Assembly (NCBI GenBank): GCA_003402345.1
Contig: QFXH01000002.1
Coordinates: 248,001-312,000, forward strand
Reading direction: 5' to 3'
Origin: Candidatus Nitrotoga sp. MKT
GTDB lineage: Bacteria; Pseudomonadota; Gammaproteobacteria; Burkholderiales; Gallionellaceae
Length of the DNA stretch: 64,000 nucleotides
In this document: positions 1 through 64,000 of the stretch, in pieces
How positions within the stretch are numbered: position 1 is the stretch's first letter
How the letters are laid out: every line of letters starts with the position of its first letter
Notes under the pieces: generated by a model
The model's input: only the letters and a program-made list of their open reading frames with translations
Told to the model about the DNA's origin: nothing
Database searches by the model: none
Program-made: the position numbers and the translations under genes

Positions 1-1
1 C

Positions 2-565
2 AGAGCCGAGCTAACTGAGGTGGGACAGCGTTTGGTAGGGGAGATGCGGCGCATTACTGCTTTACAAGCCCAATTTTTTGCGGCACTTGATGAAAATATG
101 ATTCTGGGTGATAGCTTCCAACTTCTGAAAAGGATTGAAGTAAGAACGAGTGCGCGGAATGCTTTCACGGGAATTGTTGAAAGCGTACGAAACAGCGTGG
201 TAGATGCAGAGGTGACACTAAGACTTGCCAGCGGTGAAGCCCTATACGCCATTATTACCCAGAATAGTGTACGCTCGCTTGATATTGTGCCGGGCAAGGT
301 CGTGTATGCTTTAATTAAAGCATCCTGGGTACTTCTGACTCCGGCAGACGAGAACATAAAAACATCAGCGCGTAACCGATTGTGTGGGGTGGTAAGCCAC
401 ATTGAGGCAGGTCTAATAAATTCTGAGGTGCTGCTTGACTTGGGTAACAGCATGACCCTTGCTGCAATTATCACCAATGAGTCGCACAAAATACTTGGGC
501 TTACTATTGGCAGCCGTGCATGCGCCTTAATCAAGGCGTCCCACATTATTATTGGCGTCGACTAA
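2..565 (+). CDS. modE: ModE-type molybdate-responsive regulator, C-terminal part (cut by window edge)
   Basis: The reading frame is open to the left edge, so this is the last 187 residues of a longer protein. The GTG at 20 is not a likely start, because the codons before it (RAELTE) continue a ModE-like winged-helix segment. Two tandem TOBE/Mop domains follow, at roughly residues 45-115 and 120-187. Each begins with a 'TSARN' motif and ends with an 'ALIKAS' motif, which is the di-Mop arrangement of ModE. In ModE this half binds molybdate or tungstate and switches DNA binding by the N-terminal helix-turn-helix, which lies outside the window. A stand-alone di-Mop storage protein is less likely because of the upstream codons. 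The sulfite dehydrogenase at 55.7-56.9 kb would be one molybdenum user in the same genome. Confidence 0.8.
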   Translation, partial: RAELTEVGQRLVGEMRRITALQAQFFAALDENMILGDSFQLLKRIEVRTSARNAFTGIVESVRNSVVDAEVTLRLASGEALYAIITQNSVRSLDIVPGKVVYALIKASWVLLTPADENIKTSARNRLCGVVSHIEAGLINSEVLLDLGNSMTLAAIITNESHKILGLTIGSRACALIKASHIIIGVD

Positions 566-756
566 AGGGCATCGCTAAAAAACTCACCACCCATCGCCGC
601 CCGAGACACCATTACGACCCACTTGAAATAACACACTCCATCACCCTTCTCCACAATCGTTCCATCTTTCAAGATCTACACGTAAAACTACGCCGCTTGA
701 AGCTATTTAATAAGCAAATCCACAGACAAAGTTCATTACAGCCGCTAATAATTCGT

Positions 757-1494
757 CTAAACAAAATCTCCCCACAAAGTTTGCAAAGTGGCGATACCCG
801 CCATAGCAGCCGTCTCAGTACGTAACAAGCGTGCGCCTAAACGGATAGCAATAAAACCAGCTTGCCGGGCAAGCTGGTTTTCATCCACGCTGAAACCCCC
901 TTCCGGCCCAATCAGCAGGGTCACTTTCCCTTGCGGTTTTGGCTGCTCATGCAATGTTGTCATGGCTTCCGGCAACAGGATAAATTTGCTGCCCGGCGCA
1001 TCGCATATAGTGGCAATCCATGAGCTGAATTCCAGCGGGGCATGAACCTTAGGCAACATATTTCTGCCACATTGTTCACATGCCGCAATGGTGATGCCAT
1101 GCCAATGTTGGGTGCGTTTTTCAGCGCGTTCCCCAGTTAGCTTTACCATGCTACGTTGAGTCTGTACCGGCTGTATTTCGGAAGCACCGAGTTCAGTGGC
1201 TTTTTGTATTACCCAGTCCATTTTTTCGCTACTACACAACGCCTGCGCGAGTACGATATTTAATGGCGACTCGCGGTTAACCGTACAGACTTGCAGTTTC
1301 TCCAGCACCACTCTTTTGCCTTCGATTTCGCAGATGTGGCCATGCAGTTCATTGCCTATACCATCAAATACCCGAACTTCATCATTAACGCGCAGGCGCA
1401 AAACTCGACTGGCGTGGTGTGCGGCAGCTTGTGGCAGCTCAAATTTGGTGCTCGCATGCAGCGGCGGAGGGCAATAGAAACGTGGGGTAGTCAT
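757..1494 (-). CDS. rsmE: 16S rRNA (uracil1498-N3)-methyltransferase RsmE
   Basis: RsmE methylates N3 of U1498 in helix 44 of 16S rRNA, using SAM and a SPOUT (knotted) fold. The N-terminal PUA-like part contains 'HHASRVLRLR'. The C-terminal SPOUT part has the family signatures 'LLIGPEGGFS' and 'IRLGARLLRTETAA'. The start was placed at the ATG giving MTTPRFYC, because a longer frame to 1539 adds 15 residues unlike the family. The resulting 245 residues are the usual length. The gene faces away from the OGT gene at 1614, leaving about 120 bp for divergent promoters. A 29-bp palindrome lies inside the coding sequence near its 3' end (853-881) and is listed separately. Confidence 0.93.
   Translation of the reverse strand: MTTPRFYCPPPLHASTKFELPQAAAHHASRVLRLRVNDEVRVFDGIGNELHGHICEIEGKRVVLEKLQVCTVNRESPLNIVLAQALCSSEKMDWVIQKATELGASEIQPVQTQRSMVKLTGERAEKRTQHWHGITIAACEQCGRNMLPKVHAPLEFSSWIATICDAPGSKFILLPEAMTTLHEQPKPQGKVTLLIGPEGGFSVDENQLARQAGFIAIRLGARLLRTETAAMAGIATLQTLWGDFV
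853..881. repeat. 29-bp perfect palindrome inside rsmE
   Basis: The arms AAAACCAGCTTGCC and GGCAAGCTGGTTTT are exact reverse complements around a single G. As RNA this is a strong GC-centred hairpin flanked by A and U runs, which has the shape of a bidirectional intrinsic terminator. It is about 290 bp beyond the modE stop codon and about 95 bp before the end of rsmE. It could end plus-strand transcription coming from modE. It encodes the ENQLARQAGF segment of RsmE, so part of the symmetry may be constrained by protein sequence. The terminator role is inference. Confidence 0.4.
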
Positions 1495-1613
1495 TGATCG
1501 ATCAGGTATAAATGGTCTGCATGATAATATAACGGCCATCTGTAAAAACTCAAATTCAAGTTAAGCGGGGTATTTCAGTTAACCCCACGCCAAATACTCA
1601 AACAACATTTCAA

Positions 1614-4025
1614 ATGAAAAAAATCGGCCGTAATGATCCTTGTCCTTGTGGCAGCGGTAAAAAACATAAGCATTGCTGCCAACCAAACGGCGATGTTTCT
1701 ATGGCAAAAACGCGCTCTTCAGATTTATCAATTCTCCAAGCCATCCAGATCGCACGGGAGCACCATCAAGCGGGACGTTTACCTCAAGCAGAAGCTATTT
1801 ATCAACAAATACTCCAGGTAGAGCCAAACCATCCAGATGCGCTGCATTTATTAGGTTTAATAGCCCGTCAAGGGGGAAAGAACGGAATTGCTGTTGAACT
1901 TATAGGCAAAGCTATCCGCATAAATCCATCTAATCCAATTTATTACATTAATTTGGGGAATGCGCTCAAAGATCAAGGCCAACTGGAAGAAGCCATCCTC
2001 AATTACCGTCAAGCGCTTTCAATCAAGCCGGATTTTGCAGAAGTGCACAACAATTTGGGGAATGCCCTCAAGGAACAAGGTAATTTGGAAGCGGCGATTG
2101 AGAGTTTCCGCCGGTCACTCGCATTAAAGCCGGATTTTGCCGAAACACACAGCAATTTGGGCAATACGCTCAAGGATCAAGGCCAGCTGGAAGAAGCGAT
2201 AGCCTGCTACGGCCAAGCACTTCTGCTTAGGCCAGATTATGCTGAGGGATATAACAACTTGGGAAGTGCCCTTAAGGCGCAAAACAATCTGGATGCAGCA
2301 GTCGTAAATTACCGGAAGGCAGTTTCGCTCAAGCCGGATTTTGTGGATGCGCATAACAACTTGGGGAATGCGCTCATGGCACAAGGCAAACTGGAAGCGG
2401 CGGTTGTGAGCTTCCACCAGTCGCTCTTGCTCAAACCGGATTTTCCCGAGGCGCACAACAATTTGGGAAATGCGCTTAAAGATCAAGGCAGATTGGATGC
2501 AGCGGTTGAGAGCTTCCAGAAAGCGCTCGGGTTCAAGCCGGATTTTGCCGAGGCGCACAGCAACCTCGGGCTTGCACTACAGAAGCAAGGTAAATTGAAC
2601 GGGGCGATTGCCCACTACAACAAAGCGCTTTCAATCAAACCGGACTATGCCGAAGCGTACAACAACTTGGGACTTGCGCTACAGGAACAAGGTAAATTGG
2701 ATGAGGCGATCGACAGCTACCACAAAGCGCTCGCGCTCAAGCCGGATTATCCTAAGGCCCGCAGTAACCTGCTTTTTACGCTGAGCTTTTATTCCAAGTG
2801 CTTGCCTGATGCCTATCTTGCAGAAGCACAACACTATGGCAATAAAGTAATGGCCAAGATCCAACCGTATAAAAGTTGGCCCGTTTATCCGGCAAACACA
2901 GCGGAACAAGATATGCAGCCTCTGCGGGTTGGCCTAGTTTCCGGAGATTTTAGAACGCATCCAGTTGGTTTTTTCCTGGAAGGCGTTCTCGCGAATTTGA
3001 ACCCTGCTCGGATAGAACTGGTTGCATATTCGATGTCTCCCCAAGAGGACGAACTCACCGCGCGCATTCGGCCTTGTTTTGTTGACTGGAATATAATTGT
3101 GGGCCTTAGCGACGAAGCCGCAGCCCAGAAGATTCACGACGATGGAATTCATATTCTCATTGATCTGACGGGACATACTGCCAGCAATCGTTTGCCAATG
3201 TTTGCACTAAAACCTGCCCCGGTACAAGTAAGTTGGTTAGGCTATTTCGCCACCACCGGGTTACCGACGATAGATTATTTGCTGGCAGACCCAGTATCAG
3301 TGCCGGAATCCCACCGGAAGTACTTTACTGAAACAGTGTGGTATCTGCCAGAAACCCGGCTATGCTTCACCCCACCTGCAAATAAATCAGGGCTGGAATT
3401 AACCCCCTTGCCCGCAGTACAAAATGGCTATATCACTTTTGGTTGTTTCCAAAATCTTACCAAGGTAAATGACACTGTGCTGGCTGCATGGGGACGAATT
3501 TTCCTCGCCTTGCCAAAAGCACGGCTGCGGCTGCAAAGTAGTCAGATAAACTGCTCAACCGCGCGCGAATCTTTGCAACATCGATTAACCCAAGCCGGAA
3601 TAATGCCGGAACAGGTAATAATGGAAGGGCATGTTCCCAGAGAGGATTATCTCGCCGCATATGCTAAGGTGGATATCATTCTGGATACATTCCCTTATCC
3701 CGGGGGCACTACCACCTGCGAAGCTTTGTGGATGGGGGTACCTACACTAACCATCGCTGGTGGCACATTGCTCGCCCGCCAAGGTGCCAGCATGCTAGCC
3801 TGTGCCGGCCTGGAAGATTGGATTGCCAGCGATGAGGGGGACTACGTAACCCGAACCTTGTTTCACGCTACTGACATTAATCGCTTGGCGCAACTACGGT
3901 CAGAATTACGGCAGAAAGTGCTTGCTTCGCCGCTTTTTAATGCCCCACGTTTTGCCCTGCATTTAGAGGATGCACTGCAAAAAATGTGGCAACAAAAGAT
4001 GTACCCGGAGTCTGACCATAAATAA
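1614..4025 (+). CDS. SEC-C / TPR / SPINDLY-type O-GlcNAc transferase
   Basis: This 803-residue protein has three parts. Residues 3-24 (GRNDPCPCGSGKKHKHCC) are a SEC-C zinc-binding motif, as found at the C-terminus of SecA. About ten 34-residue TPR units follow at roughly residues 45-385, many with the core 'AEAHNNLGNALK'. From about residue 430 to 800 lies a GT41 (OGT/SPINDLY) catalytic region with 'LRVGLVSGDFRTHPVGFF', 'ILIDLTGHTASNRL' and the donor-site segment 'DTFPYPGGTTTCEALWMGVP'. GT41 enzymes transfer GlcNAc or another sugar from a nucleotide sugar to Ser/Thr of proteins, and the TPR solenoid selects substrates. No signal peptide is seen, so it is probably cytoplasmic. The two glycan-related genes that follow suggest a role in protein or surface glycosylation. 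The actual sugar and acceptor are unknown. Confidence 0.88.
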   Translation: MKKIGRNDPCPCGSGKKHKHCCQPNGDVSMAKTRSSDLSILQAIQIAREHHQAGRLPQAEAIYQQILQVEPNHPDALHLLGLIARQGGKNGIAVELIGKAIRINPSNPIYYINLGNALKDQGQLEEAILNYRQALSIKPDFAEVHNNLGNALKEQGNLEAAIESFRRSLALKPDFAETHSNLGNTLKDQGQLEEAIACYGQALLLRPDYAEGYNNLGSALKAQNNLDAAVVNYRKAVSLKPDFVDAHNNLGNALMAQGKLEAAVVSFHQSLLLKPDFPEAHNNLGNALKDQGRLDAAVESFQKALGFKPDFAEAHSNLGLALQKQGKLNGAIAHYNKALSIKPDYAEAYNNLGLALQEQGKLDEAIDSYHKALALKPDYPKARSNLLFTLSFYSKCLPDAYLAEAQHYGNKVMAKIQPYKSWPVYPANTAEQDMQPLRVGLVSGDFRTHPVGFFLEGVLANLNPARIELVAYSMSPQEDELTARIRPCFVDWNIIVGLSDEAAAQKIHDDGIHILIDLTGHTASNRLPMFALKPAPVQVSWLGYFATTGLPTIDYLLADPVSVPESHRKYFTETVWYLPETRLCFTPPANKSGLELTPLPAVQNGYITFGCFQNLTKVNDTVLAAWGRIFLALPKARLRLQSSQINCSTARESLQHRLTQAGIMPEQVIMEGHVPREDYLAAYAKVDIILDTFPYPGGTTTCEALWMGVPTLTIAGGTLLARQGASMLACAGLEDWIASDEGDYVTRTLFHATDINRLAQLRSELRQKVLASPLFNAPRFALHLEDALQKMWQQKMYPESDHK

Positions 4026-4289
4026 GCTGCTTAGTGCTTGCCAAAGGCATGCATTACACGAATGCTTTAAGTTTATTATCCCATTTTAAATATTCTGATG
4101 TTTATTGACCAGTCTGCAGCCAAATTCTTGGTATCGTTTCTGCCTTGGCAGGCGGACAACAGAAACAACTTAAAGTTCAATTTATTTCAGGACTTAACCT
4201 ATGAATATATGCTTTCAAAGTACATCAATTCAGTGCTGAATTAGTCCATGCAGCGTGTATAATCTTCGGTTTTAATATTTCTTGAATTT

Positions 4290-5459
4290 GTGAGCCAATC
4301 TCCTTCCTTCACTGGTGAGCGCTTTTTGCCCGAGTGCAGCGGTGAAATCTGGTATGAACATTGGCATCGTTATGCCTTGGCGCGCCAGTTAAGCCAACAT
4401 TGCACAGTTTTAGATGTAGCCTGCGGTGAAGGCTATGGTGCCGCCATGGTGTCTGAAACCGCACATAAAGTGGTGGGTGTCGATTTATCCGTTGATGTAA
4501 TTCAGCATGCCAAAAATAATTATAGGCATCACACTAACCTACAATTCGTTACGGCTTCGTGTGAATGTCTGCCATTTCCAGATGCAAGCTTTGACTTCGC
4601 AATCTCCTTTGAAACAATAGAGCACATTGAAAAACAGAAAGAATTTATTTCTGAACTCAAACGTGTTCTACGCCCGGATGGGATATTGATCCTGTCCTCT
4701 CCAAACAAGCGGCTGTATTCCGATGCACATGATTACCATAATGAATTTCATGTACGCGAATTGTATCGGAATGAGCTGGACGAATTGCTGCATGAAGCTT
4801 TTCCGCATATATTCTGGCTTGGACAAAAACTATTGTTCCATTCCGCCATCTGGCCAGAAAACCAAGCCTGCGCGACAACAGAATATTTGGTTAACGATGG
4901 TAGGCAAGTTGCTTTAGTCAGCCATCCCTCTGTCGAGCCAATGTATTACATCGTAGTCTGTAGCCGTAATCCAGCCATGCTGCCCACCGCGCTCAATAAA
5001 CTTTCTTTGTTTAGTGACAGCGCCGAAATGATTTATCAGGACTATGCCAAACAAACCCGGCGCGTGATGGAGCTGGATCAACTTCTCAAAAATCGCGAGC
5101 ATCTGATTGCTGAACGTGATAGTTTTCTCTCGCTTCGCACCCAGCAAATGGAAGAACGCGAACGCCTGATTGCTGAACGTGATGCACTTCTGGACATGCG
5201 TACCGAACAATTAAATGAACGTACCGAAGATTTAAATACCCGTACTGGACAATTAAATGCTTGTACCGAGCAGTTAAATGAACGTACCGAAGAAATAATC
5301 AAACTTAATGCGCTTCTATCACTACGCAACGAACACATTATTGAACAAGAGCGCTTACATATTGCTCTCAAACAGCAAATTGACTATCGCGCCAGTCTGG
5401 TTTGGTGGCTAAAATCGCCGTTACGTTTCATTACACGTGCTCTCAAAGGGAACTCTTGA
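4290..5459 (+). CDS. Class I SAM-dependent methyltransferase with C-terminal coiled coil
   Basis: The protein has 389 residues and starts at GTG 4290. The N-terminal 200 residues form a class I methyltransferase domain. 'VLDVACGEGYG' is the SAM-binding motif I, 'VVGVDLS' gives the acidic residue after strand 2, and 'FDFAISFETIEHI' is motif IV. From about residue 245 to 370 is a long, highly charged coiled coil with repeated 'ERERLIAERDALL' and 'TEQLNER' heptads. The C-terminal tail (WWLKSPLRFITRALKGN) is basic and aromatic and may touch the membrane. Methyltransferases with such coiled coils occur in polysaccharide clusters (the WbdD type), where they can cap chains or act as molecular rulers; that role is inference here. 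The gene precedes a glycosyltransferase by 6 bp, so the two are probably one operon. Confidence 0.78.
   Translation: MSQSPSFTGERFLPECSGEIWYEHWHRYALARQLSQHCTVLDVACGEGYGAAMVSETAHKVVGVDLSVDVIQHAKNNYRHHTNLQFVTASCECLPFPDASFDFAISFETIEHIEKQKEFISELKRVLRPDGILILSSPNKRLYSDAHDYHNEFHVRELYRNELDELLHEAFPHIFWLGQKLLFHSAIWPENQACATTEYLVNDGRQVALVSHPSVEPMYYIVVCSRNPAMLPTALNKLSLFSDSAEMIYQDYAKQTRRVMELDQLLKNREHLIAERDSFLSLRTQQMEERERLIAERDALLDMRTEQLNERTEDLNTRTGQLNACTEQLNERTEEIIKLNALLSLRNEHIIEQERLHIALKQQIDYRASLVWWLKSPLRFITRALKGNS
5199..5303 (+). repeat. Five tandem 21-bp units encoding coiled-coil heptads
   Basis: Five in-frame 21-bp units occur at 5199, 5220, 5241, 5262 and 5283. They encode RTEQLNE, RTEDLNT, RTGQLNA, CTEQLNE and RTEEIIK. 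The DNA copies share the core 'cgtaccgaa.aattaaat', so they arose by recent duplication. Being one heptad long, each gain or loss would lengthen or shorten the coiled coil by two turns without breaking frame. Confidence 0.8.
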
Positions 5460-5465
5460 ATTAGC

Positions 5466-7730
5466 ATGCTATCCCCAGCAATCGACATCATCATCCCTGT
5501 CTACAATGCATACGATGACTTGCAGCGCTGTCTCGACAGCGTGCTTCGCACCACCAAGCCCCATCACCGCATCATCATGATCGACGATTGTTCGACAGAT
5601 AGCCGCATCGCCAACTATTTTGAAACGCTGCGCAGCACAGCAGATCCACGTTTATGGCTGTTCCAGAACGAAACAAATCTTGGCTTTGTCAGCACTGTTA
5701 ACCGTGGCATGGCGCTCAGCCAAAATGATGTGGTGTTGCTCAATTCCGACACCATCGTTACCTCGCGCTGGTTAGAAAAACTTTGCGGTTGCGCCGATTC
5801 AGACCCCCTTATTGGCACAATCACGCCGTTTTCTAACAACGCCGAAATTTGTTCGTTTCCGAACTTTTGCCAAGATAACGCATTGCCGCAAGGAATGAAT
5901 GCGGAGGACGTCAATTGCGCCATTGAGGCAGCCGCCCTTCGCATTTATCCTGACATACCCACCGGGGTCGGTTTTTGCATGTTTATTCGGCGCCGGCTGC
6001 TTAATAAAATCGGCCTATTCGATGCGGTTACTTTCCGTCTCGGCTACGGCGAGGAAAATGATTTCTGTATGCGGGCGTTGACGGCTGGCTGGCGCAATGT
6101 GCTATGCGACGATACATTCATCCAGCATGTCGGCAACTGCTCATTTAGTACGAAGAAAAAGACGCTCGCTGAAGAAAATATGCAGCGCTTACTGGCTAAA
6201 CATCCTGACTATATGCAGCGGGTAATGGCTTTCATCGCGGCCGACCCAATCAAACCGATCCGTCAGTTGGCACAGTCGTTCCTGGCGCTCACCGGAGCGG
6301 CTGGCGACAAACCCGGCATTCTGCATATCATGCATGGCCGTAGCGGCGGCACTGAGCAGCACACCCGTAGCTTGATGCACAGTGACGGCGGGGACTGCCG
6401 CCATTATTTACTGATAACCATGGATGATGTCTGGCAACTTAAGGATGCCAACAACGGTGAGCTGTTGGCTTATCAATTCAATCGGCAACCCGATCAGCTA
6501 TGGACAGATTTTCTGGCCGGCCTGTGTGCCAGTTTTCGTATCCATTTGTGCCATGTACATCACCTGGCCGGCTGCCGGCCGGGCTTGCTGGAAGCGATGC
6601 GCAACCTTGGCATTCCATTTGGCTTCAGTGTGCACGATTTTTTTCTGGCGTGTCCGACTATAAACCTGCTCGACGCCACAGGAATTTATTGTGGCAGCGA
6701 AACTGATGCATCGCGCTGTCAAAATTGCCTTAACGCCCAACCAGATTTTCGTGGCATTGACATCGTTTCTTGGCGCGCAGTACATGCGGATTTCATTGAA
6801 CGGGCAGTATTCGTGATTGCTCCCAGCGACTTGGCCGCCGAAATGTTCTGTCGCTATTTTCCACGCGACGATGTTCGCGTTATCCAGCACGGCGTTGATT
6901 TAACCGCCAACCGCACGAATGCCCTGACATCGGCACTATTATTGCCAAAAGATGCATACCAAAGTATCGGTGTCTTGGGTGCGATTGGTCCGGTTAAAGG
7001 CGCCCGCCAACTGGAACGTTTAGTGGCACGCAGCCGCGAACGCAAGCTGCCCTTTCGCTGGGTTGTGGTCGGCTACATGGATCGCCAATTTCAGCCACAT
7101 CAATCTGCCGATACCTTATTGACAGTGCATGGCCAATACACGCCGGATCATATGGAAGACTTGCTCGACCATTATCGAATTAATCTGGTAGTGTTTCCCT
7201 CTGCTGGCCCGGAAACCTATTGCTACACCCTGACCGAAGCCTGGATGGCTGGACGACCTGCATTGGTGCCGCCAATTGGCGCGCTGTATGAGCGTGTGCA
7301 AACGAACGGTGCCGGTTGGATCATGCGAGACTGGTGTGATACTGATGCTATTCTAGACGATATCATTTCGATATTACGGCCAGAAAACAGTACCGATTTT
7401 GTGCACAAGCAAGCGCAAGCGCGGGCAGTGCCGGTCACCTCAGTACGCGATATGGCTAATGCCACCGAAATGGTTTACCACGAAGTTTTGTCGCGGCAAG
7501 CCGTAAAATTTACCGCACCATTGCCGCAAACCACCCTTTACACTGCGCTGCAAACCGCGCTGGGAGTGGCTGCAGCCAACAAGCACCGTGCTTTGTCTAT
7601 AGGTGAGCGCTGGTTGCTGCGGCTTGCACATCTTGGCTTGCGTTTACGCTATACATTGCTTGGTCGCTGGCTGTACCGCATCATTCCGGTACGATGGCAA
7701 CAAATCCTGAAAAAACGACTGTTGGCATAA
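5466..7730 (+). CDS. Two-domain glycosyltransferase (GT2 followed by GT4-like)
   Basis: The protein has 754 residues. Residues 5-250 are a GT-A fold GT2 domain, with 'IDIIIPVYNAYDDLQRCLDSV' features at the start, the nucleotide-binding acid in 'IMIDDCSTD', and 'LNSDTIV' as the DXD-like metal site. 'GYGEENDFCMRA' near residue 200 is the usual GT2 acceptor/base region. The second half, about residues 285-680, is a GT-B domain: 'ILHIMHGRSGGTEQHTRSL' resembles the glycine-rich N-lobe, and 'FPSAGPETYCYTLTEAWMAGRPAL' is the GT4 E-x7-E donor signature. A basic C-terminus follows. No transmembrane segment is obvious. Two catalytic modules in one chain suggest that it adds two successive sugars. It follows the methyltransferase gene by 6 bp. 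Confidence 0.82.
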   Translation: MLSPAIDIIIPVYNAYDDLQRCLDSVLRTTKPHHRIIMIDDCSTDSRIANYFETLRSTADPRLWLFQNETNLGFVSTVNRGMALSQNDVVLLNSDTIVTSRWLEKLCGCADSDPLIGTITPFSNNAEICSFPNFCQDNALPQGMNAEDVNCAIEAAALRIYPDIPTGVGFCMFIRRRLLNKIGLFDAVTFRLGYGEENDFCMRALTAGWRNVLCDDTFIQHVGNCSFSTKKKTLAEENMQRLLAKHPDYMQRVMAFIAADPIKPIRQLAQSFLALTGAAGDKPGILHIMHGRSGGTEQHTRSLMHSDGGDCRHYLLITMDDVWQLKDANNGELLAYQFNRQPDQLWTDFLAGLCASFRIHLCHVHHLAGCRPGLLEAMRNLGIPFGFSVHDFFLACPTINLLDATGIYCGSETDASRCQNCLNAQPDFRGIDIVSWRAVHADFIERAVFVIAPSDLAAEMFCRYFPRDDVRVIQHGVDLTANRTNALTSALLLPKDAYQSIGVLGAIGPVKGARQLERLVARSRERKLPFRWVVVGYMDRQFQPHQSADTLLTVHGQYTPDHMEDLLDHYRINLVVFPSAGPETYCYTLTEAWMAGRPALVPPIGALYERVQTNGAGWIMRDWCDTDAILDDIISILRPENSTDFVHKQAQARAVPVTSVRDMANATEMVYHEVLSRQAVKFTAPLPQTTLYTALQTALGVAAANKHRALSIGERWLLRLAHLGLRLRYTLLGRWLYRIIPVRWQQILKKRLLA

Positions 7731-8189
7731 ATATTTTTAAAGTAGCGTTTCCTGAGAGCCTTTGGGAAAATGGAATATTCATTGCCTTCATGGAAATTGA
7801 AACGATACAGCTCATTATTACTCCCCACTTTTAACCCGGAGAACCGAAAACGGCTTTAGACTTTATTTAAATACCCATAGCCACCAGCCACCGAGTGCTT
7901 TAAATCACCCAACACTCATCCAGTCATTGCAAAAATGGCACAAAAAACCAGATTTATTAGTTGAATGTGTTTATAAATAAGTAACATTTGACGCCACAAA
8001 AAACATGGCAGATTAGCCACAGACTTGCCAAGCAATTAAAGCTCAGCGTGATGTAGCCGATATAAACCAACGCAGCCTAGATCAATGAGTCGAGACGATC
8101 ACTTACTGATCATTTTGCGCTGAACAGCTGTATATCCCCCATAACGGATTGCTTAATTTTGTCGCGAATATAGTCACTAAGGAAACGCC
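7731..8189. other. 459-bp gene-free stretch before pilC
   Basis: No convincing reading frame or RNA gene is visible on either strand. In many relatives pilB sits directly before pilC, but nothing here looks like a PilB ATPase remnant. The last bases carry 'aaggaa' as the ribosome-binding site of pilC, 6 bp before its ATG. Confidence 0.5.
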
Positions 8190-9407
8190 ATGGCAGCGGA
8201 AAATTTGAAAAAAAAAGAATTCCAATATCGATGGGAGGGTAAGGATAAATCCGGCAAACTGGTAAAAGGTGAGGTGCGGGCTGTCGGTGATGCTGTTGCT
8301 GCCAAACAACTGAGACGGCAGGGCATTAATGTTACCAGTATAAAAAAAACCCGCGGTGGCGGGGGTAAAAAAATTACCCAAAAAGATCTCACGCTGTTCA
8401 CACGCCAGCTTGCTGTCATGATGAAATCCGGCGTTCCGTTACTACAATCATTCGACATTGTCGGCAAGGGACACCATAACCCTTCCGTTTCCCGCCTACT
8501 AAACGACATTAAAACCGACGTAGAAACTGGTAGCAGTTTAGAACAGGCATTCCGGAAATTCCCACTGTATTTTGACGATCTGTTTTGTAATCTGATAGGG
8601 GCGGGCGAACACGCCGGTATTCTGGACAGCTTGCTGGACCGCTTGGCGACCTACCAGGAAAAAACGCTGGCCATTAAGAACAAGATCAAAGGGGCGTTAA
8701 TGTATCCCGTTTCAATTATTGCAATCGCCTTTATTATCACCGCAGTAATCATGATATTTGTAATCCCCGCGTTTAAACAGTTATTCTCCAGCTTTGGCGC
8801 AGACCTGCCCGCACCTACGCTAATTATGATGAGCATTTCCGATTTTTTCGTTGCTTATTGGTGGGCAATTTTCAGTATTTTAGGCGGCGGTCTTTACGCT
8901 TTCTTTTATTTTTGGAAACGCAGCAAAAAAATGCAGGACGCTATCGACAGAATCATGCTCAAACTACCAGTTTTCGGAAATGTAATCCGTAAGGCCTCCA
9001 TCGCACGATGGACACGTACACTGGCAACCATGTTTGCCGCCGGTGTCCCCCTAGTGGAGGCGCTTAACTCAGTAGCAGGCGCTTCTGGCAACGTGGTATA
9101 TTTTGATGCAACCAAAATAATCCAGCGGGAAGTCAGTCAAGGAGGCACCCTAACGGCAGCCATGCAAGACGTAGGCGTATTCCCCAGCATGGTATTGCAA
9201 ATGGTCGCAATTGGTGAAGAAGCAGGTTCACTGGATGGCATGTTAAACAAAGTAGCGGATTTTTTTGAGGCGGAAGTCGACGATGCAGTGGCAGCGCTGG
9301 CCAGCCTGATGGAGCCTATCATTATGGTGGTATTAGGCACACTAATCGGCGGTATGGTGGTCGCAATGTATCTGCCCATTTTCAAGATGGGGCAAGCTGT
9401 TGGTTAA
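8190..9407 (+). CDS. pilC: Type IV pilus inner-membrane platform protein PilC
   Basis: PilC (GspF family) is the polytopic inner-membrane platform on which the PilB and PilT motors act. The 405 residues are the usual length. The N-terminal 'FQYRWEGKDKSGKLVKGEV' region is typical, followed by two T2SF repeats. Repeat 1 contains 'LTLFTRQLAVMMKSGVPLLQ' and repeat 2 contains 'RWTRTLATMFAAGVPLVEAL'. Hydrophobic segments lie near residues 170-200, 220-245 and 375-400. It is followed 29 bp later by pilD. The usual upstream pilB is missing here, so the motor genes must be elsewhere. Confidence 0.95.
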   Translation: MAAENLKKKEFQYRWEGKDKSGKLVKGEVRAVGDAVAAKQLRRQGINVTSIKKTRGGGGKKITQKDLTLFTRQLAVMMKSGVPLLQSFDIVGKGHHNPSVSRLLNDIKTDVETGSSLEQAFRKFPLYFDDLFCNLIGAGEHAGILDSLLDRLATYQEKTLAIKNKIKGALMYPVSIIAIAFIITAVIMIFVIPAFKQLFSSFGADLPAPTLIMMSISDFFVAYWWAIFSILGGGLYAFFYFWKRSKKMQDAIDRIMLKLPVFGNVIRKASIARWTRTLATMFAAGVPLVEALNSVAGASGNVVYFDATKIIQREVSQGGTLTAAMQDVGVFPSMVLQMVAIGEEAGSLDGMLNKVADFFEAEVDDAVAALASLMEPIIMVVLGTLIGGMVVAMYLPIFKMGQAVG

Positions 9408-9436
9408 ATCACTTTAGGCAGGAAGCAGGTTCAACG

Positions 9437-10309
9437 ATGACAGCATTCATTGAGTTACTGCAAAGCCTCCCGGTTTTTTTCATTATTCTGTGCGGCATTA
9501 TCGGTCTGCTGGTGGGTAGTTTTCTAAATGTCGTCATTCATCGCCTACCCAAGATGATGGAGCGTGGGTGGCATGCCCAGTGCGCTGAACTCACTGGCAA
9601 TGAACCAGCAAATGTACCGCCTTACAACTTGTTCATGCCACATTCCGCCTGTCCGCACTGTGGCCACAAAATAAGCGCACTGGAAAACATCCCGGTCATC
9701 AGCTATTTGCTCTTACGCGGCAAATGCAAGGATTGCAATACACCTATCTCAGCACGGTATCCCATCGTGGAAACGGTATCTGGACTCCTGAGCGCCTATG
9801 TCGCATGGCATTTCGGCTTCGGTTTGGCTGCCGTGGCCGCGTTATTGTTAATCTGGATGCTGCTAGCACTAACCTGGATTGACGTTGATACTCAATTACT
9901 GCCCGATGACATCACATTGCCACTACTGTGGCTGGGTCTACTGTTTAATTTGTCGACCACATTTACTGACATTAATAGTGCCGTCATCGGCGCAATCACA
10001 GGATATCTAGCGCTATGGAGCATTTATTGGCTATTCAAGCTCGCCACCGGTAAAGAAGGCATGGGCTATGGTGATTTCAAGCTACTGGCAGCAATCGGCG
10101 CATGGCTGGGCTGGCAAATGCTGCCATTGGTTATTATGCTCTCTTCAATAGTAGGCGCAGTGGTCGGCGTTACATTGATTATCGCGGCACGCCTTGGCCG
10201 CAACGTCCCTATTCCATTCGGCCCGTATTTGGCGGGCGGCGGCGTGATTGCGTTATTCTGGGGACAATCCCTTACGCAGGGCTATCTGCAACTCTTCAGC
10301 ATTCAATGA
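9437..10309 (+). CDS. pilD: Prepilin peptidase / N-methyltransferase PilD
   Basis: PilD cleaves the leader of type IV prepilins and pseudopilins at the inner membrane and N-methylates the new N-terminus. The 290-residue sequence has the N-terminal 'GSFLNVVIHRLP' motif. Two zinc-binding CxxC pairs follow (CPHCGHK and CKDCNT). Both catalytic aspartates of the A24 family are present: the one in 'WIDVDTQLLPDD' and the one in the GxGD motif 'GMGYGDFKLLAAIGAW'. Several hydrophobic helices follow. The stop codon overlaps the coaE start by 4 bp (ATGA), so the two are translationally coupled. Confidence 0.95.
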   Translation: MTAFIELLQSLPVFFIILCGIIGLLVGSFLNVVIHRLPKMMERGWHAQCAELTGNEPANVPPYNLFMPHSACPHCGHKISALENIPVISYLLLRGKCKDCNTPISARYPIVETVSGLLSAYVAWHFGFGLAAVAALLLIWMLLALTWIDVDTQLLPDDITLPLLWLGLLFNLSTTFTDINSAVIGAITGYLALWSIYWLFKLATGKEGMGYGDFKLLAAIGAWLGWQMLPLVIMLSSIVGAVVGVTLIIAARLGRNVPIPFGPYLAGGGVIALFWGQSLTQGYLQLFSIQ

Positions 10310-10923
10310 TATATCGCGTCGGACTAACTGGGGGTATTGGCAGCGGCAAGAGTACTGTCGCTTCACTATTCAAAGAATACGGTACATTAGTCATCGATAG
10401 CGATGTCATTTCACATCAGGTGACCCAATCCGGTGGCATAGCCATCGCTGCGATCCGCACGGCATTCGGAGATAACTATATCGATGCCAGTGGCGCATTG
10501 GACAGGGCGTCCATGCGTCAATTGATATTCTCTAATCATGCCGCCAAGCTGAAACTGGAGGCTATTCTGCACCCATTAATCCGCGCGCAAATTCTAGTGC
10601 AGATCGACACTGCCAATATTCACAGCCCCCCTGCATCTCCCTATTTGCTGCTGGTCATTCCACTACTTTTTGAAACGCTCAACTACCACCAACTGGTGCA
10701 GCGCACATTAGTGGTGGATTGCGCGGAAACCACCCAAATTACACGCACCATGCAGCGTAGTGGGCTGGATGAACAAACAGTGCGTACCATCATGGCATCT
10801 CAAATCACGCGTACCGAAAGGCTACGGTTTGCCGATGACATTATTCAAAATGATGGCAACTTGGATAGTTTGCGTCAGCGGGTTGCCAAGCTACACCAGT
10901 ACTATCAAGCCATTTCCTCATAA
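10306..10923 (+). CDS. coaE: Dephospho-CoA kinase
   Basis: CoaE phosphorylates the 3'-hydroxyl of dephospho-CoA in the last step of coenzyme A synthesis. The start at 10306 gives MIYRVGLTGGIGSGKSTV, where 'GGIGSGKST' is the P-loop. 'VIDSDVISHQV' is the substrate-binding DxD region and 'IPLLFE' is the conserved segment before the lid. The 205 residues match the family. A longer open frame back to 10102 only overlaps pilD in another frame. The 4-bp overlap with pilD is a conserved pilD-coaE arrangement in beta- and gammaproteobacteria. Confidence 0.94.
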   Translation: MIYRVGLTGGIGSGKSTVASLFKEYGTLVIDSDVISHQVTQSGGIAIAAIRTAFGDNYIDASGALDRASMRQLIFSNHAAKLKLEAILHPLIRAQILVQIDTANIHSPPASPYLLLVIPLLFETLNYHQLVQRTLVVDCAETTQITRTMQRSGLDEQTVRTIMASQITRTERLRFADDIIQNDGNLDSLRQRVAKLHQYYQAISS

Positions 10924-10935
10924 ATTGATTGACGG

Positions 10936-10943
10936 TATATAAT
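10936..10943 (+). promoter_or_regulatory. Possible -10 element for zapD
   Basis: TATATAAT lies in the 77-bp gap between coaE and zapD and matches the sigma-70 -10 consensus. No good -35 hexamer is seen 17 bp upstream, so this is only a candidate internal promoter. Confidence 0.3.
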
Positions 10944-11000
10944 GGCCGGAATATATTGGTCATTTTTGTAACCCACACTCGCCCCCACTCTACTTGCACT

Positions 11001-11756
11001 GTGATTAGCTATGACTTCCCTCTCAATGAACGCATGCGCACTTTACTGCGCCTAGAGGATCTTTATGCCAAGTTACTCTGTTTGATAGAACGATCTAGCG
11101 CCATTGACCATCACGCCGCTTTAGGCGTGTTATTTGAAATCCTCGAAGTCGCCAGCCGTTCCGACCTGAAATCTGAGCTGCTGCAAGAATTAGAACGCCA
11201 AAAACGGCAGCTTTCCGCTTTACACAACAACCCAGAAATTTCAGAGTCAGCACTAGATGCAATACTCGATGAAATTGAGTGCGCCAGCAGCGGGATGTTA
11301 AACATGAATGGCAAGATCGGCCAGTACTTGCGGGAAAACGAATGGTTAATGGGCATCAAGCAGCGTGCCTGTATTCCCGGCGGAACCTGTGAATTTGATT
11401 TGCCATCCTACCATCACTGGCTACATCAAGATGCCACGCTGCGGCGCGATTACCTAATCAATTGCCTCACGCCCATGCTCCCCATACGCAATGGCCTGGC
11501 AATCATCCTCAAGCTATTACGCGAAAGTGGGAAAACCTACCATTTCACTGCCCACCAAGGCAGCTTTCAGCAAATGCAATATGGCCGCGTGGCGCAAATG
11601 CTGCGTGTTAGTTTGGATAAGGCGCTACCGTGCGTTCCAGAAATCAGCGCCAACAAATACATGCTCAATATTCGCTTCATTGCCGCCGACTATGTGGCCA
11701 AAAGCGCCTTGTACGATCAAGATGTGGCATTCAACCTTACTTTCTGCTCTTTTTAA
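11001..11756 (+). CDS. zapD: Cell division protein ZapD
   Basis: ZapD binds the C-terminal tail of FtsZ and cross-links protofilaments in the Z-ring. The GTG at 11001 gives a protein starting MISYDFPLNERMRTLLRLED, which is the family's standard N-terminus. The longer open frame to 10929 adds residues unlike it. The 251 residues are typical. 'CEFDLPSYHHWLH' and 'NGLAIILKLLRESG' are conserved family blocks. The gene lies between coaE and yacG, as in many proteobacteria. Confidence 0.92.
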   Translation: MISYDFPLNERMRTLLRLEDLYAKLLCLIERSSAIDHHAALGVLFEILEVASRSDLKSELLQELERQKRQLSALHNNPEISESALDAILDEIECASSGMLNMNGKIGQYLRENEWLMGIKQRACIPGGTCEFDLPSYHHWLHQDATLRRDYLINCLTPMLPIRNGLAIILKLLRESGKTYHFTAHQGSFQQMQYGRVAQMLRVSLDKALPCVPEISANKYMLNIRFIAADYVAKSALYDQDVAFNLTFCSF

Positions 11757-11828
11757 CGACACTTCAGTAGGCAAGGCGTTAGCGATAAAATCATGTTTTA
11801 TCCGTTTAGTTGAAAACAGGAATACATC

Positions 11829-12020
11829 ATGTTGAAGAAAACAACTATCGTCAGTTGTCCGCAATGTAAAAAAGAAGTGCCCTGGAATAAGGACAGCGTC
11901 TATCGTCCTTTTTGCAGCGAACGCTGCAAATTAATTGATTTGGGGCAATGGGCCACCGAAAGTTATCGCATCCCGCAATCGGATAGCAACCCAGACGAAG
12001 AATCTACTTACCAAGCCTGA
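11829..12020 (+). CDS. yacG: DNA gyrase inhibitor YacG (zinc finger)
   Basis: This 63-residue protein has the family's four zinc ligands in 'CPQCKK' and '[14 protein letters not shown]'. YacG binds GyrB and blocks DNA binding by gyrase. The C-terminal tail is acidic and flexible, as is usual. It follows zapD by 72 bp. Its last 13 bp overlap the convergent Nudix/ThiE-like gene. Confidence 0.93.
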
Positions 12021-12997
12021 CGCAACAGCGCAATACCATGTGCACCATGTTGCCAAGCCATTTCCATATCGTCACAACATAATCCACCCAGCGCATACAC
12101 CGGAATGGCCGAGTTTTCTGCCATCTTCGCAAATGCCTGCCAGCCTAAATGTGCGGCACCAGGATGACTGCGGGTGGGTAGTACAGGGCTCAGCACCACA
12201 AAATCAAAACCCAGACTATTGGCCCGTTGTACTTCCTCGGCGTTGTGGCAAGATGCCGCACACCAAGTCAAGCTGGGACGTAACTTACACGCGGCAAGCT
12301 GGGTACTATTCAAATGCACGCCATCTGCGCCAACTTCACTGGCCAGCTCAACATCACTGTTAATTAATACTTGTGCGCCGTATGTATGTGCCAATTTCAC
12401 CACACGTAAAGACAATTCACGCATCGCTTCACGCGACAAACCCGGCTCGCGCACCTGCACCAACCTCAAGCCATTTTCCAACGCAACCTGTAAACGCACC
12501 ATAAATTTTTCATTACCCAACTCGGCAACGTTACTAATGGCATACACAGGCGGCAACTGTAACGCGCGCAGGACAAATGTATTGGCTGGCAGCATCGGGG
12601 ATACTGTCAAATTGGCAGGCGTTTGCCAGCTCAGCTGTTGATTTTCTTTGCCATGAAGCTCGCCCTGCCATGCAGTGATACGAAAAAAATTCAGCCTTAC
12701 TGTAGCGTGTGTATAAACGTGCACACATGTTAACCAAGGATAGGCGGTGGCAATTTTAATGCCTAACTCTTCGTGCAACTCCCGTTCCAACGCATGCAGC
12801 AGTGTTTCGCTCCCTTCAACTTTGCCGCCCGGAAACTCCCAGAAACCTGCGTAAGATTTACCTTCTGGCCTTTGCGCCAACAAGAAACTGCCATAGGTAT
12901 ACCGCCCCAAGGCAGAATTGCTGGCGAACGCATCGGCTTCGCCAGCAACCTCGCGCAACAATACGCCAACGGTAACTTCAAGCACGCAAGCATTCAT
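12008..12997 (-). CDS. Nudix hydrolase fused to ThiE-like domain (MutT family)
   Basis: Residues 1-140 form a Nudix domain with a complete Nudix box (GKVEGSE, then RELHEELGI). This points to 8-oxo-dGTP-type sanitising activity as in MutT. Residues 150-329 form a TIM-barrel domain like thiamine-phosphate synthase. It looks non-canonical: 'QVREPG' replaces the QLR-x-K motif and 'VHLNSTQL' replaces VHLGQ-D, so residues that hold the pyrophosphate and magnesium are missing. The ATG at 12997 was chosen over a TTG at 13009. The fusion is common in betaproteobacteria next to yacG. Nudix activity is likely; true ThiE activity is doubtful. Confidence 0.85.
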
Positions 12998-13061
12998 ATG
13001 GGCATCCAATTATTAAGCAATAATTTCCCTGCCCGCGCGAAAAAGAAAATTTGTTGCCGCA

Positions 13062-13391
13062 CTAACGGGCAGCCTGAATAAATTTCCTGGTTCCAGCCGC
13101 TCCAGGCTCTTCAGGCATTCCATCCACCTCACTTCTAATCACCTCACCCTCGATCACCTCTCCTTCAACCACAACATCATCGCGTGGGCGATACTGGCGC
13201 ATTTGTTTTCTCAGGTCACGGGTTCTCCACCACACATAGCCCCATGCCAGTGCACCGACAATCAAGACGGCCAAAAATAACAACGCAGAAAACATCAAGG
13301 CCAAACCAATCAAAACGACGGTTACGGCGATCTTGGCAACCTTGCCCAACAAGCTGGGGGGTTTTGTAGTGAGATATATTGGATTTTCCAT
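13062..13391 (-). CDS. Hypothetical small membrane protein
   Basis: The protein has 109 residues. One long or two short hydrophobic segments span about residues 17-50, followed by 'WWRTRDLRKQMRQYRPRDD' and an acidic, valine-rich tail (VVVEGEVIEGEVI). The basic stretch after the membrane segment suggests a cytoplasmic C-terminus. I do not recognise the family. It lies between the Nudix gene and a membrane cytochrome on the same strand, with 80 bp on the latter side. Confidence 0.6.
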   Translation of the reverse strand: MENPIYLTTKPPSLLGKVAKIAVTVVLIGLALMFSALLFLAVLIVGALAWGYVWWRTRDLRKQMRQYRPRDDVVVEGEVIEGEVIRSEVDGMPEEPGAAGTRKFIQAAR

Positions 13392-13471
13392 CTGTTTTTT
13401 CGTGAATGTCCGTGACAGTTATTTGCGGCGTGAATAATAACAAGAGTACCCGCCCTTGTAGAGGGCTTCCA

Positions 13472-14245
13472 TTATTTCAAATCCGCTTCCCAAGCATTGC
13501 CATAGATTTTTCCATTGCGTGACAAGACCCACATTTGGTACATACTCATAAACCACATGATTGTTGCCGCAACGCTGTAACCAAAACCTCCAATAAGCGT
13601 AAGCCATGCAAAACTGGGGTTCCATCTCGTAAGCCACCACGAAAAAACATCTACGATCAAAAATGCAAAGGGAATCGCAATGGCTGAAATCTTCAACCAT
13701 TTCGGTACGCCTACCGCAAAGCTAAAAATAAACCCCACAAAAAAGAAAATGAAACTGATTCCAAATAAATGGATGTGCGACGATCTGATCAAGGCTTGAA
13801 TACTTGCGCCTTCATCAATTTTGGCGACCTTTTTAACCTCCTCATACTGGCTAAAATCAGCAACACCAGAACCAGGCCCATGGCACTGCACACAATATTG
13901 GTTAAAAATGCCCTTAAATTGGGGCTCCCATTCCGTCTCGGGCGCGCCGTTGCGTACCCATTTAATGATGCTAAGACGCACTTCTGGCGTACTCATCCCT
14001 TTCATGGACCCATTCAGCTTATTTTCCAGCTTGCTCCCGCTACGGTTTCCGTAATAGCTGTACACGATGTCATCCAAGGAAAGCCCCGGCTTGCCATCTG
14101 CCATACCGTGTGTCTCCATGATCTGAAGGCCAGCCATACATAAACCCAGCCCAATTGCGAGCAAGTAGCCGGAAAAAAGCACTTTGACGGGTATCGGCAG
14201 ATTAGGTAAATTAAACCAAGCAAAATTTTGGGGTGTCGATTCCAT
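13472..14245 (-). CDS. Membrane-anchored c-type cytochrome, function unknown
   Basis: The protein has 257 residues. A hydrophobic helix at about residues 17-40 is followed by a soluble part of about 100 residues with one CxxCH haem c motif (CVQCHGPG). Three more hydrophobic helices lie at about 158-180, 187-207 and 213-237. 'GAPETEWEP' and 'FNQYCVQCH' resemble the start of a monohaem cytochrome c domain that would face the periplasm. The start is supported by 'gaggt' 7 bp before the ATG. I do not recognise a named family. A role in quinol or periplasmic electron transfer is inference. It is divergent from the HupE-like gene. Confidence 0.65.
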   Translation of the reverse strand: MESTPQNFAWFNLPNLPIPVKVLFSGYLLAIGLGLCMAGLQIMETHGMADGKPGLSLDDIVYSYYGNRSGSKLENKLNGSMKGMSTPEVRLSIIKWVRNGAPETEWEPQFKGIFNQYCVQCHGPGSGVADFSQYEEVKKVAKIDEGASIQALIRSSHIHLFGISFIFFFVGFIFSFAVGVPKWLKISAIAIPFAFLIVDVFSWWLTRWNPSFAWLTLIGGFGYSVAATIMWFMSMYQMWVLSRNGKIYGNAWEADLK

Positions 14246-14460
14246 TTCACGACCTCTTTTCTTTGGTAAAGCGAAAAGTAAAAATATATACCTAATTCCT
14301 ATCGATTATTATGCTCTTAATCGCAATCCTTGGGCTTTGTGTTATCCGTTAAAACGCAGGCAAACCTGATATGAAGGCAGCATTAAACTTCATCCATCTG
14401 GATAAGATATCAAAACATAAAATGAAGTATTGTTGCCATTAACACTCAAATCTGCAAGAA

Positions 14461-15054
14461 ATGAGAATCGAGATGAAAAAACCGGCCGCACAGTTTCTGA
14501 TTTCATTCATTCTACTTGGCATTAGTAGTGCTGCCTTCGCCCATCCCGGCCATGATGTTTCCGGATTGAGCGCTGGCCTGATGCATCCGTTCAGAGGGTT
14601 GGATCATCTGCTCGCCATGGTTGCCGTGGGCTTGTGGGCAGCACAAAATGGCGGCAAGAAAATAGGGCTGTTGCCCACCGCTTTCATGTTGATGATGGCA
14701 GTCGGCGCAAAGTGTGCGCTAATGTATCCGTATCTACCACTGATTGAATCAGGCATCGCTGCTTCGGTGTTGGTGCTAGGAGTTATCACCGCACTCTCGC
14801 TGAATTTTTCTGCACGGCTCGGCGTTGCGATCACTGCCTTATTCGGTTTTTTTCATGGTTACGCCCATGGATTGGAAATGTCCGGCGCTTTCGAAGCGGA
14901 AGCCTACGCACTGGGTTTTCTTGCTACAACTGTCGCTCTCCATCTCGCAGGTATCGTGGTCGGCATCGCCACTCGTGCCCATTTTGTGCGTCTGCCGCAA
15001 ATGCTGGGCGCCATCATTGCCGCTAGTGGTTTATGGCTGCTATCAACTACATAA
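14461..15054 (+). CDS. HupE/UreJ family metal transporter
   Basis: The 197-residue protein starts with a signal peptide (ending near 'SAAFAHPGHD'). The HupE signature follows: 'HPGHDVSGLSAGLMHPFRGL' then 'DHLLAMVAVGLWA'. 'FFHGYAHGLE' is the second conserved histidine-rich segment. About six hydrophobic helices are present. HupE/UreJ proteins are nickel (or cobalt) permeases linked to hydrogenase or urease, but no such enzyme is in this window. A second ATG at 14473 is an equally possible start. It is 30 bp upstream of the DUF6884-like gene, but that unit looks inserted, so a functional link is not implied. Confidence 0.85.
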   Translation: MRIEMKKPAAQFLISFILLGISSAAFAHPGHDVSGLSAGLMHPFRGLDHLLAMVAVGLWAAQNGGKKIGLLPTAFMLMMAVGAKCALMYPYLPLIESGIAASVLVLGVITALSLNFSARLGVAITALFGFFHGYAHGLEMSGAFEAEAYALGFLATTVALHLAGIVVGIATRAHFVRLPQMLGAIIAASGLWLLSTT

Positions 15055-15084
15055 TTTAATTTATATATCAATGGAAGAGAAACC

Positions 15085-15501
15085 ATGAAAAAGCGGATAG
15101 TTCTTATTTCATGCGTAAGCCAAAAGCTATCGCATCGTGCGAAGGCAAAGGACTTGTACATAAGTACGCTTTTCAAGCTCAACCTTAAATATGCCAATAG
15201 TTTGGAACCTGACGGTATCTATATTCTTTCGGCAAAGCACGATCTGTTAAGCTTGGAACAAGAAATTGAGCCATATGAGCAAACGCTCAATGATATGCGA
15301 GCATATGAAATCAAAGAGTGGGCAAGTCGAGTTCTACGGCAACTAAGTGAAATTGCCTCTTTAGACGAAACCGAAATTTTATTTCTTGCCGGTGATAAAT
15401 ATAGAAAACACCTACTGCCCCATTTCAGGTTCGTGCAAATCCCTCTTGAGGGGTTACGCATCGGTGAGCAGCTTCAGAGGCTTAAGGAGCTGACTGGATG
15501 A
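15085..15501 (+). CDS. DUF6884-like protein (first gene of integron cassette)
   Basis: The 138-residue protein has the pattern I associate with DUF6884: an N-terminal 'VLISCVSQKL' with 'AKDLYISTLF', then 'IYILSAKHDLLSLEQEIEPY', and a C-terminal 'PLEGLRIGEQLQRLKEL'. Its biochemical function is not known to me. It may use the conserved Cys and Lys near the N-terminus as in related nucleotide-binding folds, but that is inference. 'ggaagaga' lies a few bases before the ATG. The stop codon overlaps the next gene's start by 4 bp (ATGA), so the two products are probably made together. The region is richer in A+T than its neighbours. Confidence 0.7.
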   Translation: MKKRIVLISCVSQKLSHRAKAKDLYISTLFKLNLKYANSLEPDGIYILSAKHDLLSLEQEIEPYEQTLNDMRAYEIKEWASRVLRQLSEIASLDETEILFLAGDKYRKHLLPHFRFVQIPLEGLRIGEQLQRLKELTG

Positions 15502-16133
15502 ACAATGAATGCGAAGCTGTCCATAATTTAGCCCGTAGCCTTGAAAGGCAATGTTTTCCATTTGACGAATCAAATATCCCATCTAATGGAATTTACATCT
15601 TATTTGAAAAGGGAGAGGAAGGACATGTAGGAGAGAGAATTGTAAGGGTTGGCACGCATACAGGGGCGAATCAGCTCTGTTCAAGATTGAAACAGCACTT
15701 CATCAATAATAACAAAGACCGAAGTATCTTTCGAAAGAATATCGGACGTGCTTTGTTAAATCAAAATGGCGATCCATTTCTTAAGTTCTGGGAGCTTGAT
15801 CTTACAACCAGAAAAGCCCGAAAAAATTATTCATCATTAATTGACTTTGGGTATCAGAAGTCAATTGAGGAACAAGTCAGCCAGTATATTCAATGCAATT
15901 TTACATTCTGCGTCTTTGAAGTAAACAGTAAGGATGAAAGACTGGAAATTGAATCAAAGATTATTTCTACTGTTTCTATGTGTGTGGGTTGTAACCCTTC
16001 GAAAACATGGCTTGGGAACTTTTCGCCAAAGCACAAAATTATTGAAAGTGGCTTGTGGCTGGTAAATGAACTATACAAAACACCGCTTGATACTTTTGGC
16101 ATTGAACATCTATCAAGGTTGGTCAAAGGCTAA
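15498..16133 (+). CDS. GIY-YIG-like nuclease (second gene of integron cassette)
   Basis: The 211-residue protein has a GIY-YIG-like N-terminus: 'NGIYILFEKG' is the GIY motif, 'RIVRVGTHTG' stands where YIG is expected, and 'LCSRLKQHF' supplies the conserved arginine. 'ERLEIESKII' offers the catalytic glutamate. 'WLGNFSP' and 'IIESGLWLVNELY' are C-terminal features seen in some restriction-type GIY-YIG proteins. The central Y-I-G is changed to R-V-G, so activity needs testing. Its TAA stop codon is inside the R'' box of the attC site, which is the normal arrangement at the end of an integron gene cassette. Confidence 0.68.
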   Translation: MNNECEAVHNLARSLERQCFPFDESNIPSNGIYILFEKGEEGHVGERIVRVGTHTGANQLCSRLKQHFINNNKDRSIFRKNIGRALLNQNGDPFLKFWELDLTTRKARKNYSSLIDFGYQKSIEEQVSQYIQCNFTFCVFEVNSKDERLEIESKIISTVSMCVGCNPSKTWLGNFSPKHKIIESGLWLVNELYKTPLDTFGIEHLSRLVKG

Positions 16134-16211
16134 CAATCTCATACACGCGGACAGCAAAAGCGTGCTCGTTCCTCGCTCTGCTTTTCGCTGCCGGCGATGC
16201 ATGTCGTTAGC
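16130..16211 (+). other. attC: Integron attC recombination site
   Basis: The 82-bp imperfect palindrome starts GCTAACAA and ends GTTAGC. The outer 6 bp are exactly complementary (R'' and R'). The inner boxes CGCGGACAGC and GCTGCCGGCG pair with extra unpaired bases, as in the L''/L' boxes with extrahelical bases. AAAAGC and GCTTTT pair further in, around a variable tip. The stop codon of the preceding gene lies in the R'' box. All of this is typical of an attC site. No intI gene and no second attC are visible in the window, so this looks like an isolated cassette rather than an active array. Confidence 0.75.
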
Positions 16212-16263
16212 AGCCATGCGACTGATCATCCTTCAATCCGTATTTCTTCTATCGCTTCCTGAG

Positions 16264-16386
16264 GGACAGCGGGGTCTTGCAATACAGCAAAAGAAGAAAG
16301 CATATGAGACCGGTAATTATACGATGCAGCAGATTGCCGATGCTTTTGGGGTGCATTATTCCACTGTCAGCAGAGCTGCTCCATAA
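16264..16386 (+). pseudogene. Remnant of REP-associated (RAYT/IS200-like) transposase C-terminus
   Basis: About 40 codons in one frame read 'KKAYETGNYTMQQIADAFGV' and then 'HYSTVSRAA' before a stop. This matches the C-terminal helix-turn-helix tail of REP-associated tyrosine transposases (pattern: AY-xG-YT-x2-IG-x2-F-G-V-HY-TVSR). The catalytic HUH part is absent, so it is only a fragment. It lies between the attC site and the end of rng. Confidence 0.5.
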
Positions 16387-16487
16387 ACTTCGCTCAAAAA
16401 TGCATACTTGCAAGACTTGTATAAATTGAATAACCCGGCATCACCGCAGCATCACAATAAAGGGCATCTTTAAATATTAGAGCAAAA

Positions 16488-17942
16488 TCACATTAAAATG
16501 ATGTCGTATTGCTCTTGGCTATACAAATTTTCCACCTGTAGTGACACCGGTTTGCCGATAAGATCAGAAAGTTGGGCCAAGCTTTGCGATTCTTCGTCGA
16601 GAAATAGGTCGATGACCAGTTGCGAAGCCAGGATTCGATATTCACGGGCGTTAAACTGGCGTGCTTCGCGCGTAATTTCGCGCACAATTTCGTAGCATAT
16701 GGTCTGCGCGGTCTTTACTTCGCCGCGCCCACCGCAGGTGGGACAAGACTCGCACAGTATGTGGGCCAAACTTTCGCGCGTGCGTTTGCGCGTCATTTCC
16801 ACCAGCCCCAAAGCGGAGAAACCATTTACCGTGATACGGGTGTGATCGTTTGCCAGCGACTTCTTAAATTCTTCCAGCACGGCATCGCGGTGTTCCTGGT
16901 TATTCATGTCAATAAAGTCGCAAATGATGATGCCGCCCAAATTCCGCAGGCGTAACTGGCGCGCGATGACTTGTGCGGCATCCAAATTTGTCTTGAAGAT
17001 GGTGTCGTCAAAATTACGCGAACCGACGAAGCCACCGGTGTTAACGTCGACCGTGGTGAGCGCTTCGGTTTGGTCAATAATGATATAACCCCCCGATTTG
17101 AGATTCACGCGGCGTGACAGCGCACGCTCAATCTCCTCCTCTACTCCATACAGCTCAAATAGCGGACGCTCGCCGACGTAATGCTCCAGCCGCGACACCG
17201 CGCTGGAAATAAAATCCTGTGCGAAAGCAGCCATTCGCTGGTACGTTTCGCGTGAATCCACCAAGATGCGTGTCGTGCTTTCGTTGACGAAATCGCGCAA
17301 TACACAGAGGCTGATATTGAGCTCTTGGTATAACAAAAAAGGGGCGGTAGATGTTTTCGCCTGCTCTTGGAGCTTGATCCACAGTTTGTTGAGGTATTCC
17401 ATGTCGGCGAGCAACTCTTTGTCTGTCGCAGTCTCCGCCATGGTGCGGATGATATAGCCGCCGCTGCTATTTTCAGGCAGCAACTGTTGCAGCTTGGCGC
17501 GCAATAGTTCGCGCTCGGCCTCATTCTCAATGCGTTGCGATACGCCGATGTGCGATTCCTGCGGCAGAAACACCAGCAAACGCCCAGCAATGCTGATCTG
17601 GGTAGAAAGCCTGGCACCCTTGCTGCCAATAGAATCCTTGATGACCTGTACCAGCAGACTTTGCCCCTCATACAGCATTTTCTCGATAGGTTTGGCAATA
17701 TCGCTGTTACTGCGGCTTTCCCAGATGTCCGCAACATGCAGGAAAGCAGAGCGTTCCAGCCCAATGTCGATGAAGGCGGACTGCATGCCCGGCAGCACGC
17801 GTTTCACGCGCCCGACGTACACATTGCTGACTATTCCGAGATGGCTGCCGCGCTCAATGTGGAGTTGTTGCACTATTCCCTGTTGCATTACTGCAACGCG
17901 GGTTTCCTGCGGAGTAACATTTATAAGAATTTCGTCATTCAC
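16488..17942 (-). CDS. rng: Ribonuclease G
   Basis: RNase G is an endonuclease of the RNase E/G family that matures the 5' end of 16S rRNA and starts decay of some mRNAs. The 484 residues are the RNase G length, without the long C-terminal tail of RNase E. The S1 domain is at about 38-120 ('VYVGRVKRVLPGMQSAFIDI'). The catalytic DNase I-like part has 'TTVDVNTGGFVGSRN' and 'IIICDFIDM', with the two magnesium-binding aspartates. 'CPTCGGRG' is the Zn-link. The start overlaps the maf stop by 4 bp. It is the last gene of the aceE-to-rng operon. Confidence 0.95.
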   Translation of the reverse strand: MNDEILINVTPQETRVAVMQQGIVQQLHIERGSHLGIVSNVYVGRVKRVLPGMQSAFIDIGLERSAFLHVADIWESRSNSDIAKPIEKMLYEGQSLLVQVIKDSIGSKGARLSTQISIAGRLLVFLPQESHIGVSQRIENEAERELLRAKLQQLLPENSSGGYIIRTMAETATDKELLADMEYLNKLWIKLQEQAKTSTAPFLLYQELNISLCVLRDFVNESTTRILVDSRETYQRMAAFAQDFISSAVSRLEHYVGERPLFELYGVEEEIERALSRRVNLKSGGYIIIDQTEALTTVDVNTGGFVGSRNFDDTIFKTNLDAAQVIARQLRLRNLGGIIICDFIDMNNQEHRDAVLEEFKKSLANDHTRITVNGFSALGLVEMTRKRTRESLAHILCESCPTCGGRGEVKTAQTICYEIVREITREARQFNAREYRILASQLVIDLFLDEESQSLAQLSDLIGKPVSLQVENLYSQEQYDIILM

Positions 17943-18556
17943 AGAATGGGATAACCGAATATTTGCAGCAGCTCAGCCGTTTCGAACAGGGGTAAGCCCA
18001 TTACACCTGAGTAGCTGCCGTCTATGTGTTGTATGAATGCCGCAGCGTAGCCTTGAATGGCATACGCACCTGCTTTGTCTAACGGCTCGCTGGTGAGAAT
18101 GTAGCGCCGGATGCGCTCTTCATTAAGCGTGGCCATTGTCACTTTACTGACCGATAAACGTATTTCCGTACGTTCTTCAAAGGTAACTGCGACGGCACTC
18201 AGCACTTGATGTTGACGTCCAGAAAGTACACGTAGCGTAGCCGCAGCCTGTTCACGGCCTTGCGGCTTGCCAATAATTTTGCCGTCCAGAATAACGCTGG
18301 TATCAGCCGCCAAAACCGGAAGCGGGGGTAAATTGCGAAATTGCAAAAACCTCCATCCGGCATTCACTTTTTCCTGGCAAACCCTTTGCACATGGGCTTC
18401 CGGTGATTCATCTTTGTGCGGAGTTTCATCCACATCCATCATGCGGGACGTGTTGGAACGCAACAGCAACGTTTCAAAATTAATCCCGATCTGCTTCAGC
18501 AGCTCCCGGCGGCGCGGGCTTTGCGAGGAGAGGTAAATGCGTGGGTGGGAAATCAT
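17939..18556 (-). CDS. maf: Maf-family nucleotide pyrophosphatase
   Basis: The 205-residue protein has the Maf signature 'IYLSSQSPRRRELLKQIG' near the N-terminus. Further Maf blocks are 'HVQRVCQEK', 'VLAADTSVILDGKIIGKP' and 'YAIQGYAAAFI'. Maf proteins hydrolyse non-canonical or modified NTPs such as dTTP/UTP or m7GTP, depending on subgroup. It lies between rlmH and rng, overlapping rng by 4 bp, which is the usual betaproteobacterial order. Confidence 0.92.
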   Translation of the reverse strand: MISHPRIYLSSQSPRRRELLKQIGINFETLLLRSNTSRMMDVDETPHKDESPEAHVQRVCQEKVNAGWRFLQFRNLPPLPVLAADTSVILDGKIIGKPQGREQAAATLRVLSGRQHQVLSAVAVTFEERTEIRLSVSKVTMATLNEERIRRYILTSEPLDKAGAYAIQGYAAAFIQHIDGSYSGVMGLPLFETAELLQIFGYPIL

Positions 18557-18588
18557 GGCTCTTTAAAATCCTATATTAACGGGCCGCA

Positions 18589-19059
18589 TCATTCACGATG
18601 ATAAGGGTGATTGTGCAACAAGCTGTAGGCGCGATACAACTGTTCCGCGAGCAGTACGCGCACAAGGCCATGCGGCAGTGTCATCGTCGACAGCGACAGC
18701 AGCAGCTGTGCACTGTTTTTTACGGACTCGTGCAAGCCATCCGCACCCCCAATGATGAAGGCCACATCGTGTCCGCTGCCCATCCAATCTTGCATTTGTT
18801 GCGCCAACTGTTTGGTGGAAAAATGCGCGCCGCGCTCATCCAACGCGATGCGCAGAGCATTCTTCGGCAGCGCAGTTAATATACGCTGCGCTTCTGCCTC
18901 CATCATCTGCGCTACGCCCTTACCAGTGGTTCGCGGCTCCGGTTTTATTTCTATGAGTTCGATTTGGGCCTCGCGTGCCATGCGCTTGGCATACTCGGTG
19001 AAGCCTGCGGTAATCCAAGCCGGCATCTTGTGCCCAACCGCTACCAGCCACAGTTTCAT
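18589..19059 (-). CDS. rlmH: 23S rRNA (pseudouridine1915-N3)-methyltransferase RlmH
   Basis: RlmH is a small SPOUT methyltransferase that methylates pseudouridine 1915 in helix 69 of 23S rRNA on the assembled 70S ribosome. The 156 residues are the standard length. '[14 protein letters not shown]' is the N-terminus, '[11 protein letters not shown]' is the SAM-binding segment, and '[20 protein letters not shown]' features form the conserved C-terminal knot. Its start overlaps the rsfS stop by one base, a conserved rsfS-rlmH pair. Confidence 0.95.
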
Positions 19060-19415
19060 TATGGCTCATTAGCCGCCTTAGGCGGCAGATGCCTGATGCT
19101 CCATAGCTCTTCCAGTTGGTAATAGGCACGCACTGCGGGCTGCATGATATGGACTACCACGTCGCCGAGATCAACCAGCACCCACTCCCCGCTTTCTTCG
19201 CCTTCTACGCTGAGTGCGGGTTCGCCGCGCAGCTTGAGCTGCTTGGATACATGATCGGCCAACGCCCTGGTTTGACGCGGCGAATTGGCGCTGGCGATCA
19301 CCATGCGCTCGAATAGCGGACTTTTTTTACTGGTATCAAGTACGGTCACATCATTGGCCTTAATATCCTCCAATGCGGTTACTACGGCCAGGATTTTTTC
19401 TTCAATGGTTAGCAT
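19059..19415 (-). CDS. rsfS: Ribosome silencing factor RsfS
   Basis: RsfS binds L14 of the 50S subunit and prevents subunit joining, so it lowers translation in starvation. The 118-residue protein has the family blocks '[17 protein letters not shown]', '[18 protein letters not shown]' and '[13 protein letters not shown]'. The gene begins 1 bp after nadD ends and overlaps rlmH by one base. This coupled nadD-rsfS-rlmH arrangement is very common. Confidence 0.95.
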
Positions 19416-19416
19416 G

Positions 19417-20073
19417 TTAGGTATATAGGTGATGTAATTGAATGTAATCGGCTACTACGTCTGGTAGCAGGTAATGTATGTTTTTATTTTCGGCACAACG
19501 TTTACGGATATCAGTGGCGGAAATTTCCAGGGCAGGCATATCCGCCACCAGGATCGCCCCGGCAGGCGAATCACGCAGAATACAGGGGGCCGGAACGAGG
19601 CGCGCCCTGTATTCATCGCGCAAAGCTTCATTCGCCCTATTTATGGTGTTGCCAAGTGGATGCCCAGCACGCTGCATGACCACTATATGCGACAGTTCAA
19701 ATAAACTCTTCCATTCATGCCAAGAGTGTAACAGCAGGAAGGCATCGCCGCCCATCAACAAACACAGCGGCTGTTGCATACCGTGCTCGGCACGTAGCGC
19801 AGTAAGCGTATTCACCGTATAACAAGGATCGATGCGATAAATTTCGCGTTCATCCAGCACGAATGCCGCGTTGCCTTGCAATGCCAGGCGGGCCATATCC
19901 AGACGCTGTACTGCGCTTGCATGCGGCGCATTGCGGTGCGGCGGCGTACCGCTGGGAATGAAGTGTACCGCAGCCAGATTGCATTGCTCCAACGCTTCCT
20001 GTGCCAAGCGCAGATGGCCATTATGGATAGGGTCGAACGTACCGCCCAAGATACCGATGGGGGCTTGGTTCAC
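19417..20073 (-). CDS. nadD: Nicotinate-nucleotide adenylyltransferase
   Basis: NadD transfers AMP from ATP to nicotinate mononucleotide in NAD synthesis. The 218-residue protein starts at GTG and has 'IGILGGTFDPIHNGHLRLA', where the GGTFDPIHxGH motif binds ATP. 'LMGGDAFLLLHSWHEWKSL' is the family's second block, and 'ISATDIRKRC' matches the C-terminal (I/V)S-x-T-x2-R motif. It begins only 3 bp after the aceF stop codon, so it is probably transcribed from the pyruvate dehydrogenase promoter. Confidence 0.94.
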   Translation of the reverse strand: MNQAPIGILGGTFDPIHNGHLRLAQEALEQCNLAAVHFIPSGTPPHRNAPHASAVQRLDMARLALQGNAAFVLDEREIYRIDPCYTVNTLTALRAEHGMQQPLCLLMGGDAFLLLHSWHEWKSLFELSHIVVMQRAGHPLGNTINRANEALRDEYRARLVPAPCILRDSPAGAILVADMPALEISATDIRKRCAENKNIHYLLPDVVADYIQLHHLYT

Positions 20074-20076
20074 GGC

Positions 20077-21366
20077 TTATAGTACCAACCGGCGAACATC
20101 CGACAACACTTTGCCAAGATAACTCGTAAACCGTACTGCTTCCGCACCATCAATTACGCGATGATCATATGAGAGCGACAGTGGCAACATTAACCGTGGC
20201 ACAAATTTATCTTCTTGAAATACTGGTTTGATGCTCGCTTTGGACACACCCAAAATAGCCACTTCTGGCGCATTAATAATAGGTGTAAATGCTGTCCCGC
20301 CGATGCCACCCAGACTGGAAATAGTGAAGCAACCACCTTGCATGGCAGTTGCGGGGAGTTTTTTCTCCCGTGCCTTGGCGCTAATCTCGCCCAACTCCTT
20401 GGCCAGTTGAACGATGCCCTTTTGGTCTACGTCACGTAACACGGGCACCATCAGGCCATCCGATGTATCAACGGCCACGCCGATGTGAAAATATTTTTTC
20501 AGCACCAAATTTTCACCGCTAGCATCTAATGATGAATTAAAGTCCGGGTGTTGTTGCATAGCTGTCACCACAGCCTTGAGCAAGAAAGCCAGCGGAGTAA
20601 TTTTTATTCCCTGCTTTGAGTATTCCTCGCCCAGCTCCTTGCGGAAAACTTCCATCTCGGTGATGTCAGCCTCATCGTGCTGGGTAATGTGCGGAATGGA
20701 GACCCAGTTGCGATGAAGATTGGCACCAGAAAGCTTCTTGATGCGCGAGAGCGGCTTGGTTTCGATGACACCGAACCTGGAAAAATCCACTAGCGGCATG
20801 GCTGATATTTGCAAGCCACCGCCACCCGCGCCACCTTGCGGTTGTGCAAGCGCAGCTTTAACGAAGCCCTGCACGTCATTTTTAGTAATGCGTCCTTTTG
20901 CTCCGCTGCCTTTTACGCGCGTAAGGTCAACCCCCAGTTCGCGCGCAAAATGCCGAATGGACGGGCTGGCATGCGCCTTGCCTGTAGGGCTGCTTGGCAA
21001 ACTAGTTGGTGCGGCAATGGGCGTAGCAACAGGCGCTATAACAGGCGTTGCAACAGCTGGATTTGCAGTTTCTTTTACCGGAGCCGGTGTTGTGGGGGGG
21101 CTAACTACAGCTGACGTTTCCGTTGCACTGGTTTCCATCGATAAAATCAGTGCGCCTTCCGATATTTTGTCGCCCACTTTAACGCTAACACTTTTCACCA
21201 CTCCATCAAATGGAGCGGGTACATCCATCGTAGCCTTGTCAGTTTCCAGGGTAAGCAAGGACTGCTCAGCCTTGACCGCATCACCCGCTTTTACCATTAC
21301 TTCTATTACCGGCACATCTTTGGAATCACCGATGTCCGGCATCAGTACTTGTTTGATTTCTGCCAC
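20077..21366 (-). CDS. aceF: Pyruvate dehydrogenase E2, dihydrolipoamide acetyltransferase
   Basis: E2 is the core of the pyruvate dehydrogenase complex and passes the acetyl group from lipoate to CoA. The 429 residues begin with a single lipoyl domain (lipoylated lysine in 'LETDKATMDVP'). An Ala/Pro/Thr-rich linker follows at about 85-135. The E3-binding domain comes next ('PSIRHFARELGVDLTRVKGSGAKGRI' region). The catalytic domain ends with 'LSYDHRVIDGAEA', which holds the active-site histidine. The start is a GTG behind 'ggagac'. E. coli AceF has three lipoyl domains; one is common in betaproteobacteria. No E3 (lpd) gene follows; nadD comes next. Confidence 0.95.
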   Translation of the reverse strand: MAEIKQVLMPDIGDSKDVPVIEVMVKAGDAVKAEQSLLTLETDKATMDVPAPFDGVVKSVSVKVGDKISEGALILSMETSATETSAVVSPPTTPAPVKETANPAVATPVIAPVATPIAAPTSLPSSPTGKAHASPSIRHFARELGVDLTRVKGSGAKGRITKNDVQGFVKAALAQPQGGAGGGGLQISAMPLVDFSRFGVIETKPLSRIKKLSGANLHRNWVSIPHITQHDEADITEMEVFRKELGEEYSKQGIKITPLAFLLKAVVTAMQQHPDFNSSLDASGENLVLKKYFHIGVAVDTSDGLMVPVLRDVDQKGIVQLAKELGEISAKAREKKLPATAMQGGCFTISSLGGIGGTAFTPIINAPEVAILGVSKASIKPVFQEDKFVPRLMLPLSLSYDHRVIDGAEAVRFTSYLGKVLSDVRRLVL

Positions 21367-21383
21367 GCGTGTCTCCTGCCCGC

Positions 21384-24044
21384 TCAGACCGTAGTTGGAT
21401 TCGGTTTATCGGGGTTGATATTGTATAGTTTGAGCGCCTTGCTGACTTCACTCATGGCTAGCGTGCCTTCGTCAGCCAGCGCTTTCAGCGCGGCGACAGC
21501 TATGTAATAACGGTCAACCTCGAAGAAATGGCGTAGCTTTTTACGCGTATCAGAGCGGCCAAAACCGTCCGTGCCCAACACTTTGTAATTACCGGGCAAA
21601 AAGGCACGAATCTGATCAGCGTAGCTTTTAATGTAATCGGTTGCTGCGATGACAGGTCCCTTGCGCTTGCCCAAGCATTGCTCAGCGTAACTTACGCGCG
21701 GCGCAGCTTCGGGATGCAGCATATTCCAGCGCTCACAATCCAGTCCATCCCGACGTAATTCATTGAAGCTGGTTACGCTCCAGATGTCGGAAGATACGCC
21801 AAAATCCTTCGCCAATAATTCAGCTGCTGCGATGACTTCGCGCAGAATAGTCCCGCTGCCCAAAAGTTGCACCGTGGGTGCCGTGGCGGATTGGGCTTTA
21901 CCTTCATTGAACAAATACATTCCCCTGATAATGCCGGTCTCCGCACCCTCCGGCATGGCCGGATGCGCGTAATTTTCATTCATCACAGTGAGGTAATAGA
22001 ACACATCTTCTTGTTCCTGATACATGCGGCGCATACCATCCTGAATAATCACCGCCAACTCGTAAGCAAAAGTTGGATCGTAGGACACACAGTTAGGAAT
22101 GGTCGCCGCCATCAGATGGCTATGGCCGTCTTGATGCTGCAGGCCTTCGCCATTCAATGTGGTGCGCCCGGCCGTCCCCCCCAGCAAAAAGCCGCGTGCA
22201 CGCTGGTCGCCCGCCGCCCACATCAAATCGCCGACACGCTGAAAACCAAACATGGAATAGTAGATATAGAACGGCACCATCGCGACACCATGGTTGGCGT
22301 AGGCCGTAGATGCGGCAACCCATGACGACATCGCGCCCGCTTCATTGATGCCTTCCTGCAAAATCTGCCCGGCCTTGTCTTCCTTGTAGAACATCAGCTG
22401 ATCGGCATCCTGCGGGGTATATAACTGGCCAACTTGAGAAAAAATGCTAAGCTGGCGAAACAATCCTTCCATCCCGAAAGTGCGCGATTCGTCCGGCACG
22501 ATAGGTACCACCAGCTTGCCAATATTCTTGTCTTTCACCAGAACGCCAAGCATACGCACGAAAGCCATCGTGGTGGAAATTTCGCGATCTTCGGTACCTT
22601 TAAGCAATACGTCGAAGGCATCCAGCCCTGGTATTTGCAACGGCTCTGCCGCTATTTTGCGCATGGGTAATGTGCCCAAGGCCTTGCTGCGCTCGCGCAG
22701 ATAACTCATTTCCAAACTATCATCGGATGGACGGCAGAATGGCAATTTGCTGAGCTGATCATCGGTCACTGGAATATTGAAGCGATCACGGAATTTGCGC
22801 AATGCTTCACCGCCCACTTTCTTTTGCTGGTGGGTGATGTTTTGGGCTTCACCGGCTTCACCCATGCCATAGCCCTTTATGGTCTTGGCCAGAATGACGG
22901 TGGGTTGCCCCTTATGGTTTGCTGCGGCCGCGTAAGCGGCAAAAACTTTATGCGGATCGTGGCCGCCACGATCAAGATGCCAGATTTCCTCGTCCGACAT
23001 ATCAGCGACCAGCTCCAGTAATTCCGGATATTTGCCGAAAAAATGTTGGCGCACATAGGCGCCATTTTTAGATTTATAGGTCTGATATTCGCCGTCTACC
23101 ACTTCTTCCATGCGCTTTAACAAAAGCCCTGTCTTATCTTTCGCGAACAGACGATCCCATTTCCCTCCCCACACCACCTTGATCACGTTCCAGCCCGCGC
23201 CACGGAATACACCTTCCAGCTCCTGGATGATCTTGCCGTTGCCACGGACGGGGCCATCCAGCCGTTGCAGGTTACAGTTAATGACAAAAATCAGATTATC
23301 CAGTTTCTCGCGCGCAGCCATTGAAATCGCCCCCAACGATTCCGGCTCATCCGTTTCACCATCACCGAGGAACGCCCATACTTTGCGTCCTTCGGTACTA
23401 ACAATGCCCCGATACTCCAAATAGCGCATGAAACGCGCTTGGTAGATAGCCATCAGCGGACCCAACCCCATAGAAACAGTGGGGAATTGCCAGAAATCGG
23501 GCATCAGCCACGGATGGGGGTAAGAAGATAAGCCACCGCCATTTACTTCTTGGCGGAAATTGTACAACTGCTCCTCGCTGAGGCGACCCTCAAGGAAAGC
23601 GCGCGCATACATACCAGGCGATGCATGTCCCTGGAAATAAACCAGGTCACCGCCGTGATTCTCGGTCTTACCATGGAAAAAGTGGTTAAAGCCCACGTCA
23701 TACAGTGTGGCCGCCGAAGCGAAGGTAGCGATGTGGCCACCCAATTCAGACGACTCACGATTGGCGTTTAACACAATCACCATCGCGTTCCAGCGCGTCA
23801 GGGCACGAATGCGATGCTCGAGTTCATAATTGCCGACCGAGCGTTGTTCCTTGTCGAGCGGGATGGTATTCAAGTAGGGTGTGATTGTACTAATCGGCAA
23901 AGCGACACCGGCCAAATGCGCCTTGCGGACCAGCTGGCCAATCAGGTAATGGGCGCGTTCCGCGCTTTCATGCTCCAGCACAGAATCCAGCGCATCCAGC
24001 CACTCTTGTGTTTCCTGTGAATCGCTATCAGGTAAATCTGCCAT
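21384..24044 (-). CDS. aceE: Pyruvate dehydrogenase E1 component (homodimeric)
   Basis: E1 decarboxylates pyruvate with thiamine diphosphate and acetylates the lipoyl group of E2. The 886 residues are the standard length for the homodimeric AceE type. The ThDP motif is present as 'GDGETDEPE' with a downstream 'INCNLQRLDGPVRGNG'. 'LGGTAGRTTLNGEGLQHQDG' is the conserved inner loop region with catalytic histidine. It leads a minus-strand operon of seven genes to rng. The 80 bp before it separate it from the cyclo-ligase gene, so the promoter is probably there or further upstream. Confidence 0.97.
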   Translation of the reverse strand: MADLPDSDSQETQEWLDALDSVLEHESAERAHYLIGQLVRKAHLAGVALPISTITPYLNTIPLDKEQRSVGNYELEHRIRALTRWNAMVIVLNANRESSELGGHIATFASAATLYDVGFNHFFHGKTENHGGDLVYFQGHASPGMYARAFLEGRLSEEQLYNFRQEVNGGGLSSYPHPWLMPDFWQFPTVSMGLGPLMAIYQARFMRYLEYRGIVSTEGRKVWAFLGDGETDEPESLGAISMAAREKLDNLIFVINCNLQRLDGPVRGNGKIIQELEGVFRGAGWNVIKVVWGGKWDRLFAKDKTGLLLKRMEEVVDGEYQTYKSKNGAYVRQHFFGKYPELLELVADMSDEEIWHLDRGGHDPHKVFAAYAAAANHKGQPTVILAKTIKGYGMGEAGEAQNITHQQKKVGGEALRKFRDRFNIPVTDDQLSKLPFCRPSDDSLEMSYLRERSKALGTLPMRKIAAEPLQIPGLDAFDVLLKGTEDREISTTMAFVRMLGVLVKDKNIGKLVVPIVPDESRTFGMEGLFRQLSIFSQVGQLYTPQDADQLMFYKEDKAGQILQEGINEAGAMSSWVAASTAYANHGVAMVPFYIYYSMFGFQRVGDLMWAAGDQRARGFLLGGTAGRTTLNGEGLQHQDGHSHLMAATIPNCVSYDPTFAYELAVIIQDGMRRMYQEQEDVFYYLTVMNENYAHPAMPEGAETGIIRGMYLFNEGKAQSATAPTVQLLGSGTILREVIAAAELLAKDFGVSSDIWSVTSFNELRRDGLDCERWNMLHPEAAPRVSYAEQCLGKRKGPVIAATDYIKSYADQIRAFLPGNYKVLGTDGFGRSDTRKKLRHFFEVDRYYIAVAALKALADEGTLAMSEVSKALKLYNINPDKPNPTTV

Positions 24045-24125
24045 ATATCTACTCTCTAATCATTCGTTATTGGTCTGTGCATTTACGCACCAGGCTGCTA
24101 TTTTTTGGTGATGGACAAGCACGCG

Positions 24126-24770
24126 CTATCTGCCTATATGTAGATCAGAAACGCACTGTATCGTCTCGTTCTCCGTCACCACCCATTCCACTTTGTGGTC
24201 AGTGGCTTCCTGCGGTAACCCTTCGACTAGCTGGATAGCAAATGCCCCGGCAACCAGCGCAGGATAGCAGCCTTGGTTCGCATCCTTCATTCGCGCCAGC
24301 AACTTGTCATAAAATCCACCGCCGTAACCTAGCCGCGCGCCGTCACGCCCGAATGCTATTCCCGGCAACAAGATAAAATCCACCTCGTTCAAAGAATTTA
24401 TTTTTGTACAGCGTTCAACCAGTGGTTCGCGGATATTCCACTGGCCAGGTGCCAAATCATGCTGCAAGTTGGTCACACGGTACACATCCAATTCTTTTGT
24501 GGCGCGGTTTACTTTCGGCAACAGTACGCACTTATTATCGCTCAAGGCCTGTTCCACCCATTTTTCGGTGGAGAGCTCCGCGCCGAAGCTCATATAAGCT
24601 AGCACTGTATTGGCCGTGCGGTAAGCATTCAGGTTGGCGATACGCTCCAAGATGGCATGGCTCAAGCCCGCCCTCTCAGCCGCAGTCAATTGTTCGCGGC
24701 CTGCAATTATACGTTGTCTGATAGCCTGTTTCATAACCTGTATTGTCATGGGTAGATTATCTTTACTCAT
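24126..24770 (-). CDS. 5-formyltetrahydrofolate cyclo-ligase
   Basis: The enzyme converts 5-formyl-THF to 5,10-methenyl-THF with ATP. The 214-residue protein from ATG 24770 has the family blocks 'LAYMSFGAELST', 'LPKVNRATKELDVYRV' and 'FDLLPG'-type 'DFILLPGIAFGRDGARLGYG' with 'GGFYDKLL' as the substrate site. A longer frame to 24821 and a shorter start at 24749 are both possible; no clear ribosome-binding site decides between them. In many proteobacteria this gene follows 6S RNA (ssrS); I could not recognise 6S RNA in the 250 bp upstream. Confidence 0.9.
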   Translation of the reverse strand: MSKDNLPMTIQVMKQAIRQRIIAGREQLTAAERAGLSHAILERIANLNAYRTANTVLAYMSFGAELSTEKWVEQALSDNKCVLLPKVNRATKELDVYRVTNLQHDLAPGQWNIREPLVERCTKINSLNEVDFILLPGIAFGRDGARLGYGGGFYDKLLARMKDANQGCYPALVAGAFAIQLVEGLPQEATDHKVEWVVTENETIQCVSDLHIGR

Positions 24771-25020
24771 ACATTCAAATGGACAGTTTCTGCCAAAATT
24801 TGGGCGAAAACTTCGCAGCAATTGTTCAAAATTTTCTCAATAAACGCGACAAATATCGCCGCATACTGACTTGAATAATCTGTCAATGAATTCGCGCGGA
24901 CTATTGGTTGGAATACCGCCCGGAATAGCGGAACGTCTCCCATGAAATCATGAAAGACAACTACGAATTTGATGGATAAAGACGAATTCAAATTTGCTCG
25001 CGCTTAATGCAATTTATCCA

Positions 25021-26529
25021 TTAGCTCAAAAACAATTTGTATGCCGGATTATCACTTTCATCCCAGTAACGATAACCGAGATTGTCCAGGAAAATTCGCA
25101 GCGGTTTCTTGTCATGATGCGGCACTTGCATGCCGATCAGCACGCGCCCGTAATCCGCACCATGGTTGCGATAGTGGAACAAGCTGATATTCCAACTATG
25201 GTTCATGCTATTAAGGAACGTCATCAATGCGCCAGGGCGTTCTGGGAATTCGAAGCGAAATAGGATTTCGTCCTGCAAACCGGGGGCATGTCCCCCTACC
25301 AGATGACGTACATGCAGCTTGGCCATCTCGTTGTCGGTGAAATTCAGCGTAGACAGTTTGTGTTTTTCCAGCGTGGCAACAAGCTTGGCAGTTTCAGATT
25401 GATCTTTCACCTGAACTCCGACGAACACATGCGCCTCCTTGGAATTCGCATAACGGTAATTAAATTCAGTGATATTACGTTGGCCCAGCAAAGAGCAAAA
25501 TTTGCGAAAGCTGCCGGGCGTTTCCGGGATACTCACTGCCAGAATAGCCTCGCGCTTTTCGCCGAGTTCTGCCCGCTCCGCGATGAAACGCAAGCGGTCG
25601 AAATTCATATTGGCGCCGCTGGCAATTGCCACCAGCGTCTTGCCCTTTAATTTTTCGCGCTCCGCATAAAACTTGGCGCCAGCAATAGCCAACGCTCCGG
25701 CAGGCTCAAGATTGGTGCGGGTATCTTCGAACACATCTTTGATCGCTGCACAGATAGCGTCGGTATCCACCAATATAATTTCGTCCACCAATTCGCGGCA
25801 CAAACGGAGAGTCTCCTGCCCGACTTGTTTTACAGCCACGCCATCGGCGAACAAACCGACATGTTCAAGCTTGACGCGCCGACCGGCCTTAATCGAACGG
25901 CTCATGGCATCGGACTCCACGGGTTGCACGCCGATAACCTTGATTTCCGGACGCACCGCTTTAACGTAAGCGGCAACGCCTGAAATTAGGCCGCCGCCAC
26001 CGATGGGCGCAAAAATTGCATGGATAGGCTGGCTATGCTGCCGCAATATTTCCATGCCAATAGTTCCCTGTCCGGCGATTACGTCAGCATCGTCATAAGG
26101 ATGGACGAAGGTAAGCTTGAGTGTCTGCTCCAGCTCCAACGCATGCAGATAGGCATCAGAATAAGAATCTCCATGCAATATTGTTTTTGCGCCACGGCTG
26201 GCAACCGCCTCCACCTTAATCTGTGGTGTGGTCACTGGCATGACGATAATGGCCTTGCACCCCAACTTCTGCGCCGACAGCGCTACGCCCTGCGCGTGAT
26301 TACCCGCCGAGGCAGCGATGACACCGCGCTTAAGCTGCGCCGGCGTTAACTTCGCCATCTTGTTATAGGCGCCGCGCAGCTTGAAAGAAAATACCGGCTG
26401 CATATCTTCCCGTTTTAGCAAAACATTGTTGCCAATGCGCACAGACAAATTGGGTGCATCATCTAGCGGACTTTCAATAGCCACATCATAAACACGGGCG
26501 GTGAGGATACGGTTTAAATAACTTTGCAT
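25021..26529 (-). CDS. ilvA: Biosynthetic threonine dehydratase (threonine deaminase)
   Basis: IlvA deaminates threonine to 2-oxobutanoate, the first step of isoleucine synthesis, and is inhibited by isoleucine. The 502 residues comprise a PLP fold type II catalytic domain to about residue 320, with the PLP lysine in 'FSFKLRGAYNK', the 'SAGNHAQGVA' phosphate-binding loop and 'GGGGLISG'. Two C-terminal ACT-like regulatory domains follow ('REAILAVSIPETPGSFRKF' and 'EILFRFEFPERPGALMTFL' regions). Two ACT domains and this length identify the allosteric biosynthetic form rather than the short catabolic TdcB. Confidence 0.95.
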   Translation of the reverse strand: MQSYLNRILTARVYDVAIESPLDDAPNLSVRIGNNVLLKREDMQPVFSFKLRGAYNKMAKLTPAQLKRGVIAASAGNHAQGVALSAQKLGCKAIIVMPVTTPQIKVEAVASRGAKTILHGDSYSDAYLHALELEQTLKLTFVHPYDDADVIAGQGTIGMEILRQHSQPIHAIFAPIGGGGLISGVAAYVKAVRPEIKVIGVQPVESDAMSRSIKAGRRVKLEHVGLFADGVAVKQVGQETLRLCRELVDEIILVDTDAICAAIKDVFEDTRTNLEPAGALAIAGAKFYAEREKLKGKTLVAIASGANMNFDRLRFIAERAELGEKREAILAVSIPETPGSFRKFCSLLGQRNITEFNYRYANSKEAHVFVGVQVKDQSETAKLVATLEKHKLSTLNFTDNEMAKLHVRHLVGGHAPGLQDEILFRFEFPERPGALMTFLNSMNHSWNISLFHYRNHGADYGRVLIGMQVPHHDKKPLRIFLDNLGYRYWDESDNPAYKLFLS

Positions 26530-26874
26530 GATTGCCTAAAAATTAATTTATGGACAGATTATGGTACAAGACTAGCAGTAATTGTGTGCAACCCAAAAGG
26601 GTTTCCGTCATTCCTTACCAATTTTGGTCGTCATTGCATATAGCCCCTGTTACCACTTTGTGGCTCGCACGATGACTGATCTACCTCTGCCTCTTGTACA
26701 ATTTGTATCTGATTCAAACCTACTTTCTTCAAAACAGAAATCTTATATCGCTACTCGCAGATGTATATGTGTTTATTCATTTATACTTCTTTCGTTTGGC
26801 CGTGTTAAGAGGCGGCCATGCTAACGCAGTTCGACTCTCGAACAATCTTAAAAAAATGATAATAGTGGAAACGC
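26530..26874. other. 345-bp gene-free stretch between ilvA and lipoprotein gene
   Basis: The two flanking genes are divergent, so promoters for both should be here. No reading frame with family character is seen. A T-loop-like string 'gttcgactct' near 26828 is not supported by pairing arms and is not a tRNA. Confidence 0.45.
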
Positions 26875-27612
26875 ATGATTCTGAAATTGCAAAATAATTG
26901 CCGTTTGCTTGTACTCATCACCGCTACCTTATTGCTGGCAGCTTGCACCACCACAGAACCTGCCAAAAACAGTAAGCACATCCCACAACAGAGTGACCGT
27001 AATTTACTCAGTCAACTTGGCAAATCAGATATTGATCGCTTGGCAGATGTAGAGATGCGTGAAAACACCCAAATTTTGCGTATGTTAATGACAAAACTAT
27101 ACAAGCGTAATCCGCGCGAACTTAGAAAAAACACCACCGCCAGCGCGGAAGAGATGGTGAAATCAGTATTCGAAAACCAACATGGCTGGCGGTTCAAGGA
27201 AATCGGCGAAGCGCAAGGCTCCTTCGCTATTCAACAGGCGTTCCGGCCTGATTATGAAGGTGACCGGGTAATGTCGTTAATCGTAGGCCTGCAAACAATG
27301 TTAATCAAAGCACATGGTGGAAAAACCGAATTCTATTTTACCGACACCATTGAGCCGCAAAACATCTTTAATGCCGCACGTAACGTCGAAATCGTCGTGT
27401 GGCAGCTCTCCAATGCACGCGATGACAAAGGACAGCTTAATTTGTTAACTAATGAATTAAATGACCACGAGCGCAATCTTAGCTTTGAACGTGAGTTCGG
27501 GAAAATTATCGGTAGCCTGGATTTATTTGCGATTACATTATCGGAAAAATTACAGCGCGGCATTACACGCGTGGTGCAGACTTTATCTACAGCATTATTT
27601 TTACCATTTTGA
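26875..27612 (+). CDS. Putative lipoprotein, function unknown
   Basis: The 245-residue protein has a signal peptide with a lipobox: 'LLVLITATLLLAACTTTEPA', where the cysteine near residue 24 would be lipidated. The residue after Cys is Thr, not Asp, so the outer membrane is the likely location. The rest is alpha-helical in character ('DRLADVEMRENTQILRML', 'ELNDHERNLSFEREFGKI') with no motif I recognise. 'ggaa' lies 6 bp before the ATG. It stands alone, with divergent or distant neighbours. Confidence 0.7.
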   Translation: MILKLQNNCRLLVLITATLLLAACTTTEPAKNSKHIPQQSDRNLLSQLGKSDIDRLADVEMRENTQILRMLMTKLYKRNPRELRKNTTASAEEMVKSVFENQHGWRFKEIGEAQGSFAIQQAFRPDYEGDRVMSLIVGLQTMLIKAHGGKTEFYFTDTIEPQNIFNAARNVEIVVWQLSNARDDKGQLNLLTNELNDHERNLSFEREFGKIIGSLDLFAITLSEKLQRGITRVVQTLSTALFLPF

Positions 27613-27846
27613 CTTTAATCCATCGTTATACTCCACTGCCCAAGCCCGTGGTTTTGACTTTTACATAGGCTCTGATGGGCTGATAAAGCACACAGACATC
27701 TGCCCACTAACTGTTTAGTCTATACTGCTAGCACCACCATACTTTACGCTGCCAGTGCAGGTTGGCTGGAGACTGTCGCCTGAAAATAAAAAACTGCAAC
27801 ACGATGATCAAACTAAAATAGCAAAAAAAGTTATGCGGCATCCAGA

Positions 27847-29103
27847 TTAGATGGTCGGTAAATCCGGCAACGCAATCTGGTTGTTGGTGCTGAACTGATA
27901 ATCCTTGAACACATGCTCAGCCGTTAGTATCTGATAAGTCCCGTCCGGTAGGCGGCGCGTGGTGTCCTTGAGGCGATAGGTGTTATGACCGCAAGTCCAG
28001 CAGTCAAAGTTGCGCATAGCGGTGCACAAACAAGTTTTGTCCATAACGGAGATTTTCTTAGCGTTTGGATGAGCCGCCACTTCGGCGTTGTAAGCCGTGA
28101 TGTACGCGCAATTACCGTTACCGTCGAGTAGGTAACCGTAGGCTTCGCAATTGGGGCGGATACCCGCGCCGATGGCCGGACTCTTCTTCAACATGCGCAT
28201 GGGATAGCCGGTAGGCGAAATCATGTTGACCTCAATATCTTCTTCGTTGGCCTTAAAGTACTCTTGCACAATCTTTTCCGGCAAACCGCACTCATACGTT
28301 GCCGTAAAGCGCGTTGCCACTTGCACCGCCGCCGCACCCATTTCCAGATATGACACTGCATCGCTACCGGTAAAAATTCCACCGGCCGGTATGATCGGAA
28401 TCTCCAACTTTTCGGCCTGCAAGTACTGATAAATTTCTCTGCAAATTTCCCGCAGGTCGTATTTCATCCAGTCCAAACCGAAGCCCAAGTGGCCACCGGC
28501 CAGCGGCCCTTCTATCACGATATAATCCGGCAGGCGGTTAAGCTTGGCGTTTTTACGCAAGAAAATTTGCAGCGCACGTAACGAGGAGACGATGATGCCA
28601 AGCTTAGCGTCACGAAAACGTGGATGATCTTCCATCAACGCGAATGAGCCCAGATGCAATCCGGCGCTCAAGGTAATTCCATCTATACCGGCAGAGAGCG
28701 CCCCATGCAACCGTACCCGCAACGTTTCGCGCGGTGCATTCATCGTAAGCTTTTCCATGCAGTTGACGAAAATCATACCGGAACCGCGCTTGGCTTCCAT
28801 GGCTTTGCTCAGGTGTAGGCGCGTCGACTCTGCAATCTGCCCAAGATCAAATTGCACCTTAGATTTATCGGTATTGGCAACATTGTATTTATATTGCTGG
28901 AGCTTTGATTTAACGAAATTCGTATTTAAAAGCCGATCCGTTACAGTCGGCAACATAGCATCGGAAAGATGCCCTATGCCGCCGAGACGCGCAGCTTCCA
29001 GCGCCAGTTCGGCAGTGGAAATATCAACTCCCATCCCGCCAATCATGATAGGCACCAGCTCTTGCTTGCCAAATTTCAAACGAAAATCATTAACACACTT
29101 CAT
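27847..29103 (-). CDS. NMO/2-nitropropane dioxygenase family flavoprotein
   Basis: The 418-residue protein has the FMN-dependent TIM-barrel pattern of the nitronate monooxygenase/enoyl reductase superfamily: 'PIMIGGMGVDIST' at the N-terminus, 'YIVIEGPLAGGHLGFG' in the middle, and 'IPIIPAGGIFTGSDAVSYLE' then 'MGAAAVQVATRF' as the phosphate-binding region. A cysteine-rich C-terminal part (CLCTAMRNFDCWTCGH) is less usual and may bind metal. The second ATG at 29103 is preferred because 'aagga' is 5 bp before it. The substrate is unknown. It lies 200 bp downstream of trpD on the same strand, in the place where trpC often sits. Confidence 0.8.
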   Translation of the reverse strand: MKCVNDFRLKFGKQELVPIMIGGMGVDISTAELALEAARLGGIGHLSDAMLPTVTDRLLNTNFVKSKLQQYKYNVANTDKSKVQFDLGQIAESTRLHLSKAMEAKRGSGMIFVNCMEKLTMNAPRETLRVRLHGALSAGIDGITLSAGLHLGSFALMEDHPRFRDAKLGIIVSSLRALQIFLRKNAKLNRLPDYIVIEGPLAGGHLGFGLDWMKYDLREICREIYQYLQAEKLEIPIIPAGGIFTGSDAVSYLEMGAAAVQVATRFTATYECGLPEKIVQEYFKANEEDIEVNMISPTGYPMRMLKKSPAIGAGIRPNCEAYGYLLDGNGNCAYITAYNAEVAAHPNAKKISVMDKTCLCTAMRNFDCWTCGHNTYRLKDTTRRLPDGTYQILTAEHVFKDYQFSTNNQIALPDLPTI

Positions 29104-29304
29104 TGCCATCCTTCAATTCAAGACGCTACATTAGTTTGGTAATCGTAGGCAGTCTTCCGCATCGTGCGCAAATATTTGTCAAAAACCATCTGGATATTTA
29201 TATTAAAAAATATCCCGAAAACGTGGGAACTATGGAGTTAATCGGAATAAGGACGTTCGGCAAAAATTATTTTTACCTCCCCGAAAAATCGGTTTTCCGC
29301 AGCC

Positions 29305-30318
29305 TCAAAAATGAATATGCACAAGCTCTTCCAGCTTATTTTTCGCTGCACCGCTGGCGATAACTTCCTTGGCCTTTTTTACGCCCTCTTGTAGCGTTGC
29401 AGTCAACCCCGCCACATAAATGGCCGCACCCGCGTTAAGTTGCACGATGTCACGCGCGGGACCGCGCTGATTATCCAGCACCGATAATAACACCGTACGC
29501 GCCTCATCGGCATTGGCAACGCGTATGCTATCCAGCGGCGCTGCGTGTAAATCAAAGTCTTGCGGTTGCACCGAATACTCAAGTACCGTACCGTTCCTTA
29601 GTTCCGCAATGTAGGTTGATCCGCTAATAGAAATTTCATCCATACCATCTGCACCATGCACCACCAACACGTGCTGACTTCCTAACTGCTGCAGCACACG
29701 CGCCAATTTCACCGTCAGATCCCTCTGAAATACGCCCATTACTTGGTTCTGTGCGCCCGCCGGGTTAGTTAACGGACCCAGCAGGTTGAACAGCGTGCGC
29801 ACGCCGAGTTCACGCCGTACTGGCGCGGCATATTTCATCGCACTGTGATGATTGGGCGCAAACATGAAGCCCACACCAATTTCCTGCACACAGTGCGCCA
29901 CTTGCTGCGGCGTAAGGTTGACCTTGACACCAAGCTTTTCCAAAATATCAGCGCTGCCACAGGTGCTGGAAACTGAACGTCCACCATGTTTGGCTACGCG
30001 TGCCCCCGCTGCCGCCGCGACTAGCGCGCTGGCAGTGGAAATGTTAAAAGTTTGCGCACCATCACCGCCCGTGCCGCAGGTGTCAATCAAATGTCTATCA
30101 TCCTGCACCGTTACTTTGCTCGATAGATCGCGCATTACCTGCGCTGCCGCCGCAATTTCAGTGACAGTCTCTCCCTTCATGTGTAACGCGACCAAAACCG
30201 CTGCGATTTGAATAGGAGTAAGCTGCCCGCTCATAATGTTCCGCATTAGCTCGAGCATGTCGTCGTGCGGCAGGTCTTCACGATTAAGTAGGCGACTGAG
30301 CAGGCTGGCATAGTTCAT
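29305..30318 (-). CDS. trpD: Anthranilate phosphoribosyltransferase
   Basis: TrpD joins anthranilate to PRPP in tryptophan synthesis. The 337 residues have the PRPP-binding 'DTCGTGGDGAQTFNIST' and the catalytic 'KHGGRSVSSTCGSADILE', with 'RRELGVRTLFNLLGPLTNPA' later. Its start codon shares one base with the trpG stop, so both are co-translated. trpC, which often follows in betaproteobacteria, is not here. Confidence 0.96.
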   Translation of the reverse strand: MNYASLLSRLLNREDLPHDDMLELMRNIMSGQLTPIQIAAVLVALHMKGETVTEIAAAAQVMRDLSSKVTVQDDRHLIDTCGTGGDGAQTFNISTASALVAAAAGARVAKHGGRSVSSTCGSADILEKLGVKVNLTPQQVAHCVQEIGVGFMFAPNHHSAMKYAAPVRRELGVRTLFNLLGPLTNPAGAQNQVMGVFQRDLTVKLARVLQQLGSQHVLVVHGADGMDEISISGSTYIAELRNGTVLEYSVQPQDFDLHAAPLDSIRVANADEARTVLLSVLDNQRGPARDIVQLNAGAAIYVAGLTATLQEGVKKAKEVIASGAAKNKLEELVHIHF

Positions 30319-30887
30319 TAGCGTTCACCGCGTAAAAAATTAGCAAGCAGCGCATGACCATGTTCAGTGAGTATGGATTCCGGATGAAATTGCACCCCTT
30401 CTACCGCCATCGTTTTGTGACACACCCCCATGATTTCGCCGTCTTCAGTCCACGCGGTAATTTCCAGGCAGTCAGGCAGTGTGGCGCGCTCGATCACCAG
30501 CGAGTGGTAGCGTGTAGCGGTGAATGGATTAGGCAGGCCGTGAAAGACGCTACTGTTATTATGAAAAATGGCCGAAGTTTTGCCGTGCATTAATTGCTTG
30601 GCGTGAACAATCTTTCCACCGAATGACTGGCCAATGCTCTGATGGCCAAGGCACACACCTAGAATGGGGATGCGTCCGGCGAAGCGTTGAATGGTGGCAA
30701 CCGAAATTCCAGCTTCATTAGGTGTGCATGGCCCCGGTGAAACCACAATATATTGTGGTTGTAATGTCTCAATCTGCTCCAACGTAATTTCATCATTACG
30801 ATGCACAACCACATCTGCGCCTAGCTCAGCAAAATATTGCACCAAGTTGTAGGTAAATGAATCGTAGTTGTCTATCATTAGCAGCAT
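30318..30887 (-). CDS. trpG: Anthranilate synthase glutamine amidotransferase component
   Basis: TrpG (also usable as PabA) is a class I glutamine amidotransferase giving ammonia to the TrpE or PabB subunit. The 189-residue protein has '[16 protein letters not shown]', the oxyanion-hole segment '[13 protein letters not shown]', the nucleophile elbow '[12 protein letters not shown]' with the catalytic cysteine, and '[14 protein letters not shown]' with the catalytic His and Glu. It is directly coupled to trpD. trpE is not in the window. Confidence 0.95.
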
Positions 30888-30974
30888 AACTATATAACCT
30901 TTATAAAATTATTTATTGGCCAGCAAGCATCAAGGCTGTAGGGCCTAATCATTAAAGCAAACTTTTTAATCCAA

Positions 30975-32306
30975 TCACTCTTCTGCCTGAGAGGGCGCTT
31001 CGCTAGCGCCCGAAACTTGGACTGGTTCTGACAAATGGCTTGCGAGTACCTTATCAATCCGTTTGCCATCCAGATCAACAACCTCCAGCCGCCATTGTTC
31101 CCACACCACAACATCAGCCACTTCCGGTGGCCGCCCAAGCAACCACATCACCATGCCGCTAAGTGTGTGGTATCGGCCCTTGTCTTCTTCAGGGACAGAT
31201 TTCAATTCTAATTGATCCTTCAACTCCGGCACTGGAATCATTCCGTCCAATAGCCACGAACCGTCTTCCCGCTGTACCGCCCAACGATCCGCATTATCGG
31301 GCGGAATAAATTCGCCGGTAACCGCTTCCAAGACATCCTGAAGGGTGACCAAGCCCTGAACTTCGCCATATTCATCTATAACGAAAACCATATGGGTGCC
31401 TGACCCTTGGAATTGTGCCAAAAGCTCCAATCCAGTGAGCGATTCAGTCACAAAAATGCATGGATGCAGCTGTGCGGTCAGATCGGGGCATCCGCCATTA
31501 ATCGTTTGATTGAATAGTTGCTTAAAGGAGGTCACTCCCAATAAGTCGCTCAAGCTACCCCGGCAAACCGGAAAGCGCGAATGATCAGATTGCGCTATGC
31601 GTAAGAGATTGGCCTCCAATGGCTGGTTGATATCCAGATATTCTATATCCGCCCGGGGGATCATGAGGGAACCAACCTGTCGTTCATCCAAGCGGAAAAC
31701 ATTGCGAACCATATCATGTTCGTGCTGCTCAATGATTCCGGCTTCGGAACCTTCTTCCAACATTGCGTGAATTTCCTCTTCCGTGACGCTAGGCTCCACT
31801 TGCTGGCTCTTTCCCATCATTTTCAGGAGAGCATCAGTAGATATCGACAGCAATCGTACGAACGGATGCGTAATTAATGCCAAGATGTGAATGGGTCTTG
31901 CCACTAGGCGCGCAATCCCTTCCGGATTAAATTGGGCGATGCGTTTAGGCACCAGTTCGCCGACGACAATGGATAGATAGGTAATCACCACGACTACCAA
32001 GGCGGTTGCGCCCAGCTCGCTTGGGCGCTGATCAACGCCGAGCGTTTGCAGCCATGTTGCGAAGGGGGCAGCAAATACCGCCTCACCGACGATACCGTTC
32101 AGGATGCCGATTGAAGTAATTCCGATCTGGATGGCGGAAAGGAAACGTGTTGGATCCTCGCCCAGACGCATCGCCACTTCTGCCGAGGCATCACCGTCTG
32201 CCGCTAGACGCGCTAAGCGCGCATGCCGTGCAGTGACGAGAGCGATCTCCGACATGGCGAAGATCCCGTTTAACAAAATCAGGGTTATCAGGACCAGTAT
32301 ATCCAT
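30975..32306 (-). CDS. CNNM/CBS-pair membrane protein (HlyC/CorC family)
   Basis: The 443-residue protein has three parts: an N-terminal CNNM (DUF21) membrane domain with about four helices ('MDILVLITLILLNGIFAMSE' at the start), a CBS pair at about 200-330 ('MIPRADIEYLDINQP' and 'LTGLELLAQF'), and a C-terminal CorC_HlyC domain ('HTLSGMVMWLLGR'). The family takes part in magnesium or cobalt handling and ion efflux. The start at 32306 puts the first hydrophobic helix at the N-terminus; a longer frame to 32384 adds 26 residues of poor fit. A possible small membrane gene ends 5 bp upstream. Confidence 0.85.
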   Translation of the reverse strand: MDILVLITLILLNGIFAMSEIALVTARHARLARLAADGDASAEVAMRLGEDPTRFLSAIQIGITSIGILNGIVGEAVFAAPFATWLQTLGVDQRPSELGATALVVVVITYLSIVVGELVPKRIAQFNPEGIARLVARPIHILALITHPFVRLLSISTDALLKMMGKSQQVEPSVTEEEIHAMLEEGSEAGIIEQHEHDMVRNVFRLDERQVGSLMIPRADIEYLDINQPLEANLLRIAQSDHSRFPVCRGSLSDLLGVTSFKQLFNQTINGGCPDLTAQLHPCIFVTESLTGLELLAQFQGSGTHMVFVIDEYGEVQGLVTLQDVLEAVTGEFIPPDNADRWAVQREDGSWLLDGMIPVPELKDQLELKSVPEEDKGRYHTLSGMVMWLLGRPPEVADVVVWEQWRLEVVDLDGKRIDKVLASHLSEPVQVSGASEAPSQAEE

Positions 32307-32310
32307 GAGA

Positions 32311-32706
32311 TTATTCGAAAGAATGATGGTAAGGGGAAGACATGCAAATAACGGAACGATTGCCTTGGCCGGAGTGTTGACCAATACGAGGGGGACGGAA
32401 ATACAATGCCCGAGTTATTGGCTTTGCTACTGTCCCGATAATTAAAGGCGACAGCACACAAATGCCCCCGCGACGTTCTTTTCCGTACAGCCAAAGGGCA
32501 ATTGTGATTCCTACGGAAAAAAGACAAAAGAGCAGATAACGAAATACGTTCTCTGATAAAAACTCCTCCCCGTTTATTATGGTTCCACTAATTTCAGTAG
32601 AGGGGCTGTATGTAAATGGACAATCACTACCGCTATTCATAGGGCGAAGTATAACCCCGCTCCCCCTGTCTGTTATTTTAATGGTAGCCATCATAGCAGA
32701 CACCAT
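32311..32706 (-). CDS. Possible small membrane protein upstream of the CorC-type gene
   Basis: The 131-codon frame ends 5 bp before the start of the next gene. It reads as a polar N-terminus followed by a hydrophobic helix 'VFRYLLFCLFSVGITIALWL' and a second, weaker one (GGICVLSPLIIGTVA). I do not recognise it, and no strong ribosome-binding site is visible. The last 25 residues look less protein-like. It could be real and coupled to the CorC-type gene, or a chance frame. Confidence 0.35.
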   Translation of the reverse strand: MVSAMMATIKITDRGSGVILRPMNSGSDCPFTYSPSTEISGTIINGEEFLSENVFRYLLFCLFSVGITIALWLYGKERRGGICVLSPLIIGTVAKPITRALYFRPPRIGQHSGQGNRSVICMSSPYHHSFE

Positions 32707-32933
32707 TAAAACTTTCTATCAATTTGATTTTTATGTAAATTAATTGCATTAACAACTATTTTTCAAAAAACATTGCGAACGTTGCTTTCAACTCTTCAAA
32801 TAAGTCGGCAAACCACGATCTAAAGCCCAAGTACTACAAATCAAGCACTGCAAATTAAGCGGTTATCAATGGCCCGATAATTTTAAAGCCATCCTTTAAA
32901 CCCTCTCAGATCCAACTTTAAAGTCATGTGGAT

Positions 32934-33761
32934 TTACTGCCATGGCTGCGCTACCGGTTTGGACTCACATGGTACCTGAAACAGCTTGCGGTCTTCGAGG
33001 CGAATGGCGGAAAGCGCGCCGCCCCACAAACAACCTGTATCAAGCGTAATGATTTGAGGGGTAACGTTCAACCCCAGCGCCGACCAATGTCCGCACACCA
33101 CTGTAGCATGGGCACTAGCGCGTCCTGGCACATCAAACCACGGCATGTATCCCTCAGGCGCATTGTGCACTTCACCCTTAAATTTAAATTCCATTTCACC
33201 GCTCGGGGTGCAAACACGCATGCGCGTGCAAGCATTGGTGATGGTGCGCAAGCGCTGATAACCGCTAAGGTCATTTTCCCAATGGTCGGGATGGTTGCCA
33301 TACATATGCACAAGAAAATCGTGGTAGTGTTTACCTGTTAATGCGGCTTCCGCTTCATGCGCCAACTGCTGTGCTTGGGCCACTGTCCAGCTCGGTAGCA
33401 ACCCGGCATGTACCAGCACGAAATTACCTTCCACATATAGCAAACGCTGCACACGTAGCCAGGCCAGCAATTCGCCCCGATCGGGTGCGCCAAGAACATC
33501 GTGCAGCGTGTCACAACGATGTAATTTGGCAGCGCCCTCAGCCACTGCAAGCAAATGTAGATCATGGTTACCCAGCACAGTGATGGCGGAATCTCCTAAA
33601 GATTTTATCAAACGCAGTACATTCACTGAATCTGGCCCGCGATTAACCAAATCACCTACCAGCCACAACCTATCTATTGCAGGGTCAAAGCACATTTTTT
33701 CCAGCAACCGCAAAAGCTCGGTGTAGCACCCCTGTATGTCGCCTACCGCATAAGTTGCCAT
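32934..33761 (-). CDS. apaH: Symmetrical bis(5'-nucleosyl)-tetraphosphatase
   Basis: ApaH hydrolyses Ap4A to two ADP and also decaps Np4-capped RNA. The 275-residue protein belongs to the calcineurin-like phosphoesterases. '[13 protein letters not shown]' is motif I (D-x-Q-G), '[14 protein letters not shown]' is motif II (GD-x2-(N)RG), and '[11 protein letters not shown]' is motif III (GNHD/E). The ATG at 33761 is preferred to a TTG at 33770. Apart from rsmA in the 59 kb operon, its usual neighbours are not next to it. Confidence 0.95.
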
Positions 33762-33848
33762 TATTCGCAATCAGTCAGTTTTTAATTCCATGCGCATTAA
33801 GAAATTAGTCCAGAGAATTATATTCAGTAAATTCACAGTGGGGTACAT

Positions 33849-35702
33849 TTAGTGTCTTTTTAACTTTGCAACGCCATTAGAATCTGGACAGTATTCCGGT
33901 ATCCATTGTGTCAAGGCACGTTTAACTTCTGCATCGTCCTGTGCAGTGTGCGTGCTAAACCAAATTAATAAATTTGCCAACCATGCGGCGTCTACTTCAC
34001 GCGCTTGTGCAATACGCAGTTTTATGTGGGGAGTGGACAAAGTGTGCTCATTGTCAGCCAGCAGTTCCTCGAACAGCTTCTCACCTAAGCGCAAGCCAGT
34101 GAATTCAATCCGAATATCATCCTTGCTGAGGCCGGAAAGACGAATAAGGTCATTCGCCAGATCAACAATTTTTACTGGATCGCCCATGTCCAAAACAAAT
34201 ATTTCTCCGCCTTTCCCCATTAAACTGGCCTGCAATACTAGTTGTGCGGCCTCAGGAATCGACATGAAATAGCGTGTAATATCTGGATGTGTGACGGTAA
34301 GTGGCCCCCCCTTCGCAATCTGTTCACGGAATTTTGGAATGACGCTACCGGTGCTGCCCAAGACGTTGCCAAAACGCACCATAATAAAGCGCGTTCCACC
34401 GGGCTGCTGCAATCCCTGACATACCATTTCCGCCAAACGTTTACTCGCCCCCATCACATTAGTTGGGTTAACCGCTTTATCAGTAGAGATCAATACAAAT
34501 TTTGCTACATCATAACGCTGTGCAGCAGTGGCGACCGACCATGTGCCCAGCACGTTATTACGTATCGCCTGCCAAGCGTTATGTTGCTCCATGAGGGGGA
34601 CATGCTTATATGCGGCTGCATGAAAAACCACCGCAGGCTTATACTCAGAAAAAACTTGATCGAGACGGGCAGCATCACGTACATCGCCAATCAGGCAGAC
34701 AATATCAAGACCATCGAATTTCGCGGCCAGCTCCTGCTCCATGTTATACAGTGCAAATTCACTCAACTCAAACATCACTAAAGTACGTGGCTTGAAGTGT
34801 ATGATCTGGCGACATAGCTCAGAACCGATAGATCCACCGGCACCGGTTACCAGCACAGTTTTATTAGTGAATAATTCATGCAGCCCGGCCGCATCCAATT
34901 GAACCGGATCACGTCCCAGCAGATCGTCCAGCTCCACGGCACGCAATTGCGAAATGGCGACACGCCCACTTAACAGATCATCGAATGACGGTACCGTCAA
35001 CACCTTAACACTGGCCTGATTACAAATCTCAATCGCACGCTTGCGCACTTGGTGCGAGGCTGATGGCATAGCAACAATAGCTTTTTTTACATTCATGCGT
35101 TCCGCCCATTGCGGCAGGCTATCCAGCGCGCCCAGCACCTTTATTCCATTAAGGATACGCCCATGTTTATCCGCATTGTCGTCCAGAAAACCCACCAGCC
35201 GCCAATCACGGCTTCGCGCCAATTCTTTGGACAAACCTACGGCTGCATCGCTCGCTCCTAACACCAGTACTGGCTCTACATTTAAGTTGAGATTACGATA
35301 AAAGCCATGCTCTTTCCAAAGACGATAAATGAATCGGCTCCCCCCCATTACAAGTAGCAATAGCGCAGGGTCAATCACCAGTACCGAGCGCGGTATTACG
35401 GCGCTGATACGAAACATCCACAACACGAAGGGAATCAGCGCGGCAGCCGTCAGCACCGCCAAAAAAATTTGGCGCAAGTCAGTCACGCTGGCATAGCGCC
35501 ATAAGCCGCGATATAAACCAAAGCGCCAGAAAATAATACTTTGCAAGGGTACAACCCAAATCAGGGTGTGCAGCATTTCATTAATGAAATGCGGCGGAGG
35601 CTCAAAATTGAAGCGCAACAGATAAGCCAAGCTCCAAGCAAATGCGGCCGCCGCAAAGTCATGCAGCATGGCCAGCAAAGTACGTAGATCTAATTTAGCC
35701 AC
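33849..35702 (-). CDS. WbpM/CapD-type membrane nucleotide-sugar 4,6-dehydratase
   Basis: The 617-residue protein has about four N-terminal transmembrane helices (to residue ~125), a CoA-binding-like Rossmann part ('VLVLGASDAAVGLSKEL') and a C-terminal long-chain SDR domain from about 285. The SDR domain has 'VLVTGAGGSIGSELCRQI' as the NAD site and 'LISTDKAVNPTNVMGASKR' where Met replaces the usual catalytic Tyr, as in WbpM and PglF. Such enzymes convert UDP-GlcNAc to UDP-4-keto-6-deoxy-GlcNAc for QuiNAc, FucNAc or bacillosamine-type sugars. The start is GTG, overlapping the preceding WbpL-like gene by 8 bp. It is the last gene of the O-antigen block. Confidence 0.9.
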   Translation of the reverse strand: MAKLDLRTLLAMLHDFAAAAFAWSLAYLLRFNFEPPPHFINEMLHTLIWVVPLQSIIFWRFGLYRGLWRYASVTDLRQIFLAVLTAAALIPFVLWMFRISAVIPRSVLVIDPALLLLVMGGSRFIYRLWKEHGFYRNLNLNVEPVLVLGASDAAVGLSKELARSRDWRLVGFLDDNADKHGRILNGIKVLGALDSLPQWAERMNVKKAIVAMPSASHQVRKRAIEICNQASVKVLTVPSFDDLLSGRVAISQLRAVELDDLLGRDPVQLDAAGLHELFTNKTVLVTGAGGSIGSELCRQIIHFKPRTLVMFELSEFALYNMEQELAAKFDGLDIVCLIGDVRDAARLDQVFSEYKPAVVFHAAAYKHVPLMEQHNAWQAIRNNVLGTWSVATAAQRYDVAKFVLISTDKAVNPTNVMGASKRLAEMVCQGLQQPGGTRFIMVRFGNVLGSTGSVIPKFREQIAKGGPLTVTHPDITRYFMSIPEAAQLVLQASLMGKGGEIFVLDMGDPVKIVDLANDLIRLSGLSKDDIRIEFTGLRLGEKLFEELLADNEHTLSTPHIKLRIAQAREVDAAWLANLLIWFSTHTAQDDAEVKRALTQWIPEYCPDSNGVAKLKRH

Positions 35703-36675
35703 GCTGGCTTCGCTGAAATGCTTTCCAGCGTCTATCCAAAATCAACATCAGCCCGGCATATACACCTCCCCACATCAGGAACAACAACCATGGCCATTCA
35801 GTAGATTGACGTAAACACCAAGTCGCAGATGCGCCCACCGCAAACATCAAAGCATATCCAAATAATGCGACATTACGATGCCCCCAGCCAATCTGCACCA
35901 AGCGTTGGTAATAATGTTCGCGATGTGCCTGAGAGATTTTTTCACGGCGCAACATACGTTTGAGCAAGGTGACACTGGCATCCATGATAAAAGGAGAGAA
36001 TACCAACAACGGAAACCATCCAGGCCATAGTCCTTGTTGCCAGCCCCACAACCCCATCGCGGCAGATAAAAAGCCAAGGGGAATGGATCCTGCATCACCC
36101 ATGAATACTTGAGCGGGGTAAAAATTGTAATAAAGCAATCCCAAGCCAGCGGCACCTATTGAAAAATTTAGCATGGCCTGAGTATCAGCGCCATGCATCA
36201 ATGCCGCTACGCCATACATGGTGAAACCGAAAAATGTCATGCCTCCAGCCAACCCATCCGATCCATCCATAAAATTGAATAGATTGGTCATCCAAACTAC
36301 GCACAGCAACACGAGCAAAGCTTGCGCTATACCCTGTGCCAGCAAACCGGAACCGAGCACCAGAATTGCGGCAGCAACGATGTGCGCCAACAAACGTTGC
36401 CGTACCGGCAGGCCGTGCATGTCATCTAACAAAGAAACAACGAACAGTACAATCATGGGCAATACCACCCACCAAGCTAATGACATCACCATCAATGCCC
36501 AGGCAGACAAAAGACCCGCCATTAATCCCACTCCGCCAATGCGCGGAATTGGCTCCTCATGCAATGAGCGCTCATTAGGGATATCTTGAATTTTTTTGCC
36601 GGCTTTACTAAATACGATAATAGTGATCACCAACATGGTGATCAGCGCTGCAATTAGGGGGGCGTAATGCGACAT
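35695..36675 (-). CDS. WbpL/WecA-type polyprenyl-phosphate sugar-1-phosphate transferase
   Basis: The 326-residue membrane protein has about ten hydrophobic helices. Family motifs are 'RSLHEEPIPRIGGVG', the aspartate pairs in 'VVSLLDDMHGLPV' and 'FNFMDGSDGLAGG', 'VFMGDAGSIPLGF', and the C-terminal 'HREHYYQRLVQIGWGH'. The enzyme starts repeat-unit synthesis by moving a HexNAc-1-phosphate to undecaprenyl phosphate. In Pseudomonas-like clusters WbpL uses UDP-FucNAc or QuiNAc. Here it sits between an epimerase and the WbpM-type dehydratase, the same order as wbpV-wbpL-wbpM, which suggests QuiNAc or FucNAc as the first sugar. Confidence 0.9.
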   Translation of the reverse strand: MSHYAPLIAALITMLVITIIVFSKAGKKIQDIPNERSLHEEPIPRIGGVGLMAGLLSAWALMVMSLAWWVVLPMIVLFVVSLLDDMHGLPVRQRLLAHIVAAAILVLGSGLLAQGIAQALLVLLCVVWMTNLFNFMDGSDGLAGGMTFFGFTMYGVAALMHGADTQAMLNFSIGAAGLGLLYYNFYPAQVFMGDAGSIPLGFLSAAMGLWGWQQGLWPGWFPLLVFSPFIMDASVTLLKRMLRREKISQAHREHYYQRLVQIGWGHRNVALFGYALMFAVGASATWCLRQSTEWPWLLFLMWGGVYAGLMLILDRRWKAFQRSQRG

Positions 36676-36824
36676 GGGGGTTTTTACTCTATAACAACAT
36701 TAATCATTTCCGCGCAATCCACTTTCATGCGAGGTCGTTACCGTATGAAAAATTGCTTACCCAATCCTCGGCTCGATTGGTATGGTTTATTACAAAATAA
36801 TAAAACAGCATAAGAACATACTTA

Positions 36825-37784
36825 TTAACTTTTCTTACCTGAACGACGGTACGATTCTGCAGTCGCTTGCAGCCCCTGTTGCAAAGTATACGGAGGTACC
36901 CAATTTAAATCACGGCGGATTTTACCATTATCGACCTGCAACGAACCGAGTAACCGTTCGACTTGATCAGATTTACCAGATAATTTTCCCAGTATACGTA
37001 ACCAGTTAGGCGAAAACGGCAATAAGTGCGCCGGACATCCCATCGCATCGCCTAATTGGCGTAACAAATCCGGGGTGGAAATATCCTCACCATCGCATAC
37101 CAAATAAGTCTGGCCTGCGGCAACAGAATGGGTTGAACAAGCTATCAAGGCATCCACCAAATTACCCAGATAAATCAGGCTGCGACGGTTATGCACAGAA
37201 GCAAATGGCAAAGGAATGCGTTTAGCGGCCACTGCCAGCATTTGTGCAAAATTGCCTTTCACACCCGGACCATAAATCAATGGAGGACGCACAACAACAA
37301 TTTCCAAGCCGGTTTCTTGGGCAATGCGCCACAACGCTTGTTCGGCTTGCCATTTCGAGACACTGTAAAAATCTTGTGGATTGGATTCATCCAACTCTGT
37401 AAATGGCTGAGTTGCGCTGGTCTGCTCGCCGTTCACCTTGATCGAACTAACGTAGACGAGCCGTTTCACCCCAGAACAAGCAGCCTGCCGAGCGAGATTT
37501 GAAGTACCGTGCAGATTGACCTTGAGAAACTCCGCCAATGGATCGGTAGCATTCTCACGCATTACATGCACTCGAGCAGCGAGATGAATCACCACATCTA
37601 CATCGCGTAATGCGTCAGCCCAATTCGTCTCGCTATTAATCGCGCCAACGACTATGGTTTCAATATTTTCAATCAATGAACTCCCTGAACGCACTGCCGC
37701 GCTTACAGAGTATCCTCGCCGGAACAATTCAGCACAAAGTGCTTTACCAACGAAACCATCAGCCCCAGAAATCATAAATTTCAT
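36825..37784 (-). CDS. NAD-dependent epimerase/reductase (WbpV-like)
   Basis: The 319-residue extended SDR has 'MISGADGFVGKALCAEL' as the NAD-binding glycine motif, 'VSSIKVNG' with the catalytic Ser, and 'YSVSKWQAE' with the catalytic Tyr and Lys. 'VVRPPLIYGPGVKGN' is the substrate loop. The ATG at 37784 is used instead of an upstream TTG. WbpV-type proteins reduce the 4-keto group of UDP-4-keto-6-deoxy-GlcNAc to UDP-QuiNAc; the neighbouring WbpL- and WbpM-like genes support that role, but other hexose epimerase activity is possible. Confidence 0.85.
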   Translation of the reverse strand: MKFMISGADGFVGKALCAELFRRGYSVSAAVRSGSSLIENIETIVVGAINSETNWADALRDVDVVIHLAARVHVMRENATDPLAEFLKVNLHGTSNLARQAACSGVKRLVYVSSIKVNGEQTSATQPFTELDESNPQDFYSVSKWQAEQALWRIAQETGLEIVVVRPPLIYGPGVKGNFAQMLAVAAKRIPLPFASVHNRRSLIYLGNLVDALIACSTHSVAAGQTYLVCDGEDISTPDLLRQLGDAMGCPAHLLPFSPNWLRILGKLSGKSDQVERLLGSLQVDNGKIRRDLNWVPPYTLQQGLQATAESYRRSGKKS

Positions 37785-37849
37785 GATGATAACCAATGAG
37801 TAAGCATGCTTAAGTTAAGTAAACTTCCATTGCTTTATCGCATATTTGT

Positions 37850-38638
37850 TCATGGGGCCTTTTTCAAACGGAACCAGAGTATTTTTAAAAACAAAGAGGA
37901 ACAAAAAAATCGCATCATGCTCATAAGATGCCACTTCAAATACTGAAAACTATGATGACTGCTTCTACGCGCAAGGTGAACCACCTTAGCATCAGGGCAT
38001 AAAACCACTTCATAACCCTTTAATCTCAGCCTGGCGCATAAATCTACGTCTTCATAATAAAGAAAATATCTCTGATCAAATCCACCTAGTTTTTTGAATA
38101 CGTCGCAGGGGAATAACATGAACATCCCGCCCACCCAATCAGGAAAGATCGGGTTGTCTTTTACAAGATAGTCGCTACCGTTACACCTGCCAAACGCTTT
38201 ACAAAATATCTTGAGTGGCGTCGGAAAACGACGGGCGCTATCTTCCACCGTACCGTTCTCATTTAATACGAGTGGCGCTGCCACGCCTACTGAAGAATCC
38301 CGCAGACACACCAGCAACGCCTTAAATGGATTATCACTCAATCGGACATCTGGATTCATTACACAAAAGAATCGCCCTGCTGCATATGTAAATGCTTGAT
38401 TGTGGTTGGCCGCGAATCCCATAGGAATGGGATTACGAATAACCTTTATTGGAAATACAAAGCTGTCTGCCGCGAACGGCAATATCTCATCCAGGTTAAG
38501 CGTGAGAATCAGTTCGATCAATGAAGCCCGACAATGTTGGTTGATATCATGCAGCAAACACTCAATCAACTGAATTTGTGCATGACTGACAACAGAAATG
38601 GAAATTTCGGGCGATTGTTCTACGGCTATTTTGTCCAT
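37850..38638 (-). CDS. GT2 glycosyltransferase (rhamnosyltransferase-like)
   Basis: The 262-residue protein is a GT-A fold GT2 enzyme. 'ISISVVSHAQIQLIECLL' is the N-terminal strand, 'FCVMNPDVRLSD' holds a DXD-like site (PDV), and 'YFLYYEDVDLCARLRLKGY' is the ED catalytic-base region typical of WbbL-type rhamnosyltransferases. ATG 38638 is chosen over a TTG one codon upstream. The C-terminal hydrophobic and basic segment may hold it to the inner membrane. It probably adds a deoxyhexose to the lipid-linked repeat unit. Confidence 0.82.
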   Translation of the reverse strand: MDKIAVEQSPEISISVVSHAQIQLIECLLHDINQHCRASLIELILTLNLDEILPFAADSFVFPIKVIRNPIPMGFAANHNQAFTYAAGRFFCVMNPDVRLSDNPFKALLVCLRDSSVGVAAPLVLNENGTVEDSARRFPTPLKIFCKAFGRCNGSDYLVKDNPIFPDWVGGMFMLFPCDVFKKLGGFDQRYFLYYEDVDLCARLRLKGYEVVLCPDAKVVHLARRSSHHSFQYLKWHLMSMMRFFCSSLFLKILWFRLKKAP

Positions 38639-38809
38639 CAAAAATAATGAACCTGAAGTACTTGAGTAACTTGCTTCGTAATTAGGCTCTCACCCATAAA
38701 TTGTATTCCATAGGTTAGGCGCGAAAATCACAAGCATCCTCTGGAAGAAAAAATAAATTAAGCAAGCTCAACAATTCTCGCCGGATTTCAATACCGGTTT
38801 TCGCCAAGC

Positions 38810-39739
38810 TCAGATTCGATTAATCAATATAATGAATCGCAAGATCAAGCTATCCAACCATTTTTGCCGCCATATTTCTTTGGACAGAATTAACTGAACA
38901 CGACACCACAATGATGATTTTGCTGCGATGAATTTATTGAGAACTCGTCTTTGAGATAACGGAATGCCATTTTCAAACATATTTGAAAAAACAGAAGCTT
39001 GAAACCAAAGCAATCCTTTTCCGCTGTACATAAACCTATGCAATTTTCTTTTTAATTCATCAAATATATTCACGGTTGCGCCAATCGTGTTATTGCCGTG
39101 CTGCCGATATTTTATATTGGCGTTATTATCAAAAATTATTTCGCCAAAACAAGATAAAACCAAATAACACCACCAATCATGCATCAATACTTTGCTTGGA
39201 AGATGCTTACAAATAAGTTCTACTGCTTTTCGATTAAGTACCATCGTACAGCCGGTAGCAACATTTTCAACTAGCGCATTGCCAAAACCAACTTTTTTGG
39301 GTGTATTGGTAAATCCAATATGGTTTAACTGTTCATCAACAATTTCTAGCCTGGAGCAAAATAAAGCCGGGCAGTTATCGGCGACTACCCGCAAAGCTGA
39401 AACCGCATGCTCAATTTTATGCGGATGCCAAACGTCATCTTGATCACAAAAAGCAACGTATTCTGTTTCAGTGAGCGCAGCATTATGGAGCAATTCAAAA
39501 AAACTCAGGGCTGGGCCCAAATTCTTATGCCCTCTTAATATATCTATACGCCCACTTATTTGCTCATTTTCTAAAATGCTTCTTGTTGAATCTGACGATC
39601 CATCGTCCCTTACCAAAATTCTGATATTTGGATAGGTTTGCTCGTACAAAGAATTTAACTGTTGCTGAAGAAACTTACTTCCATTATATGTGGATAGTAG
39701 TACTGTAACCTTATTTGGCTTGGATACCTCTGGTGTCAT
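38810..39739 (-). CDS. GT2 glycosyltransferase
   Basis: The 309-residue protein begins 'KVTVLLSTYNGSKFLQQQL', a standard GT2 start. 'ILVRDDGSSDSTRSILEN' and 'YVAFCDQDDVWHPHKIEHA' give the nucleotide and metal sites, and 'LMHDWWCYLVLSCFG' is the acceptor-side block of the RfbF/WapR-like rhamnosyltransferase group. The stop of a 36-codon frame overlaps its ATG by 4 bp. The acceptor and donor are unknown; the rfbBAC genes at 50-53 kb could supply part of a dTDP-rhamnose donor. Confidence 0.84.
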   Translation of the reverse strand: MTPEVSKPNKVTVLLSTYNGSKFLQQQLNSLYEQTYPNIRILVRDDGSSDSTRSILENEQISGRIDILRGHKNLGPALSFFELLHNAALTETEYVAFCDQDDVWHPHKIEHAVSALRVVADNCPALFCSRLEIVDEQLNHIGFTNTPKKVGFGNALVENVATGCTMVLNRKAVELICKHLPSKVLMHDWWCYLVLSCFGEIIFDNNANIKYRQHGNNTIGATVNIFDELKRKLHRFMYSGKGLLWFQASVFSNMFENGIPLSQRRVLNKFIAAKSSLWCRVQLILSKEIWRQKWLDSLILRFIILINRI

Positions 39740-39846
39740 CGTTTAACCCCACCCTTGACAAATCTACCTGCTTCATTCATGGACTCTTCCATATAGATGT
39801 GCCCCGGGCCTTTTATTTCCTGCATGGAACCTCTGGAACCCGTCAT
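39736..39846 (-). CDS. Possible 36-residue ORF coupled to a glycosyltransferase
   Basis: An ATG at 39846 opens 36 codons (starting MTGSRGSMQEIKGPGHIY) whose TGA overlaps the ATG of the next gene (ATGA). The coding side is polar with no known motif. It lies in a 230-bp gap between two genes on the same strand. It may be a leader peptide for translational coupling, a decayed gene end, or chance. Confidence 0.22.
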   Translation of the reverse strand: MTGSRGSMQEIKGPGHIYMEESMNEAGRFVKGGVKR

Positions 39847-39971
39847 ACTTAACCTAAATTGGCGTTAAATTTTAGATATTACCTACATCTGAATGATGTA
39901 ATAAAGGTTTTTTGTGCTCCATAGTTTAATTATTACATTGTCACGTTTAACCTCAAAATGCCTCAATACAC

Positions 39972-41210
39972 TTATCGTTTAACCATCTCGATATTTGGGA
40001 GCGGAAACACCAAATTTACGCCCCTATATTTATCATTTTCTTGGAAAAATTTTCTAAAATGCCATGGCAAAACGATCAGATAATCCGGCTTTTGCGATAG
40101 CAACTTTGCTTCTGGAATGATGGGGATCCATGTACCTGGGGTGTAACAGTCATATTTTTCTGGATTAACCTCGCCAATAAACGAAATGTCTTTTTCTGTC
40201 ACTCCGCAGTATTGCAACAGTACGTTTCCCTTTGTAGATGCGCCGAGTGCCGCGACTGTTTTATTTTCCGCATGGGCTGTTTTGATGAAAGCCAGTAAGT
40301 CGTACTTCGTTTTAGCTGCACGTTCCGCAAATTTTTGATAAGGCGCAAGCGTATCTAGCCCATTCGCCTGTTCAAGATCAAGAATCTTCTTCACCAAAGG
40401 AACTGGTGTTAAATCGCCATGCGATTTCGATACCGTGATTGAGAAGCTGCCTCCATTAACTTCATTGAACTCTACATCAACAATCTTGAAGCCCACTCTA
40501 TCAGCCATCCATTTGATCTGGCGTAGAGCATAAAACTCAACATGCTCATGACAAACTGTGTCATATGAATTCATCTCCAGCATAGTTGGCATATAGCTTT
40601 GTTCAAATACCCAAACTCCATCATCTGCAAGTATGTCATGCACTTGTTGCATAAAGTCCGTTGGGTCTTCTAGATCGTAGAACATTGAAAACGAAGTGAC
40701 TACTTTTGCTTTTCGCTTTGGGAAATATTCTTTAACTAAAGCTGAAGAAAAAAAATTGGGGATTAGTTGAATGTGCGGTGGGTAGTAACTGTGAAATTTA
40801 ATTCCCGTCGGGTCAATGCCTACCAGATCCGGCCCAAAAGATGGATATGCCTGCAACGTAGTACTGTCGTTACTACCAATATCAATAACAAGATCGCCTT
40901 TGTGCAACTCAACCTGCTCCAGGATTTTTTTCACCTTGTCATTGAGGTGAGCTACCATGCTGGCATTGAGACCGGAACGATAACCATAGTTCTCGCCATA
41001 CATCTCGTCAGAATTATAGGAATGCTCAAGCTGCAATAGCCCACAGATATCGTCTCCCCCCATGCATTTCACCAAACGCAATGGGCCTGTCGTGATTTTT
41101 GAGCTTTTCTCGCGCGGAAATATTCCAGTCAGCATCTGCTCTCCCAAATCGAGCACGGGCTCCAGATGCTTATTGCCACAAATTCTGCATTTTTCAATTT
41201 TTGTGAACAC
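39972..41210 (-). CDS. SAM-dependent sugar C-methyltransferase
   Basis: The 412-residue protein has three parts. The N-terminal zinc-binding segment is 'CRICGNKHLEPVLDLGEQ' plus later cysteines. A class I SAM domain follows with 'LVIDIGSNDSTTLQAY'. The C-terminal part, about 290-410, has 'KTVAALGASTKGNVLLQYCG' and ends in 'FPLPNIEMV'. This is the architecture of NDP-sugar C-methyltransferases such as TylC3-type enzymes. GTG 41210 was chosen because it has 'aggga' upstream and avoids a 47-bp overlap with the gmd-like gene. Beside that gene, it could methylate a GDP-4-keto-6-deoxyhexose to a branched sugar; this is inference. Confidence 0.85.
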   Translation of the reverse strand: MFTKIEKCRICGNKHLEPVLDLGEQMLTGIFPREKSSKITTGPLRLVKCMGGDDICGLLQLEHSYNSDEMYGENYGYRSGLNASMVAHLNDKVKKILEQVELHKGDLVIDIGSNDSTTLQAYPSFGPDLVGIDPTGIKFHSYYPPHIQLIPNFFSSALVKEYFPKRKAKVVTSFSMFYDLEDPTDFMQQVHDILADDGVWVFEQSYMPTMLEMNSYDTVCHEHVEFYALRQIKWMADRVGFKIVDVEFNEVNGGSFSITVSKSHGDLTPVPLVKKILDLEQANGLDTLAPYQKFAERAAKTKYDLLAFIKTAHAENKTVAALGASTKGNVLLQYCGVTEKDISFIGEVNPEKYDCYTPGTWIPIIPEAKLLSQKPDYLIVLPWHFRKFFQENDKYRGVNLVFPLPNIEMVKR

Positions 41211-41220
41211 TATCTTATCC

Positions 41221-42198
41221 CTATCCTTTTGCGCGATCCTGCTCAATGAGCTTACGCAAATCGGCATCCACCATCATGCTTACCATCTCGTGAAACCCTA
41301 CTTCAGGTATCCAGCCGAGTTGATTTCTCAATTTCTTGGAGTTTCCCACTAACTGCACAGATTCAATGGGGCGATATGAAGCAGAATCCTCTCGGACATA
41401 GTCGCAATAATCCAAATTAAAATGTCCGAAGGCGATTTCGCACAGCTCTCGTACCGAGTGCGTTTCACCAGTGGCAACCACATAATCATCCGCGTGCGGG
41501 TGCTGCAACATCAGCCACATTGCGCGCACATAATCTCCCGCAAAGCCCCAATCACGGCGTGCATCAAGATTTCCCAAGTAAAGTTCATTCACCAGTCCCA
41601 GTTTAATCTTCGCCACTGCATGTGTTATTTTTCTTGTTACAAAACCCAATCCACGACGGGAACTCTCGTGATTGAACAGAATCGCCGAGCATCCATATAA
41701 TCCATAGTGCTGGCGGTAAATCTGGATCATCGAATGTGCGTAAAGCTTTGCGGCACCATATGGGGTACGGGGTCGAAATGGCGTTGCTTCTGATTGAGGG
41801 CTTTCGAGTGCATTACCAAACATTTCACTACTTGATGCCTGGCAAAAACGAATATCGGTATCCACTGCGCGAATGGCATCCAGCATCCGGGCAACCGCTA
41901 GCCCATTTACCTCTCCGATATCAACAGCATCCTTGAACATTCCTGCTCCTGATGAATAGGCGGCCAAGTTATAAATCTCCGCTGGGCGATATTCAGCCAA
42001 TACCTCTGTCATTCGACATTGATCCAACATGTTCCATGCGACTAACTTAACACTCTGCATCAATACTGTGGTGAGGGACTCTTTGGCATTTTGTATATTT
42101 CTAACTGCACCAACGACACGATAACCTTTGGTAAGCAACAATTCCGCCAAATATGAGCCATCTTGGCCTGTTATACCGATTATTAAGGCTGTTTTCAT
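41221..42198 (-). CDS. GDP-mannose 4,6-dehydratase-like SDR
   Basis: The 325-residue protein has 'ALIIGITGQDGSYLAELL', the GMD-type NADP motif. The catalytic Ser region is 'ASSSEMFGNA', followed by 'YGAAKLYAHSM' with the YxxxK pair. 'HESSRRGLGFVTRKI' matches the GMD block HESPRRG. 'LYLGNLDARRDWGFAGDYV' is also a GMD signature. It should make GDP-4-keto-6-deoxymannose from GDP-mannose, whose precursor is supplied by manC at 47 kb. No GDP-fucose synthase or GDP-rhamnose reductase is next to it; a C-methyltransferase is. Confidence 0.88.
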   Translation of the reverse strand: MKTALIIGITGQDGSYLAELLLTKGYRVVGAVRNIQNAKESLTTVLMQSVKLVAWNMLDQCRMTEVLAEYRPAEIYNLAAYSSGAGMFKDAVDIGEVNGLAVARMLDAIRAVDTDIRFCQASSSEMFGNALESPQSEATPFRPRTPYGAAKLYAHSMIQIYRQHYGLYGCSAILFNHESSRRGLGFVTRKITHAVAKIKLGLVNELYLGNLDARRDWGFAGDYVRAMWLMLQHPHADDYVVATGETHSVRELCEIAFGHFNLDYCDYVREDSASYRPIESVQLVGNSKKLRNQLGWIPEVGFHEMVSMMVDADLRKLIEQDRAKG

Positions 42199-42207
42199 AA
42201 GTATATG

Positions 42208-43230
42208 TCAGAGAAATCGAGCCAAAAAACGACTAACCCAAGTAGCATACCTACTACGTGAAAGATCATACAATACTGAACGGGCATTTCTATTCACGAA
42301 AACACAGTAAAGACTGACAAATACATTTGCGATGGCGGCAGGAAAGATTGCAATTGCCATATACACCACACGAGAAAGTCCTTTTGTCCTAACCTCTATA
42401 AAATGACGGTACTCGGAAATGGTATATCCTCCAGTAGCTCTATATAAAATGAGTTTTTTAATTGGCCTCCATGGCTCTTTGGAACATACAGTAGACTTCG
42501 ATTGATCTGAGAAATCAGGAAACGACCAAATCAACTGCGGCCATTTAAACATCCAAATTTCAAAACCCCGCGAGGTCCACATCGCATTACCATAACGTAT
42601 TATTATCAACGGATCTGCAATAACCTTGACCTTGTTTATCGGGGGATGCTGGAAGATAACGCCGATATGAATGAACAGTGTTCCGTAATAGGACAAACGA
42701 TCCCGCTCTAACCACAAGCTTCGCTTCACAACAACACCACCGATGAACGAAAGATAATTCGCTGCTTCAGAAAAAAACTCTTCGCCATCCTTTGCTGCGT
42801 ACTCCTTGTCAGTAGTAAGTTTGAGCAAACGAGTTTCGAGCACCTTTGAAAAATCGACATTTCTTACTTGAGAATTCACAACGACCAGATCGAACTCTCC
42901 ATTAAGAGACTCAAGAACACGAGAAATAGCCATAGGAGACAATAGATCGTCATCGGTCACCAACCAACAGTATTCTCCCCTTGCATAACCAACAGCCTTA
43001 TCATAGTCGCCATCCACACCCGAATTTTCTTGCTCACGGAAATAACGAATTTCAGGATGGCACAACAAATATTGCGCCATCACTTCAGGGGTGTTATCCG
43101 GTGACGCTCCATCCACAATGACAAGCTCAACACCAGGCACTATCTGACTAAGGATAGAATCCAGAGTCTCACCGATAAATCGCCCTCTGTTATAGGTTGC
43201 CATGCAAATTGAAAGTTTTGTTTCATTCAT
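42208..43230 (-). CDS. GT2 glycosyltransferase (abequosyltransferase-like group)
   Basis: The 340-residue protein begins 'KLSICMATYNRGRFIGETL'. 'VELVIVDGASPDNTPEVM' and 'YCWLVTDDDLLSPMAI' provide the nucleotide and DXD sites. A C-terminal hydrophobic helix (VYMAIAIFPAAIANVFVSLY) may anchor it in the membrane. The DDD form and overall layout resemble WbaV/RfbV abequosyltransferases, which add dideoxy side sugars; that assignment is tentative. Confidence 0.8.
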   Translation of the reverse strand: MNETKLSICMATYNRGRFIGETLDSILSQIVPGVELVIVDGASPDNTPEVMAQYLLCHPEIRYFREQENSGVDGDYDKAVGYARGEYCWLVTDDDLLSPMAISRVLESLNGEFDLVVVNSQVRNVDFSKVLETRLLKLTTDKEYAAKDGEEFFSEAANYLSFIGGVVVKRSLWLERDRLSYYGTLFIHIGVIFQHPPINKVKVIADPLIIIRYGNAMWTSRGFEIWMFKWPQLIWSFPDFSDQSKSTVCSKEPWRPIKKLILYRATGGYTISEYRHFIEVRTKGLSRVVYMAIAIFPAAIANVFVSLYCVFVNRNARSVLYDLSRSRYATWVSRFLARFL

Positions 43231-43243
43231 TTTTCAACCACTC

Positions 43244-43999
43244 TTACAACCAACCAAAACGGCGGCTCCCTGCAATCAATGAAAGCGGAATATCTTTATA
43301 GTTCTCAACCAGACAACACAAATACTCACCCTCACTAGGCATAAACTTGTCTAATTCGACTGTCCAATCATCAATTTTTACCCATTTATTATTTTTAAAA
43401 TCAAAACGCTTTATTACCCTACATGGATTACCGATAGCAATACTAAATGGTGGTAAATCATGCACGACCAGAGATCGTGCACCTACAACCGTACCGCAAC
43501 CAACCCTCACATTCTGTAAAACGGTAACTGATGTCGCAAGCCAACAATTAACACCAATTTCAATAATGCCCCCCGCACTTAACCCAGATGCAATGTAAGG
43601 CATAAACGGCGTATCAATATTGTGACCACACCCTAAAAAATGGCAATCCAATCCAGTAAATCCATAATCTTTAATTTGAATGCGTGGTCCAGACGAAAAA
43701 TAATTTCGTCTGCCGATATGGCAATTATTGCCAATAACAATGCGGCTAGTTAGATCAGCCCTGAAATTCACATTAAACCAAGACTCTTCTGATATCGTTG
43801 TATTACAACCGATTGATACATTTTTCCAACCAACAACTTGGACACTTGGATCTACGTAGCTATTACGTCCAACTTGCGATTTTCTGAATTGTCTTGCCTG
43901 TCCCCAAGATAATGTAGCTAACCTATAGACAACACCACAGAATCGCCATGGCAACAAAGTAAATAAGCGTCGCTTTATTTGTTTTATGACAAGCCTCAT
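43244..43999 (-). CDS. Hexapeptide-repeat (LbH) acyltransferase
   Basis: The 251-residue protein shows a left-handed beta-helix pattern of hexapeptide repeats from about residue 45 to 195, for example 'SVQVVGWKNVSIGCNTTI', 'RIVIGNNCHIGRRNYF' and 'VTVLQNVRVGCGTVVGARSL', then 'IAIGNPCRVIKRF'. Such proteins are usually acetyltransferases acting on sugars with acetyl-CoA. The N-terminus is basic and could contact the membrane. It probably O-acetylates the repeat unit or a precursor sugar. Confidence 0.82.
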   Translation of the reverse strand: MRLVIKQIKRRLFTLLPWRFCGVVYRLATLSWGQARQFRKSQVGRNSYVDPSVQVVGWKNVSIGCNTTISEESWFNVNFRADLTSRIVIGNNCHIGRRNYFSSGPRIQIKDYGFTGLDCHFLGCGHNIDTPFMPYIASGLSAGGIIEIGVNCWLATSVTVLQNVRVGCGTVVGARSLVVHDLPPFSIAIGNPCRVIKRFDFKNNKWVKIDDWTVELDKFMPSEGEYLCCLVENYKDIPLSLIAGSRRFGWL

Positions 44000-44026
44000 T
44001 ACAATGGCTCCAAATTTATAACAAAA

Positions 44027-45541
44027 TCAATTTTTTCCGGTATCCACTACTTGCTTGCTATGGAAATAACGAGAAATCAATAAAAGTAGTTGGGGTGTCA
44101 GTAATACATTAACTACAACCGTAAGCAAAGCTATACTGCCACCGATTGCTAATTTGATATAGATAGAGTACTCGAGATTTTGACAAATATATTTGGCCGC
44201 CATTCCAGCTATTAGCGCTACACCCAGCGGTACTCCGACGTCACGAAATAACCATTGTTTGCCCAGCCCCCTTAATAGATGCCGATGTGTCAACCATGTA
44301 CCCAGCAATACGTACAATGCATGAAGCGTGAGCCATGCCATTGCGCCGCCCAATACACCATACGTAAGCGTAAAAAATACGATTAACGGCAATATGACAA
44401 TCATCAATACCCCATTGATGATTAATGGTAATCGCGTCATCCCAAACGCTAATTGAAGAGCATGTGGAATAAACATTATGCAGTTTAATGCTGACCCTAT
44501 AGCCAGAAGCGTTACAACAGGAGCTACGCTTGACGCGAGCTCCGTATTCCCTGTCCAAATACGCACTAAGTCATAAGCAAAAACGGCTAGTATCATCGCG
44601 GTCGGAAATAGGATTATTGAGAGTATGCGCGTACACAACCGGTAAAGATTGCCGAGTTTTTTAAAATCGCCACTGGCCACAAGGGCAGAAAAACGCGGAT
44701 ACACGGCGTTGTACATCGGCGTGACCAAAACATACAACCCACTCACCACAACAGTGGCAAGCATATAGTGGCCAAACTCTTCCAATCCAAGCATTTTGCT
44801 AAGAATTACCTTGTCCAATTGTGTAAATACAATTCCTGACAAAGCGACACCACTCATCCCCGCAGAAAAACGACATATACTTTTCAGCTTATTAATATCA
44901 AACCGCATGCCCGGTATTCGCCCTATGATCCGCCATGCCCCCCAGCGCATGGTAACCGCATAAACAAAACCTACGCAGGCCTGCCAAATGAAAAAGGCCT
45001 CAATCGTCGGCGAGACAAACGCGAGCACTACCACCGCGCCCAAACTTCCGATCGTCACCATGGCCATATTAATACCACTCGATACCGCCAAACGCTGCGC
45101 CCCGATCAATGCACCTTGATACAGGCCGATTGGCCATCGGCAAGCAATAACCAGCCCCATTAACATCACAGCGTGTGAAATTGTTTGCGGTGAAAGTTGT
45201 TTAGACTGCAACCAATACTCTGCAATTAATGGCGCGAACATCAGGATCAATAAAGCGATTACCCCCGCCATACTCCAATAGATAATGGCAAGTGTGTGTA
45301 GTAGCGTTCCCGCTTCCTTTAAATTTCCAGATGCGGAATGGCGTGCAACTTCGCGGATGATCGTTGGAGCTAATCCCATATCAAGAAGGGAAAGCAATGC
45401 CTGCGTCGTCACAAAGAAACCGATCAAACCATAGGCTTCTATTCCGAGGTATTTAAGATAAAAGGGTATGACTGCCAAGCCGATCAGTGCCGACCAAATT
45501 GAGTTTGCTAATCCTGCAAGTAGGTTGCCACTCAGCCTCAT
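44027..45541 (-). CDS. O-antigen flippase Wzx-like (MOP superfamily)
   Basis: The 504-residue protein is almost entirely hydrophobic, with about 14 helices. 'LAGLANSIWSALIGLAVIPF' and 'LLSLLDMGLAPTIIREVAR' match the first helices and loop of the Wzx/RfbX polysaccharide exporter family. It should move undecaprenyl-linked repeat units across the inner membrane, which points to a Wzx/Wzy pathway. No Wzy polymerase with the usual large periplasmic loop is recognisable in the window. Confidence 0.87.
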   Translation of the reverse strand: MRLSGNLLAGLANSIWSALIGLAVIPFYLKYLGIEAYGLIGFFVTTQALLSLLDMGLAPTIIREVARHSASGNLKEAGTLLHTLAIIYWSMAGVIALLILMFAPLIAEYWLQSKQLSPQTISHAVMLMGLVIACRWPIGLYQGALIGAQRLAVSSGINMAMVTIGSLGAVVVLAFVSPTIEAFFIWQACVGFVYAVTMRWGAWRIIGRIPGMRFDINKLKSICRFSAGMSGVALSGIVFTQLDKVILSKMLGLEEFGHYMLATVVVSGLYVLVTPMYNAVYPRFSALVASGDFKKLGNLYRLCTRILSIILFPTAMILAVFAYDLVRIWTGNTELASSVAPVVTLLAIGSALNCIMFIPHALQLAFGMTRLPLIINGVLMIVILPLIVFFTLTYGVLGGAMAWLTLHALYVLLGTWLTHRHLLRGLGKQWLFRDVGVPLGVALIAGMAAKYICQNLEYSIYIKLAIGGSIALLTVVVNVLLTPQLLLLISRYFHSKQVVDTGKN

Positions 45542-45755
45542 TATGCTGGGAAATTCACGAGAGTCGTGTCATTGGAATGCCCATTGAATCGTATAGCCGA
45601 GCCAGCCGCAATGGCCAAAAATGCAAGTCTTGGATCCAAGAGATAAAGGGGCAAAAAATTCAAGGTTCAAGGCTAGAGGCACATGACGAGATTTATGAGC
45701 GCAGTTTTTATATCTATTTTTTATTTATGCATTTCATATTTAAAATTAATTCCCA

Positions 45756-47078
45756 TTAACGGCCAATGGGAAAATACTCCAGGCCGTGTGCATTTACCGT
45801 AGCCAATTCATACAAACTACGGCCATCGAATATTAATGGGGTTTTAAGCTTAGTTTTGATTATTGCGAAGTCCGGATTGCGGAACTCTTTCCACTCAGTG
45901 ACGATAACCAATGCATCTGCATCTGTACAGGCTGTGAACGGATTGTCTGCATAAGAAATTCTGGGATCATTACCAAAAATTCGTTGCGCTTCTGACATGG
46001 CTACCGGGTCATAGGCCGTAACGGTAGCGCCTGCCTCTAATAAATCTGAAATCAGCTTGCGGCTCGGGGCGTCACGCATATCATCGGTATTGGGCTTGAA
46101 AGCAAGCCCCCAAATGGCAAAGTTTTTTCCAATAAGATTGGTACCGAATCTGGCTTTTATTTTGTTCGTGAGGACTTCTTTTTGTGCATCGTTGGCTGCT
46201 TCTACGGCATTGAGTACTTTAAGGGTGATGCCGGCGTCGTCATTAGCAGTTTTGATGAGTGCTTTTACATCTTTGGGAAAGCATGATCCCCCGTAACCGC
46301 AACCCGAATAAAGGAAATGGTAGCCGATGCGGGTATCAGAACCAATACCTAGCCTTACCATTTCAATGTCGGCACCAAGTTTTTCCGCAACATTGGCCAG
46401 TTCGTTCATGAAACTGATACGGGTGGCAAGCATGGCATTGGCGGCATATTTAGTAAGTTCTGCACTTTTGACATCCATGACGATAATACGGTCATGGTTG
46501 CGATTAAATGGGGCATATAATTCCCGCAACTGTTGGATGGCATGTATATCATCGCCGCCAATGACGATGCGGTCAGGGCGCATGAAATCTTCAATCGCCG
46601 CGCCTTCTTTAAGGAATTCAGGGTTGGATATGACGCTATACTTAAGCTTAATGCCACGCTTTTGCAATTCTTCTGCGATAACTGCGCTTACCTTATTGGC
46701 AGTACCAATCGGAACCGTACTTTTATCAACAAATATTTTGTCTTCGGTCATACGGCTGCCGATATTTCTGGCTGCCGCCAAAACATATTGCAGGTCGGCA
46801 GAGCCGTCTTCATCGGGGGGAGTGCCTACGGCAATGAACTGGATACGGGCATGAGCAACGGCGCGATCTATGTCTGTGGTGAAACCGAGGCGGCCAGCGG
46901 CAACATTGCGCCGCACAATGTCGACCAAACCAGGCTCATGGATAGGGATATCACCATTTTCCAAAATGCGTATTTTTTCTGGGTCAAGATCGAGGCACAG
47001 AACATGATTACCAACCTCTGCAAGGCATGCACCGCTAACTAGACCCACATATCCGGTTCCTACTATTGTAACTTTCAA
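45756..47078 (-). CDS. ugd: UDP-glucose 6-dehydrogenase
   Basis: The enzyme oxidises UDP-glucose to UDP-glucuronate with NAD. The 440 residues have '[20 protein letters not shown]' at the N-terminus, '[14 protein letters not shown]' in the linker, the catalytic cysteine in '[14 protein letters not shown]', and '[15 protein letters not shown]' in the C-terminal domain. The start is a TTG behind 'ggagat'. UDP-glucuronate feeds uronic acid residues of exopolysaccharide or O-antigen. It is divergent from manC. Confidence 0.95.
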
Positions 47079-47328
47079 ACGCTATCTCCGATATACAGCC
47101 TGTATAGAGTTTTGTTGTGACCTTAATAACCCTTAGTTCAGGAGAAAATCTGCTAACCGGGCACTGTTTATCCAATGATGCCAGTAATCAACGCTACCTC
47201 GCTCATTAAGCAACTTGCATAAAGATTGCAGTGCGCAAGATATTCCATTCCTTGCATATTGGATTGCGGATTATAATTCAAGCTACGTATCTCAAGAAAT
47301 GTTTGTCATCAACCTGTTGAAAGTTACT

Positions 47329-48744
47329 ATGCTCTATCCCGTTATTTTGTCTGGGGGTTCCGGTACCCGTTTGTGGCCCTTGTCTCGTGCAGCATTGCCT
47401 AAACAGTTTTTGCCACTTATTTCCGAACACACATTATTTCAGGAAACATTGTTACGCCTTAAAAATGTTCCCAACATGGCTGCGCCATTAGTGATCTGTA
47501 ACAACGAGCATCGCTTTCTCGTTGCCGAACAGTTGCGTGCCGTTAACATTGATCCTTTATTGCAAGTGCTTGAGCCATTAGGTCGCAATACTGCACCTGC
47601 AGTGGCGATTGCCGCACTCGCCGCACAAGCTAAAGATACTCAGGCAATTTTGTTGGTGTTGCCTGCAGACCATCTAATTCAGGATATTGCAGGCTTTCAT
47701 ACGGCGATTCAAACAGCATTCGCATTGGCGCAACAAGATAAGCTGGTGACCTTCGGTATCACACCCAATGAGCCTGCTACAGGATTCGGCTACATTGAAC
47801 GCGGTGCAATATTAGGATCCGGTGAGCACAGCTTTGAGGTGGCGCGTTTTGTGGAAAAACCAGATTTGGATACGGCTAAACAGTTCGTGGCTTCAGGAAG
47901 ATTTTTTTGGAACAGCGGCATGTTCGTGTTCAAAGCATCCGTCTACCTGAATGAGTTGCAACGTTACCGCCCGGACATTTATCAAGCTGCGCATCAAGCA
48001 TGGCAACATAGCACACATGATCTGGATTTTTGCCGTCTGGATGAAAAGTCTTTTGCCTCCTGCCCATCGGATTCTATCGATTATGCAGTGATGGAACACA
48101 CTCAGGCAGCGGCTATGGTAACCGTGGACATCGGCTGGAGCGACATCGGTTCATGGTCATCACTCTATGACGTCAGCCCACAAGATGAGCAAGGCAATGC
48201 TTTGCGTGGCGATGTTTATACCGTAGAAACTACAAAAACTTATGTTCGCGCAGAAAGTCGCATGGTGGCAGCTATCGGAGTACAAGATTTAATCATTGTA
48301 GAAACCGCTGATGCAGTATTGGTAATGCATAAGGACTTTGCACAAGATGTAAAACATACCGTGGAATATCTTAAGCAGGCCGAACGCACCGAACATCTGA
48401 TTCACCGTCGTGTCTATCGCCCCTGGGGCTATTATGAAGGCATCGATATAGGCGAACGATTCCAGGCCAAGCGCATTATGGTAAAACCCGGTGCAAAATT
48501 ATCTTTACAAAAACACCATCATCGTGCCGAACATTGGGTTGTGGTTTCAGGTTATGCCAAAGTAACCCGTGGAGAAGATATTCTGCTACTACAAGAAGAC
48601 CAATCCACTTATATTCCTATTGGCATGAAACATCGTTTGGAAAATATCGGCACAGGCTCGCTTTATCTGATTGAAGTCCAGTCTGGCTCTTATCTCGGCG
48701 AAGATGATATTGTGCGATTTGACGACGATTATAAACGTAGCTAA
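47329..48744 (+). CDS. manC: Mannose-1-phosphate guanylyltransferase / mannose-6-phosphate isomerase
   Basis: The 471-residue protein has an N-terminal nucleotidyltransferase domain ('VILSGGSGTRLWPLSR', and 'FVEKPDLDTAKQF' with the catalytic lysine) and a C-terminal cupin isomerase domain ('RPWGYYEGIDIGERFQAKR', 'KLSLQKHHHRAEHWVVVSG'). It makes GDP-mannose. A frame extending to 47215 adds 38 residues not typical of ManC/AlgA, so the start at 47329 is preferred. GDP-mannose is the substrate of the gmd-like enzyme at 41-42 kb. Confidence 0.93.
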   Translation: MLYPVILSGGSGTRLWPLSRAALPKQFLPLISEHTLFQETLLRLKNVPNMAAPLVICNNEHRFLVAEQLRAVNIDPLLQVLEPLGRNTAPAVAIAALAAQAKDTQAILLVLPADHLIQDIAGFHTAIQTAFALAQQDKLVTFGITPNEPATGFGYIERGAILGSGEHSFEVARFVEKPDLDTAKQFVASGRFFWNSGMFVFKASVYLNELQRYRPDIYQAAHQAWQHSTHDLDFCRLDEKSFASCPSDSIDYAVMEHTQAAAMVTVDIGWSDIGSWSSLYDVSPQDEQGNALRGDVYTVETTKTYVRAESRMVAAIGVQDLIIVETADAVLVMHKDFAQDVKHTVEYLKQAERTEHLIHRRVYRPWGYYEGIDIGERFQAKRIMVKPGAKLSLQKHHHRAEHWVVVSGYAKVTRGEDILLLQEDQSTYIPIGMKHRLENIGTGSLYLIEVQSGSYLGEDDIVRFDDDYKRS

Positions 48745-49003
48745 CCCCCTTCCAGTTTTATTGGCTAACCCGAAGTAGTAGTGAAATTAATAACCAGAAT
48801 ATTTCATTGTTGATAACCGTTCTTGCTTATCTTTAAAATATTGCATAGCAAAAAATATTGCGCGCGTTCATCGCACGACACGAAAAATCCGGCGTGTGAA
48901 CATTAGGAATAACGTTTGCACTAACTCCCTCATTTTTGATGATTCACCCACATTTCTTGCTGGCCTATCAAATCAACTCTGGTTGTATGATATTCGCTTA
49001 TCC

Positions 49004-50275
49004 ATGTTGAACCCTCGTCGAATTTATACTCTCTTACTATGGCTTTTTTTGCCATATGTATTTTTCCATTTATTCTGGCGCGCAAAAAAACAGCGTGAAT
49101 ACCTGCAGCATATTGGCGAACGTTTCGGACTCTACTCTACCCGCAGTAATAAACCAATAATCTGGCTGCATACCGTATCAGTTGGAGAAACACACGCGGC
49201 GGTCAGCTTGGTGCAACGTTTGCGGGAAAATTACCCAAATCATCAACTACTACTTACACACACCACCCCAACCGGCCGCACAGCTAGTGAACAACTTTAC
49301 GGCGGTGATGTCCTGCGGGTTTATTTGCCTTACGACTACCCGTTTGCTGTCAAGCGCTTCTTACAACACTTTCGCCCGCGCATCGGAATCTTGATGGAAA
49401 CTGAAATCTGGTTTAATCTGATCCACAGCTGCCACACTATGCAAATTCCCTTGCTGCTGCTTAATGCTCGGTTATCTGAGAAATCTGCTGCACGTTATGC
49501 ACGCTACCCGAATTTAACGCGACTAGGCTTGAACGAACTGAGCGCTATTTCTGCGCAAAGCGAAGTCGATGCTACACGCATAACTGGATTAGGTGCGAAC
49601 AATGTATCTGTCATGGGCAATCTGAAATTTGACATTCAACCCCCATCCGCGATGCTGAAACTGGGTGCACAATTGCGCACCCAGTTTGGCGAAGGCAGGA
49701 AGATTTTTCTGACAGCCAGCACACGCGCCGGAGAAGAAATGCTATTGCTACCCATGCTTAAGGAAATAGACATTCCCCATTTGCTAACCGTCATTGTGCC
49801 ACGCCACCCGCAACGCTTCGACGACGTAGCTGACATGCTCACCCAGCAAGGCATCCGCTTTCAGCGTAGAAGTGAGAGCTGTCCGATTGCGCCAGATACC
49901 CAAGTAGTATTGGGTGATAGTATGGGAGAAATGTTTGCCTATTATGCCGCCTGCGACCTTACCTTCATTGGCGGCAGTTTATTGCCATTTGGAGGACAAA
50001 ACCTTATTGAGGCTTGCGCCGTAGGCAAACCTGTGTTGATTGGCCCACACACATACAATTTCGCACAAGCCGGCCAACTTGCTATCGAATGCGGAGCAGC
50101 CGTACGGATACAGAATTCAGCTGACCTAGCGCACAATTTACAAAACTTACTTACCCATCCCGATCAGTTAATAAAAATGAGCCAAGCCAGTCTGCATTTT
50201 GTCCGCGCCCATCGTGGCGCAACAGAGCAAGCGCTACAGCATATAAACTATTTTCTTGATAACCACTTTCAGTAA
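49004..50275 (+). CDS. waaA: Kdo transferase (3-deoxy-D-manno-octulosonic acid transferase)
   Basis: WaaA adds Kdo to lipid IVA at the cytoplasmic face of the inner membrane. The 423-residue protein has an N-terminal hydrophobic anchor (IYTLLLWLFLPYVFFHLFW), 'HTVSVGETHAAVSLV', the conserved 'ETEIWFNLI' glutamate region and 'GGSLLPFGGQNLIEACAVG' as the donor site. The start at 49004 (MLNPRRIY) is the family N-terminus; the frame to 48896 is longer by 36 residues and less likely. It sits between manC and rfbB. Confidence 0.93.
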   Translation: MLNPRRIYTLLLWLFLPYVFFHLFWRAKKQREYLQHIGERFGLYSTRSNKPIIWLHTVSVGETHAAVSLVQRLRENYPNHQLLLTHTTPTGRTASEQLYGGDVLRVYLPYDYPFAVKRFLQHFRPRIGILMETEIWFNLIHSCHTMQIPLLLLNARLSEKSAARYARYPNLTRLGLNELSAISAQSEVDATRITGLGANNVSVMGNLKFDIQPPSAMLKLGAQLRTQFGEGRKIFLTASTRAGEEMLLLPMLKEIDIPHLLTVIVPRHPQRFDDVADMLTQQGIRFQRRSESCPIAPDTQVVLGDSMGEMFAYYAACDLTFIGGSLLPFGGQNLIEACAVGKPVLIGPHTYNFAQAGQLAIECGAAVRIQNSADLAHNLQNLLTHPDQLIKMSQASLHFVRAHRGATEQALQHINYFLDNHFQ

Positions 50276-50314
50276 AATATCGCAAGATAAAATAATATAT
50301 CGACCTTCCCAACC

Positions 50315-51382
50315 ATGAATAAAATCCTTATTACCGGCGGTGCCGGATTTATTGGCTCCGCAGTTATTCGCCAATTGATCGCGGAAACCGACACTACTGT
50401 CATTAACGTTGATAAGCTGACCTATGCCGGCAATTTACAGTCCTTAATATCGGTAGCAGACAATCCCCGCTACCACTTCGAACATGTGGATATTTGTGAT
50501 GCGGCTACAGTCGCGAGACTATTTCATGAGCATCAGCCGGATGCGGTGATGCATTTGGCTGCGGAATCCCATGTCGATCGATCCATCACTGGCCCGGCAG
50601 CTTTTATTGAAACTAACATTATTGGCACATACACACTCCTGAACGCAGCGCGGGAATACTGGAGCGAGCTTTCTGCAGAACGCAAAAATACTTTTCGCTT
50701 CCACCATATATCCACAGATGAGGTGTATGGCAGTCTCGGTGAAACCGGTTTTTTTACCGAAACTACCGCTTACCAGCCAAACTCTCCTTACTCGGCAAGC
50801 AAAGCATCTTCAGACCATCTAGTGCGTGCTTGGCATCATACCTACGGCTTACCCGTGGTCACCACCAACTGCTCCAATAATTACGGCCCTTATCATTTCC
50901 CGGAGAAGCTCATTCCATTGATCATCCTGAATGCATGCAATGGAAAACCGCTCCCCATTTATGGCAAGGGTGACAACATCCGCGACTGGTTATATGTGGA
51001 CGATCATGCGCGTGCATTGCGCTTGGTACTAGAGCGGGGCCGGGTGGGGGAAACTTACAATATCGGTGGCTGGAATGAAAAAACCAATCTGGAAGTGGTT
51101 TATGAGATTTGCGCTATTCTTGATGAGCTCCGCCCTCAAGGTACGCCGCATGCATCCCTTATCACCTACGTACAGGATAGGCCCGGACATGACCATCGCT
51201 ACGCAATCGATGCCGGTAAAATCGCCCGTGAACTGGGCTGGAAACCTTTAGAGACATTTGAAACCGGCTTGCGCAAAACAGTGGAATGGTATCTGACAAA
51301 CCCAGACTGGGTTAACGCTGTCATTAGTGGCGAATACCAAAATTGGATCCAACAAAATTACGGCGACAGGAAAACATCATGA
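50315..51382 (+). CDS. rfbB: dTDP-glucose 4,6-dehydratase
   Basis: RfbB converts dTDP-glucose to dTDP-4-keto-6-deoxyglucose. The 355 residues have '[18 protein letters not shown]' as the NAD site, '[13 protein letters not shown]' with the catalytic Thr-Asp-Glu, '[15 protein letters not shown]' with the catalytic Tyr and Lys, and '[15 protein letters not shown]'. The stop overlaps the rfbA start by 4 bp. It forms an rfbB-rfbA-rfbC run with no rfbD. Confidence 0.96.
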
Positions 51383-52254
51383 AAGGCATCATACTCGCAG
51401 GTGGCTCCGGCACCCGGCTTTACCCGGCTACCCGATCCATCTCTAAACAATTATTGCCTGTTTATGATAAACCAATGATTTACTATCCACTAACCACACT
51501 CATGCTGGCCGGCATTCAGGATATTCTGATCATCTCCACTCCGCAGGATATACCGCGTTTCGAACAGTTGCTAGGAGATGGCTCACAGTGGGGAATGAAT
51601 TTCTCCTTTGCTGTACAGCCTTCACCGGATGGGCTCGCGCAAGCATTTATTATTGGCGAGTCTTTTATCGGAAATGACGCCTGTTCGTTGGTGCTGGGGG
51701 ATAACATTTTTTACGGCCACGACTTTGAAAAAAATCTTTCAGCCGCCAGAAACAAACTAGAGGGCGGCACGGTGTTTGCCTATCATGTCAACGATCCCGA
51801 ACGGTACGGAGTAGTGGAATTCGATGCTACGGGGCGTGCAATCAGTCTGGAAGAAAAGCCCGCAAAACCCAAATCCAATTATGCAGTGACAGGTCTCTAT
51901 TTTTACGACAACAACGTTGTTGAGATTGCCAAATCCGTTAAGCCTTCTGCGCGTGGCGAGTTGGAAATTACCACTGTAAATCAGATTTACCTCGATAGCG
52001 GAAGGCTGGATGTGCAGGTTATGGGGCGTGGCTATGCATGGCTGGATACGGGTACGCATGATTCATTGCTGGAAGCTTCAATGTTTATTCAGACACTAGA
52101 GAAACGTCAAGGTTTGAAGATTGCTTGCCCGGAAGAAGTTGCCTATCGCCGAGGTTACATCACAATGGAGCAAATGGAACGGTTGGCCGAGCCACTGGCA
52201 AAGAATGGTTATGGCCGGTATCTGCTTGATATTCTAAAAGAGAAAGTTTATTAA
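51379..52254 (+). CDS. rfbA: Glucose-1-phosphate thymidylyltransferase
   Basis: RfbA makes dTDP-glucose from dTTP and glucose-1-phosphate. From ATG 51379 the 291 residues begin '[20 protein letters not shown]', the nucleotide-binding loop. '[17 protein letters not shown]', '[18 protein letters not shown]' with the catalytic lysine, and '[15 protein letters not shown]' are further family blocks. A start at 51343 inside rfbB is not needed. It is coupled to rfbB by an ATGA overlap and ends 1 bp before rfbC. Confidence 0.96.
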
Positions 52255-52255
52255 A

Positions 52256-52804
52256 ATGCGCGTTACCCAAACTGCAATAGCCGACCTTTTAATTATAGAA
52301 CCCAAAGTGTTCGGTGATGCCCGTGGATTTTTTTTCGAGAGTTTTAATCAAAAAGCCTTCGAAAATATCATAGGGCGATCCGTCAACTTCGTCCAGGATA
52401 ACCACTCCCGATCGGCTCAATACGTACTACGTGGGCTGCATTATCAAATCAAACAACCACAGGGCAAGTTAGTTCGTGTGGTGGCAGGAGAGGTATTCGA
52501 TGTGGCGGTGGATATTCGTAAATCATCACCTACCTTTGGCTTATGGGCGGGTGTTGTTCTTTCTGCCGAAAACAAACGGATGTTCTGGGTACCGGAAGGG
52601 TTTGCCCATGGCTTCGTCGTGCTTAGCGAGCATGCAGAGTTCCTCTATAAAACAACAGATTATTGGGCACCTGAATATGAGCGTTCTATTTTATGGAACG
52701 ATCCCGACTTGGCTATTGATTGGCATCTTGGCCAGAACACGCCTATTTTGTCCAAAAAAGATCAAGAGGGTTCGTTTTTTATCAAGGCAGAATTATTCCC
52801 ATAA
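52256..52804 (+). CDS. rfbC: dTDP-4-dehydrorhamnose 3,5-epimerase
   Basis: RfbC epimerises dTDP-4-keto-6-deoxyglucose at C3 and C5. The 182-residue cupin protein has 'DARGFFFESFNQKAFE', 'VQDNHSRSAQYVLRGLHYQ' with the catalytic His in HYQ, and 'WVPEGFAHGFVVLSE'. The final reductase RfbD, which would complete dTDP-L-rhamnose, is not found in the following 400 bp or elsewhere in the window. Confidence 0.95.
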   Translation: MRVTQTAIADLLIIEPKVFGDARGFFFESFNQKAFENIIGRSVNFVQDNHSRSAQYVLRGLHYQIKQPQGKLVRVVAGEVFDVAVDIRKSSPTFGLWAGVVLSAENKRMFWVPEGFAHGFVVLSEHAEFLYKTTDYWAPEYERSILWNDPDLAIDWHLGQNTPILSKKDQEGSFFIKAELFP

Positions 52805-53213
52805 AAATTTTTTAATGGGCACGGGTAACCGCAACAATAACGAGTTAACCATTATCAGCACAGGTGCGATTGTGAATTCCCGCATTTCTGGTTTCATTTT
52901 TAGACTAAGACGCAGTAGTTTGATGGCATTATCAATTTCGCTTATTCAACCGCAGACAAGACAAGATTTTAATCTACCCGAATTACAACAATAGTCGGCA
53001 TTACCCTAGGCATTATGTAAAGTACAAAACACCTATTTTGCCAAACTAAGGTTTGCTTACTTTGTTTAAACCTGCATAATAATATCCAAAAATACAATGA
53101 ATTGAGCTGAGCAGCCGAGTTGGTTGATTCACTTTATATTTCCATTTTTTAAAGTTAATCAAGTATAATGGCAGATTATTTTAGTAAGAAATCCACAAAA
53201 AGGAAGGCAAATA
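52805..53213. other. 409-bp gene-free, AT-rich stretch after rfbC
   Basis: No frame looks like a protein. A weak 59-codon frame from about 52815 has no recognised features. The right end holds a candidate promoter for the MBL-fold gene. The A+T richness fits a junction between the polysaccharide block and inserted DNA. Confidence 0.45.
53140..53169 (+). promoter_or_regulatory. Candidate promoter of the MBL-fold gene
   Basis: A perfect TATAAT lies at 53164-53169. A weak -35 (TTCCAT at 53140) stands 18 bp upstream. About 30 bp further on is 'ggaagg', a strong ribosome-binding site 7 bp before the ATG at 53214. Confidence 0.5.
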
Positions 53214-54455
53214 ATGTCTATTAATCGTGTTACTTTCTTCCCGGTCGGCAATGGAGATACCACCTTAATCGAAGCGAACGATAAAACGATACTTACAGAT
53301 GTAAATTATCGTTGCGAACGATATACCGATCGCTTTAGACCATGCATTGATGTTAACGGTCAGATAGGAAACGCCGCCACCCTTGGGCAGGAGGAGGCAT
53401 CAAAACCGTTCGAGTGGATTTATTACGATTTTGCTCTCGATCTCCAGTACGCTTGTTATCAATCCAGTTATCGGAGCAATCGCGAATATCGGTTATCACT
53501 CCTGGTTTTGACTCACCCAGATAAAAACAACCTGACCGGCTTTGGAAAGCTCTTTTATGTCGGAGATCCTGCTGAATTCGAGGATCGGCCAAGAGAAGAT
53601 GATAAATTGATTTTGATCGAGGAAATGTGGATCAATTCGTGCTTTACAGACCCAAAATTCGAGACTGACGAATCTAAACCCGTATTTCAGGAGATCAAGC
53701 GTAGATTGGATCTTCAAGGAAAGCAAGGTTCAGAATTGAATGGCAATAGAATCAGCATACTGGAGGCAACATCATCATCGGACGGATTGGTTAAAACATT
53801 TTCTCGAAATATTGAGGCGCATGTTCTTTCTCCTGTCAAAAAAGAAGGCGAAACATCGAATGCTGCTCAAGCAGACGTTAACGATGCTAGCCTAGTTATA
53901 CGCTGGACAGTTAAAGTCTTTGGCGGCATGAATCGGATTATGTTAGGTGGGGATGCGACAGTTGAGGTTTGGGATCGTATCTGGCAAAACTATCAAAACA
54001 ATACCGATAAGCTCAGTTGGCATATCTTGCTTGCGCCACATCATTGCGCCATTGATGCCATAGCGCGAAAAAATAAGGATGGCAAGTATGAATATTCCGA
54101 AAATGCGCTTAACGCACTTGGTCAGGTTATAAGTGATGGTTTCGTTGTATCCAGCAGCAAAGAAATCAAACACAATGATGACTTGTTGCCTAGTTGGGAA
54201 GCCAAACAAAAATATCTCGGAATGTTGAAAGACGCGGACGAAGCTCGGTTCTTAAACCCTGATACTCGGGCGAACGCACCTTTGCTTTACTCGCCACTTC
54301 AGGATGATAAACCTGAGCCGGTCGTGTTCACCTTGACCAAGGAAGGGCCTTCTCTTGATGAGCCTGCACCTGCTTCACCGCATACACCTCACAAGATTGT
54401 GCCAGTTGAAACGGGCAATGACGAATTCGGCTACAAATGGAATATGAAAGTGTAA
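53214..54455 (+). CDS. Metallo-beta-lactamase-fold protein (ComEC-like), altered metal motif
   Basis: The 413-residue protein follows the ComEC-type MBL pattern. 'FFPVGNGDTTLIEANDKTIL' with 'TDVN' matches the VGQGD...DxG opening. At residues 101-106 the usual HxDxDH is HPDKNN, so two metal ligands (Asp, His) are replaced by Asn. 'NDASLVIRWTVKVFGG' then 'RIMLGGDATVEVW' is the GD motif, and 'LLAPHHCAIDAI' is the final His motif. The C-terminus is Pro-rich. Several other residues lie between the motifs, including a long 110-residue insert after residue 110. MBL proteins of this type appear in defence and competence contexts, but this one is alone. The altered motif suggests reduced or different catalysis. 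Confidence 0.7.
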   Translation: MSINRVTFFPVGNGDTTLIEANDKTILTDVNYRCERYTDRFRPCIDVNGQIGNAATLGQEEASKPFEWIYYDFALDLQYACYQSSYRSNREYRLSLLVLTHPDKNNLTGFGKLFYVGDPAEFEDRPREDDKLILIEEMWINSCFTDPKFETDESKPVFQEIKRRLDLQGKQGSELNGNRISILEATSSSDGLVKTFSRNIEAHVLSPVKKEGETSNAAQADVNDASLVIRWTVKVFGGMNRIMLGGDATVEVWDRIWQNYQNNTDKLSWHILLAPHHCAIDAIARKNKDGKYEYSENALNALGQVISDGFVVSSSKEIKHNDDLLPSWEAKQKYLGMLKDADEARFLNPDTRANAPLLYSPLQDDKPEPVVFTLTKEGPSLDEPAPASPHTPHKIVPVETGNDEFGYKWNMKV

Positions 54456-54531
54456 AGTGAGACTCGTTGGCAACCGTGAAGTCCAACGAGTTGAGCAACA
54501 AGTTGTTTTTCGTCATATCACTGCATGAATG

Positions 54532-54790
54532 TGCGACAAGTGGCAGGTAGCCAAGGCAAACCTGCCATCTTTGTCGGTTGTGGAATGCTTCGATCTACTC
54601 GGTAACTTCCTGCGTTGCTTGTGCTCGGGTACGGTAGTGCCAATGGTGGATTAGCCCATTTTTGAGCGTATTCTGAAGCTTCCTATCAGTAGCATTGCCC
54701 CAAGCGGCGTCATAGATGCCATCATGCCAATTGCTCCACCACCTCCCGGTAACCGGGTGCGCAATATAGCGACCTCGATCCGATCTGCTT
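54532..54790 (-). pseudogene. Decayed IS3-family transposase (OrfB C-terminus)
   Basis: Read on the minus strand, 'GSRSLYCAPGYREVVEQLA' matches the HSDRGSQYC... segment of the IS3-family DDE domain. After a shift of frame, 'KLQNTLKNGLIHHWHYRTRA' and, past an in-frame stop codon, 'IEAFHNRQRW' and 'CLGYLPLVA' follow. These match ESFF-x-LKNE...YRTRAQA...YIE-x-FYNRQR...LGYLSPVA. With at least one frameshift, a stop and missing catalytic Asp/Glu context, it is inactive. Weaker similarity may extend to 54913. Inverted-repeat ends were not identified. Confidence 0.7.
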
Positions 54791-55032
54791 GAAACACACC
54801 GCCCTGGCTTTATTGTAGATGCGCTTGGTACGATCCACGCCTACTCGAGTTTTTACAGTGCATCTCAAGTCCTCCCGCAATGCGCAAGCGGGTGCATTTG
54901 TGCTTTGCTGCACTCAACACTCGACAGTTGTAATGATTACCTGAAAAAACACTCGACGTTAAAAACGGTATCTACCGAGCTAATTTGTGGACCATTACAA
55001 AACATTGGCCAAAATAGCGCGCTAGGAAACAG

Positions 55033-55671
55033 TTATTGAGACAGGACATAATGTGCGAGGACATCGGCCTCAGCATCGCTAAGATGCCCGAACGCTGGCA
55101 TTGACACCGGCCCCCATTTGTTGGAACCGCCATCGCGGATGTTGCGCGCTACCAGCGTAGCCGCGTTGGCCTTGGAAGCATACTTCGCCACCACATTCCG
55201 GAAGGCTGGCCCTACGATCTGCTTGTCGATCGCATGGCATGCCATGCAGTTATTGGCCGCGAGCAGTGCTTTTGCGTCAGCAGGTTCAGACGTCGCGGTG
55301 AGCGCGACGATCTCCGGTTTGCCCGCTGTATTTAGTGCCGCCGTCCCGCTATTACGTTCTGCACCATAGGTTTTAACCAGATAGTCGACGATAACAGGGA
55401 TATCTTCGTCCGCAAACTTCGCGCCAAATGGCACCCGCATTTTCTTGACGGTGGCCTCCCAATAGTCGCGCGTTGAAGTAAGCGGCTGTGACTGGATGTA
55501 ATGAACCGAGTGGCAAATCATACAATTGCGTTGGGCTAGCATATAACCAGGCAGTTTACTCGGCTTGAACACGGCAGTTTCAGGCGGTAGCTGGATGTCG
55601 AGAGCAATTGCAAAGCCAGGTGTAAGGGTACTTGCCACCGCCAGTAAAATACAAATTAGGGTGTACCTCAT
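55033..55671 (-). CDS. Dihaem cytochrome c, sulfite dehydrogenase subunit (SorB-like)
   Basis: The 212-residue protein has a Sec signal peptide (LICILLAVASTLTPGFAIA) and two CxxCH motifs, 'NCMICHSVHY' and 'NCMACHAIDK', each starting a small cytochrome c domain. 'MPAFGHLSDAEADVLAHYVL' gives the distal Met of the second domain. 'aaggaga' stands directly before ATG 55671. The gene follows the molybdenum subunit with 10 bp between them. It probably accepts electrons from the SorA-like subunit in the periplasm and passes them to a soluble cytochrome or oxidase. In classical SorAB the SorB subunit has one haem, so two is a variation. Confidence 0.82.
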   Translation of the reverse strand: MRYTLICILLAVASTLTPGFAIALDIQLPPETAVFKPSKLPGYMLAQRNCMICHSVHYIQSQPLTSTRDYWEATVKKMRVPFGAKFADEDIPVIVDYLVKTYGAERNSGTAALNTAGKPEIVALTATSEPADAKALLAANNCMACHAIDKQIVGPAFRNVVAKYASKANAATLVARNIRDGGSNKWGPVSMPAFGHLSDAEADVLAHYVLSQ

Positions 55672-55681
55672 GCGTTTCTCC

Positions 55682-56944
55682 TTAAACAGCAACGACGTGG
55701 ATCGACTCAACCGCATTGCGCATATAGCCGCCAGGGTTTACCAACGGATTGAGCGGCTGGCCCTGACCGATCCGGTTGACCGCACGCACCAGCAATTCGT
55801 GGCTCCCTTTATGTTTTGGCGTGAACGCCACGCTCCATTCGCGAAAGGAATATCTACCCAGATCCTTGCCCAACTGGGCGGCCTGCCAATTCTTGCCGCC
55901 GTCGGGCGAAAACGCAACCTCAGTCACGCCGTGACCGCCATCAAAAGCGATCCCACGCACAATGGCCTGGCGTCCGCTCTTAACATACATGCCATTGGTC
56001 AAACTGGTCACGAACGAGCGTACATTCATACGGTTGATCGGTATGGTCTTGACGGATTCTTTTCCCGGCTCGATGCAAGCACACGGATTATCTGGGATGC
56101 GATAAGCCTTGCTCATCCAAAATCCATCGAACACCTTGCCGGTTACCGTAATGTCGGACAGGTGCTTCACCCAATAAGTACCGTAGTAGCCGGGGACGAT
56201 CAGCCGCACTGGGTAACCGTTCAGTAAGGGAAGGTCAGCGCCGTTCATTTGCCACGCCAGCATCACTTCACCATCGAGCGCGTGATCGATATTAAGTGCC
56301 TTGATGAAATCGGGCGCATTACCGACGGGTGGCGTGTCGAGGCCATTGAATACGACCTGCATCGAGCCTGCTTTTACGCCAGCTTTTTCCAACACCTTGC
56401 GCAGCGGAATGCCAGTCCAACGCGCGTTACCCATGGCACCGTTCGAGAGTTGGCCGCCGTTGACTCGCGGCGTAAAGTGGCCCCGACTATTACCAGAACA
56501 CTGGTTGACGGCGATCAGATCGACCGGATCAGCCATTTGCTTGAGGTCGGCAAGCGACAAGTCAAGCGGTGTATTGACGTTGCCGCCGATGCGCAACCGA
56601 TAGCTCAACGCATCGATCGAGGTGGGAATGCCGCTCCAGTGATAGCGCACGAAGAATGCGTCGTTGGGCGTGATCACTCCTTCATTGAACACACTGAATG
56701 GGGTTTCCAGCTGGGGCGGGCGGGCAGTGAGCATAATCAGCGGACGCTTTTGCGGATATGCGACGAGATCACGCTCACCATTTTCGAACGGCAGCGTGAC
56801 GTTACCGGATTCTCCGGCAAGTGCCGTCAATGCCGTGCTGCCGAACGCGGTTGCAGCGCCCAAGGTGCCAGCCTGCCCGAGAAGTTTGAGAAAGGCGCGC
56901 CGCTGCAATGCACGCGCTGTCAACACCAAAGTAGGCTTCACCAT
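55682..56944 (-). CDS. Periplasmic molybdenum sulfite dehydrogenase (SorA-like)
   Basis: The 420-residue protein has a twin-arginine signal (RRAFLKLLG, then a hydrophobic stretch), so it is exported folded with its cofactor. The sulfite-oxidase-type molybdopterin domain has the Mo-ligating cysteine in 'INVNQCSGNSRGHF'-like 'IAVNQCSGNSRGHF' and the following 'GAMGNARWTGIPL'. The C-terminal dimerisation (Mo-co) domain has 'GIAFDGGHGVTEVAFSPDGG' and 'EWSVAFTPKHKGSHELLVRA'. It oxidises sulfite to sulfate in related bacteria; other small substrates are possible in this fold. It pairs with the cytochrome gene downstream. Confidence 0.87.
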   Translation of the reverse strand: MVKPTLVLTARALQRRAFLKLLGQAGTLGAATAFGSTALTALAGESGNVTLPFENGERDLVAYPQKRPLIMLTARPPQLETPFSVFNEGVITPNDAFFVRYHWSGIPTSIDALSYRLRIGGNVNTPLDLSLADLKQMADPVDLIAVNQCSGNSRGHFTPRVNGGQLSNGAMGNARWTGIPLRKVLEKAGVKAGSMQVVFNGLDTPPVGNAPDFIKALNIDHALDGEVMLAWQMNGADLPLLNGYPVRLIVPGYYGTYWVKHLSDITVTGKVFDGFWMSKAYRIPDNPCACIEPGKESVKTIPINRMNVRSFVTSLTNGMYVKSGRQAIVRGIAFDGGHGVTEVAFSPDGGKNWQAAQLGKDLGRYSFREWSVAFTPKHKGSHELLVRAVNRIGQGQPLNPLVNPGGYMRNAVESIHVVAV

Positions 56945-57036
56945 GCTGATCTCCGTTATGGTTATTCAATCGGTCAACACACACTGCCGTTGCCGAGTAT
57001 AGCGAAAATTTCAATTTCGGCTCTATGTGATTTGTA

Positions 57037-57228
57037 ATGGGCAATGCGATTGTTAGCGTTGCCATTTTATTCAGCATGGCACTTGGCCTGCAAGCACCTT
57101 GGCAAGTGAACGATATTTGCCACAAGCCCGGCAGTTTGAATACCTGCATGAAACACCTCCGAAACAAACTGCACACTTACCTGATGGATGTGGGGAATGG
57201 CAGTATGGGATTGAGGGTGGGCAAATAG
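57037..57228 (+). pseudogene. Possible ISL3-family transposase N-terminal fragment
   Basis: A 63-codon frame contains 'LFSMALGLQAPWQVNDI', resembling the start of ISL3-family transposases (LF-x2-ALG-x2-PW-x-V). The rest of the frame does not continue the match. It lies in a 445-bp stretch between the sulfite dehydrogenase and the DUF4143-type gene, with no intact gene. The similarity is short, so the call is tentative. Confidence 0.35.
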
Positions 57229-57257
57229 TTGATGGAGTAGATAATGAGCGGTGAGAT

Positions 57258-57284
57258 GTTGGGCTTCATTTCATTCAGCCTAAC
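57258..57284. repeat. REP-like palindrome
   Basis: GTTGGGCT and AGCCTAAC pair (one G-T mismatch) around an 11-bp loop. The form 'gttgggcttca...tcagcc-aacc' resembles palindromic intergenic repeats that are common in beta- and gammaproteobacteria. It is the only copy I recognised in this window. Confidence 0.4.
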
Positions 57285-57334
57285 CGACCGAGCTTAGAAT
57301 TAGAGGGTTGATCTTAAATTTGATGACATGATAT

Positions 57335-57362
57335 GATTAAGATCAGTAAACTGATCTTAATC
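57335..57362. promoter_or_regulatory. Perfect 12-bp inverted repeat before the DUF4143-type gene
   Basis: GATTAAGATCAG and CTGATCTTAATC are exact reverse complements separated by TAAA. The site ends 28 bp before the ATG at 57390, with 'aaaagga' as ribosome-binding site between. It could be an operator for a dimeric regulator or an RNA hairpin near the start of translation. A partial copy, 'gatcttaaat', occurs at 57310. There is no following T-run, so a terminator is unlikely. Confidence 0.5.
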
Positions 57363-57389
57363 AGCTATTCATTGTTTTAAAAGGAATAT

Positions 57390-58838
57390 ATGTTAACCAT
57401 TTCAACGAATGAAATATTAGATCGGTTTGAGTTTGATAATCCATGGTGGACTCAGGGGGAAGGAATCGAAGAACGCTTCGCAGGTTTCCCTCGAAGATTT
57501 TACTTTAATTCGTTTATCACTCTCATTCAAGATCGCTCCGTTAATCGGGCTGTTGTGGTTATGGGGCCACGCCGGGTTGGAAAGACAGTAATGGTCTACC
57601 ACGCAATTCAGGCCCTATTAGATGATGGGGTGCCAGGAAACTCAATCTTCTATATGTCATTAGAGACTCCGCTTTATAGCGGAATTGCCTTAGAAAAAAT
57701 GTTGAACTTGTTTCAAAAGCATTTCGAGCATAAAAAAGATGGCCAACTATATATTTTCTTTGATGAAGTGCAATATTTACGTGATTGGGAAATTCATCTT
57801 AAATCATTGGTCGACTCCTATGCTTCATATCGCTTTGCTGTTACAGGATCGGCCGCTGCTGCATTGAAGCTCAAGAGCCAAGAATCTGGAGCTGGGCGTT
57901 TCACCGACTTTGTTCTTCCCCCACTGACTTTTTCAGAATATATTAATTTTATCAAACGGAAAGATGAGCTAATCGAAACGAATAAAGTATTAACGCGTCA
58001 TGGAAATAAATACGAATACAAAGCTCGTGATATAGATGAATTAAATAAGGAGTTTTGCAATTATTTGAACTTCGGAGGATATCCTGAAGCGGTTATGTCA
58101 AAGGTTATCCAACAAGATCCAGGTCGATACATAAAAAGCGACATCATCGATAAAGTTCTTTTGCGAGACTTGCCTAGTTTGTATGGTATTAGTGATATTC
58201 AGGAACTGAATAGGCTTTTTACAACATTGGCCTACAACACAGGGAATGAAATTACTTTGGAAGGTCTATCAAAATCAGCAGGGGTAGCAAAAAACACTAT
58301 TAAACGCTATTTAGAATATCTTGAAGCTGCTTTTTTAATCCGTCGCGTTAACAGAATTGACAATAATGCCAGGCATTTTAAGCGAGCAACATCATTCAAA
58401 GTTTACCTCACAAATCCATCTATGCGCTCAGCACTATTTGGATCCATTGGTGAAGATGGCACCGCTATGGGTCATTTAGTCGAGACTGCCATATACAGTC
58501 AGTGGCTGCATAGTTCAAGCAGTATCGATAACTTATTTTATGCACGATGGCCAGCAGGAGAGGTTGATATTGTTTGCTTAGATAAAGCCACACAGAAGCC
58601 GATTTGGATTGTAGAAGTAAAATGGTCTGACCGTGTTGTTTCTAATTATGGTGATTTGGATAATTGTGTGAAGTTTATGCTTGCCAATATACAGGACCGC
58701 GATAGCACAGTTCTCATCACTACTAAAACTGCTACAGACAGTATTGTATATAAAAATGTAGCTTTTAAATTTGTGCCGAGCAGCATATATGCATATGCGC
58801 TTGGTGCAAATATTCTTCCCAATGCATGGGATAAGTAA
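57390..58838 (+). CDS. AAA_14/DUF4143-type ATPase
   Basis: The 482-residue protein has an N-terminal P-loop ATPase with Walker A GPRRVGKT at 59-66, Walker B 'LYIFFDEVQYL' at about 120-130 and 'FAVTGSAAAALK' as sensor region. A winged-helix-like part follows ('LEGLSKSAGVAKNTIKRYLE'). The C-terminal DUF4143 domain has a PD-(D/E)xK-like pattern, with E365, E391-V-D393 and E409-V-K411 ('GEVDIVCLD', 'WIVEVKWSD'). Such proteins are widespread, often in mobile or defence-rich regions, with no settled function. No partner gene is adjacent. The A+T content is higher than in the flanking housekeeping genes, which suggests transfer. Confidence 0.8.
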   Translation: MLTISTNEILDRFEFDNPWWTQGEGIEERFAGFPRRFYFNSFITLIQDRSVNRAVVVMGPRRVGKTVMVYHAIQALLDDGVPGNSIFYMSLETPLYSGIALEKMLNLFQKHFEHKKDGQLYIFFDEVQYLRDWEIHLKSLVDSYASYRFAVTGSAAAALKLKSQESGAGRFTDFVLPPLTFSEYINFIKRKDELIETNKVLTRHGNKYEYKARDIDELNKEFCNYLNFGGYPEAVMSKVIQQDPGRYIKSDIIDKVLLRDLPSLYGISDIQELNRLFTTLAYNTGNEITLEGLSKSAGVAKNTIKRYLEYLEAAFLIRRVNRIDNNARHFKRATSFKVYLTNPSMRSALFGSIGEDGTAMGHLVETAIYSQWLHSSSSIDNLFYARWPAGEVDIVCLDKATQKPIWIVEVKWSDRVVSNYGDLDNCVKFMLANIQDRDSTVLITTKTATDSIVYKNVAFKFVPSSIYAYALGANILPNAWDK

Positions 58839-58955
58839 TAGTTAATTTGTAAGCAGAACCTTGATCACCATGCACCTTGGCAGATAAGGGATTATGGTAG
58901 ATAAGCTCAGGTAATCATTGATTTTTTCATGATCCAAACCAAGATACTAGTCTCG

Positions 58956-59717
58956 TCAACTGCATTCATTGGTGATGCGCGCGAACTCTGCCACTCCCAG
59001 GTTTTCCGCACGCAGTTGCGCATCTATTCCCAGCCGGACAAAATCATCTTCCGTCAAATAGGCCTTGAGCGTGTTACGCAGGGTCTTGCGCCGTTGCCCG
59101 AAGGCTGCGGCGACAATTTGTGCAAATAATTTTTCGTTTCGTACCAGCACTTCGCTCGCTGGCAGCGGGATCATGCGCACAATGGCGGAATCCACTTTGG
59201 GTGACGGACGAAAAGATTCTGGCGGTACGTCGAGTAACTTTTCCATATAGAAACGGTATTGCAGCATCACCGACAAGCGACCATAAGCCGGGGTTGATGG
59301 TTCGGCCACCATGCGTTCCACTACTTCGTTCTGCAACATAAAGTGCATGTCGTGTATGCGCTCGCAGTAATCTGAGAAGTGGAACAGCAGCGGGGAAGAA
59401 ATGTTATAAGGCAGGTTGCCGACAATGCGCAAGGGCGCGGGCAATTGCGCTAGGTCAAATTTAAGTGCATCGCCCGCATGGATGATCAGCTTATCCTGCG
59501 GGTAGTCTTTTTCGAGGCGCGCGATAATGTCGCGATCGATCTCTACTACATGCAGTTGATTAAGCCGCTGCAGCAAAGGACGAGTCAGCGCACCCAGGCC
59601 AGGACCAATTTCCACCATGATGTCCGCCGCTTCCGGGCGGATCACGCGGATGATGTCGGCGATAATTTGCTCATCCACCAGGAAATTTTGACCAAACCTT
59701 TTACGTGCTTTATGCAT
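58956..59717 (-). CDS. rsmA: 16S rRNA dimethyladenosine transferase RsmA (KsgA)
   Basis: RsmA dimethylates A1518 and A1519 of 16S rRNA as a late step in 30S assembly. The 253-residue protein begins '[16 protein letters not shown]', has '[16 protein letters not shown]' as the SAM motif and '[18 protein letters not shown]' with the catalytic NLPY motif. It is the last gene of the lptD-surA-pdxA-rsmA run, in a conserved order. Confidence 0.96.
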
Positions 59718-59770
59718 GGGAGTCCCAAGAAATTTTTATTTCTGCTTTCGCGAGAATAACGATCTCTCGA

Positions 59771-60772
59771 TCAAGGGAGGGCTGGATCATGCAGTCTTTC
59801 GTGTTGTGCCATATCTGCTGCCATCTGAATCGCTTCAAGCATGCTGCCTGCCTCGGCGCGCCCGCTACCGGCCAGTTCCAGCGCGGTACCGTGATCCACG
59901 GAAGTACGGATGATGGGCAGGCCCAGCGTCACATTTACTCCCCGCCCGAAGCTGGCGTGCTTCAATACCGGTAGCCCTTGGTCGTGATACATGGCCAGCA
60001 CGCAGTCGCATTGTGCAAGCCGATGCGGGGTGAAAAGCGTATCGGCGGGTAGGGGGGCGCTGACATTCATGCCTTGCGCGCGCAACCGATCCAGCACCGG
60101 AATCATGATGTCGATTTCTTCGCGTCCAAGATAGCCACCTTCACCTGCATGAGGATTGAGACCGGCAACTAGAATGCGGGGCTTGGCAATGCCGAAACGC
60201 CGCATCAAATCACGTTGAATGACGCGCAGCACACTTTCCAATAATGCTGGCGTAATTGCGTCAACTACCTGCCGCAAAGGCAGGTGAGTGGTGGCTAGCG
60301 CCACACGCAAGCCGCCCCCCACGAGCATCATGACAACTTGCTCGGCATGCAATTTTTCCGCTAGAAACTCAGTGTGTCCAGTGAAAGGAATGCCAGCATC
60401 GTTGATGACACCTTTGTGCACAGGCAAGGTAACCATGCCAGCGAATTCACCCGACTGGCAACCTTGCATCGCGCGGGTTAGCAGATTGAGAACATAAGGA
60501 CTGTTGGTTGGATTCAGCAGGCCGGCCTGAACGGGCTGTGCCGTCGGCACATGCAGCACGCGCAGATGCCCGGCTGGTAGAGGTGATATTTGCTGCGGAT
60601 CATAATCATGCCATTGAACATTTAGCCCAAGCAGCGCTGCGCGCTGTTGCAGCATGTTCTTATCGGCCAGCACCACCAGCGCCTGCCCCTGTTGGGCCAA
60701 TTGCAGACATAAGTCAGGACCAATGCCAGCGGGCTCACCGGCAGCGATAGCCAATAATGCGGTTTGCGCCAT
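59771..60772 (-). CDS. pdxA: 4-hydroxythreonine-4-phosphate dehydrogenase
   Basis: PdxA oxidises 4-phosphohydroxy-threonine in pyridoxal phosphate synthesis. The 333-residue protein has '[12 protein letters not shown]' at the N-terminus, '[13 protein letters not shown]' as a substrate-binding block, '[18 protein letters not shown]' with metal-binding His, and '[20 protein letters not shown]' with the second metal His. It shares one base with the surA stop codon, so translation is coupled. Confidence 0.95.
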
Positions 60773-62256
60773 TAGGGCTTTTGTTCGAGGCGATACTCAA
60801 TGGTAGCCCCGTCGCGTAATTGACGCAGCCAGTCTTGGTATGCAGCGTCGGATTTATCGGCACGTATCGCCATTTGTGCTTGTTTCTTTTTCTCTTTCAC
60901 ACTGACATCGGTGTTGCGGCGGTCTAATACCTGGATCAAATGCCAGCCGAAGGCAGATTGCACGATGCTGCTCATTTGTCCGATTTCTAATTGATTCATT
61001 GCAGCCTCAAATTCAGGCACCGTTTCGCCAGGCGAAATCCAGCCTAGATCGCCACCCTTCGCAGCACTGCCGTCTTCAGAATAAAGCTTGGCCTGCTTGG
61101 AAAAATCAGCTCCCTTTTCTATTCGTTGCTTGATGATCAACAGACGATTCTTGGCTTCATTTTCTGGTACCAGTTCGCTGGTTTTTATCAGGATGTGGCG
61201 TACTTGGGTTTGTATAATAACTATTGGATTCTCTTTGCTGCGTTTTTCAAGCAACTTGAGGATGTGAAAACCATTCGGACTGCGAAACACTGGGCTGGTC
61301 TCACCGGGAGTCATTTTTTTCATTACTTCCAGAAAAATGGCAGGGGTGCGATCAGCTGATCGCCATCCCAGATCGCCACCTTCCAAGGCGTCCTTGGCAT
61401 CAGAAAATCCTGCTGCCACTTGGGCAAATTCTGCGCCACCGCGCAATTGTGCCAAAGCTTGCTCGGCGCGTTGCCGGGTAGCCTGGATTTTATCGGCACT
61501 TGCTTGCTCCGGCACCAGTACCAAAATGTGCGCTAAATGGTACTCCTCTCCCTTACCTAATTGTTTGGCTTGGTTATTAAGGTAGTTTTCGATCTCGCCC
61601 TCGCTAATCACCAGCTTACTGTCCACTTCGCGCTCGCGCAGACGAGCGTAAGTAATTTCGCCGCGAATTTCCTCCCGAAATTTTTTGAAGCTTACCCCGT
61701 CTTGCTCCAGCTGGGCGCGAAATTCGGTCAACGAAGGGAATTTATTTTCCTTGGCGATGCGCTGCAAGGTTTTGTCAAGCTGGATATCATCAATGCGTAT
61801 GCCAGTTTCCTTAGCAAATTGGATTTGCAACATTTCCGTGATCATCCGTTCCAGTATTTGCTTCTTCAACAGATCTGGGGCAGGCAACGTTGTACCCTGC
61901 TTTTTCAATTGGCGTTCTACGTTACTAAGCCTGTCTTCAAGTTCATAAAGGGTAATCGCATCATTGTTTACAACTGCAACAATCTGATCAATCAATCTAA
62001 GCTGCGTTTGCGACGCGATGTTTTTCGTTGTATCGGTGGCTTGCACATCAACGGCGGGTGATATAACTGGGCTCTGGGGCGAGATTTTTTTTGTTGCATC
62101 GGGGACTGGTACATCAGCAGCAGGAGATGTACTTTTATTTTGTAATTTAATTTTTTTGGTTGTGGCGGAGGCTTTCTGCAAGCCAGCGGCGGAGACATTT
62201 GCCGCGCTGACTAGTGATACAAAAAGAAGTACCAGCATCGACTTGACATACAGCAT
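60772..62256 (-). CDS. surA: Periplasmic chaperone and peptidyl-prolyl isomerase SurA
   Basis: SurA escorts outer-membrane proteins such as LptD through the periplasm. The 494-residue protein from ATG 62256 has a signal peptide ([19 protein letters not shown]). The N-terminal chaperone domain comes after a linker ('[19 protein letters not shown]'). Two parvulin (PpiC) domains follow ('[20 protein letters not shown]' and '[19 protein letters not shown]' regions), then a short C-terminal helix. Between signal and chaperone domain is a 55-residue repeat linker that is listed separately. A longer frame to 62316 would overlap lptD and is not needed. Confidence 0.94.
62002..62166 (-). repeat. Imperfect tandem repeat in the SurA N-terminal linker
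   Basis: Residues 31-53 and 54-75 of SurA are related units of 23 and 22 residues of the form (A)TKKI-x-Q...SPA-x-DV-x-x-x-D, and a third partial unit starts at residue 76 ([10 protein letters not shown]). The linker is rich in Pro, Ala, Ser and Lys and would be unstructured. It is not part of the E. coli-type SurA. Confidence 0.65.
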
Positions 62257-62287
62257 AGTATCTTTAAATTTCCTAAATGAGAATTTG

Positions 62288-64000
62288 TTAGCGTAATCCC
62301 TGCTCTGAGCTAACAACTGCGGGTTGGTTCAATTTTGTAAAGCCGGCAATGCTTTGGCGCAATGCGTTCAAAGGATCGGAACCAATCCTGACCATGCCAT
62401 TCAATTCTAATTGCACAAAGATACCAGTTGAAAGCTCATTGGTGGCTGTAGCAAAACGTTGTGCCACTACCCGCAGTGCCCAACAGCTTTCATTATACTC
62501 GAGCCCGCTCAGCAGCTCCAAAATACGGTTGTCCTGCAGGGAATAATTCCAGCGTGCCATCATGCTCCAGCGTCTCGACAATGGCCATTGGGTAGATATG
62601 TCCACTTGCCTCAGGCTGTCACGCGTAAAACGGTAACCTAAGTTGAGTACTTTGCCGCTTTCGGGCTGGTAACGCGCGCCCACATTTAATTTCTCTTCGC
62701 GCCCTTGATTGGGGTTATATTGAAAGGCGGTATTCAAGGACAACTTGGGGGTAATCTGACCTAAGGCAGCAAGCAAAATATCCGATTTATTGTTGGTAAC
62801 TTGCTCAGGTGTTACCAGACTTACCAACGGTGTCTTAAAGCTAAAGCGCTGACCTATGGCTACGCGCAACCGCTCCGCACCACTGTTGGCCTCAAGCAGA
62901 CGCGAGGTAAGTGACAGTGTTACATGTTTGGCATCACCAATGCGATCGCTACCGAAAAAACGATTTTCAGTGAACATCTGGGCAAAGTTGAAGTCCGCCT
63001 GGGCTGTGTCGAAATTCGGCAACAGGTTTTGGTTGCGGTACGGAATGTATAAGAAATAAGCGCGCGGCTCCAGCGTCTGTAAGTAATTCCGTTTTCCCAC
63101 ATTCCAATCGCGTTCCAGCACCATACCGCTATCCAGGCTAACAATCGGCAAAGTCCGTGTTGCATCGGGTAGTGCCGCCAAATTGTTATCACCCAGTGCA
63201 TAATAGGTATGATGTACGCCAAGTTTTGGGGTCACATAAAATGACGGTGTAGTAATTAGCGGATAACTTACACTGGGGTACATGACCAGACGTCGCCCAT
63301 TAACGGCTGTGGGATGGCTGAAATTTACAAACTCCCCGGTAAATGCCACATTTGCCCCGGCCAGTGGACGTAGCGCGCCCACGGTTATTTGCGGCAAGCG
63401 ACGATATGGCTCCAGAACTGGCGCAGCAGGATCTTGCAAGGTTTGATAGCTTTGCATGCGTGCCGCTGCATTCCACCAGCCCCCACCGTAGGACACTATG
63501 CCTTCGCGCACCAGATTGGTTAATGACGTGCTGCTCACCGCGTTTGATAGGTCACGGAAATAGGTATGGTCTGATACGTAGTTGAAGTTTGTTGATGCGC
63601 TTAACCCATAACCCAAGTTCTGTGTATGCTTGAGCGATGTCCGTAAACGGGTGCTGTTAGTAAGGGCATCATTGGGTAATACGTCTAAATGAGCCTCACC
63701 GGCATAATTTTTGTCTATATAACGAAATTCGTTGTTAATCATTAGCCCGCGCTTGGCCATTGCACGCGGTGCGATGGTCGCATCACGGTTGGGTGCAATG
63801 TTCCAGTAATAAGGCAGCGTCACTTCGCTACCGCTCTTCGCGGTACTACCGAACACCGGACCAAGAAAACCCGATTGGCGTTTGTCACTGAGCGAAAAAT
63901 CCATCCATGGCATATACAAAATAGGCACACCCAGAAACTCCATGCGGGCGTTGCGTGCCACCCCTATCTGGCGGTCGTTGTCAATTTCCAATTGGCTCGC
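62288..64000 (-). CDS. lptD: LPS-assembly protein LptD, C-terminal part (cut by window edge)
   Basis: The frame is open to the right edge and the protein is cut there, so about 570 C-terminal residues are seen. A TTG at 63991 is not a start, since sense codons run on to 64000. The visible part has 'GVPILYMPWMDFSLSDKRQS' with 'GFLGPVFG', a hallmark junction between the jellyroll and barrel of LptD. Many alternating beta-strands with aromatic ends follow. LptD with LptE inserts LPS in the outer leaflet of the outer membrane. It heads the lptD-surA-pdxA-rsmA run; surA begins 32 bp after it. Confidence 0.95.
   Translation of the reverse strand, partial: ASQLEIDNDRQIGVARNARMEFLGVPILYMPWMDFSLSDKRQSGFLGPVFGSTAKSGSEVTLPYYWNIAPNRDATIAPRAMAKRGLMINNEFRYIDKNYAGEAHLDVLPNDALTNSTRLRTSLKHTQNLGYGLSASTNFNYVSDHTYFRDLSNAVSSTSLTNLVREGIVSYGGGWWNAAARMQSYQTLQDPAAPVLEPYRRLPQITVGALRPLAGANVAFTGEFVNFSHPTAVNGRRLVMYPSVSYPLITTPSFYVTPKLGVHHTYYALGDNNLAALPDATRTLPIVSLDSGMVLERDWNVGKRNYLQTLEPRAYFLYIPYRNQNLLPNFDTAQADFNFAQMFTENRFFGSDRIGDAKHVTLSLTSRLLEANSGAERLRVAIGQRFSFKTPLVSLVTPEQVTNNKSDILLAALGQITPKLSLNTAFQYNPNQGREEKLNVGARYQPESGKVLNLGYRFTRDSLRQVDISTQWPLSRRWSMMARWNYSLQDNRILELLSGLEYNESCWALRVVAQRFATATNELSTGIFVQLELNGMVRIGSDPLNALRQSIAGFTKLNQPAVVSSEQGLR

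Follow-up and report, generated by a model that had tools for sequence, protein, structure and literature searches.

Between hupE and a gene that we take to encode RNase G (rng/cafA), Candidatus Nitrotoga sp. MKT carries two short overlapping genes followed by a palindrome. This raises the question of what kind of element the pair forms and what its two proteins might do. The locus lies in a window of 64,000 nucleotides, the whole stretch of DNA that was analysed, for which the first-pass annotation had proposed a two-gene integron cassette with a possible defence role.

Two coupled genes match a catalogued candidate pair

The two genes, M57A and M57B, adjoin each other on the same strand (Table 1). 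The stop codon TGA of M57A (15499-15501) and the start codon ATG of M57B (15498-15500) form an ATGA overlap, and the stop codon TAA of M57B (16131-16133) lies within GGCTAAC, the R'' box of the predicted attC. The exact ORF coordinates and the overlap thus bear out the earlier reading of two translationally coupled genes, as does the position of the second stop codon in the R'' box. M57A matches the PADLOC model PDC-M57A over residues 3-135 of 138 (E 1.2e-56), and M57B matches PDC-M57B over nearly its full length (E 3.9e-98). With both proteins matching the candidate pair PDC-M57, the two genes already have an entry among the catalogued defence candidates. A literature search for the term "PDC-M57" found no paper. 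PDC candidates come from a guilt-by-embedding approach and are mostly unvalidated, as stated in the accessible part of PMC12988326. The view that two genes make a cassette odd had to be given up, since cassettes occasionally hold more than one ORF according to the available text of a review (PMC12409362).

Table 1. Features of the hupE-rng interval, in window coordinates
Feature	Position	Strand	Evidence and remarks
hupE/ureJ, resident	14461..15054	+	Pfam HupE_UreJ E 2e-52; 30 bp before the pair, same direction
Left junction, no GTTAG	15055..15084	.	hupE flank common to relatives to ~15073, then cassette-like leader; by eye
M57A, DUF6884/YaaA-like, 138 aa	15085..15501	+	Pfam PF21818 E 6e-45; PADLOC PDC-M57A E 1e-56
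M57B, probable GIY-YIG nuclease, 211 aa	15498..16133	+	PADLOC PDC-M57B E 4e-98; invariant motif residues
attC (R'' GGCTAAC, R' GTTAGCA), cassette end	16128..16212	+	Fold z -2.67; homology to integron-borne attC; missed by model R1
Degenerate HTH remnant, approximate extent	16260..16430	+	Weak HTH Pfam matches below cut-off
Resident downstream gene	16488..17942	-	DNA 79-97% identical in relatives; native sequence resumes ~16430

Evidence for an attC site behind M57B

The bottom strand of 16129-16214 folds at -20 kcal/mol, compared with a shuffle mean of -13.95 (z -2.67; 1 of 200 shuffles was as good), and the top strand folds more weakly (z -2.07; 7 of 200 as good). When the window was scanned for YYAAC...GTTRR with matching R boxes, this site had the lowest energy per base of 11 passing rows; under the different filter of a second scan, which 12 window rows passed, it did so in the reverse reading only. 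A strict RYYYAAC scan excludes it because its second base is G. Three of 158 family genomes, the organism's own among them, have DNA related to the site, as do, at E ≤ 0.1, 7 of 72,556 plasmid records. On the Providencia plasmid pCHS4.1-1 a homologous attC lies between two genes in a series that begins next to an annotated integron integrase. Six copies could be aligned. In their consensus stem, which does not include the R boxes, only one pair varies on both sides, with an unfavourable covariation term, so that the site is supported by homology and context rather than by covariation. A broader attC alignment (A4) was messy, and scans of the window with Rfam (gathering threshold) and for tRNAs gave nothing.

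A covariance model (R1) was built from 26 attCs of related genomes, none of them from M57 loci. It gave no match at the window site with filters on or off, which by that test alone would make the palindrome background. The same model misses the attCs of two M57 loci, L003 and L004, and finds that of a third, L006 (24 bits, E 0.011), its sole match at E ≤ 10 in 52 sources. Because R1 also detects attCs outside its training set (L136, L122, L124, L098), it works but is narrow. Its miss of the window site is put down to this narrowness, yet counts against the assignment. The covariance-model check proposed earlier thus came out as background with a narrow model, but is outweighed by the homology to an integron-borne attC. 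On the homology of the six copies, one of them beside an integron integrase, and on the fold, the palindrome is assigned as an attC, and the claim that the pair ends in one stands. The same attC type was also seen on Nitrosococcus halophilus pNHAL01 (39968-46037; L150), within a run of small genes whose annotations include restriction, nucleotide binding and HNH.

Cassette boundaries in the window and in relatives

A pattern and tblastn scan of a collection of species genomes gave 42 loci with M57B relatives, of which 37 could be aligned and are 48-74% identical to the window protein. At three loci, M57A is immediately preceded by GTTAGCCC and M57B is followed by an attC: L003 (a Verrucomicrobia MAG, 74%), L004 (Marinomonas, 72%) and L006 (a Spirulina MAG, 67%). 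The attC of L003 is close kin of the window attC, and that of L004 was judged by eye. At the other 39 loci no attC was seen by eye in the ~140 bases behind M57B, and model R1 found none. The four attC-linked members all fall within one nine-row clade of a 38-row tree (support 98/97, from a bootstrap that had not settled).

The 5' cassette boundary G^TTRRRY is present in L003, L004 and L006 and absent in the window, where the leader after ~15073 resembles that of L004. GTTAG is missing where the hupE flank meets the leader, which suggests that the left cassette edge was lost in a small deletion. Given the attC homology and the presence of both boundaries in the three relatives, the proposal of an integron cassette is upheld: the segment is almost certainly a single two-gene cassette lying outside any integron. 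The only integrase over cut-off in the host genome is on another contig (C10:2071-3012, 472.7 bits), and weaker recombinase matches lie ~59 kb away on the contig of the window. Across the family, 83 of 158 genomes have an integrase above cut-off. The organism's own chromosomal integron lies at a contig end (G000:C10:77-3015, L053). Its integrase is followed, in this order, by a divergent gene that resembles a small multidrug transporter by eye and is itself followed by an attC, by an HNH endonuclease gene and by an apparent transposase fragment.

The host site is filled differently in relatives

A hupE match was found in 9 of 19 genus genomes; its DNA is 90-93% identical in six relatives and 68-71% identical over part of the gene in two more. 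Little DNA separates hupE from rng in G106, G111, G096 and G110, of which G110 has a broken hupE. The window genome and three relatives (G099, G100, G103) have an insert in this slot, and G108 allowed no judgement. In G099 the insert is an OLD-like ATPase gene with an attC behind it (33.7 bits with model R1); in G100 it is a gene with no Pfam or PADLOC match, and behind this gene stands a palindrome that is attC-like by eye, on which R1 is silent. Both inserts stand behind the same 142-bp leader (92% identical), which itself has an attC-like fold (z -3.84). The slot of G103 (L100:3100-5200) contains a different insertion, whose genes apparently lie on the opposite strand; next to hupE the sequence resembles the 3' end of a tRNA (both by eye). 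The HTH remnant behind the window attC reads like the C terminus of a transposase by eye and also occurs behind the inserts of three relatives.

A promoter scan gave no + strand match upstream of M57A. Because the pair also begins only 30 bp behind hupE, read-through from hupE would be likely, and the cassette is probably transcribed from the hupE side.

Copies of this attC-like element of 142 bp are dispersed through the genus (for example L099:2815-2956 and L098:3219-3363), the host's own genome included (G000:C3:181604-181743 and C8:49038-49071). It occurs in 37 of 158 family genomes, single-contig genomes included, and some genomes have at least five copies. In all 20 loci listed (L118-L137) the element ends with ..TATTCGTT, and in 17 of these an ORF of at least 50 aa starts within 160 bases behind it; several such ORFs end in an apparent second attC (by eye). 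Three of ten scanned genes behind the element match PADLOC at E ≤ 0.001 (L126, L128, L129), namely a type II methylase, an Mrr-type enzyme and the FRG-domain PDC-S15. The OLD-like gene of the hupE slot (L098:3367-5091) is a fourth such match; the slot gene of G100 has none.

M57A is related to YaaA proteins

M57A scores 153 bits with the Pfam family DUF6884 (PF21818; cut-off 30), which confirms the assignment made in the first-pass annotation. Searches of both proteins against NCBIfam gave nothing useful. The PHROGs matches of M57A are phage families of unknown function, and the PADLOC model for DpdC matches it weakly (E 0.005). An alignment of M57A (A1, 26 rows) was made from the window and 25 of 30 loci, four fusions and the truncated L012 being dropped. 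The residues C10 and K14 of a CxxxK motif are invariant in it. The LSAxxG motif is absent from the window protein, which reads LSAKHD; at residue 53 (15241-15243) a D replaces the G, a residue that is absent in 4 of 26 rows.

The top PDB sequence match of M57A is a YaaA structure, at a weak E of 0.11. The M57A partner genes in L005, L007 and L145 exceed the Pfam YaaA cut-off and so bridge the M57A relatives to YaaA; on these sequence relationships M57A is placed with the YaaA proteins. DUF6884 proteins are described in the accessible text of the Pfam paper (PMC11701544) as YaaA-like, with a common fold and a positive cleft. The same text lists the DUF6884 protein YfjM among the binders of abasic and ribonucleotide DNA lesions, and reports an AlphaFold3 model of a DUF6884 member that flips a base. 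DpdC, which is required to form a 7-deazaguanine base in DNA, carries DUF6884 according to the part of PMC11888242 at hand.

M57B is a probable GIY-YIG nuclease

The window M57B matches no Pfam family, and a PHROGs search gave no match below E 0.1. An alignment (A2, 38 rows) was made from the window and the 37 alignable loci; L033, L036, L041, L042 and L043 were dropped as extended, with a stop inside, truncated or fragments. At E ≤ 1, PF01541 is weakly matched by 19 of the 38 rows (best E 0.0083), DUF123 by 22 and GIY_YIG_2 by six. Seven residues are invariant, G31, Y33, R50, G52, R63, H67 and E152, and M57B keeps G-I-Y, R-x-G, R...H and E. This is the order of a GIY-YIG active site, with R50 standing where YIG has its Y. 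A PDB sequence search found no match. Two hhalign comparisons with GIY-YIG proteins gave no support; in the second, one of the four template rows, meant as UvrC, was on the wrong strand. By its motif residues M57B is probably a GIY-YIG nuclease. The earlier label GIY-YIG-like is thus supported by the invariant residues and the weak matches of relatives, but the window protein itself stays below the Pfam threshold.

Linkage, distribution and selection

Five of the 42 loci were unusable for linkage, L023, L035 and L041 being too near a contig start and L042 and L043 being fragments. An M57A-type gene is linked to M57B in 32 of the 37 others. In 30 it was found by tblastn; L005 and L007 instead have a diverged YaaA/DUF6884-type gene directly upstream. 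No M57A partner was found in L022, L027, L030, L031 and L036, though L030 keeps a 23-residue trace. In four of the 42 loci (L010, L019, L029, L044) M57A and M57B are fused as one ORF, and the same fusion occurs in two distant loci of the host's family (L057, L058). Among eight more distant loci, a profile search found an M57A-type neighbour in L138, L139, L140, L142, L144 and L145 and none in L143 and L146; L140 passes the Pfam cut-off of DUF6884, L142 and L144 are just below it, and L145 passes that of YaaA. In L005:592-2762 and L007:4963-7506 (Bacteroidota MAGs) M57B is flanked on one side by the YaaA/DUF6884-type gene and on the other by a third gene, whose GIY-YIG match exceeds the cut-off; this may be a three-gene variant.

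M57A-type proteins without M57B are common, 102 phage and 155 plasmid records matching M57A at E ≤ 1e-3. The association of the two families therefore holds from the side of M57B, in 32 of 37 loci and four of 42 fused, but DUF6884 at large commonly occurs without it. M57B itself matches five plasmid records and none of 50,697 phage records at E ≤ 1e-5, and a prophage origin was dropped on the latter count. In viral contigs no relative was found with a single-protein query, and three at 44-47% with an alignment. A reading as homing endonuclease was also considered and dropped.

Including the host's own genome, M57B occurs in 1 of 19 genus, 3 of 158 family, 4 of 369 sampled class and 3 of 398 phylum genomes, the other copies being only distant forms. 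The 42 loci nevertheless span Pseudomonadota, Bacteroidota, Cyanobacteriota, Bacillota, Actinomycetota, Patescibacteria and several archaeal groups. Being rare yet spread across many phyla, M57B points to horizontal transfer.

Between the window and L003, dN is ~0.17 for both genes, and dS is 1.7 for M57A and 3.3, a saturated value, for M57B; other pairs involving the window were saturated. dN is thus far below dS, and both proteins are kept. This bears on the reading that the cassette was captured by chance, lost its left boundary and is now a stranded element in slow decay. Such decay would agree with the missing GTTAG, the G to D exchange in LSAxxG and the location of the only integrase over cut-off on another contig. 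However, both frames are intact, most near-invariant columns are kept (the invariant ones are so by definition) and dN is low, and we hold this reading to be very improbable.

Neighbourhood evidence for a role in defence

For the loci, 50 near neighbours from 29 loci were tallied as raw counts, 25 of 55 families being shown. Single neighbours match BrxL, a type IV restriction enzyme, AbiEi, AbiEii and Cas4, and two match viperin models but may be ordinary radical-SAM proteins. BrxL lies at L032:100-2154, ~110 bp before M57A. Other defence-type neighbours were placed by eye in L034, L022 and L040, where PDB searches of the neighbours gave nothing or unrelated matches. In L009 one of eight neighbours has a weak match to LmuB (E 2e-5), and one neighbour each from L004 and L006 has no defence match. 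In the host slot, or behind the attC-like element of the genus, stand an OLD-like ATPase, an Mrr-type enzyme, a restriction-modification methylase and an FRG protein. Most M57 neighbours look ordinary by eye, and many archaeal loci have apparent housekeeping genes. The defence role suggested earlier thus gains from the PADLOC listing and from defence-type neighbours in a minority of loci; on balance we consider it fairly probable.

The main rival is a DNA-repair pair, in which M57A would sense abasic sites, ribonucleotides or damaged bases in host DNA and M57B would incise as the GIY-YIG domain of UvrC does, the pair spreading as accessory repair. The many archaeal and small-genome loci amid apparent housekeeping genes (by eye) suit it, as does the place of YfjM among DNA-lesion interactors in the accessible text of PMC11701544. 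On the other hand, PADLOC lists the pair as a defence candidate, its occurrence is very patchy (1/19 genus, 3/158 family, 4/369 class genomes), and it is carried in cassettes and next to BrxL. Repair is thus rather unlikely. A toxin-antitoxin or abortive-infection module, with one nuclease harmful to the cell and restrained by its coupled partner until infection, would account for the tight ATGA coupling and for the likely AbiE-like pair beside M57B in L022 (placed by eye; the PDB search did not confirm it). The single-chain fusions fit badly with a releasable antitoxin, however, and both proteins keep enzyme-like invariant residues, which leaves such a module improbable.

A possible base-directed mechanism

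Within the preferred reading, defence, the YaaA kinship of M57A and the GIY-YIG-like character of M57B suggest recognition of a particular base combined with strand cutting. M57A would bind DNA and flip out a particular non-canonical or modified base, which it may also excise. M57B, made in step with M57A, would cut at or near that base, so that DNA containing it, from phages or other foreign sources, would be destroyed. That the cassette pair is a two-protein base-directed restriction module is about an even call. The data show the order and coupling of the genes, their families, linkage and fusions, the cassette nature, the patchy spread and the low dN; DNA target, base specificity, cleavage, defence and expression are what we infer, and the base-directed chemistry as such is put forward tentatively, as somewhat less than an even prospect. 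A wider proposal is more doubtful: M57 could be a restriction system of new design, a cassette-sized combination of a base-flipping, perhaps excising, sensor of YaaA fold with a GIY-YIG nuclease, whose spread across bacterial phyla was helped by travel as a cassette, the archaeal copies (not attC-linked here) deriving from the same module.

Relation to known systems and meaning

The window pair is a member of PDC-M57, with the same proteins in the same order at near-full length; what is added is a member seen as an integron cassette with defined ends. Integron anti-phage cassettes of Vibrio and of mobile integrons (Darracq 2025, Kieffer 2025 and Getz 2025, via PMC12409362 and PMC12444791) are likewise small defence-type modules ending in attC. 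The window differs from them as a single cassette outside an integron, and the accessible portions of these two sources do not name the M57 family. Brig1 and Brig3-BapA (PMC11078745, PMC13160076) defend by excising modified phage bases, a logic related to the one proposed here for M57, and Brig3-BapA is also a two-gene operon. However, in the available descriptions, on which this comparison with M57 is based, the Brig proteins are relatives of uracil-DNA glycosylase, and BapA is a glucosyl hydrolase and not a nuclease. YaaA and DpdC share the family of M57A and its link to DNA binding or DNA-base chemistry; the accessible texts on them mention no M57B partner. Base-excision restriction enzymes, compared by their description in the available part of PMC10273834, restrict by base removal with strand cutting, as the proposed mechanism of M57 would.

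In kind the element is not new, since both the candidate pair and the type of vehicle were known before; its interest lies in a clean testable unit and its host slot. With two genes in 1.1 kb, natural cassette ends and natural single-chain fusions, it is an easy candidate to test. A defined activity would give a function to DUF6884, a Pfam family of unknown function that also occurs in phages and in DpdC. The locus is also a further example of a defence-type cassette that lives outside an integron, in a chromosomal slot where two relatives have other cassettes.
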